Shown in pieces: positions 1-49,068 of a stretch of DNA of 49,068 nt. The stretch covers positions 1-49,068 of the forward strand of contig DUEY01000017.1 of the NCBI GenBank assembly GCA_011174795.1. Direction: 5' to 3'. Within the stretch, counting starts at the first letter, position 1. Each line of letters begins with the position of its first letter. The DNA comes from Dehalococcoidia bacterium (GTDB lineage Bacteria; Chloroflexota; Dehalococcoidia; SZUA-161). The notes beneath the pieces were generated by a model that made no database searches, was not told the origin of the DNA, and was given only the letters and a program-made list of their open reading frames with translations. A program made the translations under genes and the position numbers.

Positions 1-1020
1 TCCTCCCATCTTAAACTCGGTATTGGGAACTTTTACCGAATCTGCTTTGGAAATAGTATGTATCTCTCTACAGAGGATTTGTCAACTATATGTGCTAGTC
101 CGATACTGTAAATCGTCAGCGTAAATAGGACACTTTTAGGACAGAGGCTAATGGACACGTTGGGGCTTGCTCGTACTCAATCGAGGCAGTAAAGTACTTT
201 TTGAAGCTGCAGCGATACTCTAATCGTGATTTCGACAGCCTGAATAGGGTGTGACCATAGAAAGCTACGGTTTGTAAGACAAGATGCCTTCGTGTTGAAG
301 CTAGGATTTTCGTGGTCTGCAGCTAAATACCCCATGTTCGACCTTCTGAGTCGCTTTTTGGCCGACCTTCTGAGTTGACCTTCCGAAGACCCTAGTAACA
401 CACTAGTAATTAACCGATCCTCGATATCCTTTTCCTAATTAAGTAGATATCACGCTATAATGCGGGATATCAGTTTTAGCCAGCCTTTTTACTCTATTTT
501 CCCCGCCGTAGACCTCTACTTCGGGCCCTATGTCGTCTCCATAAGATCTGCCAAACGTCGTACTACCAAGAAATGTATCGTATGTGTCTCACAAACCCAA
601 GTAATTATCAGCGGCCGCTATTTTCCCCTATTGCGTCCGGGGCTCTACTAGAGCGACTCTAGCCCTTGGCGCTTAAGGTAAGCTATTTACATTCCTAAAA
701 AGGCTTGAGCAATCAGCACAAAGACATATCTCAAAGGACTTATAAACAGTGATAACAAAATTGCTATGGGGACCGAGGAAAGACTATCTGTGTTCGCTTC
801 GCGGTCTGTCCACGAGGCATCGGAAGCATGCTCCATCCCAATACTACATAAGATAAGGTACGAAGGCTTTGCTTATCGTGAACCGTATTATAAGCTGATA
901 CAATTATGAGTGTTAGGAGCTTACGTGGCTAAATAGCTAGAGCGAATACAGTTTTAAATGTTCTTTCTTTTGTTACCGAAGCTCCACCATATCCTTCAGA
1001 ATATATTAGAACTATTTAAA

Positions 1021-1899
1021 CTAGTTAAGTTCAGCCTCTTTAATGATCTCCGGAATAAGGTCGTCCCAGCCCAGAGGCATAATATGTACTCCCTGGCATA
1101 GTGGTTTTAACTGCCGAATGATTCGGGCTGTGATATTAACAGCCTTTTTTTTACGGTCTTCACTCTTCGTGTTTGCCATCTCCTGGACAAGCTCTTCGGG
1201 AACATTTATCCCGGCGACATTCTGGTTCATGAATCGAGCCATAGCCGCGCTCTTTAGCACCACGATACCAGCTATAACCGGCACCGTAAAACTTTGGGTT
1301 TCATTCATAAAGCGCTCGAAAGACTCTGGCTCATAAACAGCCTGGGTTTGAAAAAACTTAGCACCTGCTGCGATTTTCTTTTCCATCTTTATGATTTGTG
1401 GTTCCAGAGGCTCGGCTGTGGGTGTTACCACCGCACCAAGAAAGAAATCTGGTTTGCCCTCCAGTTCGTGGCCGGACATATCATGCCCCCCATTGAGAAA
1501 GCTGGCAGCCTTGAGCAATTGCACAGAATCGATGTCATATACTGGTTTAGCATCGCGGTCATCGCCAAGAACTGGATGATCACCGGTAAGACACAGCACA
1601 TTTCTAATACCGAGAGTCCATGCACTCAGTAAGTCGGATTGAAGAGCAAGGCGATTACGATCCCGGCAGGTAAGCTGAAATACAGGCTCGAGTTTTCGCT
1701 CTACCAGCTTGGTGCAAAGAGCCAGTGAGCCTACACGCATTACCGCACTCTGTAAATCGGTCACGTTAATGGCGACTACCTGCCCACGTAGTTTTTCTGC
1801 ATCTTCCAAACATCGCTCAATATCTACGCCCTTGGGAGGACCAATCTCACCAGTTATGACGAATTTCCCGGAATCGAGAGCCTGTTGTAACTTGCTCAT
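1021..1899 (-). CDS. metF: Methylenetetrahydrofolate reductase, MetF family (copy 1)
   Basis: 292-aa ORF; FVITGEIGPPKGVD, LTCRDRNRLALQSDLL and LCLTGDHP motifs; directly downstream of a MetV-like gene and 43% or so visually similar to the second MetF copy at 6856 (not computed). Confidence 0.9.
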   Translation of the reverse strand: MSKLQQALDSGKFVITGEIGPPKGVDIERCLEDAEKLRGQVVAINVTDLQSAVMRVGSLALCTKLVERKLEPVFQLTCRDRNRLALQSDLLSAWTLGIRNVLCLTGDHPVLGDDRDAKPVYDIDSVQLLKAASFLNGGHDMSGHELEGKPDFFLGAVVTPTAEPLEPQIIKMEKKIAAGAKFFQTQAVYEPESFERFMNETQSFTVPVIAGIVVLKSAAMARFMNQNVAGINVPEELVQEMANTKSEDRKKKAVNITARIIRQLKPLCQGVHIMPLGWDDLIPEIIKEAELN

Positions 1900-1947
1900 T
1901 AGTTCGCTCCTTTTTCAATATCCCATAGGTTGAATGATCAGAAATTG

Positions 1948-2667
1948 CTAATCGTAATTAAGAACCTTATGTTCACCAGCCAGAGAAGCAAAGGTAGCCT
2001 CACCATCTCCGAGTTGAAGACTTCGGGGCCGACTCCATTTACTATGCGCTTTGGGATTTATATAATCCTTAAGCTGCTCCAAGCGCCCCAGCGCCTTCAG
2101 CCTGTCGTAGATTAGCTGCCATCCGCAATCCCGGTTTCTATCGACCTCACACTTTCCATTCTTGGCACCACCGCAAGGACCGTTAAGTAAACTTTTCGCG
2201 CAAAGAGTAACCGGGCAGAGTCCACCCGTGTACTCAACAACACATTCGCCGCACAGTGAGCAGTATTCAGTTATGAAATCATCCGAAACAGTTTCGCCGC
2301 CAAATATAGTATCGCAACCGGGATGCACCATTTCACCATCGGTGGCATCCATAACGGTATGAAATCCCTGCCCGCAGGCGAGAACCAGGAATGAATCCGC
2401 CTCCTTGATCCGGTCTGCATATTGCTCCTGAAGGTATTTTTTAGTATTCGAGAGCTTACAGAGTGAAACCCCTGGCGGTTGTGGTACGCACCAGCCGATA
2501 ACATTAGCGCCCTTTTCTTTCAGCCGCTTTGCCATCGCCTCTGTCTCAGCGACTCCGCCCGAATGGCATTTAGCCGCACAATTATCACAGCCAACAACGA
2601 ATACCTTTTCTCCGGGTTTTAGGTTAGCCATGATCTCATCTATCGGCTTTTGAATAGTGGCGTGCAT
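1948..2667 (-). CDS. metV: MetV-like methylene-THF reductase C-terminal/zinc-binding domain protein (copy 1)
   Basis: 239-aa ORF with GCDNCAAKCHSGG, CSLCGECVVEYTGGLCPVTLCAKSLLNGPCGG and GKCEV..DCGWQLI Cys motifs typical of MetV. Confidence 0.88.
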   Translation of the reverse strand: MHATIQKPIDEIMANLKPGEKVFVVGCDNCAAKCHSGGVAETEAMAKRLKEKGANVIGWCVPQPPGVSLCKLSNTKKYLQEQYADRIKEADSFLVLACGQGFHTVMDATDGEMVHPGCDTIFGGETVSDDFITEYCSLCGECVVEYTGGLCPVTLCAKSLLNGPCGGAKNGKCEVDRNRDCGWQLIYDRLKALGRLEQLKDYINPKAHSKWSRPRSLQLGDGEATFASLAGEHKVLNYD

Positions 2668-2782
2668 CTGAACAACCTCCTATTTCGTATGCTTCTTAAT
2701 CAGTTGCTTTTAAAGTTACCGACGTTTCTTTATAGATAGACTAACGGACTATAGAGAATAACTTAGAGTGACTAAATACTAT

Positions 2783-2832
2783 AAAGATAGAGGCGACCAG
2801 CCCAACTTCTATCACGTCGCCTCTATCTTTTT
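2783..2832. terminator. Strong 15-bp perfect inverted repeat followed by a T run (terminator or attenuator)
   Basis: AAAGATAGAGGCGAC (2783-2797) and GTCGCCTCTATCTTT(TT) (2816-2832), 18-nt loop. Confidence 0.6.
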
Positions 2833-2937
2833 GTCGCAAGGTCATAGATACAATTTCGTGCAGTGTATGCTTTGCTTAATCAGCAGCAGTTTCCATAAAA
2901 AAAGAGCGTTGAAACGCTGCGTCCATACGTTAAGAAT

Positions 2938-2956
2938 TATACCCCGCGGGGGTATA
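2938..2956. promoter_or_regulatory. Operator-like palindrome TATACCCC-GCG-GGGGTATA (CsoR/RcnR/FrmR-type candidate)
   Basis: Perfect 8-bp arms with a G/C tract flanked by TATA, in the divergent metV/hydrogenase intergenic region. Confidence 0.5.
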
Positions 2957-3071
2957 CAATGTCAACCTTAAGAATACGATACATAACACGACGGGTAGAA
3001 CAAATACATTAGCTTCGAAATTTGACTCCAATATATGTTGCCGTATTATTGCCGAGCGTTCTCCGATGATG

Positions 3072-3087
3072 TATACCCTAGGGTGGA
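3072..3087. promoter_or_regulatory. Second, weaker operator-like palindrome TATACCCTAGGGTGGA
   Basis: Perfect core ACCCTAGGGT (3075-3084) with a TATACCC left half-site like that at 2938. Confidence 0.35.
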
Positions 3088-3215
3088 CATGAATTCGTAT
3101 TTGGAATATACTGATACTAGTACAGATGGAGGCGGTTTATTCTCTTTTTTTTGCCTGTTTGCAGCAATTGCAGAGCCCTTTATAGGAATTGCGCTATCTA
3201 AATATTGGAGGGATT

Positions 3216-4106
3216 ATGGCAAATATAAAGACCGAAGAATATCCTGTAATCTGGTTACAGGGTGCCACGTGCACAGGTTGTTCGGTATCAGTTCTCAACT
3301 CAGTCAGCCCCACCATTAAAAACGTGCTTGTCGACGAGGTCATTCCCGGCAAGCACGTTAATCTTAGATTTCAGGCCACTGTAATGGCTGGCGCCGGGGA
3401 ACTGGTAATCAAAGCACTCGAGGAGACATGGAAGGCGAAGAAAGGCGGCTACGTTCTGGTAATGGAGGGGGCAATACCTACGAAGGGGGATGGTGCCTAC
3501 GGCTCTATAGGAGAAGATAAGGAAGGTAAACCTGTATCCATAGACTCCAGGGTAGAGAACCTGGGCCGTGACGCACTTGCTGTGATAGCTCTCGGCACAT
3601 GCGCATCTTTTGGAGGCATACCGGCAGCTAAACCCAATCCGTCTGAATGCGTCAGCGTCGGACAGCTCTTCAAATCACGTAATGTGACTACTCCCTTAAT
3701 AAATGTCCCCGGCTGCCCTCCGCATCCCGATTGGTTCGTAGGAACAGTAGCCAGTGTACTGCTGAATGGTCTACCTAAAGAAGGCGAACTTGACGAATGG
3801 AGCCGTCCTAGGGCTTTCTACGGGCAGTTGATCCATGAGAACTGCCCGCGGCGTGCCTATTATGATGAGCAGAAGTTCGCTAAGAAGCTCAGCGACCCCG
3901 GCTGTCTGTATGAACTTGGCTGCAAGGGGCCGGTAACGCATGCCGACTGTCCGCTCAGGATGTGGAACAACGGCGTCAACTGGTGCGTCGCCTGCGGAGG
4001 GCTCTGCATTGGCTGTGCTGCTCCCGGGTTCCCTGACTTGGTTTCGCCAATGTATGCGAAGACAGCAGATATTACTTTGCCGAATATAGGTCAAAGGGTG
4101 GTTTAA
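3216..4106 (+). CDS. NiFe hydrogenase small subunit, group-1-like, without Tat signal
   Basis: MANIKTEEYPVIWLQGATCTGCSVS start preceded by GGAGGG; GTCASFGG, GCPPHPDW, GCKGPVTHADCPLRMWNNGVNWCVACGGLCIGC Fe-S motifs; longer ORF start at 3189 is less likely. Confidence 0.93.
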   Translation: MANIKTEEYPVIWLQGATCTGCSVSVLNSVSPTIKNVLVDEVIPGKHVNLRFQATVMAGAGELVIKALEETWKAKKGGYVLVMEGAIPTKGDGAYGSIGEDKEGKPVSIDSRVENLGRDALAVIALGTCASFGGIPAAKPNPSECVSVGQLFKSRNVTTPLINVPGCPPHPDWFVGTVASVLLNGLPKEGELDEWSRPRAFYGQLIHENCPRRAYYDEQKFAKKLSDPGCLYELGCKGPVTHADCPLRMWNNGVNWCVACGGLCIGCAAPGFPDLVSPMYAKTADITLPNIGQRVV

Positions 4107-4110
4107 GAAA

Positions 4111-5670
4111 ATGGGCAAAATTGTAATCGATCCTATTACCCGTATCGAAGGACACCTGAAAGTTGAAGCGATGGTGGAGGGAGGAGAGGTAAAAGAGGCT
4201 AGAAGTTCAGGCACTCTGTTTCGTGGCTTTGAGATTATATTGCGAGGTCGTGATCCTCGTGACGCCAATCGGATAACTCAGCGTATCTGTGGAGTATGTC
4301 CTACGAGTCATTCCACAGCCGCTGCCCTGTGCCTGGACAGCGCATTCGGCCTTGGCGGTTCCATACCGGACAACGGCAGGCTTATACGCAACCTCATTCT
4401 AGGCGCCGCTCACATCGCCGACCATATCCTTCATTTCTACCACTTGACCGCTCTCGACTATGTAGATGTGACTAAGGTGGCTAAATACGATGGTAACGAC
4501 ACCACACTTAATTCGGTGAAGGATTTTATCGAACGTGGCGAACTTGGGCCTTTCGTGCCACGCTATGAAGGAGATTATCGTTTCCCGGCTGAGGTCGACC
4601 AGCAACTGGTAGGTCATTACATAGAGGCTCTTCGGATGCGGCGCAAGGCACAGGAGATGTGCGCCATATTTGCCGGGAAGATGCCGCATAATATGAGTAT
4701 CGTACCTGGCGGGGTCACTGAGATACCTACGGTAGATAAGATAGCTTCCTTCTTATGGAGGCTAAACGAGCTCAGAACCTTTATCGACAATGTCTACCTG
4801 CCGGATGTTCTGGCAGCGGCGGAGTTTTATAGCGACTACTTTGAGATAGGTGCCGGTTGCCGCAATCTTCTATCCTATGGCGGCTATGAACTCGATGGAA
4901 AAGACCCCGACCTTACCAGGAGGAAGCGGCTCTTCAAACAGGGTACAGTCAGCGCTGAACTGAAGCTGGGTACCCTGGACACCGGTTACATCACCGAGGA
5001 GGTAAAGCATTCGTGGTATGAGGATTCCACCAGCGGCCGCAAGCCTACCCAGGGTGAGACTATGCCCAAAGAGGGCAAGAGCGGAGCTTACTCGTGGATA
5101 AAGTCGCCGCGATACGATGGCCGGGTCTACGAGGTAGGGCCCCTAGCGCGGGTGATGGCCACCTACCTTGCTGGTGACGAGAAGGTGAAGTCGATTGTAG
5201 ACCCAGCTCTGGCGAAGTTCAAGGCAGGACCCGAGGTTATGTTCTCGACGCTGGGACGACACCTGGCGAGGGCAGTCAGCTGTAAGGTGGTGGCGGATAC
5301 CATGCCAGGCTGGCTGCTCGAACTCAAACCGGGTGAGCCTGTTTATCAGGAGTACGAGATACCTGAAGAGTCGACAGGCATGGGCCTGGTCGACGCTGCC
5401 AGGGGCGCACTGGGACACTGGATCGAAATTAAAGATAAGCGGATAGCCAATTACCAGTGTGTTGTTCCCAGTACATGGAATATGTCGCCTCGTGATGATA
5501 AAGACCAACCCGGTCCCTTAGAGCAGGCAATCACAGGCACAAGGATAAAAGATGAGGCAAATCCCTTCGAGATTGTACGTATTGTTCGGTCTTTCGACCC
5601 CTGTCTTGCCTGCGCTATACACGTTATTACCCCCAAAGGAAGAATATTAGGCAAGTACCGCGTGTCATGA
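4111..5670 (+). CDS. NiFe hydrogenase large (catalytic) subunit
   Basis: 519 aa; RICGVCPTSHS L1 and DPCLACAIHVI L2 NiFe-ligand motifs; C-terminal extension VITPKGRILGKYRVS expected for proteolytic maturation. Confidence 0.96.
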   Translation: MGKIVIDPITRIEGHLKVEAMVEGGEVKEARSSGTLFRGFEIILRGRDPRDANRITQRICGVCPTSHSTAAALCLDSAFGLGGSIPDNGRLIRNLILGAAHIADHILHFYHLTALDYVDVTKVAKYDGNDTTLNSVKDFIERGELGPFVPRYEGDYRFPAEVDQQLVGHYIEALRMRRKAQEMCAIFAGKMPHNMSIVPGGVTEIPTVDKIASFLWRLNELRTFIDNVYLPDVLAAAEFYSDYFEIGAGCRNLLSYGGYELDGKDPDLTRRKRLFKQGTVSAELKLGTLDTGYITEEVKHSWYEDSTSGRKPTQGETMPKEGKSGAYSWIKSPRYDGRVYEVGPLARVMATYLAGDEKVKSIVDPALAKFKAGPEVMFSTLGRHLARAVSCKVVADTMPGWLLELKPGEPVYQEYEIPEESTGMGLVDAARGALGHWIEIKDKRIANYQCVVPSTWNMSPRDDKDQPGPLEQAITGTRIKDEANPFEIVRIVRSFDPCLACAIHVITPKGRILGKYRVS

Positions 5671-5701
5671 TTAAATACCATGCAAGTAAGAGCTTAATTA
5701 G

Positions 5702-6172
5702 ATGAAAAAAACCGTGGTTCTCGGTGCCGGCAATGAACTGTTGGGGGATGAGGGTGTCGGGGTTCATGCAGTTCGTATATTGCATGAGGAACTGCCGCTT
5801 TCTCATACCGACATCGAGGTTATTGATGGAGGAACATCCCCTGATATATGCCACCTCATTCAGGGCGCTTATAAGCTTGTAATAGTAGATGCTGTGAAGG
5901 GTGGCTTTGCGCCGGGGACGATCTACCGCTTTACCCCAGACCAGATAGCTCAGGAAAATATAGTGACCACCTCGGTACACCAGGTTGGCATTCTGGAAGC
6001 TCTCAAGATGATGGAGTTAATGGGTGATAAACCCGAGGAGACCGTTATCATAGGGATAGAGCCCTCGGATATAGCGGTAGGGCTTGAGCTATCGCAGGAG
6101 TTGCTGGCCCGAATGCCTGAGTTCATTCAGATTATCTGCGGAGAGATTGGTTTATCTCTTGATACGAACTAA
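5702..6172 (+). CDS. Hydrogenase maturation protease (HyaD/HupD/HycI family)
   Basis: VVLGAGNELLGDEGVGVHAVRIL, EVIDGGTSPD, LVIVDAVKGG and TSVHQVGILEAL motifs; directly after the large subunit. Confidence 0.93.
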   Translation: MKKTVVLGAGNELLGDEGVGVHAVRILHEELPLSHTDIEVIDGGTSPDICHLIQGAYKLVIVDAVKGGFAPGTIYRFTPDQIAQENIVTTSVHQVGILEALKMMELMGDKPEETVIIGIEPSDIAVGLELSQELLARMPEFIQIICGEIGLSLDTN

Positions 6173-6198
6173 ACCGGAAATGAAAAGAGGGTATAAAT

Positions 6199-6843
6199 AT
6201 GCTGACTACTGAGCAAAAACCACTTGAGCAACTGCTGGAGTACCTGGATAGAGAAAAAAGTGTTTTTCTCATTGGTTGCAGGGGATGCGCTGAGGGCTGC
6301 CATACTGGTGGCGAACAGGAAGTCCTTGATATGAAGCAAAGACTGGAAGAAGCGGGTAAAACCATAACCGGCACGTCCCTTATCGACTTCATGTGCAATG
6401 AGAGCCTGGTCAGGATGACATTGCAGGCGCATGAGGATGCTATCCTATCTGCGGAATCTTTGCTGGCTCTATGCTGCGGCATTGGAGTTCAGGCGACTTC
6501 CTCGGTAGTCGACAAGATTGTCCACCCCGGGTGCAACACTGTTTCTATGGGCGGTCGGCATGGGGAATGGAGGGAGGGCGAACGTTGTATGGAGTGCGGC
6601 GATTGTGTTCTGGAGTTTACAGGAGGTATTTGCCCCATTGCCAGATGCTCAAAGATGCTTCTTAACGGTCCTTGCGGGGGCTCATCCGACGGAAAGTGCG
6701 AGGTCTCACCAGATGTGCCTTGCGCCTGGCAGTTAATAATCGAGCGATTAACGAAGCTGGGCCGTCTGGATAAGTTAGAGAGGATCGTGGCACCGAAAGA
6801 CTGGAGCGTTAGCCTTATGTCTGGCGCAGCAAGCAAACGATAG
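6199..6843 (+). CDS. metV: MetV-like methylene-THF reductase C-terminal/zinc-binding domain protein (copy 2)
   Basis: GCRGCAEGCHTGG, CMECGDCVLEFTGGICPIARCSKMLLNGPCGG, GKCEVSPDVPCAWQLI. Confidence 0.88.
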   Translation: MLTTEQKPLEQLLEYLDREKSVFLIGCRGCAEGCHTGGEQEVLDMKQRLEEAGKTITGTSLIDFMCNESLVRMTLQAHEDAILSAESLLALCCGIGVQATSSVVDKIVHPGCNTVSMGGRHGEWREGERCMECGDCVLEFTGGICPIARCSKMLLNGPCGGSSDGKCEVSPDVPCAWQLIIERLTKLGRLDKLERIVAPKDWSVSLMSGAASKR

Positions 6844-6855
6844 AGAGGAAATGCG

Positions 6856-7788
6856 ATGAAGTCAAACAGCAAGCTGGAAAAGATTCTAGAGGGAGGGCAC
6901 TTCGCTATTACCGGCGAGCTTGGCCCTCCGGCGAGCGCTAACCCTGAGGTAATAAGAAAGAAAGCTAAATATTTACGGGGAAACGTGGACGCTGTGAATG
7001 TCACCGACGGTCAGACCGCTGTAGCTCGCATGGCAAGCTGGGCAGCCTGTCTTCTAGGGAAAGAGGAAGGGCTGGAGCCGACGGTGCAGATGACATGCCG
7101 TGACCGCAATCGCATTGCCCTCCAGATGGATGTGCTGGGCATCGCTGCCCTAGGAATCAATAACCTACTGTGCCTTACCGGCGACCACCAGGTCTTCGGA
7201 AACCACCCCACAGCGAAGGGCGTTTATGACCTCGACTCCATCCAGCTTATCAAGATGGTGAAAGATATGAGGGACGAGAAGAAATTCCAGTGCGGCGATG
7301 ATATGGATGTTGAACCTCGTCTCTTCATCGGGGCTGCAGCCAACCCGTTCGCTGACCCCTTTGAGTTCAGGGTTGTTCGCTTAGCTAACAAGGTAGCTGC
7401 AGGTGCCGATTTCATTCAAACCCAGATTATCTACAATGTGGAGAAATTCGCTCAGTGGATGGAGGCGGTTCGTGACAGGGGGTTGGATAGAAAGGTGAAG
7501 ATTCTCGCGGGTGTAGCCCCGATCAAATCGGTAGGTGCAGCCCGTTATATGCAGACCAAAGTCCCGGGTATGGATGTGCCAGAGGCCGTTATCGAGCGCT
7601 TGAAAGGCGTGCCTAAGGAGGATGTTCCCAAAGAGGGTATCAGGCAGTGCGTGGATATCATAAATCAGATACGCGAGATTAAAGGAGTGGCTGGAATACA
7701 TCTTATGGCTATAGAGTGGGAGGAGGTAGTCCCCGAAATTGTTGAACAGGCAGGACTGCTACCCAGACCTCAGGTCTATCAAGCATAG
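6856..7788 (+). CDS. metF: Methylenetetrahydrofolate reductase, MetF family (copy 2)
   Basis: FAITGELGPPASANPEVI, MTCRDRNRIALQMDVLG, LCLTGDHQVFG; follows metV copy 2. Confidence 0.92.
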   Translation: MKSNSKLEKILEGGHFAITGELGPPASANPEVIRKKAKYLRGNVDAVNVTDGQTAVARMASWAACLLGKEEGLEPTVQMTCRDRNRIALQMDVLGIAALGINNLLCLTGDHQVFGNHPTAKGVYDLDSIQLIKMVKDMRDEKKFQCGDDMDVEPRLFIGAAANPFADPFEFRVVRLANKVAAGADFIQTQIIYNVEKFAQWMEAVRDRGLDRKVKILAGVAPIKSVGAARYMQTKVPGMDVPEAVIERLKGVPKEDVPKEGIRQCVDIINQIREIKGVAGIHLMAIEWEEVVPEIVEQAGLLPRPQVYQA

Positions 7789-7886
7789 CACAGGATACAT
7801 ATAATAGAATAGAAGTTTAATGAGGTAGCTGCATTTAAAAATCACAAAATTTGGAGGTTAAGGGAGGTTTAAACAAGAATAAAGGC

Positions 7887-7915
7887 TTGACAACATATTG
7901 CTAGCATGTTAGACT
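7887..7915 (+). promoter_or_regulatory. Sigma70-type promoter candidate P1
   Basis: TTGACA (7887-7892), N17, TAGACT (7910-7915). Confidence 0.55.
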
Positions 7916-7982
7916 TTCTAAAAATTCATACTTCTACTGGATGTATTACTATATCTTGGTACATGTTAGCCTGTTTGGGGTA

Positions 7983-8011
7983 TTGACAAGTCAATTGAGA
8001 CCGTTTAGAGT
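7983..8011 (+). promoter_or_regulatory. Sigma70-type promoter candidate P2
   Basis: TTGACA (7983-7988), N17, TAGAGT (8006-8011). Confidence 0.55.
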
Positions 8012-8070
8012 GGTTGCAGGTTAGTTGATTAAGCTGTGGGCGGTAGTGATATCAAAAAGAGCGTGCTGAT

Positions 8071-8475
8071 ATGATAGAGGCGATTTCGGAATTGCTCTAC
8101 ATCCTCGCCGACGGACTTCAGGAAGTAGGTCTACGTCTCGGTTTTTGCATCAGTGATTACATGTGCGGCCCTCCCTATTTTAATGAGGATGGCACAGTAA
8201 TAGTAAATAGGATTAGAGGGTTTGACGGCACGTGTCCTGAGGGAGCCGATGCGGTGTTGTTCCAGAAGAACCTTTGGTTGTTGGAATACTGGGGGCCTGC
8301 GGTATGGGGAAAGGCCCCCGAGGGCTGGGGTCCAGGAGAGTTTGGAGAGCTTAATGTCTTGCTGGTGTTTTTTAACAAGGCAGCGGCGCCTTTTGCTGCC
8401 TCTACAGGAGATCAGGTTTATTGGATGGGTAGATTAATATCCGAGGTTGCCGAGGCGGTCCAGGAACTGGTGTAA
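8071..8475 (+). CDS. Small uncharacterised protein A, MIxAI...ELV family
   Basis: 134 aa; N-term MIEAISELLYILADGLQEVGLRLG and C-term GRLISEVAEAVQELV match two downstream neighbours. Confidence 0.75.
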   Translation: MIEAISELLYILADGLQEVGLRLGFCISDYMCGPPYFNEDGTVIVNRIRGFDGTCPEGADAVLFQKNLWLLEYWGPAVWGKAPEGWGPGEFGELNVLLVFFNKAAAPFAASTGDQVYWMGRLISEVAEAVQELV

Positions 8476-8499
8476 AAAGTAGCAACGGAGTAAGATGGG

Positions 8500-8892
8500 A
8501 TGATTGACGCGATATCACAGCTACTAACTGATCTTGGGTGGGCTATCAGTGAGGCTGGCGCTCGACTGAGTTATAACGCCGCTCAAATAGCAGATAACCA
8601 GTACCTTGGTGGTAAAGATTACACTGCCATGAAAGAGTGTCAAAATTGGAATAATTACTGTAATTATATTTGGGCCGGGGAGCTGGGCAGGCCTCTCGAT
8701 GAGTGCCCGCCGAATCCATATCCCAGTTGGTGTCCGGGCTGTACCTGGGATTGTTTCAATGCAGATTTAGACGCTGCGTCAGTACTTGGTAATCTGCTTG
8801 GTTTTTCTTTCGGGTACAAGGGCGGTGAGTTAATACACGACGTAGGTGCAATAATCGCAGAACTCGCGGATGCACTGAAGGAGCTTGTGTAA
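8500..8892 (+). CDS. Small uncharacterised protein B, same family, Cys/Trp-rich centre
   Basis: 130 aa; N-term MIDAISQLLTDLGWAISEAGARLSYNA and C-term GAIIAELADALKELV; central ECPPNPYPSWCPGCTWDC. Confidence 0.78.
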   Translation: MIDAISQLLTDLGWAISEAGARLSYNAAQIADNQYLGGKDYTAMKECQNWNNYCNYIWAGELGRPLDECPPNPYPSWCPGCTWDCFNADLDAASVLGNLLGFSFGYKGGELIHDVGAIIAELADALKELV

Positions 8893-8935
8893 TCTTTAGT
8901 GAACGGGAGTACAAATAGAAAGGGGGTGAGTAAGA

Positions 8936-9181
8936 ATGATTGATGCGTTGGCAAATTTAATGACGGCCGTAGCAGATGCGATTTCGCTGGCTGGCGAGCG
9001 ACTAGCAGTGAATGCGAATGACGCTGTCAGTTGTGACTGGACCGACCTAGGGGCTACCACCGGGCTAACAACGTTCATAAACGCAGCCCTCATGCCGTTC
9101 ATAGATGAGGCTGGTAACATGATTGCCAACATCGGCATAGTTATTGAGGAGCTGGCTGATGCAATGACGGAGCTTGCCTAG
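8936..9181 (+). CDS. Small uncharacterised protein C, same family
   Basis: 81 aa; MIDALANLMTAVADAISLAGERLAVNAN...GIVIEELADAMTELA; good SD aagggggtgag upstream. Confidence 0.8.
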   Translation: MIDALANLMTAVADAISLAGERLAVNANDAVSCDWTDLGATTGLTTFINAALMPFIDEAGNMIANIGIVIEELADAMTELA

Positions 9182-9370
9182 GATATCCTCTGGGTAAAGG
9201 TACTAGCCGCACCAGCCAAGTAGTAGATGGCTCTCAACATTATCATGTGAGAAGCCCTATCGCTGATAAGTTAATACGTGTTGTCTAATTCAGCGATAAT
9301 GATACTTGATTGTGTAGATGGCTTGTAGATATCTGTTGAAATCACATTTGAGGCCTCAAAGCGTAAGTGA

Positions 9371-9388
9371 GGGGGGAGTTTTCCCCCC
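9371..9388. terminator. G/C-tract hairpin, possible terminator
   Basis: GGGGGGA-GTTT-TCCCCCC followed by a T-rich tract. Confidence 0.4.
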
Positions 9389-9457
9389 TTCCTTATTATA
9401 CCTGTGGGGTGAAGCTTGTTTCCAGACTTACAGTGGCTTGAGCTACGGGGACGCATT

Positions 9458-9973
9458 ATGAACAAAAAGGGAGCGGCAGCAGCGCTCATATCCTTCCTGA
9501 TAATTTTAGTGGCATTTGGCGCGAGTTTTGCTTGTGGGGAGGTTTTGCCTGCGACCACCGAATATTATCAGATCGGCGAACGAGTTCAGACCTCAACGGA
9601 AATGCTCACCGTCCTTTCTGTGGAGAGGACAAACATTTATAAGCGTTCGGGCGCAGGGGCAATATTGCGTACAAAGGTTTATCCACCACCGACAACGCTG
9701 TTCATAATAGTGGAGGTTACTGTTATCAATGTGGGTAAGGACAAGTACAGTATATCTCCGGATGATTTTACCCTGACAGACTTGGCAGGCCATGAGTACG
9801 CTTATACTGATTACGAGGGTCGTGATCCATACCGTGGTATGGGGCTAGATCCTGGGGCGACGACTCACGGATATATCTTATATATCGTGCCTGAGGAGAT
9901 CACAGAGTTCGAACTCTCCTGCACCATCCACGGCACTCCTCCCATACTCGCTGTATGGGAGCTTGAATGGTAG
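9458..9973 (+). CDS. Exported or membrane-anchored DUF4352-like protein
   Basis: MNKKGAAAALISFLIILVAFGASFAC signal/anchor, then IGERVQTSTEMLTVLSVERT...LFIIVEVTVINVGKDKYSISPDDFTLTD...LDPGATTHGYILYIVPEEITEFELS, a DUF4352 pattern; start moved in from 9416. Confidence 0.75.
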   Translation: MNKKGAAAALISFLIILVAFGASFACGEVLPATTEYYQIGERVQTSTEMLTVLSVERTNIYKRSGAGAILRTKVYPPPTTLFIIVEVTVINVGKDKYSISPDDFTLTDLAGHEYAYTDYEGRDPYRGMGLDPGATTHGYILYIVPEEITEFELSCTIHGTPPILAVWELEW

Positions 9974-10134
9974 CAAAACAGCATTACCCCTACAGTTCTT
10001 TGGACCTCAATGAAACTCGGCAATTCTCCCATAGATACCCTCTACTGATGGCTTGGCAGAGACAATGTGAAAAGTCAACTATGCTCCAGTAGTTAGAGAG
10101 GAACCGAGTTCGTGTACGCTATCATGTAACACGC

Positions 10135-10164
10135 TTGACAAAACTGGGGATGCTATTTTATTCT
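10135..10164 (+). promoter_or_regulatory. Possible sigma70-type promoter upstream of protein D
   Basis: TTGACA (10135-10140), N18, TATTCT. Confidence 0.35.
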
Positions 10165-10217
10165 TAAGCAAGCATATCTTCGAAATATATCAATAGGAAG
10201 TTGGGAACCTGATTTAG

Positions 10218-10238
10218 CTCTACTCGGAGGGAGTAGAG
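10218..10238. promoter_or_regulatory. Hairpin CTCTACTC-GGAGG-GAGTAGAG presenting GGAGG in the loop
   Basis: Perfect 8-bp stem with a Shine-Dalgarno-like pentamer as loop. Confidence 0.35.
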
Positions 10239-10319
10239 AGTAGGTGAACTTGTATTTATTTATTATCACATTAATAGTAATGGTAATAAGAACACGAGGC
10301 TAGCAGGAAGTCAATTACT

Positions 10320-10514
10320 ATGCTTGAAGAGGTATCAGCTAACGCTACGGTAGATGTGCTGGAGTTCGTCGATCTTGTGCTTGGTATCTGGGTGGACCTC
10401 GGAGCCGAGGAGCAGATAACGTTCTACGGTTCAGAGCTTGCCAAGGCTTTGGCTGAGGTAGGCATATTTATAGTGGATATCGCGTCACGACTTGCGCTTA
10501 ATATATCAACCTAG
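10320..10514 (+). CDS. Small uncharacterised protein D, possible rearranged member of the same family
   Basis: 64 aa; C-term ELAKALAEVGIFIVDIASRLALN resembles the N-terminal helix of proteins A-C; aggaag upstream. Confidence 0.55.
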   Translation: MLEEVSANATVDVLEFVDLVLGIWVDLGAEEQITFYGSELAKALAEVGIFIVDIASRLALNIST

Positions 10515-10565
10515 CTGGCTATCCCGCTCTACAAGGTTCTATGGAGTTTGGTGGTGTAATAGGAA

Positions 10566-11513
10566 ATGAACAGTTGGTTGTTGGCTATATTACGCGAACA
10601 TAAAGTAGCGATAGCTATATTACTGGCACTGCTCCTATTAATACTGGCAGCTTTACCGGTAGCAGCCAGCCCATTGGCGATTTCGGCGGTTGAGACCGGT
10701 AATGTAACCGAAACCTCAGCCACTATCACGTGGACCACCGATGTGCCTGCCGACAGCGTGGTGAATTATGGGACTACGCCGAGCTTAGGGCTCACTGCCT
10801 CTGATGCTACGCTGGTCACCAATCATTCCATAACACTGAACGACCTTGTACTCGGGACAACCTACTACTATGAGGTACAATCGACAGATGGATGGGGCAA
10901 TACTACAACTGACGATAATGCAGGCGACTACTATAAAATTAGACTTTACAAGCTCACCGGCTGGGGTTGGTGCACAGACTACACCGAGATAGCAAGCGCT
11001 GAATTCGTGGCCAATGGTGTTTTGGTTCCCCGAGATGGTACACCTGAGGTCAGCGATGTACACCTGGTAGGTAATGTGACTTTGACACTGAGTGATGACT
11101 CAACTGAAAATATTGCCCTCAATATGTGGGGCAGTAAGGTCAGGTCGCTGTTCCAGGTGCGTCAATCCGCAGAACGCAAGTCTGCGCACTTGTGGGGGGT
11201 CTGGCTTACCTGGGATAGTAGCGAATATATAAGTGGTATGGGTGAAATCACCCTTCCCGAGGGTGAGGTCTTCGAAACGGCAAAGCTTTACGTGCTTCAG
11301 TTGAAGACGCCAGACGTCATAATCCAGAACAAAGAACCCGGCAGCTTTGTTGAGGACTTGGAATACCTGATTACCAAATTCACAAAGTTCATGGATGACC
11401 TTATTGACGAGCTTATGTTGACCGATTTTGCCGAAGTCCTCGGTGATGTTTTAGCTAAGTTAATGGTGCTGTTGGCAGAGGTCAGGGGCATGGTCGGCCC
11501 CTATATTCCGTAG
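10566..11513 (+). CDS. Exported protein with fibronectin type III / purple-acid-phosphatase-N-like domain
   Basis: N-terminal signal peptide (AIAILLALLLLILAALPVAAS); ISAVETGNVTETSATITWTTDVPADSVVNYGTT...LNDLVLGTTYYYEVQSTDGWGNTTT; helical C-terminus. Confidence 0.82.
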   Translation: MNSWLLAILREHKVAIAILLALLLLILAALPVAASPLAISAVETGNVTETSATITWTTDVPADSVVNYGTTPSLGLTASDATLVTNHSITLNDLVLGTTYYYEVQSTDGWGNTTTDDNAGDYYKIRLYKLTGWGWCTDYTEIASAEFVANGVLVPRDGTPEVSDVHLVGNVTLTLSDDSTENIALNMWGSKVRSLFQVRQSAERKSAHLWGVWLTWDSSEYISGMGEITLPEGEVFETAKLYVLQLKTPDVIIQNKEPGSFVEDLEYLITKFTKFMDDLIDELMLTDFAEVLGDVLAKLMVLLAEVRGMVGPYIP

Positions 11514-11523
11514 ACGGAGCGAG

Positions 11524-12255
11524 ATGGATTTCTTTCAGATACTCTTCGTAGGCGGTATCATCGGGGTACTGTTGATTGCCGCTATCTTTGGGGTGCTTCC
11601 TCTAGCAGCCCTTGTCTACGTTTGGAGGCGTGTTTTTCCCATTGCCGAGAGGATTGCGCTATGGGCAGCTAAGCCTGCAAATCTGTTCAGCTTGCTACTA
11701 CTGACCATACTTCTTTTTCTGTTGAGCATATTTGGTGCTTCATACGTTAGTGCTTGGCTTATTTTATTAATCGTTTTTCCGATAATCCTAACAGTTATTG
11801 TGGAACTTGCTATACTTGTCTGGATAATTAGGCTACTCCAGTGGTTGTATCGCCACTGGCGAGAGTGGCTCGTCAGCCTCTACTATTCTGCACGCCTGAC
11901 ACTCATTAAGCTCAGAATCGAGATCGATACGCTTAGGGAAGAGGGCTTCAGGGGCAGGTTAAACAATAGGAATCATAAGAATAGGTATAATAATTACAAT
12001 AACAAGTTTAACAATAAGTATAACAACAGGCTGAACAACCGACCCAATAACCGACCCAACAACAGGCTGAATAACGGACCCAATAACCGACCCAACAACA
12101 GGCTGAACAACAAGCCTAATAACAGGCCCAACAACAGGCTGAACAACGGGCCTAATAACCGGCCTAACAACAGGCCCAACAACAGGCTGAACAACGGGCC
12201 TAATAACCGGCCTAACAACAGGAATGCGGGCGACTTCCCAGAGGGAAGCCATTAA
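11524..12255 (+). CDS. Multi-spanning membrane protein with Asn/Arg/Pro-rich tetrapeptide-repeat tail
   Basis: About 4 hydrophobic segments, then NNRPNNRPNNRLNNGP... repeats; 10 nt after the FnIII-like gene. Confidence 0.8.
   Translation: MDFFQILFVGGIIGVLLIAAIFGVLPLAALVYVWRRVFPIAERIALWAAKPANLFSLLLLTILLFLLSIFGASYVSAWLILLIVFPIILTVIVELAILVWIIRLLQWLYRHWREWLVSLYYSARLTLIKLRIEIDTLREEGFRGRLNNRNHKNRYNNYNNKFNNKYNNRLNNRPNNRPNNRLNNGPNNRPNNRLNNKPNNRPNNRLNNGPNNRPNNRPNNRLNNGPNNRPNNRNAGDFPEGSH
11962..12222. repeat. In-frame 12-nt (4-aa) repeat tract with a 48-nt higher-order unit
   Basis: NNRx units; AACAACAGGCTGAACAACGGGCCTAATAACCGGCCTAACAACAGG occurs exactly at 12130 and 12178. Confidence 0.9.
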
Positions 12256-12321
12256 AAGGCGGCCAAGCTCCAGAATACAGAATCAGCTTATAGCGAGTTA
12301 TTTAGAAAGGAGGTGGAAAGC

Positions 12322-12477
12322 GTGGGCTGGAAAGACAGGTTTATGTTAAAGATGATGAGCAACAAGATAATAATGAAGATTTTCAGCATACCGATCGTTC
12401 TCAAGATCACAATGTGGGAAATAAAAGTCATATCAGCAATTCTATCTATATTCAAGAGAAAACAACCTGCTAGTTGA
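12322..12477 (+). CDS. 51-aa basic, hydrophobic/amphipathic peptide (GTG start; absent from the ORF track)
   Basis: VGWKDRFMLKMMSNKIIMKIFSIPIVLKITMWEIKVISAILSIFKRKQPAS* preceded by AAGGAGGTGG at 8-nt spacing. Confidence 0.6.
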   Translation: MGWKDRFMLKMMSNKIIMKIFSIPIVLKITMWEIKVISAILSIFKRKQPAS

Positions 12478-12548
12478 ACCAGGTTGCTGTTACTATCATT
12501 TGAAAAGGACAATCGCTGTAGTCTATAATTAGAGCAGGCTTATGAGCA

Positions 12549-12640
12549 GGAGGGATCGCATAGTGGTTTAGTGCGGCCGCCTGCTAAGCGGTTAGGGGGG
12601 GAAACCTCCCTCATGGGTTCGAATCCCATTCCCTCCGCCA
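12549..12640 (+). tRNA. tRNA-Ser(GCU)
   Basis: Acceptor GGAGGGA / TCCCTCC, discriminator G, encoded CCA; CTGCTAA anticodon loop; long variable arm; GGTTCGAATCC T-arm. Confidence 0.96.
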
Positions 12641-12651
12641 TAAATCTAAAC

Positions 12652-12678
12652 AGCCCTGTGTCCAAGCAGGGCTTTTTT
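12652..12678 (+). terminator. Rho-independent terminator after tRNA-Ser
   Basis: AGCCCTG-N8-CAGGGCT followed by TTTTT. Confidence 0.85.
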
Positions 12679-12763
12679 ATGCCCACTAGCAGCTATTCGT
12701 TGAGGTAAGAGCGTTTGGTATAATCATGTAAAGAGCAGTAGTACCAAATAGTTCGAAAAAGAA

Positions 12764-14050
12764 GTGAAAAGGCATCTCGTGGCTGGTTATTACATTTGGA
12801 CCATTGGCTGCCAGATGAACAAGGCTGATTCGGATGAACTGGCGACTGGCCTGCAGCGCTTGGGCTACCGATTTGTCAGCTCTGTCGAAGATGCTGACAT
12901 TGTGATTATAAATAGCTGCGTTGTACGTCAGAGTGCTGAGAACAGTGTTATTTCCAAATTGAATTCGTTACTGCCGCTTAAAGACCGCAATCCAGATAAA
13001 GTTGTGGCTCTGACTGGCTGTATGGTCGATCAGGATACTGCTGAGCTAAAACGTCGCTTTCCCTATGTTGATCTTTTTCTCAAGCCCGGCGAATCTGCTG
13101 CTCTCATGGAATTAGCAGGGGTACGATCTCCGGAACCTGCGCAGAACATTGCCCCCCTGCCCACACCACCAAGCTCTTTTGTCACCATCATTGAGGGCTG
13201 TGACAATTTTTGCTCATACTGCATCGTTCCTTACCGCCGTGGGAAGGAAAAGAGCCGCCCAGTAACTGAAGTCTTTACCCAGGTGGAAAGCCTTGTTGAA
13301 CGCGGTACAAGAGAGGTCACTTTACTGGGACAGAATGTCGACTCTTACGGACATGATCTCCCGGATAGGCCCAGTCTGGCAGATTTGCTCATGGAGTTGA
13401 ACTCCATCGCAGGTCTCGTTCGAATTCGCTTTCTCACCTCACACCCCAAGGATATGAATGAGGAGCTTATTCAGGCAGTGGCCTCTCTCGATAAGGTCTG
13501 TGAGTATTTCAGCCTTCCGGTGCAAGCTGGAGATGACGGGGTCCTGCAGGCGATGGGTCGGGGTTATACTGTTCAGCAATACCGCGATTTAGTTGAAAAA
13601 ATACATACTATTGTTCCCGGTGTGGCCATCTCAACCGATGTCATCGTGGGTTTCCCCGGCGAGACCGAGAAGCAGTTTCAGGGAACGCTGGATCTGCTAT
13701 CCGCAACTAGGTTCGATACCGTTCACGTCGCTGCCTATTCGCCGCGACCGGGTACTCTGGCATCGAGAGAATTTGAGGATGATATTCCTCTATTTGAGAA
13801 AAGGAGACGGTTACATCAGGTCGAGGAACTGCAGAAGGCAGTTGCTTCTGAAATCAATGCACGCCTCCTGGGGCAAACGGTTGAAATTTTAGTAGAGGGA
13901 GAAAAGAAGAAGAGATGGTGGGGGCGTACGAGGACGGGCAAGCTGGTGTTTTTCGATAATGACGCTGACCGCTTAGGGCAACTTGTCGAAGTTGAAATCG
14001 AAAAAACAAGTCCCTGGTCGCTACAGGGAGTTTTCAAGCAGGCGCTGTAG
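12764..14050 (+). CDS. miaB: MiaB-family tRNA methylthiotransferase
   Basis: IWTIGCQMNKADSDEL, GCDNFCSYCIVPYRRGKEKSRP radical SAM motif, TRAM-like C-terminus; GTG start. Confidence 0.93.
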   Translation: MKRHLVAGYYIWTIGCQMNKADSDELATGLQRLGYRFVSSVEDADIVIINSCVVRQSAENSVISKLNSLLPLKDRNPDKVVALTGCMVDQDTAELKRRFPYVDLFLKPGESAALMELAGVRSPEPAQNIAPLPTPPSSFVTIIEGCDNFCSYCIVPYRRGKEKSRPVTEVFTQVESLVERGTREVTLLGQNVDSYGHDLPDRPSLADLLMELNSIAGLVRIRFLTSHPKDMNEELIQAVASLDKVCEYFSLPVQAGDDGVLQAMGRGYTVQQYRDLVEKIHTIVPGVAISTDVIVGFPGETEKQFQGTLDLLSATRFDTVHVAAYSPRPGTLASREFEDDIPLFEKRRRLHQVEELQKAVASEINARLLGQTVEILVEGEKKKRWWGRTRTGKLVFFDNDADRLGQLVEVEIEKTSPWSLQGVFKQAL

Positions 14051-14083
14051 CTATTGACTGATGTAAGAAAAACTATATCAGGT

Positions 14084-14977
14084 TCAGTTTATCGGCAGGT
14101 CAATATGATAGTTCTTGAGCACAGCTTCTATTATAGCCGCTGACTTCTCATCAGGTGTTGTGAGGGGCAAACGGGGCTTGCCCACACGGAACCCCACATG
14201 ATTCAAAGCGTACTTAATAGGTATAGGGTTAGAGACGATAAACATTGCGTCGAACAGGGGTAGCAAGCTGCGGTGGATAGCGGCGGCCTGTGCTAATTCC
14301 CCCTTGATTGCTTTGACGATCATCTCCTTCATTTGTGCCCCCACTAGATGGGAGGTAACGCTAATAACCCCATAGCCACCGATAGATATCAAGGGGAAAG
14401 TGTCGCTATCATTGCCGCTATAGAGCACGAAATCCTTGTCCACCCCACTGATAATCTTGGCTGCCTGCACCAGGTCACCACTGGCTTCTTTCAGCCCCAC
14501 AATGTTGTCTATTTTGCTTAATTCGATGACGGTTTGCGGGGCAAGATTAGTAATAGTGCGACTGGGCACATTGTATAATATACAGGGAAGCTTCGTACTA
14601 CCGGCAATGGCCTGGAAGTGTTCGAACAGGCCTTGTTGGGTGGGCTTATTATAGTAAGGAACTACGAGGAGGCAGGCATCGACCCCAATTCGCTCCGCCT
14701 CTTTCGTGGCAGCTATGGCTTCTGCAGTACTGTTGCTACCTGTGCCGGCTATCACCGTCCCCCGTCTGCCTACCGCTGATTTCACCTCATCGAATAAACG
14801 AATTTCCTCCTCGCGCACGAGAGTAGGTGATTCTCCGGTTGTACCTACAACGACAACGCCATCGCTTCCAGAATCGAGCAAAGCGATCGCCAGCCTCTTC
14901 GCCTGTTCATAGTCCACTTCTCCCTTATCATCAAAGGGAGTCACCATTGCAGTAAGCAGACGACCCAAATCTGGCAA
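14084..14977 (-). CDS. dapA: 4-hydroxy-tetrahydrodipicolinate synthase
   Basis: VVVGTTGESPTL, YNVPSRT, GLKEASGD motifs. Confidence 0.95.
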   Translation of the reverse strand: MPDLGRLLTAMVTPFDDKGEVDYEQAKRLAIALLDSGSDGVVVVGTTGESPTLVREEEIRLFDEVKSAVGRRGTVIAGTGSNSTAEAIAATKEAERIGVDACLLVVPYYNKPTQQGLFEHFQAIAGSTKLPCILYNVPSRTITNLAPQTVIELSKIDNIVGLKEASGDLVQAAKIISGVDKDFVLYSGNDSDTFPLISIGGYGVISVTSHLVGAQMKEMIVKAIKGELAQAAAIHRSLLPLFDAMFIVSNPIPIKYALNHVGFRVGKPRLPLTTPDEKSAAIIEAVLKNYHIDLPIN

Positions 14978-14998
14978 TTGATTTCTCCTCGGGATAAA

Positions 14999-16030
14999 TT
15001 AGACCCAGCCGTTCGAAATCAGCACTTCAGCGATTTGAATTGCGTTGAGTGCTGCACCCTTACGCACGTTATCTGCTACCACCCACATGGCCAGTCCATT
15101 CGGGTGCGAGGCATCACGGCGTATGCGCCCGACGAAGACTTCGTCGGTTCCCGCTGCCGACCAGGGATGGGGATAGAGGCTTACCGAGGGGTCATCCAAC
15201 ACTTTAACGCCCGGTGCATTAGCCAAGATATCTCGTGCCTCCTCCGGGCTCATAGGTTTGCTGAACTCAACATGTATCGCCTCACTGTGGCCGGCAACCA
15301 CCGGCACGCGCACACAGGTTGCTGATACAGCAATGCTCTCATCATGAAGTATCTTCCTCGTTTCGTGGATCATCTTCCACTCTTCCTTGGTGTAACCGTC
15401 ATCGAGGAATACATCAATCTCAGGGAGCAGGTTGAAGGCTATCTGATGGGGATAAACGTGAGGAACAACGCTCTTCCCCTCAAGAACCAGCTTGGTTTGA
15501 TTGTTGAGTTCATCTACAGCTGCAGAGCCCGTGCCCGATACTGCCTGGTAGGTATCGACCACAATCCTTTTGATGGGATTTACCTTGTGCAGTGGATACA
15601 GTGCAACTACCATTTGGATAGTAGAGCAATTAGGGTTGGCGATTATCCCCTGATGGTGCTCCAAGTCTTCTGGATTAACCTCAGGAACAACCAGTGGAAC
15701 ACTCGGGTTCATTCTAAAAGCAGCGCTGTTGTCTACAACTACCGCGCCTCTCTTTGCTGCTATTGGCCCGAAATGCTTGCTGATTTCGCTCCCAGCGGAG
15801 AACAAAGCTATATCCACTGGATCAAATGAATGTGGTGAAACCTCCTGAACCACGAGTTCCTGATGGTTTACAAACATTGTTTTTCCAGCCGACCTATCGG
15901 AGGCAAGCAGATGTACCGAGGCCATAGGGAATTCCCGCTGTTCCAAGACCTTGATAAACTCCTGGCCCACAAGCCCAGTGGCTCCTACAATAGCCGTGTG
16001 GTATTTTCTTATCAGCACTGAGCCTAGCAA
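14999..16030 (-). CDS. asd: Aspartate-semialdehyde dehydrogenase
   Basis: IVGATGLVGQEFIKVLEQR, NPNCSTIQMV, QAVSGTGSAAVDEL. Confidence 0.95.
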   Translation of the reverse strand: MLGSVLIRKYHTAIVGATGLVGQEFIKVLEQREFPMASVHLLASDRSAGKTMFVNHQELVVQEVSPHSFDPVDIALFSAGSEISKHFGPIAAKRGAVVVDNSAAFRMNPSVPLVVPEVNPEDLEHHQGIIANPNCSTIQMVVALYPLHKVNPIKRIVVDTYQAVSGTGSAAVDELNNQTKLVLEGKSVVPHVYPHQIAFNLLPEIDVFLDDGYTKEEWKMIHETRKILHDESIAVSATCVRVPVVAGHSEAIHVEFSKPMSPEEARDILANAPGVKVLDDPSVSLYPHPWSAAGTDEVFVGRIRRDASHPNGLAMWVVADNVRKGAALNAIQIAEVLISNGWV

Positions 16031-16038
16031 TTTTCCTC

Positions 16039-16836
16039 CTACAATCCAAGAATCTTATCTAAGCCGAAAACAGCTTCCTTGAGCTCGACTACCTTCTTGA
16101 TAGCTAGTATTACTCCAGGCATGAAAGCCTCTCTATTTATCTGGTCAAGTCGAATCTTGAGCGTCTGCCCCGGTGCTCCCAGAATAACTTCCTGGTGGGC
16201 GAGCATTCCCGGTAGCCGTACACTGTGTAAAGCTATTCCCTCAAGCTCACCTCCACGACTGCGGGGTATAGTCTCACTCGTTGCCGGAGCGTGTAAAAAA
16301 GCTTTGCCCCTAGATTTTATCATCTCCCTAGCTGTAGTTAAAGCAGTTCCCGATGGCGCGTCGGCCTTTTGCTCGTGGTGCATCTCGATAATCTCGGCAC
16401 AGTCGAAAAATCCTGCAGCCATTTTTGACAGGTGAATCATTACCACTGCTGCCACGGAAAAGTTGGGAGCGACCACAGCGCCTATCCCCTGTTTCTCGCA
16501 CAGGCTCTTAATCTCGTCGAGGTCTGCATCGGATAACCCTGTGGTTCCGATTACCGGCCTGACATAGTTTGACACCGCCGTTCGCACCGCAGGCATAGTT
16601 GCCTTGGCAACCGTGAAATCTACCAGAACATCGGCGTGATAATTGCCAAGCGTCGATTCGAGGTCAGTGGATAGTGGTATCCAGCGTGAACTATCGGGTA
16701 AGGGCAACTCTGTGCTCTCAGCCTTTATGTCAACTCCGGCTACCGCTTCAAGTTCTGGCTCTTGACATATGGCTCTGAGTACCTCCTGCCCCATCTTCCC
16801 TAAGGCCCCGTGCACTACTATCTTTAGCCGTTCCAT
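16039..16836 (-). CDS. dapB: 4-hydroxy-tetrahydrodipicolinate reductase
   Basis: VHGALGKMGQEV, IGTTGLSDADL, EMHHEQKADAPSGTA. Confidence 0.95.
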   Translation of the reverse strand: MERLKIVVHGALGKMGQEVLRAICQEPELEAVAGVDIKAESTELPLPDSSRWIPLSTDLESTLGNYHADVLVDFTVAKATMPAVRTAVSNYVRPVIGTTGLSDADLDEIKSLCEKQGIGAVVAPNFSVAAVVMIHLSKMAAGFFDCAEIIEMHHEQKADAPSGTALTTAREMIKSRGKAFLHAPATSETIPRSRGGELEGIALHSVRLPGMLAHQEVILGAPGQTLKIRLDQINREAFMPGVILAIKKVVELKEAVFGLDKILGL

Positions 16837-16868
16837 TAGCTCCTCGATTTATCGGTTGTTTAAGAAAA

Positions 16869-19127
16869 TCACTGCTTAGTGAACGGCCTCTTCGGAGGAA
16901 TCCTTTTAGATTGTCCTCCTGGATGCCTTCTGCCCCCGTACTCTCTGCCTTCATCGCGATAGCGGCGTGGGGGTCTGGAGTCTGTTTGCCTCCTTGGGGG
17001 CTGGATTTGGGACTCGTTCGGTTCAGTTCCCATGCGGGCTCCCGGTATCTGGGACAGCTTTTGAAGTACCGCGCGACGGGAAAGATTAATCCTGCCCAGG
17101 CGATCGATCTCGGTGACCATGACCATGACCTCATCACCGACCTTAACCACATCCTCTACACTGGGTGCCCGGTAGTCTGCAAGCTCGCTGATATGTACAA
17201 GGCCTTCCTTGCCAGGCAAGATTTCAACAAAGGCTCCGAAATTGGTCACCCGTGTTACTCGACCGGTATATATTCCGCCTACTTCCACATCTCGAGTAAG
17301 TTCCTCAATAGTGCTGATAGCTCTTTGTGTCGCTTCCTCACTCGGTGAACCGATAATAACTGTGCCATCGTTGTCAATATCAATAGTTACTTTGTTTTCA
17401 CTCATTATCGACCTTATAGTCTTGCCGCCGGGCCCGATGACAAGGCGAATCTTATCTGGGTCTATTTTTATCTTGGTTAGTCGAGGCGCATACTTGCTCA
17501 GTTCCGGCCTGCTGGTGCCGATGGTCTCCTTCATTCGCTCCAGGATAAACAGGCGAGCGTCTCTTGCCTGTTTTAGGCCCTTCTCCAATATCTCGTCTTT
17601 TATGCTCTTCATCTTAATATCCATCTGAAGTGCTGTTACACCTTCTGCCGTCCCCGCTACCTTGAAATCCATATCACCGAAAGCATCCTCAAGGCCCTGG
17701 ATGTCCGTAAGCAGGGCATATTCGCCATCATTTGCTATCAGTCCCATAGCAATACCCGCCACCGGGGTTTTAATGGGAACGCCGGCATCCATCAGGGATA
17801 AAGAACTGCCGCAAACGCTTGCCATGGATGTGCTGCCGTTCGAACTTAATACTTCAGATACAAGGCGAATAGTATAGGGAAAGTCCACCTCGTCGGGAAG
17901 TACTGGGAGCAAGGCCCGCTCCGCTAGTGCCCCGTGGCCAATCTCACGGCGTCCTGGGGAACCCAGACGTTTTACCTCACCAGTACTGAACGGCGGGAAG
18001 TTATAGTGGTGTATATAGCGTTTGCTCTCCTCTTGCCCGATACCGTCGATCTGTTGCTCCTCTCCTGGCGAGCCAAGTGTGGTGATAGTCAATACCTGAG
18101 TTTGCCCCCTTTTAAACAGCCCTGAGCCATGGGTACGGGGGAAAATTCCCACCTCGCAATTGATTGAGCGTATCTCAGTCAAGCCCCGGCCGTCGGGTCT
18201 AACCCCTTTCTCTAAAATTAACGCTCTGACCGTTTCCTTTAGCGCTAGATCGAAAGCTGCGCTTATATCCTGGGCAGAATAGGTGCCTCCCCACTTTGCT
18301 ACACAATCGTCCTTAAGCTGGTCCAAGACCAACTCGCGCTCTGTTCGGTCCATTTGCCCGAGACCTTGCTCAAACTGCTCTCTAATAATGGCAACAGCCT
18401 CTGCCTTGAGTTCAGGGCCGAGCTCCCGTATTTTAAACTCCATTTTTGGCCTGCCTAAAGTGCTGATCAGTTGTTCCTGGAGCCTAATTATATCCTGGTT
18501 CGCTTCCTGTCCAATTGTTATTCCCCGAAATATGAACTCCTCAGTTAGTTCCTTTGCCTCTCCTTCTACCATGACCACTCCATCTTTGGTGCCGACGACT
18601 ATGAGATCTAACTTACTGTGGGTAAGTTGGGTATAGGTGGGATTGAGTACAAACTCGCCATCTATGTAACCTATTCGCGATGCAGCAACCGGTCCGCTGA
18701 ATGGTATGTCGGAGATACCAAGTGCTGCCGAAGCGCCGATGATAGCCAGGATATCAGGGTCATTCTCTTGGTCAGCGGATAGTATAGTTATTACGATTTG
18801 AATGTCGTGGTTAAAATACTTGGGAAAGAGTGGACGTAAGGGCCGGTCAGTGAGTCTGCAAAGCAGTACCGCATCTTGACTGGGTCGCCCTTCTCTCCTG
18901 AAGAAACTTCCGGGAATTTTCCCTGCAGCATAAAGCCTTTCCTCGTAATCAACAGTAAGCGGTAAAAAGTCCACTCCTTCTCTGGGTTCGAGGCTGGCAC
19001 ATGCGGTAACGAGAACCACTGTTTCACCGTAGGTAAGAGTGACTGCTCCATTAGCTTGCTCAGCCAGCCTGCCGGTTTCGATAAGCAAAGTTCTTCCGCC
19101 AACATCAGACTGAAAAATGTTAGTCAT
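16869..19127 (-). CDS. pnp: Polyribonucleotide nucleotidyltransferase
   Basis: Two RNase PH domains, KH (IGPGGKTIRSI) and S1 (GIYTGRVTRVTNFGAFVEILPGKEGLVHISEL) domains; basic RG-rich tail. Confidence 0.97.
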   Translation of the reverse strand: MTNIFQSDVGGRTLLIETGRLAEQANGAVTLTYGETVVLVTACASLEPREGVDFLPLTVDYEERLYAAGKIPGSFFRREGRPSQDAVLLCRLTDRPLRPLFPKYFNHDIQIVITILSADQENDPDILAIIGASAALGISDIPFSGPVAASRIGYIDGEFVLNPTYTQLTHSKLDLIVVGTKDGVVMVEGEAKELTEEFIFRGITIGQEANQDIIRLQEQLISTLGRPKMEFKIRELGPELKAEAVAIIREQFEQGLGQMDRTERELVLDQLKDDCVAKWGGTYSAQDISAAFDLALKETVRALILEKGVRPDGRGLTEIRSINCEVGIFPRTHGSGLFKRGQTQVLTITTLGSPGEEQQIDGIGQEESKRYIHHYNFPPFSTGEVKRLGSPGRREIGHGALAERALLPVLPDEVDFPYTIRLVSEVLSSNGSTSMASVCGSSLSLMDAGVPIKTPVAGIAMGLIANDGEYALLTDIQGLEDAFGDMDFKVAGTAEGVTALQMDIKMKSIKDEILEKGLKQARDARLFILERMKETIGTSRPELSKYAPRLTKIKIDPDKIRLVIGPGGKTIRSIMSENKVTIDIDNDGTVIIGSPSEEATQRAISTIEELTRDVEVGGIYTGRVTRVTNFGAFVEILPGKEGLVHISELADYRAPSVEDVVKVGDEVMVMVTEIDRLGRINLSRRAVLQKLSQIPGARMGTEPNESQIQPPRRQTDSRPPRRYRDEGREYGGRRHPGGQSKRIPPKRPFTKQ

Positions 19128-19170
19128 AGGGATATAACCTCTTTCCTAATTGCTCTACCGAGTCTATCGT

Positions 19171-19437
19171 TTATTTACGGAGACCAAGACTCGATATCAG
19201 TTGGCGATAGCGACCTGTATCTTCTCCGCTCAGGTATGAGAGAAGACGACGTCGTTGTCCAACAAGCTTGAGAAGGCCTCTCCGGGAATGGTGGTCGTGG
19301 GCATGTGTCTTGAGGTGTTCAGTCAGCTGATTTATTCTCTCGGTGAGAATCGCGACCTGAACCTCTGTGGAACCACTGTCTCCATCATGAAGCCGGAACT
19401 TTTCGACAATGGCATCTTTCTTTTCCTTCTCTATCAT
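19171..19437 (-). CDS. rpsO: 30S ribosomal protein S15
   Basis: [47 protein letters not shown]. Confidence 0.98.
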
Positions 19438-19542
19438 TATTATCTCCGTTCTTTCAACAGCGAAATATTATAACACAGGTGCAGAGAATATGAAAATTAG
19501 AATTGAGAGGTTCAGCCTTTGGTAACAAACTCAATAGCTGCG

Positions 19543-21669
19543 CTAGTTCAGGGAAAAGGTCGAGCCTTCTTCAGTCTTGGTAACCTCGATACGGGTTTCG
19601 AAAGCTTCCTTCAACTCCTCGATATGGGTAATTACCAGTATCTTTTCGAAGTCGTCCTGAATCGAGTTTATAGCTTCGACCAGCTTACCTCTCCCTGTGC
19701 TGTCCTGAGTGCCAAATCCTTCATCAACTATGAGTGTCGGCAGTGGCGCTCCTGCCCGTTTCGCCAGTAGCTTGGATAAGGCTATACGCAACGCGAAATT
19801 AACCCTGAAGGTTTCTCCCCCGCTGAACATCTCGTAATTACGCGTTCCAAGCTCATCAGATATCTTTATATCCAGAGTCTCAACAGTATCGCCCTTCTTC
19901 GTATCGCGCTGGCTCTCTATCTTCAGATGCATCCGATTGTCCGTCATTCTACCCAGCAGTCTGTTAGCCTCCGCTTCTATTTCAGGGAGAGCGGAATCAA
20001 TGATCATAGCCTGTATACCCTTCTTGCTGAAGGCTAAAGCCAGTTCTTCGTAGATGCCTTTTTCCTCTGCAACCAATTGCATATCCTTGATATGCTGCTG
20101 ACGCTCGCTCTCCAATTCCGTACAGCGGCGCAAGCTTGTTTGTATTTCAACTAACCTGTCACGGTAGCTTCGCTCCTGGTCCTTGAGTTCACGAAATGCT
20201 TTTTCAGCCTGATTAAACTCACCTTCGAGACGGGGCATATCTTGGATCTCAGCCAGAATCAACTTATTTTTTTCAGTGCTTTCTTGCAGAGTTACGCGCA
20301 GATCCCCCAACGCCTTCTGAGCCTGAGACAGGGCTTCCCGTTCTTGAGGGAGAGAGCTTTCTGCCTCTTTACACGCCCTCTCCAGGTCCCCTGCCTGGCG
20401 CTCACACTGGCTCCGTTCTGAGGTTATCGAGCCCTCAAGTTTGCTCGCCGCTTGCTTTAAATTTTTCAACTCCCCTTCTTTTCGCTGCATGTCGCTCGAG
20501 TTAGCGCGGTAGACATCGCCCTTCTCCTTACCCTGGCCTTTATAGTTGGCTATGATTCGTTCCCGCCCCTCCACACCCAGCTCTGTGCCACATAGGGGGC
20601 ACTCAGCCTCACCCCGATTAAGCATGTTTATTTTGTTTTCCAAATCTTTCATCTCATTCATCAGTTGTTCATTGCTGATATTAAGGTGATGAATTCGATT
20701 TGAGAGTTCCCCGGCCTGTTCTCGCATCTTAGTCAGTTCTTGTTCCCGCTTGGTTAACTCATCCAGTTGGGTTCGTATTTTACCTGATTCCTCATCGTAA
20801 CCTGAGAGTACTTTCTCATATTTCTCGATCTTATCGCTATGGTATTTAATGCGGTTATTCTGGTCTGTTATTTGTCGACTTAACTGCTCGATCTGCTTTT
20901 CTATATCTTTGTACTGTTCCTCCTTGGATTTTAGAGCCTCCCTGCTCTGCCGCAGTTTTGTTAGCGCAGCTTCCTGTTTCTCTAAATCGCCGCTTATTGT
21001 AGATATAGCAGCTTGTGTTTCCTTCAGCTCAGTCTCGTAACGCCCTTTTTGCTCCAGTTCTTGTTCTATCCGTGTAAGATCAGCAACACAGCTCTGCTGT
21101 TGAATTTCCTTCTCCTTACGGTAGTCTCTGGCGAGCCTTTCCAGTTCATCGTACATCGAGAGGTCGAGGATATTGGCAAGAACCTCTTTCCGCTCCCCGG
21201 GCCGCTTCATGCTGAACTCATCGGCTCGCCCCTGGAGTAAAAGTGCACTGTTGATGAATGTCTGGTAGTCCATACGCAGTATCTCGATTATCTTCTGCTG
21301 TGTCTCCCCAATCGTGTTGCCCGGGATAGGGAAGAAACCTTGCGCAGTTTCTACCTGCAGATCCAGGAGGGGCTGCCCCGGTCGCTTTAGGCTACCCTTG
21401 GTACGTTTGCGCAGGATGCGGTAGCGGTTTTGGCCTACGTCGAACTCGAACTCAACCTCCATCTCACGCTCGCCCATGTGTATCAGGTCATCATCGCTTT
21501 TAGCCCTGGCCTTTCCCCACAGCGCCCAAGTAATGGCATCGAGCAGTGCTGACTTACCGTTACCGTTATCGCCGCAAAGACAGGCCACGTGGAAGCTGTC
21601 GAAATACAACTGCGGCACGTTGTCTCGATAGCACATGAAGTTTTTAAGGGCAAGTTTAACTGGTATCAT
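19543..21669 (-). CDS. sbcC: SbcC/Rad50-like ATPase
   Basis: GDNGNGKSALLDAITWALWG Walker A, CPLCGTEL zinc hook, coiled coil, FSGGETFRVNFALRIALSKL signature, LIVDEGFGTQD Walker B. Confidence 0.93.
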   Translation of the reverse strand: MIPVKLALKNFMCYRDNVPQLYFDSFHVACLCGDNGNGKSALLDAITWALWGKARAKSDDDLIHMGEREMEVEFEFDVGQNRYRILRKRTKGSLKRPGQPLLDLQVETAQGFFPIPGNTIGETQQKIIEILRMDYQTFINSALLLQGRADEFSMKRPGERKEVLANILDLSMYDELERLARDYRKEKEIQQQSCVADLTRIEQELEQKGRYETELKETQAAISTISGDLEKQEAALTKLRQSREALKSKEEQYKDIEKQIEQLSRQITDQNNRIKYHSDKIEKYEKVLSGYDEESGKIRTQLDELTKREQELTKMREQAGELSNRIHHLNISNEQLMNEMKDLENKINMLNRGEAECPLCGTELGVEGRERIIANYKGQGKEKGDVYRANSSDMQRKEGELKNLKQAASKLEGSITSERSQCERQAGDLERACKEAESSLPQEREALSQAQKALGDLRVTLQESTEKNKLILAEIQDMPRLEGEFNQAEKAFRELKDQERSYRDRLVEIQTSLRRCTELESERQQHIKDMQLVAEEKGIYEELALAFSKKGIQAMIIDSALPEIEAEANRLLGRMTDNRMHLKIESQRDTKKGDTVETLDIKISDELGTRNYEMFSGGETFRVNFALRIALSKLLAKRAGAPLPTLIVDEGFGTQDSTGRGKLVEAINSIQDDFEKILVITHIEELKEAFETRIEVTKTEEGSTFSLN

Positions 21670-21764
21670 CGCTTGTATCTCAAATCATGTATTTCCTGCC
21701 CTGTGTCGTCCCTGTAGATTATAGCTTCAACGATAATCCCAAGGCTCCTGTCTGCGAGCAGCAT
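21666..21764 (-). CDS. Possible small ORF between nuclease and sbcC (start uncertain, up to 21878)
   Basis: ORF track 70 aa; stop overlaps the sbcC start by 4 nt (ATGA), suggesting translational coupling. Confidence 0.35.
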   Translation of the reverse strand: MLLADRSLGIIVEAIIYRDDTGQEIHDLRYKR

Positions 21765-21831
21765 TCTATTGCCCCCAATTACACAAATACCACGTATAAG
21801 GGCAACGATGCCATGAGAGAGCCTCTTCTTG

Positions 21832-22596
21832 CTAATAATCCGGCTCTTCTTCCCCCAGAGCCAGCCCGAGGATTTCATCCTTCTTCGGGCAAATCTCGAG
21901 GAAATCGCACGTTCCGCAGTAGCTATTTATAGTGGCTGGGTACTTCTTCTCAGCGAGAATCCTTTCAACCGCTTCAACTACATAATCGGCAGCCTGTTCC
22001 AAATCTGTGATGGTTGGCTGAATGGTCTGGAATTCGCCAGCATCCAGATAGAGATAAGTAACCTTGGTAACTGGAAGCTTCTGCTCCCTGGCAAGGATCA
22101 GGGCATATATATAGAGTTGGGTGCGATCCAGTTCTTCCGGTATTTTGCCTGTCTTATAATCGATTATATGCAAACTACCATCGGCTTCTTGATCAACCCG
22201 GTCTATTTTGCCAATCAGGGTAATCTTCGGTGATAGCACTGTCTCATGGAACTCTTCAACCATGAGCGGTGTTACGGTTAAGTCCTGGTTCTGGGCAAAC
22301 CAGCGCATCTGATTAAGCGCCTTTTCGCCCCACATCTTCTCATCATCCAGGTTCTTGAACCCACTACGGTTCCGCCTCCATTTCTCGCGCAGCAAGCCCT
22401 CCAGCCTCGACACATTACGCTCCTCTACAGGAACGATTGACAGGAAATCCTTGAGCGCAGCGTGGATATGATCGCCCATAGTGAAGTAGGGACGTGGCTT
22501 CGCATAGACGGTTTTCAGGTCATCTATATAGTGGAACTTATAGTGCCGAGGACACTGCCGAAACATGCTTAATTTGAATGAGGAAGCTTTAAACAC
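21832..22596 (-). CDS. PD-(D/E)XK (RecB/Cas4-like) nuclease
   Basis: KLSMFRQCPRHYKFHYID, GKIDRVDQEADGSLHIIDYKTGK, RTQLYIYAL, and CGTCDFLEICP Cys cluster. Confidence 0.88.
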   Translation of the reverse strand: MFKASSFKLSMFRQCPRHYKFHYIDDLKTVYAKPRPYFTMGDHIHAALKDFLSIVPVEERNVSRLEGLLREKWRRNRSGFKNLDDEKMWGEKALNQMRWFAQNQDLTVTPLMVEEFHETVLSPKITLIGKIDRVDQEADGSLHIIDYKTGKIPEELDRTQLYIYALILAREQKLPVTKVTYLYLDAGEFQTIQPTITDLEQAADYVVEAVERILAEKKYPATINSYCGTCDFLEICPKKDEILGLALGEEEPDY

Positions 22597-23830
22597 TGGA
22601 CTCTTTCTCTCGAATCATCTTTTCCCCGTATTCCAGGAGGAGCTTGACTCGAGCTTTGGGAGTATTTTTATTGTCGAGGTACAGCTTGAGTGCATCCAGA
22701 GGCGTTAGCGCCTCCGCGGAATAGGTTCCCAGCCTGCTACGGTGCTCCTGCTCAACATCCTTTGTGATGGCGGCAATGAAGTAAGCCTCCTTCAGAGCTC
22801 TGCGTATTTCGCTTTCCTGAACCAGTTCCTCCTTTTCCACCGGAATCCTGACCTGCACACGGACTATAGCGCCCTCAATATCTGCCCTGGCGAGGGCTTG
22901 CTGTATTGCGCCTGTCGGGTCATCGCTGTCGGCATCGACCTTTATGGTGAGGAAGGGGCGTGTTGTCACCGGATGAAACTCGTAGTACTGCACGCGCTTG
23001 CCTCTCTCGGCAGTTACGTCCAGCTGCACCAGATAGAATCCTTTCTCCTGGCCTTCGTCGCCGAAATCGATAGTCTGCAAGCTTCCGGGGTAGACTACAG
23101 GTACCGGGCGGTCAACCTTTTGCCGGTTGTGCATGTGACCCAGAGCCACGTAATCGAAGGCGGGATTAGCGATAATGCTCAGGGGCAGCACATAGTCCCG
23201 TCCCATCAGCATCGATTTCTCCGAGCCGGTCACAGCGCCCGAATGCGCCAGGTGCCCCGTCAGGATCGACGGCAGGCTGAGGTCAAGGTTTTCCACCTCG
23301 GCATTGAGCCAGTTGGTCAATATATCCTGCATCCTCTCATTTATCTGCTCCAGTGAAAGGTTCTTGGTATCATCACGACTCAACAGCTTGCCTCGCCTTG
23401 CCCAGGGCAGAGCCACGACCTGCAATGGCCCCTTCTTCGTCTCTATTCGATACGTTTGAGGTTGGTTGGCAACAGTTACGTTCTCGACTGCCAGGGTATC
23501 GAAGATCTCCACTGCGGTGGCCCTCCCTACCGCATGGGGCAGATCGTGGTTGCCTGCGAGGAGAAAGACGGGGACATCGCCAACGCTAAGCTGCCTGATG
23601 CGTTTTGCGAACTCGCGCTGGTAGGTCTGGCTGGGGTCACGGCTTTTGTAGGCGTCCCCACAGAACAGAACCAGATCCACCTCGTTATTTAGGGCATAAT
23701 CCACCACTTCGTCCAGCGCTGCCAGGAAGTCACCGAGGCGTGTGGAGAGCCCGGTAGCAGGGTCGATGCGTCCGTAGCTCTCCACACCGAGGTGGAGGTC
23801 AGCGAAGTGAAGGATGCGCATCATCGACAT
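22589..23830 (-). CDS. sbcD: SbcD/Mre11-like exonuclease
   Basis: RILHFADLHLGVESYG, VLFCGDAYKSRDPSQTYQREFAKRI, LLAGNHDLP, VALGHMHNRQ. Confidence 0.94.
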   Translation of the reverse strand: MSMMRILHFADLHLGVESYGRIDPATGLSTRLGDFLAALDEVVDYALNNEVDLVLFCGDAYKSRDPSQTYQREFAKRIRQLSVGDVPVFLLAGNHDLPHAVGRATAVEIFDTLAVENVTVANQPQTYRIETKKGPLQVVALPWARRGKLLSRDDTKNLSLEQINERMQDILTNWLNAEVENLDLSLPSILTGHLAHSGAVTGSEKSMLMGRDYVLPLSIIANPAFDYVALGHMHNRQKVDRPVPVVYPGSLQTIDFGDEGQEKGFYLVQLDVTAERGKRVQYYEFHPVTTRPFLTIKVDADSDDPTGAIQQALARADIEGAIVRVQVRIPVEKEELVQESEIRRALKEAYFIAAITKDVEQEHRSRLGTYSAEALTPLDALKLYLDNKNTPKARVKLLLEYGEKMIREKESSV

Positions 23831-23843
23831 GCTCGACAGTATT

Positions 23844-24848
23844 TTACGCAGAGATCCTCAATACCCCCGCCCCTTTAATCCTGCCTTGTTTGAGCAGTAT
23901 CAGAGCGCGGTTTACATCATGAAGAGCGAATTCCTGTATCTCCGTACGGATCGGGATTTCTGCCGCGAGGGAGAGGATGTCCTCGGCATCTTTTCGGGTA
24001 CTGTTAGCCACGCTCTTCACGGTTTTTTCATGATAGAGATGCTTCTCATAGTCAAGCTCGGGGATAGGCGTCATGTATATGCCAGCTAAGGCGAGAGTGC
24101 CCCCTTTCTCCAGGACACGCAGGGCATCTCGTACCAGTTTGCCTGCGGGGGCGAAGATAATAGCGCTCTGAAGCTTCACGGGTGGGTCATCTTCAGCCCT
24201 GCCCGTCCACACCGCTCCCAGCTTGCGTGCGAGTTGGCGATGCTCCTCGCTGCGGGAGAACACATACACCTCGCAGTTCCAGTATGTCGCTACCTGGATG
24301 ACGATGTGAGCGGAGGCGCCAAACCCGTAGAGGCCGAGCCGCCCGCCTTTCTCAATATCCGACAGGCGCAGGGCGCGGTATCCGATGATGCCTGCACAGA
24401 GCAGGGGCGCTGCCTCCAGATCCGAGAAACCGTCGGGAACGGAATAGGCGAAGTTCTCGGGGACAACAGTGTACTGGGCATAGCCCCCGTCCACGTCGTA
24501 CCCCGTGAAACGCGCTTTCTCGCAGAGGTTCTCATTGCCCCTGAGGCAGAACTCGCATTCGCCGCAGGTGGAGTGTAGCCACGCTGCCCCCGCTTTATCT
24601 CCCACCTTGAACCGACTGACCTTTCCCCCCGTCGCATCCACAATCCCCACAATCTCATGACCGGGGATAATCGGCAGCTTCTTCGGTGGAAGCTCTCCCT
24701 CTATGACATGGAGGTCTGTATGGCAAACCCCGCAGGTCGAGATTTTGATCCGAACTTCATCAGGCCCCGGCACGGGGTCGGCAACCTCGACCTCAGCCAG
24801 TGGCTCTTCCTCTATCGGTCGAGGCTCCTTGGAAATAAACGCTCTCAT
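23844..24848 (-). CDS. Zinc-dependent alcohol dehydrogenase family protein
   Basis: [45 protein letters not shown]; start MRAFISKE overlaps glyS stop as ATGA. Confidence 0.92.
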
Positions 24849-26215
24849 TCCTCGAAACCCAGCCACTTAGACCCGCCCGGTGGGAGCACCTCGATGGGCT
24901 CGCCACCCAGCTTGGCATCGAGCGTTGCTTTCAATCCATCGATGGGCAAACGTATCTGCTTCATACCGTCTCGCTCGCGGATAGTAACCTGATTATCCTC
25001 GAGCGACTGGAAGTCGATAGTGACGCAAAACGGCGTGCCGATCTCATCCTGCCTGCGGTAGCGCCTGCCGATACTCTGAGCATCATCGTACTGCACCATC
25101 CAGCACGGACGCAAGCTGTTATAGACATCTTCGGACAATGGCTTCAGCTTCTCGTTCCTGCTCAGAGGAAGCACAGCGACCTTTATCGGCGCCAGAGCCG
25201 GATGAAGCCTGAGAACGACCCGTATCTCATCCTTGTCCTGCTCCTCGCCGTAGGAATCTGCCAAGAAAGCCAGCACAGAGCGGTCGACGCCCGCCGAGGG
25301 TTCGATTACGTAGGGTATAATATGCTCTTTGCTCTCTTCATCATAGTAGCTCAGATCCTTACCGCTAAAGCTGGCATGCTGTCTCAAGTCGAAGTCGGTG
25401 CGGTTGGCGATGCCCTCCAGTTCGGCCCAGCCGATGGGGAAGAGGTATTCTATGTCCGAGCATGCCCTGGCATAATGAGCGAGCTCGTCTTCGGTGTGTT
25501 GATGAAGCCTGAGGTTCTCCTTCCTGATGCCCAGACTGACATACCAATTAAGCCTTTCCTCGACCCATCGCTGGAACCACTCCTCGTCTGTTCCCGGCTT
25601 GACGAAGTACTCGATCTCCATCTGTTCGAACTCGCGAGTCCGGAAGATAAAATTCCCGGTTGTTATCTCATTTCTGAACGCTTTACCTATCTGCGCAATG
25701 CCGAATGGCAGCTTGCTTCGTGTGGTCGCGAGCACGTTCTGGAAGTTGACAAAGATGCCCTGCGCCGTCTCGGGACGAAGGTAGACCACTGCTGCCTCAT
25801 CCTCCACAGGCCCCACGAAGGTCTTGAACATCAGGTTGAACATCCGGGGTTCGGTGAGCTCACCACCGCAATCGGGACATTTACCATCGTTGACATCATC
25901 TGCTCGCCAGCGCTTGTGGCACTGCCTGCAGTCGACCAGAGGGTCGGCAAACCCGTTGGTGTGCCCGCTGGCAATCCAGGTCTGCTGGTGCATCAGAATG
26001 GAGGCGTCCAAACCGACCATATCGTCGCGCTCCTGGACTACCGACTTCCACCAGGCTGCCTTAACGTTGTTCTTAAGCTCTACGCCCAAAGGACCGTAAT
26101 CATAGCAGGCGCCGAGACCGCCATAGATCTCGCTCGATGGAAAGATGTACCCCCGCCGCTTGCACAAGGATACAAGCTTGTCCATATCGACTTTGCCCGG
26201 TACTTGCTTTGCCAC
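24845..26215 (-). CDS. glyS: Glycyl-tRNA synthetase (dimeric alpha2, class II)
   Basis: [60 protein letters not shown]. Confidence 0.96.
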
Positions 26216-26423
26216 TATTAGTCTCCTGCTCAGGCTGTTTTAAATGTGTGCTATCGCTACTGCTGTGGCTTTAGTTACTCCGTCGTGACAGGGGTCACGA
26301 CGCTACTTAAGGTTAGCAGTTTTAGCTACAGGTGTAAAGCCTCATCATATGGTCGGTCGAACGCTAAGCCGAACGCCTTGACAGGCTGGCGCGAAAACGG
26401 CGACAATATTTATTGGAGGAAAA

Positions 26424-27053
26424 ATGATTCTCAAAGAGCTCGTCGTGGGAATGTTTGGCTCCAACTGCTTCATCGTCGGCTCGGAAACAACCAAGGAGGG
26501 GATGATCATCGACCCGGGCGCTGACGCTAACACTATTCTCAAAGCTGTCGATGACCTTGGTCTGTCAATCGTGCTGATAGTGGCTACGCATAACCACATG
26601 GACCATATCGGCGCGCTGGGCAAGGTTAAAGAGGCTACCGGGGCGGATTACGCTGTCCATGAGCTCGATACTGAAGGCATGAAACCTGAGGTATTCGGCC
26701 GCATGGTGGGCGTGGTGATGGGGGGCTCTTTCAAGGCTGCACCCAGACCGGACAGGCTGCTCCATGAAGACGATTTGATTGAGGTCGGTGACCTGAAGTT
26801 CATCGTGCTCCATACCCCGGGGCACACACCGGGCGGCATTTCTCTGCTGGGGGATGGCATTGTGTTTTCCGGCGATACCCTGTTCAACTTCGGTATCGGC
26901 AGAACCGATATGCGCGGCGGTGACTTCGGCACGCTGATGCACAGCATAGTCAACAAGCTCATGGCGCTCCCCGACGATACCGTTGTCTACCCCGGCCACG
27001 GGCCCTCGACTACTATCGGTGACGAGCGCAGAATGAACCCCTTCCTGCGTTAA
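26424..27053 (+). CDS. MBL-fold metallo-hydrolase (glyoxalase II-like)
   Basis: THNHMDHIGALG, LHTPGHTPGGIS, FSGDTLFNFGIGRTD, VYPGHGPSTTIGDE. Confidence 0.93.
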   Translation: MILKELVVGMFGSNCFIVGSETTKEGMIIDPGADANTILKAVDDLGLSIVLIVATHNHMDHIGALGKVKEATGADYAVHELDTEGMKPEVFGRMVGVVMGGSFKAAPRPDRLLHEDDLIEVGDLKFIVLHTPGHTPGGISLLGDGIVFSGDTLFNFGIGRTDMRGGDFGTLMHSIVNKLMALPDDTVVYPGHGPSTTIGDERRMNPFLR

Positions 27054-27069
27054 GGAAGGGGCTCATTCT
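27030..27069 (+). terminator. Long inverted repeat overlapping the 3' end of the MBL gene
   Basis: AGAATGAACCCCTTCCT / AGGAAGGGGCTCATTCT, 16 of 17 paired; stop codon lies at loop/arm junction. Confidence 0.65.
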
Positions 27070-27113
27070 ATTAGCCTTCTCTATTTGCCCTACACTGCTA
27101 TTCTGCTGACTGC

Positions 27114-29321
27114 TTAGTCCAGAAGGACCCAGAGCGGGCACATCACCAGCGTTACTGTGGCTATGAGTTTAGCTACAATGTGCAGTGAGGGCCCCACGGT
27201 ATCCTTAAGGGGGTCGCCAGCGGTATCACCAGCTACACCGGCAGCGTGAGCATAGGAACCTTTGCCGAGGACATTCCCTGCTTCATCCTTAAGCTGTCCG
27301 TCCTCAATGTACTTCTTAGCATTATCCCAGGCACCGCCGCCGTTATTCATGAAGGAGGCCACCAGAATAGCAGTAAAAGTCCCTACTATCAGGAAGGCGC
27401 CTACCGCCATCGGGGCATCGTAGTCAGGAACGAATCTGAAGATGACACCGATAGCTATGGGAAGAAGGACGGGAAGCAGTGCGGGAGCAATCATTCCCCG
27501 TAATGCCGCCCTCGTAGTTATGTCAACTGCCCTACCGTAGTCAGGTCTGGAGGTGCCCTGCATGATACCTGGGTCAGCCTTAATCTGGCGTCGCACCTCC
27601 TCGATTATCTTGCTTGCAGCTCCACCCACCGACTTAAGCGCCCAGGAACTGAAAAGGAAGACCATCAGAATGGCAAGGATCGCGCCGATGAGAACCTCGG
27701 GTAATACCAGGTTCACATCGAACAGCTCCCCTTCCCTGTGCTGGAACAGCAGTACCCTATCGAAATAGGCCTGGAAGAGCAGAAAGCCAGCCAGTCCTGC
27801 CGAGACCATGGCGTATCCCTTGGTAAGAGCTTTGGTAGTATTGCCGGTAGCATCGAGATGGTCGGTAACCCTTCGTATCTCAGAACCGGCACCGGTGAAC
27901 TCGTTGATTCCATTGGCGTTATCCGTTATCGGGCCAAAGGTATCCTCAGCCAGTATAAATGGACAGGTCATCAGCATACCCATGGTAGCTATTGCTGTGC
28001 CATAGGCGCCGCTCATCCACCAATCTACCTCCAGGCCGGAGGTCGTGCCCAGCCAGTAGGAGAGCCCCATAGCAGCACAGATGACGAGTGCCGTCGCCAT
28101 GACTGTCTCAAAGCCCACCGAAAGACCAGTTACGAATGTAGTTGCCGGTCCCGTGCGGCAGGCCTCTGCGATTCCTCTTGTGGGGCCGAATCTCGCTTCA
28201 GTGTAGTACTGCGTAATATACAGTATCAGTACGCTGGCCCCTATACCAACAAAACCAGCCAGCATAAGCCACTGCCACCCGGAGCACATGTCGTTGAACA
28301 TCTGCCAGCAGGTGAAGGCCATCGCTGCGATACAGAGAATCAGCGACACATAATAGCCGCGGTTGAGGGCATTCATGGGATTCTCATCTTCACCTCTACT
28401 GCGTATCGCCACTGTACCGATCATGCTGGCGAGAATGCCAAAGCCACGGATAACGAGTGGGAAGAGTACCCAGCCTACAGCGGCGACGGGGCCAAACTTG
28501 TCCAATGAGACTGCATAAAGAGCCACTCCTATTATCATAGCGCCGATGTTCTCGGCTGCCGTCGATTCAAACAAATCAGCGCCACGACCGGCACAGTCAC
28601 CGACGTTATCACCAACCTGGTCGGCGATTACCGCTGCGTTGCGGGGGTCATCCTCGGGAATCCCCGCCTCGACCTTACCAGCGAGGTCAGCACCCATATC
28701 AGCAGCCTTTGTATAGATACCACCGCCAAGCTGAGCGAAAAGGGCAACCATGCTGGCACCAAAGCCAAATCCGACTATAAGGTGAGGAGCGATATCAGGA
28801 TTGTTAGCTCCTCCAAAAATGTAAAATATCGCCGTTACTCCCAGCAGGCTCAGTATCACGATGAGGAAACCGGATACTGCCCCGCCGCGTATCGCTACCT
28901 TGATGGCTTCGTTTGTGCCGCGGTGAGAAGCTGCTGCACAGCGAACGTTGGATTTCACCGCAATCCACATACCGACAATACCGGAGACACAAGAACAAAG
29001 GGAGCCGGCGAGAAATGCCACCGTGGTCCTCCATCCCAGGCCGAATGCCGATACCCCCAGCCTCTCCAGTTCATCCTCGCTGCTCAGCATTCCGAGTATA
29101 ACGCCGATTATCACTCCTACTACCAAGGCTGTTATACCGATAGTGGAGTACTGGCGCCTGATAAAAGCCCAGGCGCCCTCAGTGATCCTGGCGTTAACAT
29201 CCTGCATTTCCGCTGAGCCCGGATCACTGCGCAGGATATACCTTATCAGGCCAATAGAGAAAATAAGGCCTACGCCGCATCCTACTGCTACCACCCAGAA
29301 AATTCCCGGAATCTGGGACAT
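27114..29321 (-). CDS. hppA: Membrane-bound pyrophosphatase, K+-independent (H+-PPase) type
   Basis: DVGDNVGDCAGRGADLFEST-type substrate loop (ADQVGDNVGDCAGRGADLFES) and GNTTKA with Lys. Confidence 0.94.
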   Translation of the reverse strand: MSQIPGIFWVVAVGCGVGLIFSIGLIRYILRSDPGSAEMQDVNARITEGAWAFIRRQYSTIGITALVVGVIIGVILGMLSSEDELERLGVSAFGLGWRTTVAFLAGSLCSCVSGIVGMWIAVKSNVRCAAASHRGTNEAIKVAIRGGAVSGFLIVILSLLGVTAIFYIFGGANNPDIAPHLIVGFGFGASMVALFAQLGGGIYTKAADMGADLAGKVEAGIPEDDPRNAAVIADQVGDNVGDCAGRGADLFESTAAENIGAMIIGVALYAVSLDKFGPVAAVGWVLFPLVIRGFGILASMIGTVAIRSRGEDENPMNALNRGYYVSLILCIAAMAFTCWQMFNDMCSGWQWLMLAGFVGIGASVLILYITQYYTEARFGPTRGIAEACRTGPATTFVTGLSVGFETVMATALVICAAMGLSYWLGTTSGLEVDWWMSGAYGTAIATMGMLMTCPFILAEDTFGPITDNANGINEFTGAGSEIRRVTDHLDATGNTTKALTKGYAMVSAGLAGFLLFQAYFDRVLLFQHREGELFDVNLVLPEVLIGAILAILMVFLFSSWALKSVGGAASKIIEEVRRQIKADPGIMQGTSRPDYGRAVDITTRAALRGMIAPALLPVLLPIAIGVIFRFVPDYDAPMAVGAFLIVGTFTAILVASFMNNGGGAWDNAKKYIEDGQLKDEAGNVLGKGSYAHAAGVAGDTAGDPLKDTVGPSLHIVAKLIATVTLVMCPLWVLLD

Positions 29322-29350
29322 CTAACCCTCCTTTCTTATCGTATATTTAA

Positions 29351-29397
29351 ATAAGCACAAACCAAATGTCTCAAGAAAACGTTTGGTTCATGCTTAT
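29351..29397. terminator. Inverted repeat between the two pyrophosphatase genes
   Basis: ATAAGCACAAACCAAA / TTTGGTTCATGCTTAT, 14 of 16 paired, 15-nt loop. Confidence 0.45.
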
Positions 29398-29441
29398 CGA
29401 TCCGGATAGAAAACGAAAAACTCATTGCCCCATATTACAAG

Positions 29442-31478
29442 CTAAGAGACTACAAGTACAAATAACGGCACGAAGATAACTGCGACCTTGCCCACAACCT
29501 TAATCAGGATATTGAGTGACGGGCCGGCTGTATCCTTAAACGGGTCGCCAACGGTATCACCCGATACAGCTGCTTTATGGGCAGGGCTGCCCTTGCCTCC
29601 TAAATGCCCGGCCTCTATATATTTCTTCGCGTTATCCCAGGCCCCTCCGGCGTTGGCCATCAGTATCGCCAGAACAAAGCCGCTTACCAGCACCCCTGCC
29701 AGTAACCCCGCCAGAGCCTCCAGCCCCAGGCCAAAACCTAGTGCGAGCGGCACGATTATCACCAGTATTCCCGGAGTTATCATGCCCTTCAGAGCCTTTC
29801 GGGTAGTTATGTCAACGCAATGGGAGTAGTCGGCTGTAGCAGTGCCTTCCATAAGACCTGTTATCTCATGGAATTGCCTCCTGACCTCCTTGCACACTGC
29901 ATAAGCACCATAGCTCACTGCCCGCATCGACAGAGCGGAAAAAAGGAAAGGTAGCATGGCGCCGATGAACAAGCCAACCATCACTTCTGGCTCAGTGAGG
30001 CTTACGATTATCGATTCGCCTGTCTCCTTCTCAGCCACAGCGAAGAAGGTAGCCAGCCAGGCTAAGGCCGCCAGCGCTGCCGACGATATAGCAAACCCCT
30101 TGCCTATGGCAGCTGTGGTGTTGCCCACCGAGTCCAGGGCTTCAGTACGTTCTCTGACCTCTTTGCCCAGTCCACCCATTTCCGAGATTCCCGCGGCATT
30201 ATCGGCTATCGGCCCGTAGCAGTCTATAGCCAGTAGCATCCCCAGTGTGATTAACATGCCCTCAGCAGCTATGGCTATACCGAAAAGTCCGGCAGCCTTG
30301 TAAGCAAGCCAGGTCGCGATGGCGACGAGGATTATGGGCACCACGGTGCTGAACATGCCGACGGAGAGCCCCTGGATAATATTAGTGGCAGCGCCCATCT
30401 CGCTTACTCGCGCTATACCCTTAACAGGGCCTCTCTCCGAGGTGAAATACTCTGTCGATATCCCGATCAGGAACCCACAGACTAAACCGATTATCACTGC
30501 ATAGAAGACTCCGATTTCATCGGAGCCCAGATAGAACCATACCAGCAGGAAACCGCCTATAATCATCAATATGTTACTGGCGTACACCCCCCGGTTCATA
30601 GTCGAGCGAGCCTTTGCTGTCTGCTCTTCGAAGCTTCCTCTGGCCTCAGGAGGCCTGACGAAGAAGGTTCCAATTACTGCGGCAACCACTCCCACTGCAC
30701 CCAGAAGCAGCGGAAAAAAAGCCCCCTTAGCGGCTCCAAGTACGGCAGGAGCTATGCCCAGCACCATGGATGCTGCTATTGCGGATACGTAGGATTCGAA
30801 AAGGTCGGAGCCCATCCCGGCAATGTCTCCTACGTTATCACCCACATTGTCCGCTATCGTCGCAGGATTTCTGGGGTCATCCTCCGGTATCCCCGCCTCC
30901 ACCTTCCCCACCAGGTCGGCACCGACATCAGCGCTCTTAGTGAATATTCCACCGCCGACCCTGAGGAATAGGGCCACTATCGAGGCGCCAACAGCATATC
31001 CCAGCCAGACATGACTGTCATCGAACAAAATTACAATAATAGCCAGGCCCAGCAGCCCCAGGCCGACGACACAGAACCCCATTACCGCTCCCCCAGAGAA
31101 GGCTATCTTGAGTGCCTGCGCCCAACTCGATATCGCCGCGGTAGCCGTTCTCGAATTTGCCCTCACGGCGATACTCATGCCCAAGTACCCTGCCAGTGCC
31201 GAGGTTAGTGTCCCGACGAGGTACGCCAGACCAACCCATCCCCTAGGTTCCAACGCTGCAGCGAAAATCGCAGTCATGACGACGGTGACAATGGCTAGAG
31301 CCCGAAATTCGTCGTGCAGGAAAGTGCTGGCGCCTTCCTGAATCGCTGAAGCTATCTCCCTGACCTTATCCGAACCTCTATCCTGACGGAGAATGTAAAG
31401 CGCCAGATAGCCGGCGAAAACCAGCGCAAGAAGTCCAGCGAGAAAGACGGGTATCATTTCGACACGTGCGTAGTCCAT
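29442..31478 (-). CDS. hppA: Membrane-bound pyrophosphatase, K+-dependent (Na+ or H+) type
   Basis: ADNVGDNVGDIAGMGSDLFESY substrate loop and GNTTAA with Ala. Confidence 0.94.
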   Translation of the reverse strand: MDYARVEMIPVFLAGLLALVFAGYLALYILRQDRGSDKVREIASAIQEGASTFLHDEFRALAIVTVVMTAIFAAALEPRGWVGLAYLVGTLTSALAGYLGMSIAVRANSRTATAAISSWAQALKIAFSGGAVMGFCVVGLGLLGLAIIVILFDDSHVWLGYAVGASIVALFLRVGGGIFTKSADVGADLVGKVEAGIPEDDPRNPATIADNVGDNVGDIAGMGSDLFESYVSAIAASMVLGIAPAVLGAAKGAFFPLLLGAVGVVAAVIGTFFVRPPEARGSFEEQTAKARSTMNRGVYASNILMIIGGFLLVWFYLGSDEIGVFYAVIIGLVCGFLIGISTEYFTSERGPVKGIARVSEMGAATNIIQGLSVGMFSTVVPIILVAIATWLAYKAAGLFGIAIAAEGMLITLGMLLAIDCYGPIADNAAGISEMGGLGKEVRERTEALDSVGNTTAAIGKGFAISSAALAALAWLATFFAVAEKETGESIIVSLTEPEVMVGLFIGAMLPFLFSALSMRAVSYGAYAVCKEVRRQFHEITGLMEGTATADYSHCVDITTRKALKGMITPGILVIIVPLALGFGLGLEALAGLLAGVLVSGFVLAILMANAGGAWDNAKKYIEAGHLGGKGSPAHKAAVSGDTVGDPFKDTAGPSLNILIKVVGKVAVIFVPLFVLVVS

Positions 31479-31651
31479 AAAATAGAACCCCGGTATGATT
31501 TATGACAAAACAAAGGGACAGGCTTACAACCTATCCCTAGAATTGCTACGCATGGTTAAACACGCCTTTAATAATCTATCAGTGCGTGGTCGGCAAGTCA
31601 AGCGTGAGCGGCTACACAAGGATTAAGAAAGTCGGTTGGGGATATATCCAG

Positions 31652-32800
31652 CTATTTCGCCAGCCCCTGCGTGTACTGGAAGCCCTTCCCCTCAGTCTTT
31701 ATAGAAGGAGCAATTACAATCTCGGCTTGATGCATCTCCCTCACGTTTCGTGCCCCGCAGACACCCATAGAGGTGCGCAGTGCTCCAACAAGGTTCTGAG
31801 TTCCATTAGTTACCGAGGTGGGGCCGAAGAGGGTTTGCTCCAGCGAGCCGTTAACCGCCACCCTTATCCGGGTGCCCCTTGGCAGCGCCTCATGCGGGGT
31901 GGCCATCCCCCAGTGATTGCCCCGCCCCGGCGCCTCTTCAGTTTGAGCGAATATCGAGCCCAGCATCACACCATCAGCGCCGCAGGCAAATGCCTTACAT
32001 AGGTCGCCCCCATTTCGTATGCCGCCGTCGGTAACTATAGGAATGTACCGCCCGCTTGCCCTGAAATAATCATCGCGTGCAGCAGCACAGTCCATAGTTG
32101 CCGCCGCCTGGGGCACTCCAACACCTATCACCTCCCTGGTGGTGCAAGCGGCACCCGGGCCCACGCCGACAAGAACACCGTGTATGCCGGTTTCCATCAA
32201 CTTGCGACATGCGCTGTAGCTCACACAGTTGCCCACAATAACAGGGACCGGCAGTTGTTTTACGAGTTCGGAAAAGATGAGGCCTCTATAGCTCTTCGAC
32301 ATATGGCGGGCAGTGGTGACAGTCGACTGCACTACCAGAATATCCATTCCCGCCTCAGCGGCAAGCGGAGACATTCTCTTGGTATTGGCTGGGGTGAGAG
32401 AGACGGCACAGACCCCACCCGCATCCTTGATTGCCTTAATTCGGTCGCCGATCAGGTTGTCCTTTATTGGTTCAGAATAAATCCGCTGGAGAACCTGGGT
32501 TACCTTCTCAGGTGGTTCATTGGCAATCTCATCTAAAACGCCTTCGGGGTCAGCATAGCGTGTTTGCAAGCCCTCAAGATTAAGAACCGCGAGGCCTCCC
32601 AGCTTGCTCATGGCAATAGCGAATCTCACATCAACCACACCGTCCATAGCAGATGCCAGGATGGGGATAGGGAAGTTAAGCCGCTCAATGACGAGGCTGA
32701 CATCCGTCTGGTCGGGATTGATGGTTATATCACCAGGGACGATAGCAATTTCTTCAAAGCCGTATGTTTGCCTTAATTTCTTGTATTGGGAATACTCCAT
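31652..32800 (-). CDS. GuaB3-family IMP dehydrogenase-related protein (no CBS domains)
   Basis: PILASAMDGVVD, GVGPGAACTTREVIGVGVPQ, TDGGIRNGGDLCKAFACGADGVMLGS. Confidence 0.87.
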   Translation of the reverse strand: MEYSQYKKLRQTYGFEEIAIVPGDITINPDQTDVSLVIERLNFPIPILASAMDGVVDVRFAIAMSKLGGLAVLNLEGLQTRYADPEGVLDEIANEPPEKVTQVLQRIYSEPIKDNLIGDRIKAIKDAGGVCAVSLTPANTKRMSPLAAEAGMDILVVQSTVTTARHMSKSYRGLIFSELVKQLPVPVIVGNCVSYSACRKLMETGIHGVLVGVGPGAACTTREVIGVGVPQAAATMDCAAARDDYFRASGRYIPIVTDGGIRNGGDLCKAFACGADGVMLGSIFAQTEEAPGRGNHWGMATPHEALPRGTRIRVAVNGSLEQTLFGPTSVTNGTQNLVGALRTSMGVCGARNVREMHQAEIVIAPSIKTEGKGFQYTQGLAK

Positions 32801-32914
32801 TAACTCATCCCATAAATAATATTGGGGAAAGCATACAATAAAGGGGCGTATGAAGTCAATAACGTGAGCGAGCAGATGGACGGAGCGTCAGCTATGGTCT
32901 ATAATTCCTTTGCT

Positions 32915-33751
32915 ATGTCTACACTCTATCTGGTGGCTACCCCTATCGGTAACCTGGAAGATATATCGAAACGAGCGACTCGCATATTGGGAGAAGTGAA
33001 GCTTATCGCCGCTGAGGATACACGCAGGACACGGCGTTTACTCGCAGCATACAATATCAGAACCCCGCTGACCAGCTACTACGAGCACAACAAGAAGTCT
33101 AAGCTGCCCTACCTCCTCGAACGCCTCGAAGATGGAGACATCGCTTTGGTCTCGGACGCAGGCATGCCCGGAATCAGCGACCCCGGTTATGAACTGGTGC
33201 AGGCAGCGATTGAGCGCGGAATTACTATCGTGCCTATACCAGGGCCCTCAGTACTGCCTACTGCCCTTGCCGTCTCCGGTTTGCCTGTCAACCAGTTTAT
33301 CTACCTGGGCTTCCTGCCTAGGAAGAAAGGCGAGAGAAGACGTCTGCTCGAATCGATTGAAAAAGAGCAGCGGACTATAGTAACCCTGGAGGCACCCCAC
33401 AGGTTGCAGGCTGTGCTGAGCGATATCAAGGAGGTACTGGGTGACCGAAGGCTGGCTGTCTGCCGGGAGCTTACCAAGCTACATGAGGAGGTTTTTAGAG
33501 GCACGGTCAGCCAGGCAATCGTCCATTTCTCCAATCCGAGAGGAGAGTTTACTCTTGTTATAGAGGGACATATTCCAGAAGGCAGGACGCGAGAGGTAAC
33601 AGAGTCCATTAGGGAGGAGTTACGCCAGATGCGTAACCAGGGTATGCCAGCAAAGGAGGCTGTGGCTCAACTTGCCGCTGTAACGAAATTGCCGAAGAAA
33701 GTGCTCTATAAAACCTGGCTGGAACTGTCGGTACCGTTCGGTTTTAGTTGA
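32915..33751 (+). CDS. rsmI: 16S rRNA (cytidine1402-2'-O)-methyltransferase
   Basis: MSTLYLVATPIGNLEDISKRA, AAEDTRRTRRLL, LVSDAGMPGISDPGYELV; start moved in from 32822. Confidence 0.94.
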   Translation: MSTLYLVATPIGNLEDISKRATRILGEVKLIAAEDTRRTRRLLAAYNIRTPLTSYYEHNKKSKLPYLLERLEDGDIALVSDAGMPGISDPGYELVQAAIERGITIVPIPGPSVLPTALAVSGLPVNQFIYLGFLPRKKGERRRLLESIEKEQRTIVTLEAPHRLQAVLSDIKEVLGDRRLAVCRELTKLHEEVFRGTVSQAIVHFSNPRGEFTLVIEGHIPEGRTREVTESIREELRQMRNQGMPAKEAVAQLAAVTKLPKKVLYKTWLELSVPFGFS

Positions 33752-33779
33752 TATATAGTTGAGTTTGGGCAATTATTTT

Positions 33780-33837
33780 CCGTTCGCCCTGAGCCTGTCG
33801 AAGGGCGTTCATGGTTCGACAAGCTCACCACGAACGG
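33780..33837. repeat. REP-like imperfect palindromic intergenic repeat
   Basis: CCGTTCGCCCTGAGCCTGTCGAAGGGCGTTCATGGTTCGACAAGCTCACCACGAACGG; nested arms CCGTTCG/CGAACGG and TGTCGAA/TTCGACA. Confidence 0.85.
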
Positions 33838-33948
33838 TTTTAGAACACAATACTTCAAGAATCATACCAACCATGACCGAACGGTATGGAACTGTCCTGA
33901 TTCTGTCCTTTTTAACCTCCTTATGTTAGAATAATCAAGCATAAACTG

Positions 33949-35628
33949 ATGCCTGAACGTATTTTCATCGGGGTTGCGTGGCCCTACGCCAACGGGCCAC
34001 TGCATTTGGGGCAAATTGCAGGGGCATATTTACCTGCTGACATTTTTGCCCGCTATCATCGCACCAAGGGGAATGATGTGTTGATGGTCAGCGGGTCAGA
34101 CCAGCATGGTACTCCGGTAACGCTTCGCGCATCTAAAGAGGGTAAATCGCCTGGGGAGGTTGTAGCACACTATCACCGGGGATTCCTCGATGCCTGGGAG
34201 AAGCTTGGTATTTCCTTCGACCTCTTTACCACCACAGGGACTCAGAACCATGCTCAGGTTGCACACGATTTTTTCCTGACGCTGCGGGATAAGGGCTACA
34301 TATACCAGGACAAGATGCCCTTGCCCTACTGCCCAGATTGCCGCCGCTTTCTCCCTGACCGCTACGTGGAGGGTACCTGCCCTTATTGCAGCAACCCCAG
34401 AGCAAGGGGGGACCAGTGTGATGCGTGTGGCAAACCGCTTAATCCCGTAGACCTCCTCGACCTGCGTTGCGGCATGTGCGGGGGCGCACCTGAGATCAGG
34501 GATTCCGAGCATTTCTTCCTCCGACTCTCCGCTTTCGCCGAGCAGCTCAAATCATGGGTTGAGGAGAAAAGCCACTGGAGGCAGAATGTACTTAATTTCA
34601 CCCTTGGCTACCTGGCGGAGGGGCTCAAGGACAGGGCTATTACCCGCGATATCGATTGGGGCATCCCGGTACCAGTACCGGGTTTCGATGAGAAGCGCAT
34701 TTACGTATGGTTCGAGGCGGTGATTGGCTATCTCTCAGCTTCTAAGGAGTGGGCACAGTCCTCCGGAGACAGCGATGGCTGGCGGCGTTTCTGGGAGGGC
34801 GATGTCAAGAGCTATTATTTTATCGGCAAGGATAACATTGTCTTCCACACCCTCATCTGGCCTGCGATGCTGCTAGGTTACGGAGGGCTTAACCTGCCCT
34901 ACGATGTCCCGGCTAACGAGTTCCTTACCTTGCGGGGCAGGCAGCTATCTACAAGCCGCAATTGGGCGGTGTGGCTGCCCGGCTACCTCGAGCGCTACTC
35001 GCCTGACCCTCTGCGCTATATGCTCTCTATCAATATGCCCGAGACAAACGATGCTGATTTCTCATGGCGTGAGTTCGTTCGCCGCAATAATGACGAACTG
35101 GTGGCCACCTACGGCAACCTGGTGCACCGAGTGCTGACGCTCGCCTTCCGCAATTTCGATGGCTGCATGCCGTCTGCTGGCGATATAGATTCGGAGTCAA
35201 AAGCCCTTTCGGGCAAGGCTGAGGCTACCCTCAATGCCGTTGACGGACTTCTCTACAGCTGCCACTTCCGCGAGGCGATGCGGGAGGCAATGGCGCTAGC
35301 CCATGAAGCGAACCGCTATCTCGATGCCAAAGAGCCATGGAAGGTTATCAACGAAGACAGGGATTCAGCAGCCACAGCCATCTCGACTGTGTTCGCAGTC
35401 ATCGGCTGCCTTAAGACTGCACTCTATCCTTTTCTGCCCTTCAGCTCAGAGAAGCTGCACCGCCTGTGCGGATTCGCAGGTTCTGTGGAAGAAGGCGGCT
35501 GGACCTTATCCGTACCCCAGTCTGGACAGAGGCTGGCGCCGCCGGAGCCACTGTTCGCTAAACTGGATGATAAGGTAGTCGAGGAAGAGGATAAACGGCT
35601 GGAACAGAGCGTATCGCCAGTAGTGTGA
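33949..35628 (+). CDS. metG: Methionyl-tRNA synthetase
   Basis: GVAWPYANGPLHLGQIAGAYLPADIFAR, CPYCSNPRARGDQCDACGKPL Zn knuckle, KDNIVFHTLIWPAML; KMSKS replaced by LSTSRN. Confidence 0.96.
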   Translation: MPERIFIGVAWPYANGPLHLGQIAGAYLPADIFARYHRTKGNDVLMVSGSDQHGTPVTLRASKEGKSPGEVVAHYHRGFLDAWEKLGISFDLFTTTGTQNHAQVAHDFFLTLRDKGYIYQDKMPLPYCPDCRRFLPDRYVEGTCPYCSNPRARGDQCDACGKPLNPVDLLDLRCGMCGGAPEIRDSEHFFLRLSAFAEQLKSWVEEKSHWRQNVLNFTLGYLAEGLKDRAITRDIDWGIPVPVPGFDEKRIYVWFEAVIGYLSASKEWAQSSGDSDGWRRFWEGDVKSYYFIGKDNIVFHTLIWPAMLLGYGGLNLPYDVPANEFLTLRGRQLSTSRNWAVWLPGYLERYSPDPLRYMLSINMPETNDADFSWREFVRRNNDELVATYGNLVHRVLTLAFRNFDGCMPSAGDIDSESKALSGKAEATLNAVDGLLYSCHFREAMREAMALAHEANRYLDAKEPWKVINEDRDSAATAISTVFAVIGCLKTALYPFLPFSSEKLHRLCGFAGSVEEGGWTLSVPQSGQRLAPPEPLFAKLDDKVVEEEDKRLEQSVSPVV

Positions 35629-35654
35629 TACGATAGTATAGGAGGAAACACTCA

Positions 35655-38600
35655 ATGTGGCATCTAACAAGGCTGTCACTACGCAATCGTGCGGTGACTA
35701 TTATCTTAGCAGCAATGCTGGTTGGGGCATCGGTCTGGGCTACGCTCCAGCTGAAAATGGAGATGATACCCGATATCGAGCTTCCTATAACTACAGTAGT
35801 AACCATTTATCCCGAAGCCTCGCCTGAGGAGGTTGTGGATGAAGTTACTACTCCTATTGAGAATGTGGTCTGGGACGTTGGAGAAGGGGGAAACTTAGAG
35901 CAGCTATTTTCGGTAACATCGGATGAGATATCGGTTGTCTTTGCCCAGTTCGAGTTCGGCACCGATATGGAGGAGATAAGCAGCGTTATAGAACAAAGAG
36001 TCAGTGAGCTGGACCTGCCTGATGCCTTAGCAACAGTGCCCTTGATGAATCCCCAACTGGAAGAGAATCCCCGTGTCATTCCGCTCAATCTGGATATCAT
36101 GATGCCGCTTGTATTCCTCAGTCTGAGCGGTGACCTTCCCCCTGACCAGTTGAAAGAGATCGCCGATACACAGGTCGCAACGCTGCTCCAGAGCATAGAG
36201 GGCGTTTTCACGCCTGTGGAGACCGAGGGCAGCGAGAAAGAGCAGGTATTAATATCTCCCGACCCTATGGATTTGAGTGAGTACGGCATCTCGATGTCGC
36301 AGATAGCGGGGCTTCTTTCTCTAGAACCTGCGTATGAATCGCTGAGCGGCGTCGAGAATGTAGCCCTGGGCGTTGATTCTGTTGTGCTCGGGGATATCGC
36401 TGACGTTGCCCTGGGACAGGCGCCGAGGACGGTGATTACGCGGACTAACGGCCAGCCCAGTGTCGGCATAGTTGTAATGAAGGAAGAAGACGCTAATACC
36501 GTCGATGTGGCCAACGCCGTTGTGGAGAAGGTTAAGGAAATCGAGGACGCGTTACAGGAAGAATACGGAGAAGGTTTAGAGCTTATCTCGGTATTCGACC
36601 AGTCACAGTTCATCGAGGACAGCATCTGGGAACTGACCCAGATGGCGCTTATCGGCGGTATCCTGGCAATAATTATCGTCTTTCTCTTCCTCATGGCTTT
36701 TCGTGCATCGCTCGTAACCGCGCTGTCTATACCGTTCAGCATCCTCATCGGTTTCCTGATTATGCACTTCGCCGGCATAACGGTTAATCTGCTTACGCTG
36801 AGCGCCATGGCCATCGCCGTGGGCAGGCTGATCGACAACAGCATCGTAATCGCTGAGGTCATATACCGGCGCCTGAAACACGGTGAGGGTTTCCGAGACG
36901 CCGCTGTCAACGGCTCCAAAGAGATAGCAGGGCCGATAACCGCTTCCACCCTGGCTACGGTGGCTATATTCCTGCCCCTGGCCTTTGTCGGCGGCATAGT
37001 CGGAGAGCTGTTCATCCCCTTCGCCCTGACGATAACCTTTGCCCTCATCGCATCGCTCGCGGTAGCGCTTATGGTGGTGCCTGCTTTCTCCGGATGGTTC
37101 GTTGGTAGAAGCAAATGGGAAGAGGAGGAGGAGGCCAGGGTTGAAGCCGGTGAGACCTGGTACCAGAGACTCTATACGCCAGCACTTAAATGGTGCTTAG
37201 CCCACCGCGCTATTACCGTGGTAATCGCCCTCGTACTCTTCGTCGGCAGTCTGGGGCTGGTGCCTGTTATCGGCACATCGTTTATGCCCACTATGAGCGA
37301 GAAGATGCTGATTGTGCTTGTGGAGATGCCGCCGGGGACAGATATCGGAACTACCTCCGAGGTAGCGGCACAGATAGAGGCTCTTGTTGACGATAGCAGG
37401 GATGAGATTGAAAGCTGCCTTAGCATGGTGGGCACCTCGACCTCCATGTATGGTGCCCTGAGCGCCGCTATGGGAGGCGGTGACAATACCGCTGAGATCG
37501 ATGTTTTTCTCGACCAGGGAGCTGACCTAGAGAAGGAACGTGACGCTCTGGATGATGCCTGCACATTGCTGGAGGAACAACTGGGGGGTGACTACATCAC
37601 CGTCGAGACCGGTGAGTCGGCGATGACTACTCAAATGGGATTTACAGGAGTAGACGTCCAGATAATGGGTGAAAGCTATGAGGAGCTTGCTCTCGCTACA
37701 GGTGAGCTGTTCAAGCGTATTCAAACCCTGGATGGGATAACCAATCTGGAGAGCCAGCTTACCATGGTCATACCCAAGCTTGACATCCAGCTGGACCCGG
37801 CCAAGATGGAGGCCCTGGGACTGACAGAGGAGCAACTGCAGCAGTTCAATCAGGACTTGTATCTGCTAAAGCTGGGTGGCGATATACCCGCTGTATCGGT
37901 CGCTGTTGACAGAGATGATTACGGGGTCTTCGTGAGAGGAGTTGCCGCTGCACTATACGGAGCGGATGACCCCGAGGCATTAGCGGAATCGTTAAAGGTT
38001 GGCTACCCCCAGGCCGTAGCTCTGGGTGATGTTGCCGAGGTAGCACTTGTCGAGGGCCCAACCCATATAAGCCATATTGACCTCAAGCTCTCGGCCCAAA
38101 TTACCGGCACCATAACAGAGAAAAATGTCGGTGCGGTTAATCGGGAGATTGAGGACGAGATTGATGATGTTCTGGCAATGCCCGGCATGGGTGGAGTGGA
38201 GATAGTATCAGGTGGTGTTGCTGAGCAGATGCAGGAGAGCTTCTCTGGTATGGGTATCGCCATAATCGCCGCTATAGCGATTGCCTACCTGATATTGGTG
38301 GTCTCGATGAAGTCGATACTCAACCCCGTTATAATAATGGTCAGTCTGCCGCTGGCATCTATCGGTGCTCTGCTGGCGCTGCTTCTCGCGGGCTTTACTA
38401 TAGGCATGTCGGCGATGATGGGCGTATTGATGCTGGTGGGAATCGTTCTCACCAATGCCATTGTTCTCATCGCTCTGGTGGAGCAGCTTCGTACGGGAGG
38501 CATGGGCACCTACGATGCCCTCGTCGAGGGAGGGAAGACGCGTCTGCGCCCGATCCTGATGACGGCGCTGACTACGATGATCGCAATGATACCGCTGGCA

Positions 38601-38753
38601 GTAGGAGCTACCGAGGGCACCCTTATGGCCGCTGAGCTGGCTGTTGTGGTTATCGGTGGGTTATTCAGTTCGACCCTGTTGACCCTCGTTGTCATCCCGG
38701 TGCTCTACAGTCTTATCGATAGTCTGCGCCAGCGGATGCGTAAAGCTGGCTAG
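35655..38753 (+). CDS. RND-family efflux transporter permease (HAE1-like)
   Basis: 1032 aa, two 12-TM-type repeats, LLTLSAMAIAVGRLIDNSIVIAEVIYR, PLAFVGGIVGELF. Confidence 0.93.
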   Translation: MWHLTRLSLRNRAVTIILAAMLVGASVWATLQLKMEMIPDIELPITTVVTIYPEASPEEVVDEVTTPIENVVWDVGEGGNLEQLFSVTSDEISVVFAQFEFGTDMEEISSVIEQRVSELDLPDALATVPLMNPQLEENPRVIPLNLDIMMPLVFLSLSGDLPPDQLKEIADTQVATLLQSIEGVFTPVETEGSEKEQVLISPDPMDLSEYGISMSQIAGLLSLEPAYESLSGVENVALGVDSVVLGDIADVALGQAPRTVITRTNGQPSVGIVVMKEEDANTVDVANAVVEKVKEIEDALQEEYGEGLELISVFDQSQFIEDSIWELTQMALIGGILAIIIVFLFLMAFRASLVTALSIPFSILIGFLIMHFAGITVNLLTLSAMAIAVGRLIDNSIVIAEVIYRRLKHGEGFRDAAVNGSKEIAGPITASTLATVAIFLPLAFVGGIVGELFIPFALTITFALIASLAVALMVVPAFSGWFVGRSKWEEEEEARVEAGETWYQRLYTPALKWCLAHRAITVVIALVLFVGSLGLVPVIGTSFMPTMSEKMLIVLVEMPPGTDIGTTSEVAAQIEALVDDSRDEIESCLSMVGTSTSMYGALSAAMGGGDNTAEIDVFLDQGADLEKERDALDDACTLLEEQLGGDYITVETGESAMTTQMGFTGVDVQIMGESYEELALATGELFKRIQTLDGITNLESQLTMVIPKLDIQLDPAKMEALGLTEEQLQQFNQDLYLLKLGGDIPAVSVAVDRDDYGVFVRGVAAALYGADDPEALAESLKVGYPQAVALGDVAEVALVEGPTHISHIDLKLSAQITGTITEKNVGAVNREIEDEIDDVLAMPGMGGVEIVSGGVAEQMQESFSGMGIAIIAAIAIAYLILVVSMKSILNPVIIMVSLPLASIGALLALLLAGFTIGMSAMMGVLMLVGIVLTNAIVLIALVEQLRTGGMGTYDALVEGGKTRLRPILMTALTTMIAMIPLAVGATEGTLMAAELAVVVIGGLFSSTLLTLVVIPVLYSLIDSLRQRMRKAG

Positions 38754-38771
38754 GTTGGCAGGAAATAGAGG

Positions 38772-39746
38772 ATGGGTCATTCCAGAAAGTCGCTATTCGC
38801 ACCTGTCGAAAGGGAACTCAGTCTCGTAGAGAAGAGCATCAGGGCTATAGCCGATGTTGAATACCCTGACCTGGCGGAGCTACTGGGGTATATCGTGAAC
38901 AGCGGGGGCAAGCGCGTTCGCCCCGCGCTGACACTGCTCGCAGGCAAGCTCCAGAACGACCCCGACCTCGATATACTTGTCCCTGTAGCAACCGGTGTCG
39001 AGTTGCTGCATACCGCCACCCTGGTGCACGATGATACTATCGACCTTTCACCGAGACGCCGTGGCAAGCCAACGGTTGCCAGTATCTGGGGCTGGGGTAT
39101 AGCCACCCTTGCCGGAGATTACCTCTTCTCCCAGGCAGCGGAACTGGTCTCCCGGGCCAGCAATATCAGAGCAGACAGGCTCTTCGCTCAAACTCTCATG
39201 GCTTTATGTATGGGCGAACTGCAGGGTAACTTCAGCAGCTATGACCAGAACCAGACACGCCAGAGCTATTTCAGGAATATCGGAAATAAGACTGCCTCCC
39301 TGTTTGCCATGGCTACAGAATCAGGGGCGATAGTCACCGCGGCTTCGGAGGAGACCATACAGGCGCTGAGGAGCTATGGCTATAAACTGGGAATGGCTTT
39401 TCAGGTCGTCGATGACATCCTGGATTTCACCGCCGATGAGGAAGAACTGGGCAAACCGGTGGCAAGCGACCTGCGCCAGGGAAACTTGACCCTGCCAGCG
39501 ATACTGCTCAGGGAACAGCGCCCTCATGATAACCCGATTGAGGCTATATTCGAAAACAGGCAAAAGGAGCGTAATCTCAAGCTGGCCATCAAGATGATAC
39601 GCGGCTCCGAGGTCGTCCCCGAATGCTACCGCATCGCCCGGGACTTCACGGCTGAGGCATGTACTGCCCTTGAGATATTCCCCGAAAGCCCTTACCGGCA
39701 GTCTCTCGTGGAGATAGCTAACTACGTCGTCGAACGCCAGGAGTAG
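38772..39746 (+). CDS. Trans-polyprenyl diphosphate synthase
   Basis: GKRVRPALTLLAG, LVHDDTIDLSPRRRGKPT first Asp motif, FQVVDDILDF second Asp motif. Confidence 0.94.
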   Translation: MGHSRKSLFAPVERELSLVEKSIRAIADVEYPDLAELLGYIVNSGGKRVRPALTLLAGKLQNDPDLDILVPVATGVELLHTATLVHDDTIDLSPRRRGKPTVASIWGWGIATLAGDYLFSQAAELVSRASNIRADRLFAQTLMALCMGELQGNFSSYDQNQTRQSYFRNIGNKTASLFAMATESGAIVTAASEETIQALRSYGYKLGMAFQVVDDILDFTADEEELGKPVASDLRQGNLTLPAILLREQRPHDNPIEAIFENRQKERNLKLAIKMIRGSEVVPECYRIARDFTAEACTALEIFPESPYRQSLVEIANYVVERQE

Positions 39747-39768
39747 TCATTACCATACAGTTACGCCT

Positions 39769-40521
39769 CTACCGTAGATGGTCGAGGAACTCCAGTGATT
39801 TCACCTCGCGCTCCAGAATATAGCGGATATACCACCTGAGCAGTTGCTCCACCTCTCTGGATATGGCTCTACCCAGGCGCAGCCGGCTTGCCGATGCAGG
39901 CGAATTGCTGAGCAGGAACCGCATTACCTTGAGTGCGTCGACCGAGATAGGTCGAGTCGCGGGCTCACTCCCAGCGCATTTAGAACAGAGGACCCCTCCG
40001 CCACTGGCACTGAACAGGTTTCTCTCCGGAGCGAGCGGCGATTTACAATTCAGGCACTGATAGAGCTCGGGTTGGTAGCCGAGATGGCTGAGAAGATGAA
40101 GTTCGAAGTGCCTGAGTACGGTATCGCTGTCGCGCGCCTCGCAAAGCCAGAGCAGGTCATCTAACAGCAGCCTGTAAACGGGATAATGCTCAGCCCCTTC
40201 CACGGTAAACTGGTTTACCAGTTCCGCCATGTAAAGGGCACAGCTAATATTTCTGAGGTCGCTTTTCAGAGGAAGAAAGCTCTCTATTGTCTGGCTCTGG
40301 GTAATGACGTCCAGGGTCTGGCCGTGGGCCAGGAGCAGAGCGCTCTGTGTCAGGAGGTCGAGGTGACCGCCGAGCTTGCTCTTGGGCCTGCGTACTCCCC
40401 TCGCAACTGCCCGGATCTTGCCCAAGTTCGGCGTATAGAGGGTGATGATGCTGTCCGCTTCGCCCAGGTCGTTCCGCTTGAGAACAATCGCCTCGGTCTT
40501 ATAAACACGTGGCTTTGCCAT
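39769..40521 (-). CDS. recO: DNA repair protein RecO
   Basis: YKTEAIVLKRNDLGEADSIITLYTPNLGKIRAVARGVRRPKSKLGGHLDLLT; CLNC...CSKC zinc motif. Confidence 0.94.
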   Translation of the reverse strand: MAKPRVYKTEAIVLKRNDLGEADSIITLYTPNLGKIRAVARGVRRPKSKLGGHLDLLTQSALLLAHGQTLDVITQSQTIESFLPLKSDLRNISCALYMAELVNQFTVEGAEHYPVYRLLLDDLLWLCEARDSDTVLRHFELHLLSHLGYQPELYQCLNCKSPLAPERNLFSASGGGVLCSKCAGSEPATRPISVDALKVMRFLLSNSPASASRLRLGRAISREVEQLLRWYIRYILEREVKSLEFLDHLR

Positions 40522-40535
40522 CGCAGTTAAGAGGG

Positions 40536-42041
40536 TTACGTCACCTGTTCAGGGGCTTTCGCTATAATATCCAGGTTTTCTTCCGCCAGTTCTCCCTGTC
40601 CGTCGGACAGGGCTAACCTATGGATGCTGTTCATGGAGCAGAAGGGGATCAGTCGGGGCTTGGAATCCTTGCCGATAACGCCGAAGTGAAGTGCGCAATT
40701 CTGGACCCTGTCAAGGTCGAAGTTGTAGGGGTCCATAAAATGCATGATACCTATGGTGAGCCACTGCCTCGGGACCCGCTCTGTAAGCACAGCCCTGATG
40801 GATTTCCTTCCCCTGGTCATGAATAGAATGGGCAGGAGCTTGAGCCACAGCCTGGGGCTGACATACCTTATCAGGCCAACAGCTAGTGCCCACATTATCG
40901 CAGGCCTCGACTTATTGAGTTCGAATACCCTCCTCATTTTAGCGTAGAATCTCTCGTTATCTATGTAGCGGGATACAGGGTCAAGCTTTCCCTTAGACCG
41001 CTCGACGATAGCTATCAGCCCGCAGTGGGGATGAACGCAGAAATCATGGTTTTGCCCGCCCTTAGTCAGCATTCTGGCCAGCGTCTGGTTCATCGGTAAT
41101 GTGAAAAAATCGCTCCTCTTGATTTCACCACCGGTTTGCTCCTCGGCCAGTCTCGCGACATCCGAGTTAGTTATCCGCATTTCCTTCAACCTCGTGCAGT
41201 CTATCCTCCCCGAGAAGCTGACCGGTTGGAAGACAACGAACTTGACCACATCCGGATTGTCCGCAGCATACCTTATGATATCGCCGACCTGATGATCATT
41301 GATACCCTTCGCCAGAGTGGGTATGAAAGCAATCTTGTCATAGCCTATCTTTCTCGCGTTTTCAATGACCTTCTGCTTCATCGGCCACAGGTTGCGACCT
41401 CTCGTTTGCAAATAGGGCTCGGAGGTAACGCCGTCGAACTGAAGGTAGAGCCATACATTGACATCGCGTATCTTCTTAAAGTAATCGATATCCTCCGCAA
41501 GCCTGAGCCCGTTGGTCATGATAAGGATATAGTCGAAACCGAGTTCTCTCTCAATTTGTATTATCTGGGGCAGGTCATCCCTGAGTGTAGGTTCGCCGCC
41601 GCTGTTGCCTACCCCCCTGACCCTGAGGGGATAGTTGTTTTTCTGCGTGTACTGCAGAATCGCTCGTATCTGTTCGATACTCAAGTCTGTAGATGTATCG
41701 CTCTCCCCAGCGCGGGCGAAACACATCGGGCAACGCAGGTTGCATCTACTGGTTATCTCCATAATCATGAGGGTTGTATGTGTCTGGTGATTGCGACACA
41801 GGCCACAGTCGAGGGGGCAGCCAAGCTTGGATTCCCTGGGCTGATGTAATCCGGTGCCGTGGTCTCTGAACCTCTCGGCCCTTACATACTCAGCGTAATC
41901 ACTCCAGTAGACATCCTCAAAGCTCCCGTGCTCGGGGCAGCTTTTCCTCATTACAACCTGACCATCGATTTCCCATAGCTCGGCATCTAATACTCTCAGA
42001 TCCTCGGGGCAAATTGACTTCGTGTTCTTAATAAATTGCAT
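40536..42041 (-). CDS. Radical SAM protein of the Tes / MJ0619-like family
   Basis: KSCPEHGSFEDVYWSDYAEYVRAERF; CPLDCGLCRNHQTHTTLMIMEITSRCNLRCPMCFA; GNSGGEPTLRDDL; CVHPHCG; family-typical 501-aa architecture. Confidence 0.85.
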   Translation of the reverse strand: MQFIKNTKSICPEDLRVLDAELWEIDGQVVMRKSCPEHGSFEDVYWSDYAEYVRAERFRDHGTGLHQPRESKLGCPLDCGLCRNHQTHTTLMIMEITSRCNLRCPMCFARAGESDTSTDLSIEQIRAILQYTQKNNYPLRVRGVGNSGGEPTLRDDLPQIIQIERELGFDYILIMTNGLRLAEDIDYFKKIRDVNVWLYLQFDGVTSEPYLQTRGRNLWPMKQKVIENARKIGYDKIAFIPTLAKGINDHQVGDIIRYAADNPDVVKFVVFQPVSFSGRIDCTRLKEMRITNSDVARLAEEQTGGEIKRSDFFTLPMNQTLARMLTKGGQNHDFCVHPHCGLIAIVERSKGKLDPVSRYIDNERFYAKMRRVFELNKSRPAIMWALAVGLIRYVSPRLWLKLLPILFMTRGRKSIRAVLTERVPRQWLTIGIMHFMDPYNFDLDRVQNCALHFGVIGKDSKPRLIPFCSMNSIHRLALSDGQGELAEENLDIIAKAPEQVT

Positions 42042-42056
42042 CCGATATTACCCTTC

Positions 42057-42668
42057 TCACATCTCCCGGCGGCTCTCCAGAGCATGGGTAAGAGTGACTT
42101 CATCGGCATATTCCAGGTCACCGCCCACAGGCAGTCCGCGGGCAAGCCTTGTGACCTGAACACCCAAGGGCGTTAGCAGTTTCTGGATGTACATGGCCGT
42201 CGCCTCTCCCTCGAGATTGGGGTTGGTGGCCAAAATAACCTCTTTCACCGCGCCTGTGTTCATACGCCCGAGAAGTTCCTTTATCTTCAGGTCGTCCGGG
42301 CCGATGCCATCCATGGGAGAGAGCACTCCGTGGAGCACGTGGTACAGCCCTTTGTATATCCCGGTACGTTCCAGTGCCAGGATGTCCAGAGGCTCTTTAA
42401 CAACACAGATAATGCTGTGGTCTCGTTCATCGCTGGAACAAATGGCGCAGGGGTCGGCATCCGTGATGTTCTGGCATGAGGAGCAGAGGACGGTTTTATC
42501 TTTGACAGCGATGATTGCCTCGGCCAGGGCTTTCGCTTCCGCTTCGGGCATTCGCAGCAGGTAGTAAGCGAGACGTGCCGCACTCTTCGGCCCGATGCCA
42601 GGCAGTTTGCCGAACTCCTCGATTAGGCGGGATACCGGTTCGACAGCGGGTATACGCTCTATTCTCAA
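42057..42668 (-). CDS. recR: Recombination protein RecR
   Basis: [75 protein letters not shown]. Confidence 0.97.
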
Positions 42669-42736
42669 ATCTGGAAACCTTTCTCAAAGCCTCTAACGTA
42701 ACGAGAACACAGTGTTTTTCGTGGTTTTGAAAAACC

Positions 42737-43045
42737 TTACAATAAGCCCGGTAGATTAAGACCCCCAGTAATGGCTCCGAGCTGGTCGGCGGCAAGCTTC
42801 TGCGCTTTCTCCATACCTTCATTGATTGCAGCTATAACCAGATCCTCGAGCATTCCCACGTCATCAGGATCAACTGCCTCTGGCGAGATCTTTATGGAGC
42901 AAAGCTTCTGATGGCCGTTGACAACGACGGTAACCGCGCCTCCACCGGAGCTAGCCTCAACCGTGGTCTTTTCCAGTTCCTCCTGTATCTTTGCCATTTT
43001 CGCCTGCATTTGCTGCGCCTGGCGTATAAGCTTCCTGTTCAGCAT
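42737..43045 (-). CDS. YbaB/EbfC nucleoid-associated protein
   Basis: QAQQMQAKMAKIQEELEKTTVEASSGGGAVTVVVNGHQKL...SPEAVDPDDVGMLEDLVIAAINEG. Confidence 0.95.
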   Translation of the reverse strand: MLNRKLIRQAQQMQAKMAKIQEELEKTTVEASSGGGAVTVVVNGHQKLCSIKISPEAVDPDDVGMLEDLVIAAINEGMEKAQKLAADQLGAITGGLNLPGLL

Positions 43046-43050
43046 CTTCC

Positions 43051-44760
43051 CTACTCCTCTTCGATAACTCTGGCACCCATCTTCTCGGCTGCCTCCACCA
43101 CCGGATTCTTTCCAGACTGCTTCGGTTTATTGTCCTTTTGCTTCGGAATGAGAATACAACGCACGTGGTACGGCACCCCGAATACCTCCTGCAGCTGCTT
43201 CTCCACAAGGTGGCGGTATTTTGGGTTCTCAACTTTGCTTTTGTGGAAATCAGCGTAGAAACCAAGGACAATAGTATCGCCCTCGAGTTCTACAGCCTCG
43301 CAGGATCTCCTGAGGAGGGCATCCAGGTTTCCGCTTGAGCCTACCCCCCGGCAGGAATTGATGAACTCATTCCAGCGCTGGCGTATCTGCTCAATGCTGT
43401 GGGTGGTTTCTCTCATGCCGACATCAGCGGCCTCTATCGCAGGCACCTCATCCTGCGCAGTAACCTCACCCTCAGCATCCCCTGCCACAGGAGCCTCTTC
43501 CCCTTCTTTCTGCACAGGCACTTCATCCTCAACCACAGAGGGCACATCCGCCTGTTCCGTTGCGGATACCTCAACCTCAGCTGTTTTTCGCGCTGAAGCT
43601 GTCGTTTCCACTGCTGCCTGTTTTATGCCAACTGTCGGCGTGACACCAGCCCCACCCTTTGGGACAACCCTTTCCGATTTCTCTCCAGCGGACAGTACGC
43701 AATCAACCAGCGCAAGCTCAAGGGAAATCGTCGACTGCGGGTCGGTGCGGAAGTCAATCTGAGCGAAGAGTTTAACCATCTTCGATAGGTCGATCATAGG
43801 CGCATCAGCTACAAGTCTTTTCATCTCAGACACCACTTCGCGGGGAAAATCAGCGGTATCGGCCGCGCCGGCCTTAACGATGAGCAGCCCCCGCAGATAC
43901 TCCACCAATCCCTGATTGAACTGGCGGAGATCGATACCATCGGCTGCGACGCTGTTTATCGTTTCCAGTCCGGCGGCGACGTCTTTATTCAGGATATGCT
44001 CCGCTAACTGGCTGATACGCTGGTCGCTGCTCAGTCCCAGCTTCTCATTAACCTGGTCCGGGCCGAAATCAGGCCCATAGTTGAGCATAAGCTGCTCCAG
44101 CAGATTCTCCGCGTCCCGGAGGCTGCCGGTAGTTGCCTTAGCTATAAGCGCCAGGGCCTGCGTCTCTGTATGAATGCCCTCCTGTTCACAGATCTCCTGG
44201 AGCTTGTTCACCACGTCTTTCTGAGTGAGACGGCGAAAGTCAAACCTTTGACATCTGGACATGATAGTCAGTGGCACCTTGTGCGCCTCGGTGGTCGCCA
44301 GTACAAAAATAGCGTGGGGCGGAGGCTCCTCCAGCGTCTTGAGCAGAGCGTTGAACGCAGCCTCAGTGAGCATGTGCACTTCATCTATAATGTAGACCTT
44401 GTATCTGGCTGCATTGGGAGCGAAATTTATCTTCTCGCGGAGGTCTCGTATCTCGTCGATACCCCGGTTCGAGGCACCATCTATCTCAATCAGGTCCAGC
44501 GCTCGCCCCTCATTCATTGCCTGGCATATATTGCATGCATTGCACGGCTTCTCTTCAGCTTCGCTGAGGCAATTTATCGCCTTAGCCAAGATCCTGCCCG
44601 TGCTGGTCTTACCCGTGCCCCGGGGCCCACAGAAGAGATAGGCATGTGCTATCCGACCTGTTTTAATAGCGTTGGCCAGAGTGCGTGTGACCTGCTCCTG
44701 CCCCACTACCTCGGCCAGCGTTTGTGGCCGCCACTTTCGATAGAAGACCTGTGAGGACAT
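43051..44760 (-). CDS. dnaX: DNA polymerase III subunit gamma/tau
   Basis: VFYRKWRPQTLAEVVGQEQVTRTLANAI, GPRGTGKTSTGRILAKAINC, CNACNICQ, YIIDEVHMLTEAAFNALLKTLEEPP. Confidence 0.97.
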   Translation of the reverse strand: MSSQVFYRKWRPQTLAEVVGQEQVTRTLANAIKTGRIAHAYLFCGPRGTGKTSTGRILAKAINCLSEAEEKPCNACNICQAMNEGRALDLIEIDGASNRGIDEIRDLREKINFAPNAARYKVYIIDEVHMLTEAAFNALLKTLEEPPPHAIFVLATTEAHKVPLTIMSRCQRFDFRRLTQKDVVNKLQEICEQEGIHTETQALALIAKATTGSLRDAENLLEQLMLNYGPDFGPDQVNEKLGLSSDQRISQLAEHILNKDVAAGLETINSVAADGIDLRQFNQGLVEYLRGLLIVKAGAADTADFPREVVSEMKRLVADAPMIDLSKMVKLFAQIDFRTDPQSTISLELALVDCVLSAGEKSERVVPKGGAGVTPTVGIKQAAVETTASARKTAEVEVSATEQADVPSVVEDEVPVQKEGEEAPVAGDAEGEVTAQDEVPAIEAADVGMRETTHSIEQIRQRWNEFINSCRGVGSSGNLDALLRRSCEAVELEGDTIVLGFYADFHKSKVENPKYRHLVEKQLQEVFGVPYHVRCILIPKQKDNKPKQSGKNPVVEAAEKMGARVIEEE

Positions 44761-44875
44761 CTACATCCCAATATAGTATGGAAGTGAATTATACGGTGAT
44801 GGTTTCGCTTGCTATTATATCTTAAGGCGTCTGCTTGTTCAATGAAAAATGGGGAAACGCACTTACTTTAGATGT

Positions 44876-45352
44876 TTACTCTTTTTCGATTGCGTCTAAG
44901 ACTCTGGACTCCATAGCCTTCATGCTCTGTTCACCCTCGGGTTCTTCGTGGTCATATCCCATGAGATGCAACACACCGTGAGCAACCAGGAGCGCAAGCT
45001 CGCGATTCAGGGAGTGACGCTGTTCCCCCGCCTGTTTCTCAGCCTGCCTATAGGAGATAATGACCTCGCCGAGTTGTGCCGGTTCATCAGGAGGTACAAT
45101 AAAATGCCCGTACTCATCACCGACCTGCCCAGAAAGGGCGAAGGCAAGCACATCGGTGGTGCTGTCAACTCCTCGATAGGTTCGGTTAAGATTGCGGACA
45201 GTCTCGTCACCCGCGATAACCAGGCTGATGGCAACGGGTGACCTCACGCCGGCAATAACGAGGGTAGTCTCTACAACGTGCTTCAGCCACTGCTCGTCGA
45301 CAAGGCCGATGAAAGGATCTTCTATATGGATGCTCAGCCGGTAGTCTGGCAT
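44876..45352 (-). CDS. ybeY: Endoribonuclease YbeY
   Basis: LNRTYRGVDSTTDVLAF and HGVLHLMGYDHE; start could be 45400. Confidence 0.93.
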   Translation of the reverse strand: MPDYRLSIHIEDPFIGLVDEQWLKHVVETTLVIAGVRSPVAISLVIAGDETVRNLNRTYRGVDSTTDVLAFALSGQVGDEYGHFIVPPDEPAQLGEVIISYRQAEKQAGEQRHSLNRELALLVAHGVLHLMGYDHEEPEGEQSMKAMESRVLDAIEKE

Positions 45353-45440
45353 ATCATCATCCCGGGGAAAATGATAGCGCTTGTGGAATGATGGGGTCAA
45401 GCCTGTGTTTACCGAGAAACGAGAGGAAAGCCAGGGTTTA

Positions 45441-46877
45441 TTATGGAGCTATGGCGGCCGCAGTCTCAGCCAGTTTAAGCACCAGCCACGGGTAAACGCC
45501 GAGCACCAGGACGCCCAGTGAGGTGATGGCAAGGGTGATACGCAGCGGTATAGAGGAAGGAACAGCCTCCTCGGATGCAGGCTCGCCGAGGTACATCACC
45601 TTGACTACTCTCAGATAGTAATAAGCAGAGATTACGGAGTTGAGCACAGCGATGATTACCAGCCACAGGAGATCCTGTTGAATTGCGGCATTGAAGATAT
45701 AGAACTTGGCCATGAATCCCACTGTGGGTGGGATTCCTATGAGCGAGATGAGGCAAAAGGCGAGTATCAAAGCGAGCACGGGCGACCTCCGAACCATGCC
45801 GGAGTAGTCGCTGATTTGGTCACTGCCAATCTTACTGGAAACAACGATAATGGCAATAAATGCGCCTAGATTGGCCAGGGCGTAGCCAGCGAGGAAAAAG
45901 AGCACTCCGCTCTTGCCCAGGGTGCTGATAGCGGCGAGACCTACCATGATATAGCCGGCATGGGCGATGCTCGAGTATCCCAGCATTCGCTTGATATTGG
46001 TCTGGGCAATAGCGACCACGTTGCCGAGGGTCATAGATATGGCACCGAGCACAGCGAATATCATCGCCCAGTCTCCGCTAATCAGCGGGTCTCCGAAGGC
46101 AGCGTGGAAAACCCTGAGAATGACGGCAAAGCCAGCGGCTTTGCTTGCCACGGAGAGATAGGCTGTTATCGGCGTGGGTGCGCCTTCATAGACGTCGGGA
46201 ACCCACATCTGGAATGGCACGGAGGCGATCTTAAATCCGAATCCAGCAACCATTAACACGATACCGAGGAGCAGCGCCGGCGTATCCCAGAGTTGCCCGC
46301 CCGCGACCAGTTCGGAAACCCTCGTTAAAATCTCATCGAGATGTGTGGTTCCCGTCATCCCGAAGATAAAAGCCATGCCGAGCAGTAAAACAGCTGAGCT
46401 TATCGCACCCAGAATCATATACTTGAGCCCAGCTTCACTTGACTTGGAGTCCTTAAGAAAAGCTACCAGCGCATACAGGGAGATACTTGCGAGTTCCAGC
46501 GATATGTATATCGATATGAGCTCCCCGGTGGTCGCCATAAGCGCCAAGCCGCCGGCGGACAGAAGCACCAGGGCGTAGTATTCGCCCTGAAAACGCGCGA
46601 ACTTGCTTATATAGTCAACAGAGGAGAGGATAACCAGCGCGGCGATTCCGTATATGAGGAATTTAAAGAACAGGCTGAAATCATCCACCACCAGCATTCC
46701 GCTGAACGACGTCTCCGTCTCGCCCCACAAGGCAATAGTAAAGGCAATGGGGATTATCAAGCCCGCCACGCTAATCGCTGCCAGTAACTTCTTCTGCTCT
46801 ATCACGAGATCGAGCAGAATCACCAGCAGGGCGATACCGCAGATGCTCAGTTCAGGCGATAACAGCCAAAAGTCCAA
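45441..46877 (-). CDS. nuoN: NADH-quinone oxidoreductase subunit N
   Basis: ELASISLYALVAFLKDSKSSEAGLKYMILGAISSAVLLLGMAF; FQMWVPDVYEGAPTPITAYLSVASKAAGFAV. Confidence 0.96.
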   Translation of the reverse strand: MDFWLLSPELSICGIALLVILLDLVIEQKKLLAAISVAGLIIPIAFTIALWGETETSFSGMLVVDDFSLFFKFLIYGIAALVILSSVDYISKFARFQGEYYALVLLSAGGLALMATTGELISIYISLELASISLYALVAFLKDSKSSEAGLKYMILGAISSAVLLLGMAFIFGMTGTTHLDEILTRVSELVAGGQLWDTPALLLGIVLMVAGFGFKIASVPFQMWVPDVYEGAPTPITAYLSVASKAAGFAVILRVFHAAFGDPLISGDWAMIFAVLGAISMTLGNVVAIAQTNIKRMLGYSSIAHAGYIMVGLAAISTLGKSGVLFFLAGYALANLGAFIAIIVVSSKIGSDQISDYSGMVRRSPVLALILAFCLISLIGIPPTVGFMAKFYIFNAAIQQDLLWLVIIAVLNSVISAYYYLRVVKVMYLGEPASEEAVPSSIPLRITLAITSLGVLVLGVYPWLVLKLAETAAAIAP

Positions 46878-46879
46878 TT

Positions 46880-47302
46880 TTATTCTCCCACCTGCACTAT
46901 TTCAGCTATTCGAAACAGCTTCCGGGTATCCTCATGCAGTTCCTCCCAGATATCGAGGATGTCCTTGCGTGAAGCCCAGCGTGCTTCCCCGACATCGCTG
47001 TTCGGTCTGAGTTCTCCTTCAGCTTTCTCAGCCAGATAGTTAATATAGATAACATGCAACTCTGTTCCGCCTTCGGACTCCACGATTCTGTCGAAGGTGG
47101 TCAGAGGAGCAGTCAGATTTATCTCCAGGTTGGTCTCCTCCTTCACTTCCCGCTTAATCCCTTCTTCTATTCTCTCTCCCAGCATTAGCTTACCACCGGG
47201 GCATATCCATTTGCCCTGCCAGAATCCCCCTCTCTCCGGGCGGTGCTTCACCAGTAACACCCTCTCATTTTCATCCTTTATCACCGCGCCTACCGCTACC
47301 AT
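46880..47302 (-). CDS. NUDIX hydrolase
   Basis: GGKLMLGERIEEGIKREVKEETNLEI NUDIX box; ORF could extend to 47359, overlapping nuoM. Confidence 0.92.
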   Translation of the reverse strand: MVAVGAVIKDENERVLLVKHRPERGGFWQGKWICPGGKLMLGERIEEGIKREVKEETNLEINLTAPLTTFDRIVESEGGTELHVIYINYLAEKAEGELRPNSDVGEARWASRKDILDIWEELHEDTRKLFRIAEIVQVGE

Positions 47303-47324
47303 TATCCCTTCCGCTGCCACTTTA

Positions 47325-48836
47325 CTAACCCCAGCTACTGAATACAGGGCTAATAACATCGAGAAGCAGCCTGGGGTAAACGCCGAAGAGCATGATTAAT
47401 ATCACGAAGGCGAAGATGTACGCCTTCTCCATATTGTCGGCATCCCCCACGCCGTCATACTTCTCCTTAGGCTCTCTATAAAAGACTCTTTCCAGCATCC
47501 ATAGAATATACCCTGCCCCCACCACGATACCCAGCACTGCCAGAACCACCATTGCCTGGACCCAGTAATAGGCGTCACTGGTGAAACTCCCCAGGAACAC
47601 AGTGAACTCGGCAGCGAAGCCAATAGTAGTAGGCAGCCCCAGCGCTGCCAGCCCTGCGATACTGAACACTACAGCTATAACCGGCATTTGCCTGGCCAGT
47701 CCGCCGAGCACGGGAATCTGGCGCTGGTGCGTCTTATCATAAACCAGCCCCACCATGGCAAACAGCAGCCCCGTTATGAGACCGTGGCTGAACATCTGGA
47801 GCGTGGCCCCCGTGAGGCTGAGCTGGGTAAAAGCGAAGATCCCCAGTAGAACGAAACCCATGTGGCTTACCGAACTGTATGCGATAAGCTTCTTCAGGTC
47901 GGTCTGTCTCATAGTTGCCGCTGCGCCGTAGAGCACGCTCACGACAGCAAAGGCAGCGATTATCGTTGCATAGTCCTCAGCAACTCCTGGAACAAGTCCG
48001 CCATCCCCGAAACCCGCTATGAGACGAACCATACCGTATGCGCCCATCTTGAGCAGCACGCCGGCCAGTATCACGCTGACTGCCGTTGGGGCGTCGGTAT
48101 GAGCATCGGGCAACCAGGTATGCAGCGGAAACACGGGCAGCTTTATGGCGAAAGCTATGAATATCAGGAAGAATATCGATGCCAGAGGTATGACGGGCGT
48201 CAGCCATTCAACACCGCCGCTGGCAATAGCCACCATGCTGAAGGTGTGAGGCTCTGGAGTGGAGAAATAGAGGCAGAGTATCCCTGCCAGCATGAAGGCG
48301 CTGCCGAAGAGGGTATATATAACGAACTTAGTCGCTGAATATTCTTTTCTTCCCAGAGGCGGTGGGGTTCCCCAGATAGAAATCAACATATACATGGGGA
48401 TAAGCTCTACTTCCCAGAAGAGGAAGAAGAGCAGGAGGTCCAGAGAGCAGAAAACTCCTAGAATCCCCGTTTCCAGGAGCAGAAGCCAGATGTAGTATTC
48501 TCTCACCCTGATGTTGATTTTCCATGATACGAATACGGAGACAAGCCCCAGGAAAGTGGTCAGTATCACCATAGAGAGCCCCAGCCCGTCGACACCGAGG
48601 TAGTATTGAGCTCCGAGTGACTCAATCCACCGAGCGGGACCTTCCACAAACTGCAGACCGCCATCACGGTCGAAGGCAACAAACAAAGCTACAGAGAGGG
48701 CAAAGGCGATAAAGGTGAACAGGGCTGCTGTTATTCTTACCGCTTTCGCCTCTTTAATAAGCAGAGCAATCACAACTGCCCCCGCCGCCGGCAGGAACAG
48801 TATTACTGTGAGAGGATGGATAGACTCTATGTCCAA
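47325..48836 (-). CDS. nuoM: NADH-quinone oxidoreductase subunit M
   Basis: YLGVDGLGLSMVILTTFLG, FFLFWEVELIPMYMLISIWG, KLPVFPLHTWLPDAHTDAPTAVSVILAGVLLKMGAYG. Confidence 0.97.
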   Translation of the reverse strand: MDIESIHPLTVILFLPAAGAVVIALLIKEAKAVRITAALFTFIAFALSVALFVAFDRDGGLQFVEGPARWIESLGAQYYLGVDGLGLSMVILTTFLGLVSVFVSWKINIRVREYYIWLLLLETGILGVFCSLDLLLFFLFWEVELIPMYMLISIWGTPPPLGRKEYSATKFVIYTLFGSAFMLAGILCLYFSTPEPHTFSMVAIASGGVEWLTPVIPLASIFFLIFIAFAIKLPVFPLHTWLPDAHTDAPTAVSVILAGVLLKMGAYGMVRLIAGFGDGGLVPGVAEDYATIIAAFAVVSVLYGAAATMRQTDLKKLIAYSSVSHMGFVLLGIFAFTQLSLTGATLQMFSHGLITGLLFAMVGLVYDKTHQRQIPVLGGLARQMPVIAVVFSIAGLAALGLPTTIGFAAEFTVFLGSFTSDAYYWVQAMVVLAVLGIVVGAGYILWMLERVFYREPKEKYDGVGDADNMEKAYIFAFVILIMLFGVYPRLLLDVISPVFSSWG

Positions 48837-48861
48837 ACCTTCAATCTCCTAAAGCGATTTC

Positions 48862-49068
48862 TTATTTATAAGCGTACCAAACGAGCATGATAATCAGTAT
48901 GCCGAGCACAATCGCCAGGCCATATGATTGAAGTTGACCTGTCTGCACTCTGCGAACGATACTACCCGATACCACGGTGACCTTAGCCACGCCGTTGACG
49001 GTGCCATCGACTATATAGGTGTCAAACAGCTCTATCAGGCGGAAGAGGCCATTTTGCAGCGCGCGTAC
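48862..49068 (-). CDS. nuoL: NADH-quinone oxidoreductase subunit L, C-terminal part (truncated by window edge)
   Basis: Frame open to the edge: VRALQNGLFRLIELFDTYIVDGTVNGVAKVTVVSGSIVRRVQTGQLQSYGLAIVLGILIIMLVWYAYK*. Confidence 0.88.
   Translation of the reverse strand, partial: VRALQNGLFRLIELFDTYIVDGTVNGVAKVTVVSGSIVRRVQTGQLQSYGLAIVLGILIIMLVWYAYK

What the first reader, a model, noticed from the sequence alone, without database searches (positions are those of the whole stretch)
8071..12477. Apparently undescribed cassette of small helical proteins, exported FnIII and DUF4352 proteins, and an N-rich membrane protein
All eight genes are co-directional between metF2 and tRNA-Ser: three short paralogues A-C, DUF4352-like, short protein D, FnIII-like exported, NNR-tail membrane protein, and a 51-aa peptide. 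I recognise no known system with this combination. The mix of non-secreted amphipathic small proteins, exported adhesion-like domains and a membrane protein suggests a surface, envelope or self-assembling structure, but function is unknown.
Basis: partly seen in the sequence, partly recalled or inferred. Interest (0 to 1): 0.75.

Follow-up and report, generated by a model that had tools for sequence, protein, structure and literature searches.

The report
Undescribed surface-protein module of Dehalococcoidia
A row of eight small genes in an uncultivated Chloroflexota (Dehalococcoidia) bacterium belongs to a set of undescribed gene families that recur together in related genomes, often beside a protein-glycosylating enzyme, and that probably builds a sugar-coated structure on the cell surface.

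Summary
The eight co-directional ORFs exist as described, and the cassette is not a chance assembly. In 393 sampled Dehalococcoidia genomes, a profile of the FnIII protein's conserved C-terminal half (undescribed beta domain plus helical hairpin) hits 12 genomes. In 11 of 13 loci the membrane protein lies directly downstream; the N-rich tail is peculiar to this genome. The 51-aa peptide follows the membrane gene in four genomes. Two unrelated families of small helical proteins (A-C and D) and DUF4352 proteins recur with it. Only FnIII and DUF4352 match Pfam; the rest match nothing in Pfam, NCBIfam, PADLOC or PDB sequences. D-type hairpin clusters sit beside STT3/AglB-type oligosaccharyltransferase genes in six genomes. 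D-type and beta proteins are enriched in N-glycosylation sequons, which in D-type proteins concentrate in the inter-helix loop. A D-type hairpin also ends an exported beta-helix protein. Best reading: a class-restricted cell-surface glycoprotein module, in which exported stalks and helical hairpins assemble on the envelope with a basic-tailed membrane protein. Type VII secretion was tested and not supported; gas vesicle and defence families gave no match. Surface location, assembly, glycosylation and role are inferred, not shown.

The parts
8071..8475 (+). Protein A, 134 aa, C-type small helical family with a large insert between the two helical ends; net charge -11
   Evidence: (in the C-type alignment itself)
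8500..8892 (+). Protein B, 130 aa, C-type family with a Cys-rich insert; net charge -11
8936..9181 (+). Protein C, 81 aa, C-type family; AlphaFold2 predicts two helices (2-32, 42-80), pLDDT 77
   Evidence: relatives in G002 and G004 and a paralogue at G000:C75
9369..9390 (+). Terminator-like hairpin between C and the DUF4352 gene
   Evidence: consensus scan only
9458..9973 (+). Exported DUF4352 protein, 171 aa, possible lipoprotein (inferred); close relative at G004:C99
10320..10514 (+). Protein D, 64 aa, D-type hairpin family (helix - WV loop - T..G - helix by sequence pattern)
   Evidence: (in the query alignment itself)
10566..11513 (+). Beta/FnIII protein: N-terminal hydrophobic signal or anchor, one FnIII domain, undescribed beta domain (GWGWC), C-terminal helical hairpin 261-283/288-310
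11524..12255 (+). Multi-TM membrane protein with basic N-rich tail; conserved core about residues 1-145
11989..12222 (+). Tandem repeats (12/24/36 nt) encoding the NNR tail; absent from the relatives aligned
12322..12477 (+). 51-aa basic peptide; homologues directly after the membrane gene in G002, G007 and G008

Best explanation
A class-restricted cell-surface module of Dehalococcoidia. The exported beta/FnIII protein is a stalk-like surface protein that ends in a helical hairpin. The small acidic hairpin proteins (C-type A-C, D-type D) are helical subunits that assemble at or on the membrane or S-layer. The multi-TM protein with a basic, probably cytoplasmic tail and the 51-aa peptide anchor or organise the assembly. 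In relatives the D-type loops and the beta protein are probably N-glycosylated by an STT3/AglB-type oligosaccharyltransferase, sometimes encoded next door. Shown: co-conservation, gene order, families, sequon enrichment, linkage to STT3. Inferred: surface location of the small proteins in this genome, assembly, glycosylation itself and biological role (envelope stability or adhesion).
For: Independent profiles for the beta protein (12/393 genomes) and the membrane protein (18/393) meet in 11 genomes; the membrane gene is directly downstream of the beta gene in 11 of 13 loci, one by eye. The D-type profile hits 11 genomes convincingly, 8 of them beta-positive. D-type clusters flank STT3 genes in six genomes: G004, G174, G184, G195, G205, G214. 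STT3 is in 11/12 beta-positive genomes versus 70/393 overall. Sequons exceed shuffles for D-type (z 6.3) and beta proteins (z 8.9) but not for cytoplasmic controls, the membrane protein, DUF4352 or C-type; 23 of 28 D-type sequons lie in the inter-helix loop. Signal peptides on D-type proteins at G004:C189 (by eye). A D-type hairpin ends an exported beta-helix protein. AlphaFold2: hairpin for C; anchor-FnIII-beta-hairpin for the FnIII protein.
Against: A-D in this genome have no signal peptide; C-type proteins are not enriched in sequons and D's two sequons are near its ends, not in the loop. STT3 is not adjacent in this genome (three copies on other contigs). The beta-domain model is low-confidence (residues 191-239 under pLDDT 50). 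No experiment shows surface location, interaction or glycosylation. Co-occurrence statistics ignore shared ancestry, and D-type paralogues are not independent. FnIII repeats may be sequon-rich for other reasons. The membrane gene occurs without the beta gene in some genomes, and several beta loci show no detectable small hairpin gene upstream.
Confidence: 0.6

Rival explanations
1. Helical-pore reading: the small acidic hairpins form oligomeric channels in the envelope, as proposed for corynebacterial PorA/PorH, with the FnIII and membrane proteins as accessory parts.
For: Small, acidic, amphipathic, moderately hydrophobic helices, tandem genes, no signal peptide in this genome; PorA/PorH are likewise small, predicted helical, encoded together and lack Sec signals (PMC12632848).
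Against: Chloroflexota are described as monoderms (PMC10284905), without the mycolate outer membrane such porins span; no match to any Pfam family; sequon-rich loops are not a known porin trait.
Confidence: 0.15
2. Type VII secretion substrates: the hairpins are WXG100/EsxA-like proteins exported without signal peptides.
For: EsxA-type hairpins are among the best shape matches of the C model (TM up to 0.72); the loops of C and D contain W-x-D-L-G.
Against: Foldseek E 0.4 or worse, as for many helical hairpins; no Pfam WXG100 match; no EssC over cut-off in 9 of 9 family genomes, only one-domain FtsK-like matches; signal peptides on some D-type relatives.
Confidence: 0.04
3. Leaderless bacteriocin or toxin peptides with a membrane immunity protein.
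For: Small amphipathic signal-less proteins near a small basic membrane protein and peptide.
Against: The proteins are acidic and conserved with a surface protein rather than an exporter; no PADLOC or Pfam match.
Confidence: 0.05
4. Unrelated genes accumulated in a variable intergenic region next to a tRNA gene.
For: Gene content at this site varies between this genome, G007 and G008; probably two or three transcription units.
Against: The same families travel together at other sites and in other families of the class; beta and membrane genes adjacent in 11 of 13 loci.
Confidence: 0.1

Closest known systems
STT3/AglB N-glycosylated surface (S-layer) proteins, archaeal type
   Same: Exported beta-sandwich proteins with many N-X-S/T sequons; STT3-like genes (TIGR04154-like, WWDYG motif) sit beside the module in relatives
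   Different: Bacterial; no known S-layer domain; STT3 not adjacent in this genome; glycosylation not shown
Corynebacterial PorA/PorH small helical porins
   Same: Small helical proteins, neighbouring genes, no signal peptide (PMC12632848)
   Different: No mycomembrane, no sequence similarity, sequon-rich loops in relatives, linked FnIII and membrane proteins
WXG100 (EsxA) proteins of type VII secretion
   Same: Helical hairpin of about 80-100 aa without signal peptide; W in the loop of C and D
   Different: No Pfam WXG100 match and no EssC/EccC in the family
Fibronectin type III and DUF4352 (PF11611) domain proteins
   Same: FnIII repeat and DUF4352 domain are genuine
   Different: The conserved beta domain and hairpin that follow FnIII have no family; DUF4352 has no known function

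Membership tests
WXG100 / type VII secretion | Membrane ATPase EssC/EccC in the genome | tested here: not met
   TIGR03928 gives only single-domain FtsK-like matches, none over cut-off, in 9/9 family genomes
WXG100 / type VII secretion | Pfam WXG100 sequence match | tested here: not met
   No match up to E 1, or up to E 10 for relatives
WXG100 / type VII secretion | Two-helix hairpin fold | tested here: met
   AlphaFold2 model of C, pLDDT 77; EsxA among top shape matches but E 0.4 or worse
Gas vesicle protein GvpA | Pfam Gas_vesicle match and alpha-beta-beta-alpha fold | tested here: not met
   No match; the model of C has no strands; D itself was not modelled
PorA/PorH-type porin | Small helical proteins encoded together, no signal peptide | tested here: met
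PorA/PorH-type porin | Mycolate outer membrane and O-mycoloylation | not testable with these tools
   Not expected: Chloroflexota genomes are described as monoderm (PMC10284905)
PorA/PorH-type porin | Channel activity | not testable with these tools
   Needs bilayer experiments
N-glycosylated surface glycoprotein | Oligosaccharyltransferase in the genome | tested here: met
   Three STT3-like genes in this genome; 11/12 beta-positive genomes
N-glycosylated surface glycoprotein | Exported substrate enriched in N-X-S/T | tested here: met
   Beta proteins z 8.9, D-type z 6.3 against shuffles; loop concentration in D-type
N-glycosylated surface glycoprotein | Glycan attached to the sequons | not testable with these tools
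   Needs glycoproteomics
Known anti-phage defence system | PADLOC model match | tested here: not met
   No match for any of the eight proteins
DUF4352 (PF11611) | Score over the curated cut-off | tested here: met
   47.8 bits against 25.9

The most novel reading that the evidence does not exclude
A new type of bacterial surface structure: N-glycosylated helical hairpins, many without signal peptides, assemble with the loop outside into a membrane-proximal lattice or bundle and hold exported proteins that themselves end in a helical hairpin, as an anchoring system for cells thought to lack peptidoglycan.
Probability: 0.25. Interest if true: 0.85.

Novelty: new variant of a known kind. Interest (0 to 1): 0.6.

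Why it matters
Dehalococcoides and Dehalogenimonas are reported to lack peptidoglycan or have no envelope data, and some cultivated Dehalococcoidia have a tetragonal S-layer (PMC10284905), yet I found nothing in the held literature on what builds or modifies the envelope of the uncultivated lineages. This module offers five protein families without a database match (C-type, D-type, beta domain, membrane protein, 51-aa peptide), with conserved gene order and linkage to an archaeal-type oligosaccharyltransferase, so that N-glycosylated, hairpin-based surface assembly in these bacteria becomes testable by proteomics, topology mapping and co-expression.

Tried and rejected
GvpA-like reading of D-type hairpins: no Pfam match. 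WXG100/T7SS: no EssC, Foldseek not significant. Common ancestry of C-type, D-type and beta C-terminal hairpins: hhalign probability 0.7-3.5%, so only a shared helical-hairpin pattern is claimed. Profile A2 of A-C over the family matched only this genome; relatives were found later by reading ORFs upstream of the beta genes. PDB sequence search with the beta profile: nothing convincing. Foldseek on the beta model: FnIII only. PADLOC nothing, PHROGs only an unknown-function DUF4352 relative. Tetraspanin hit of the membrane protein (E 2e-4, below cut-off) judged compositional. Mobile-element reading: no recombinase-like ORF seen among window ORFs of 120 aa or more by eye; the cassette lies on the 5' side of the tRNA gene; GC 0.45-0.49 against about 0.50 around it. 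A phylum-wide sample found the beta profile only within the class. Literature searches found no description.

Full report
Observation. The only RNA feature is tRNA-Ser. The window is contig 9 of a 1.8 Mb, 76-contig genome about 90% complete. Named relatives of the FnIII protein are Dehalococcoidia/Chloroflexi MAGs (Kmv37, DBS2-1.bin62, B_CHL_03, bin1158), so the window is from the class Dehalococcoidia.

Families. Pfam recognises only DUF4352 and an FnIII-like domain above its cut-offs; NCBIfam and PADLOC find nothing and PHROGs only an unknown-function relative of DUF4352. Aligning six homologues of the FnIII protein shows a variable number of FnIII-like repeats, then a conserved beta domain (GWGWC...) and a C-terminal amphipathic hairpin; the f46 relatives have the beta domain and hairpin with no FnIII match where scanned. 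AlphaFold2 agrees: N-terminal hydrophobic helix, FnIII strands 39-115 with good confidence, beta strands 123-247 with low confidence in part, helices 261-283 and 288-310. The beta profile has no meaningful PDB sequence match, and Foldseek finds FnIII-type matches.

Co-conservation. In 393 sampled genomes of the class the beta profile hits 12 genomes in three families and the membrane-protein profile hits 18; the two searches are independent and 11 genomes are shared. In 11 of 13 beta loci the membrane gene is directly downstream on the same strand (in G205 by eye, since the profile missed it). The exceptions are G002:C60 and G004:C99. The 51-aa peptide follows the membrane gene in this genome, G002, G007 and G008; G007 and G008 keep the miaB/dapA neighbourhood. 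In family f45 the membrane gene follows exported FnIII/TIG or TIG proteins instead (three of the loci read). A phylum-wide sample gave hits only within the class, and the near-complete single-contig genomes of family f16 listed there lacked the beta gene.

Small proteins. A, B and C form one family (C-type), with relatives in G002 (two) and G004 (two) and a paralogue on G000:C75 beside an ADH gene and near pyrF. At G004:C99 the same ADH and pyrF genes lie beside a beta locus. D belongs to a second family (D-type: helix, WV, loop, LT..G, helix). Its profile gives convincing hits in 11 genomes plus three weak, probably chance hits. hhalign finds no homology among C-type, D-type and the beta C-terminal hairpin. 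C is predicted as a two-helix hairpin. The helices are moderately hydrophobic. The window's small proteins are strongly acidic (-9 to -11), while the membrane protein is +22 and the peptide +8.

Surface evidence. Two D-type proteins at G004:C189 have a signal peptide by eye, and one D-type hairpin is the C-terminal domain of an exported right-handed beta-helix protein in G195. N-X-S/T sequons exceed composition shuffles in D-type and beta proteins only, and 23 of 28 D-type sequons fall in the inter-helix loop. STT3-type oligosaccharyltransferase genes flank D-type clusters in G004, G174, G184, G195, G205 and G214, and a C-type gene in G002. STT3 is found in 11 of 12 beta-positive genomes against 70 of 393 overall. 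These tests ignore shared ancestry, so the p-values are only a guide. In this genome the STT3 genes are on other contigs, D carries sequons only near its ends and A-C carry none, so glycosylation of the window's own small proteins is not directly supported; its FnIII protein has four sequons.

Mechanism. Shown: families, gene order, linkage and sequon patterns. Inferred: the beta/FnIII protein is a surface stalk, its hairpin and the small hairpins assemble at the envelope, and the membrane protein plus peptide anchor or organise them with the basic tail inside. The N-rich tail is a tandem-repeat expansion within a variable tail. Dehalococcoides and Dehalogenimonas are reported to lack peptidoglycan or have no envelope data, and a tetragonal S-layer is seen in Tepidiforma and some Dehalococcoidaceae (PMC10284905), which makes a dedicated surface assembly plausible.

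Rivals. T7SS/WXG100 is not supported. A PorA/PorH-like pore is a reasonable functional analogy but has no sequence support. Bacteriocin and chance readings are unlikely. No paper found in the held library describes this module.

Noticed in passing
L122:1-2461 (G195:C223): Exported beta-helix protein (PF13229) ends in a D-type hairpin, followed by a stand-alone D-type gene; suggests the hairpin can act as an assembly or anchoring domain.
   Followed up: partly
L045:1059-2267, L048:8444-9598, L050:493-1599: Membrane-protein tails in family f46 carry a repeated W-rich motif resembling [KR]xSWFxSFWALMLGKPQPxRR instead of the NNR tail.
   Followed up: no
L072:2144-4276, L073:3685-5475, L074:4739-6505: In family f45 the membrane gene is preceded by exported FnIII/TIG-type proteins and followed by genes that look like dprA and topA.
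   Followed up: partly
L070:3389-4222, L072:1114-1827: Exported proteins that share a C-terminal region beginning CFIATAAYGTP lie near the membrane gene in two families.
   Followed up: no
L045:2264-3334, L046:5349-6431, L047:10250-11368, L048:9687-10694, L049:4848-5963, L050:1-403: A polyprenyl-synthase-like gene lies directly downstream of the membrane gene in family f46 loci, possibly linked to lipid carriers for glycosylation.
   Followed up: no
L015:3711-4469, L115:3273-3899, L116:2796-3614: RDD-family membrane protein gene next to the short STT3 gene in family f1.
   Followed up: no
window 27114-31478: Two adjacent minus-strand genes that look like membrane proton-translocating pyrophosphatases.
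   Followed up: no
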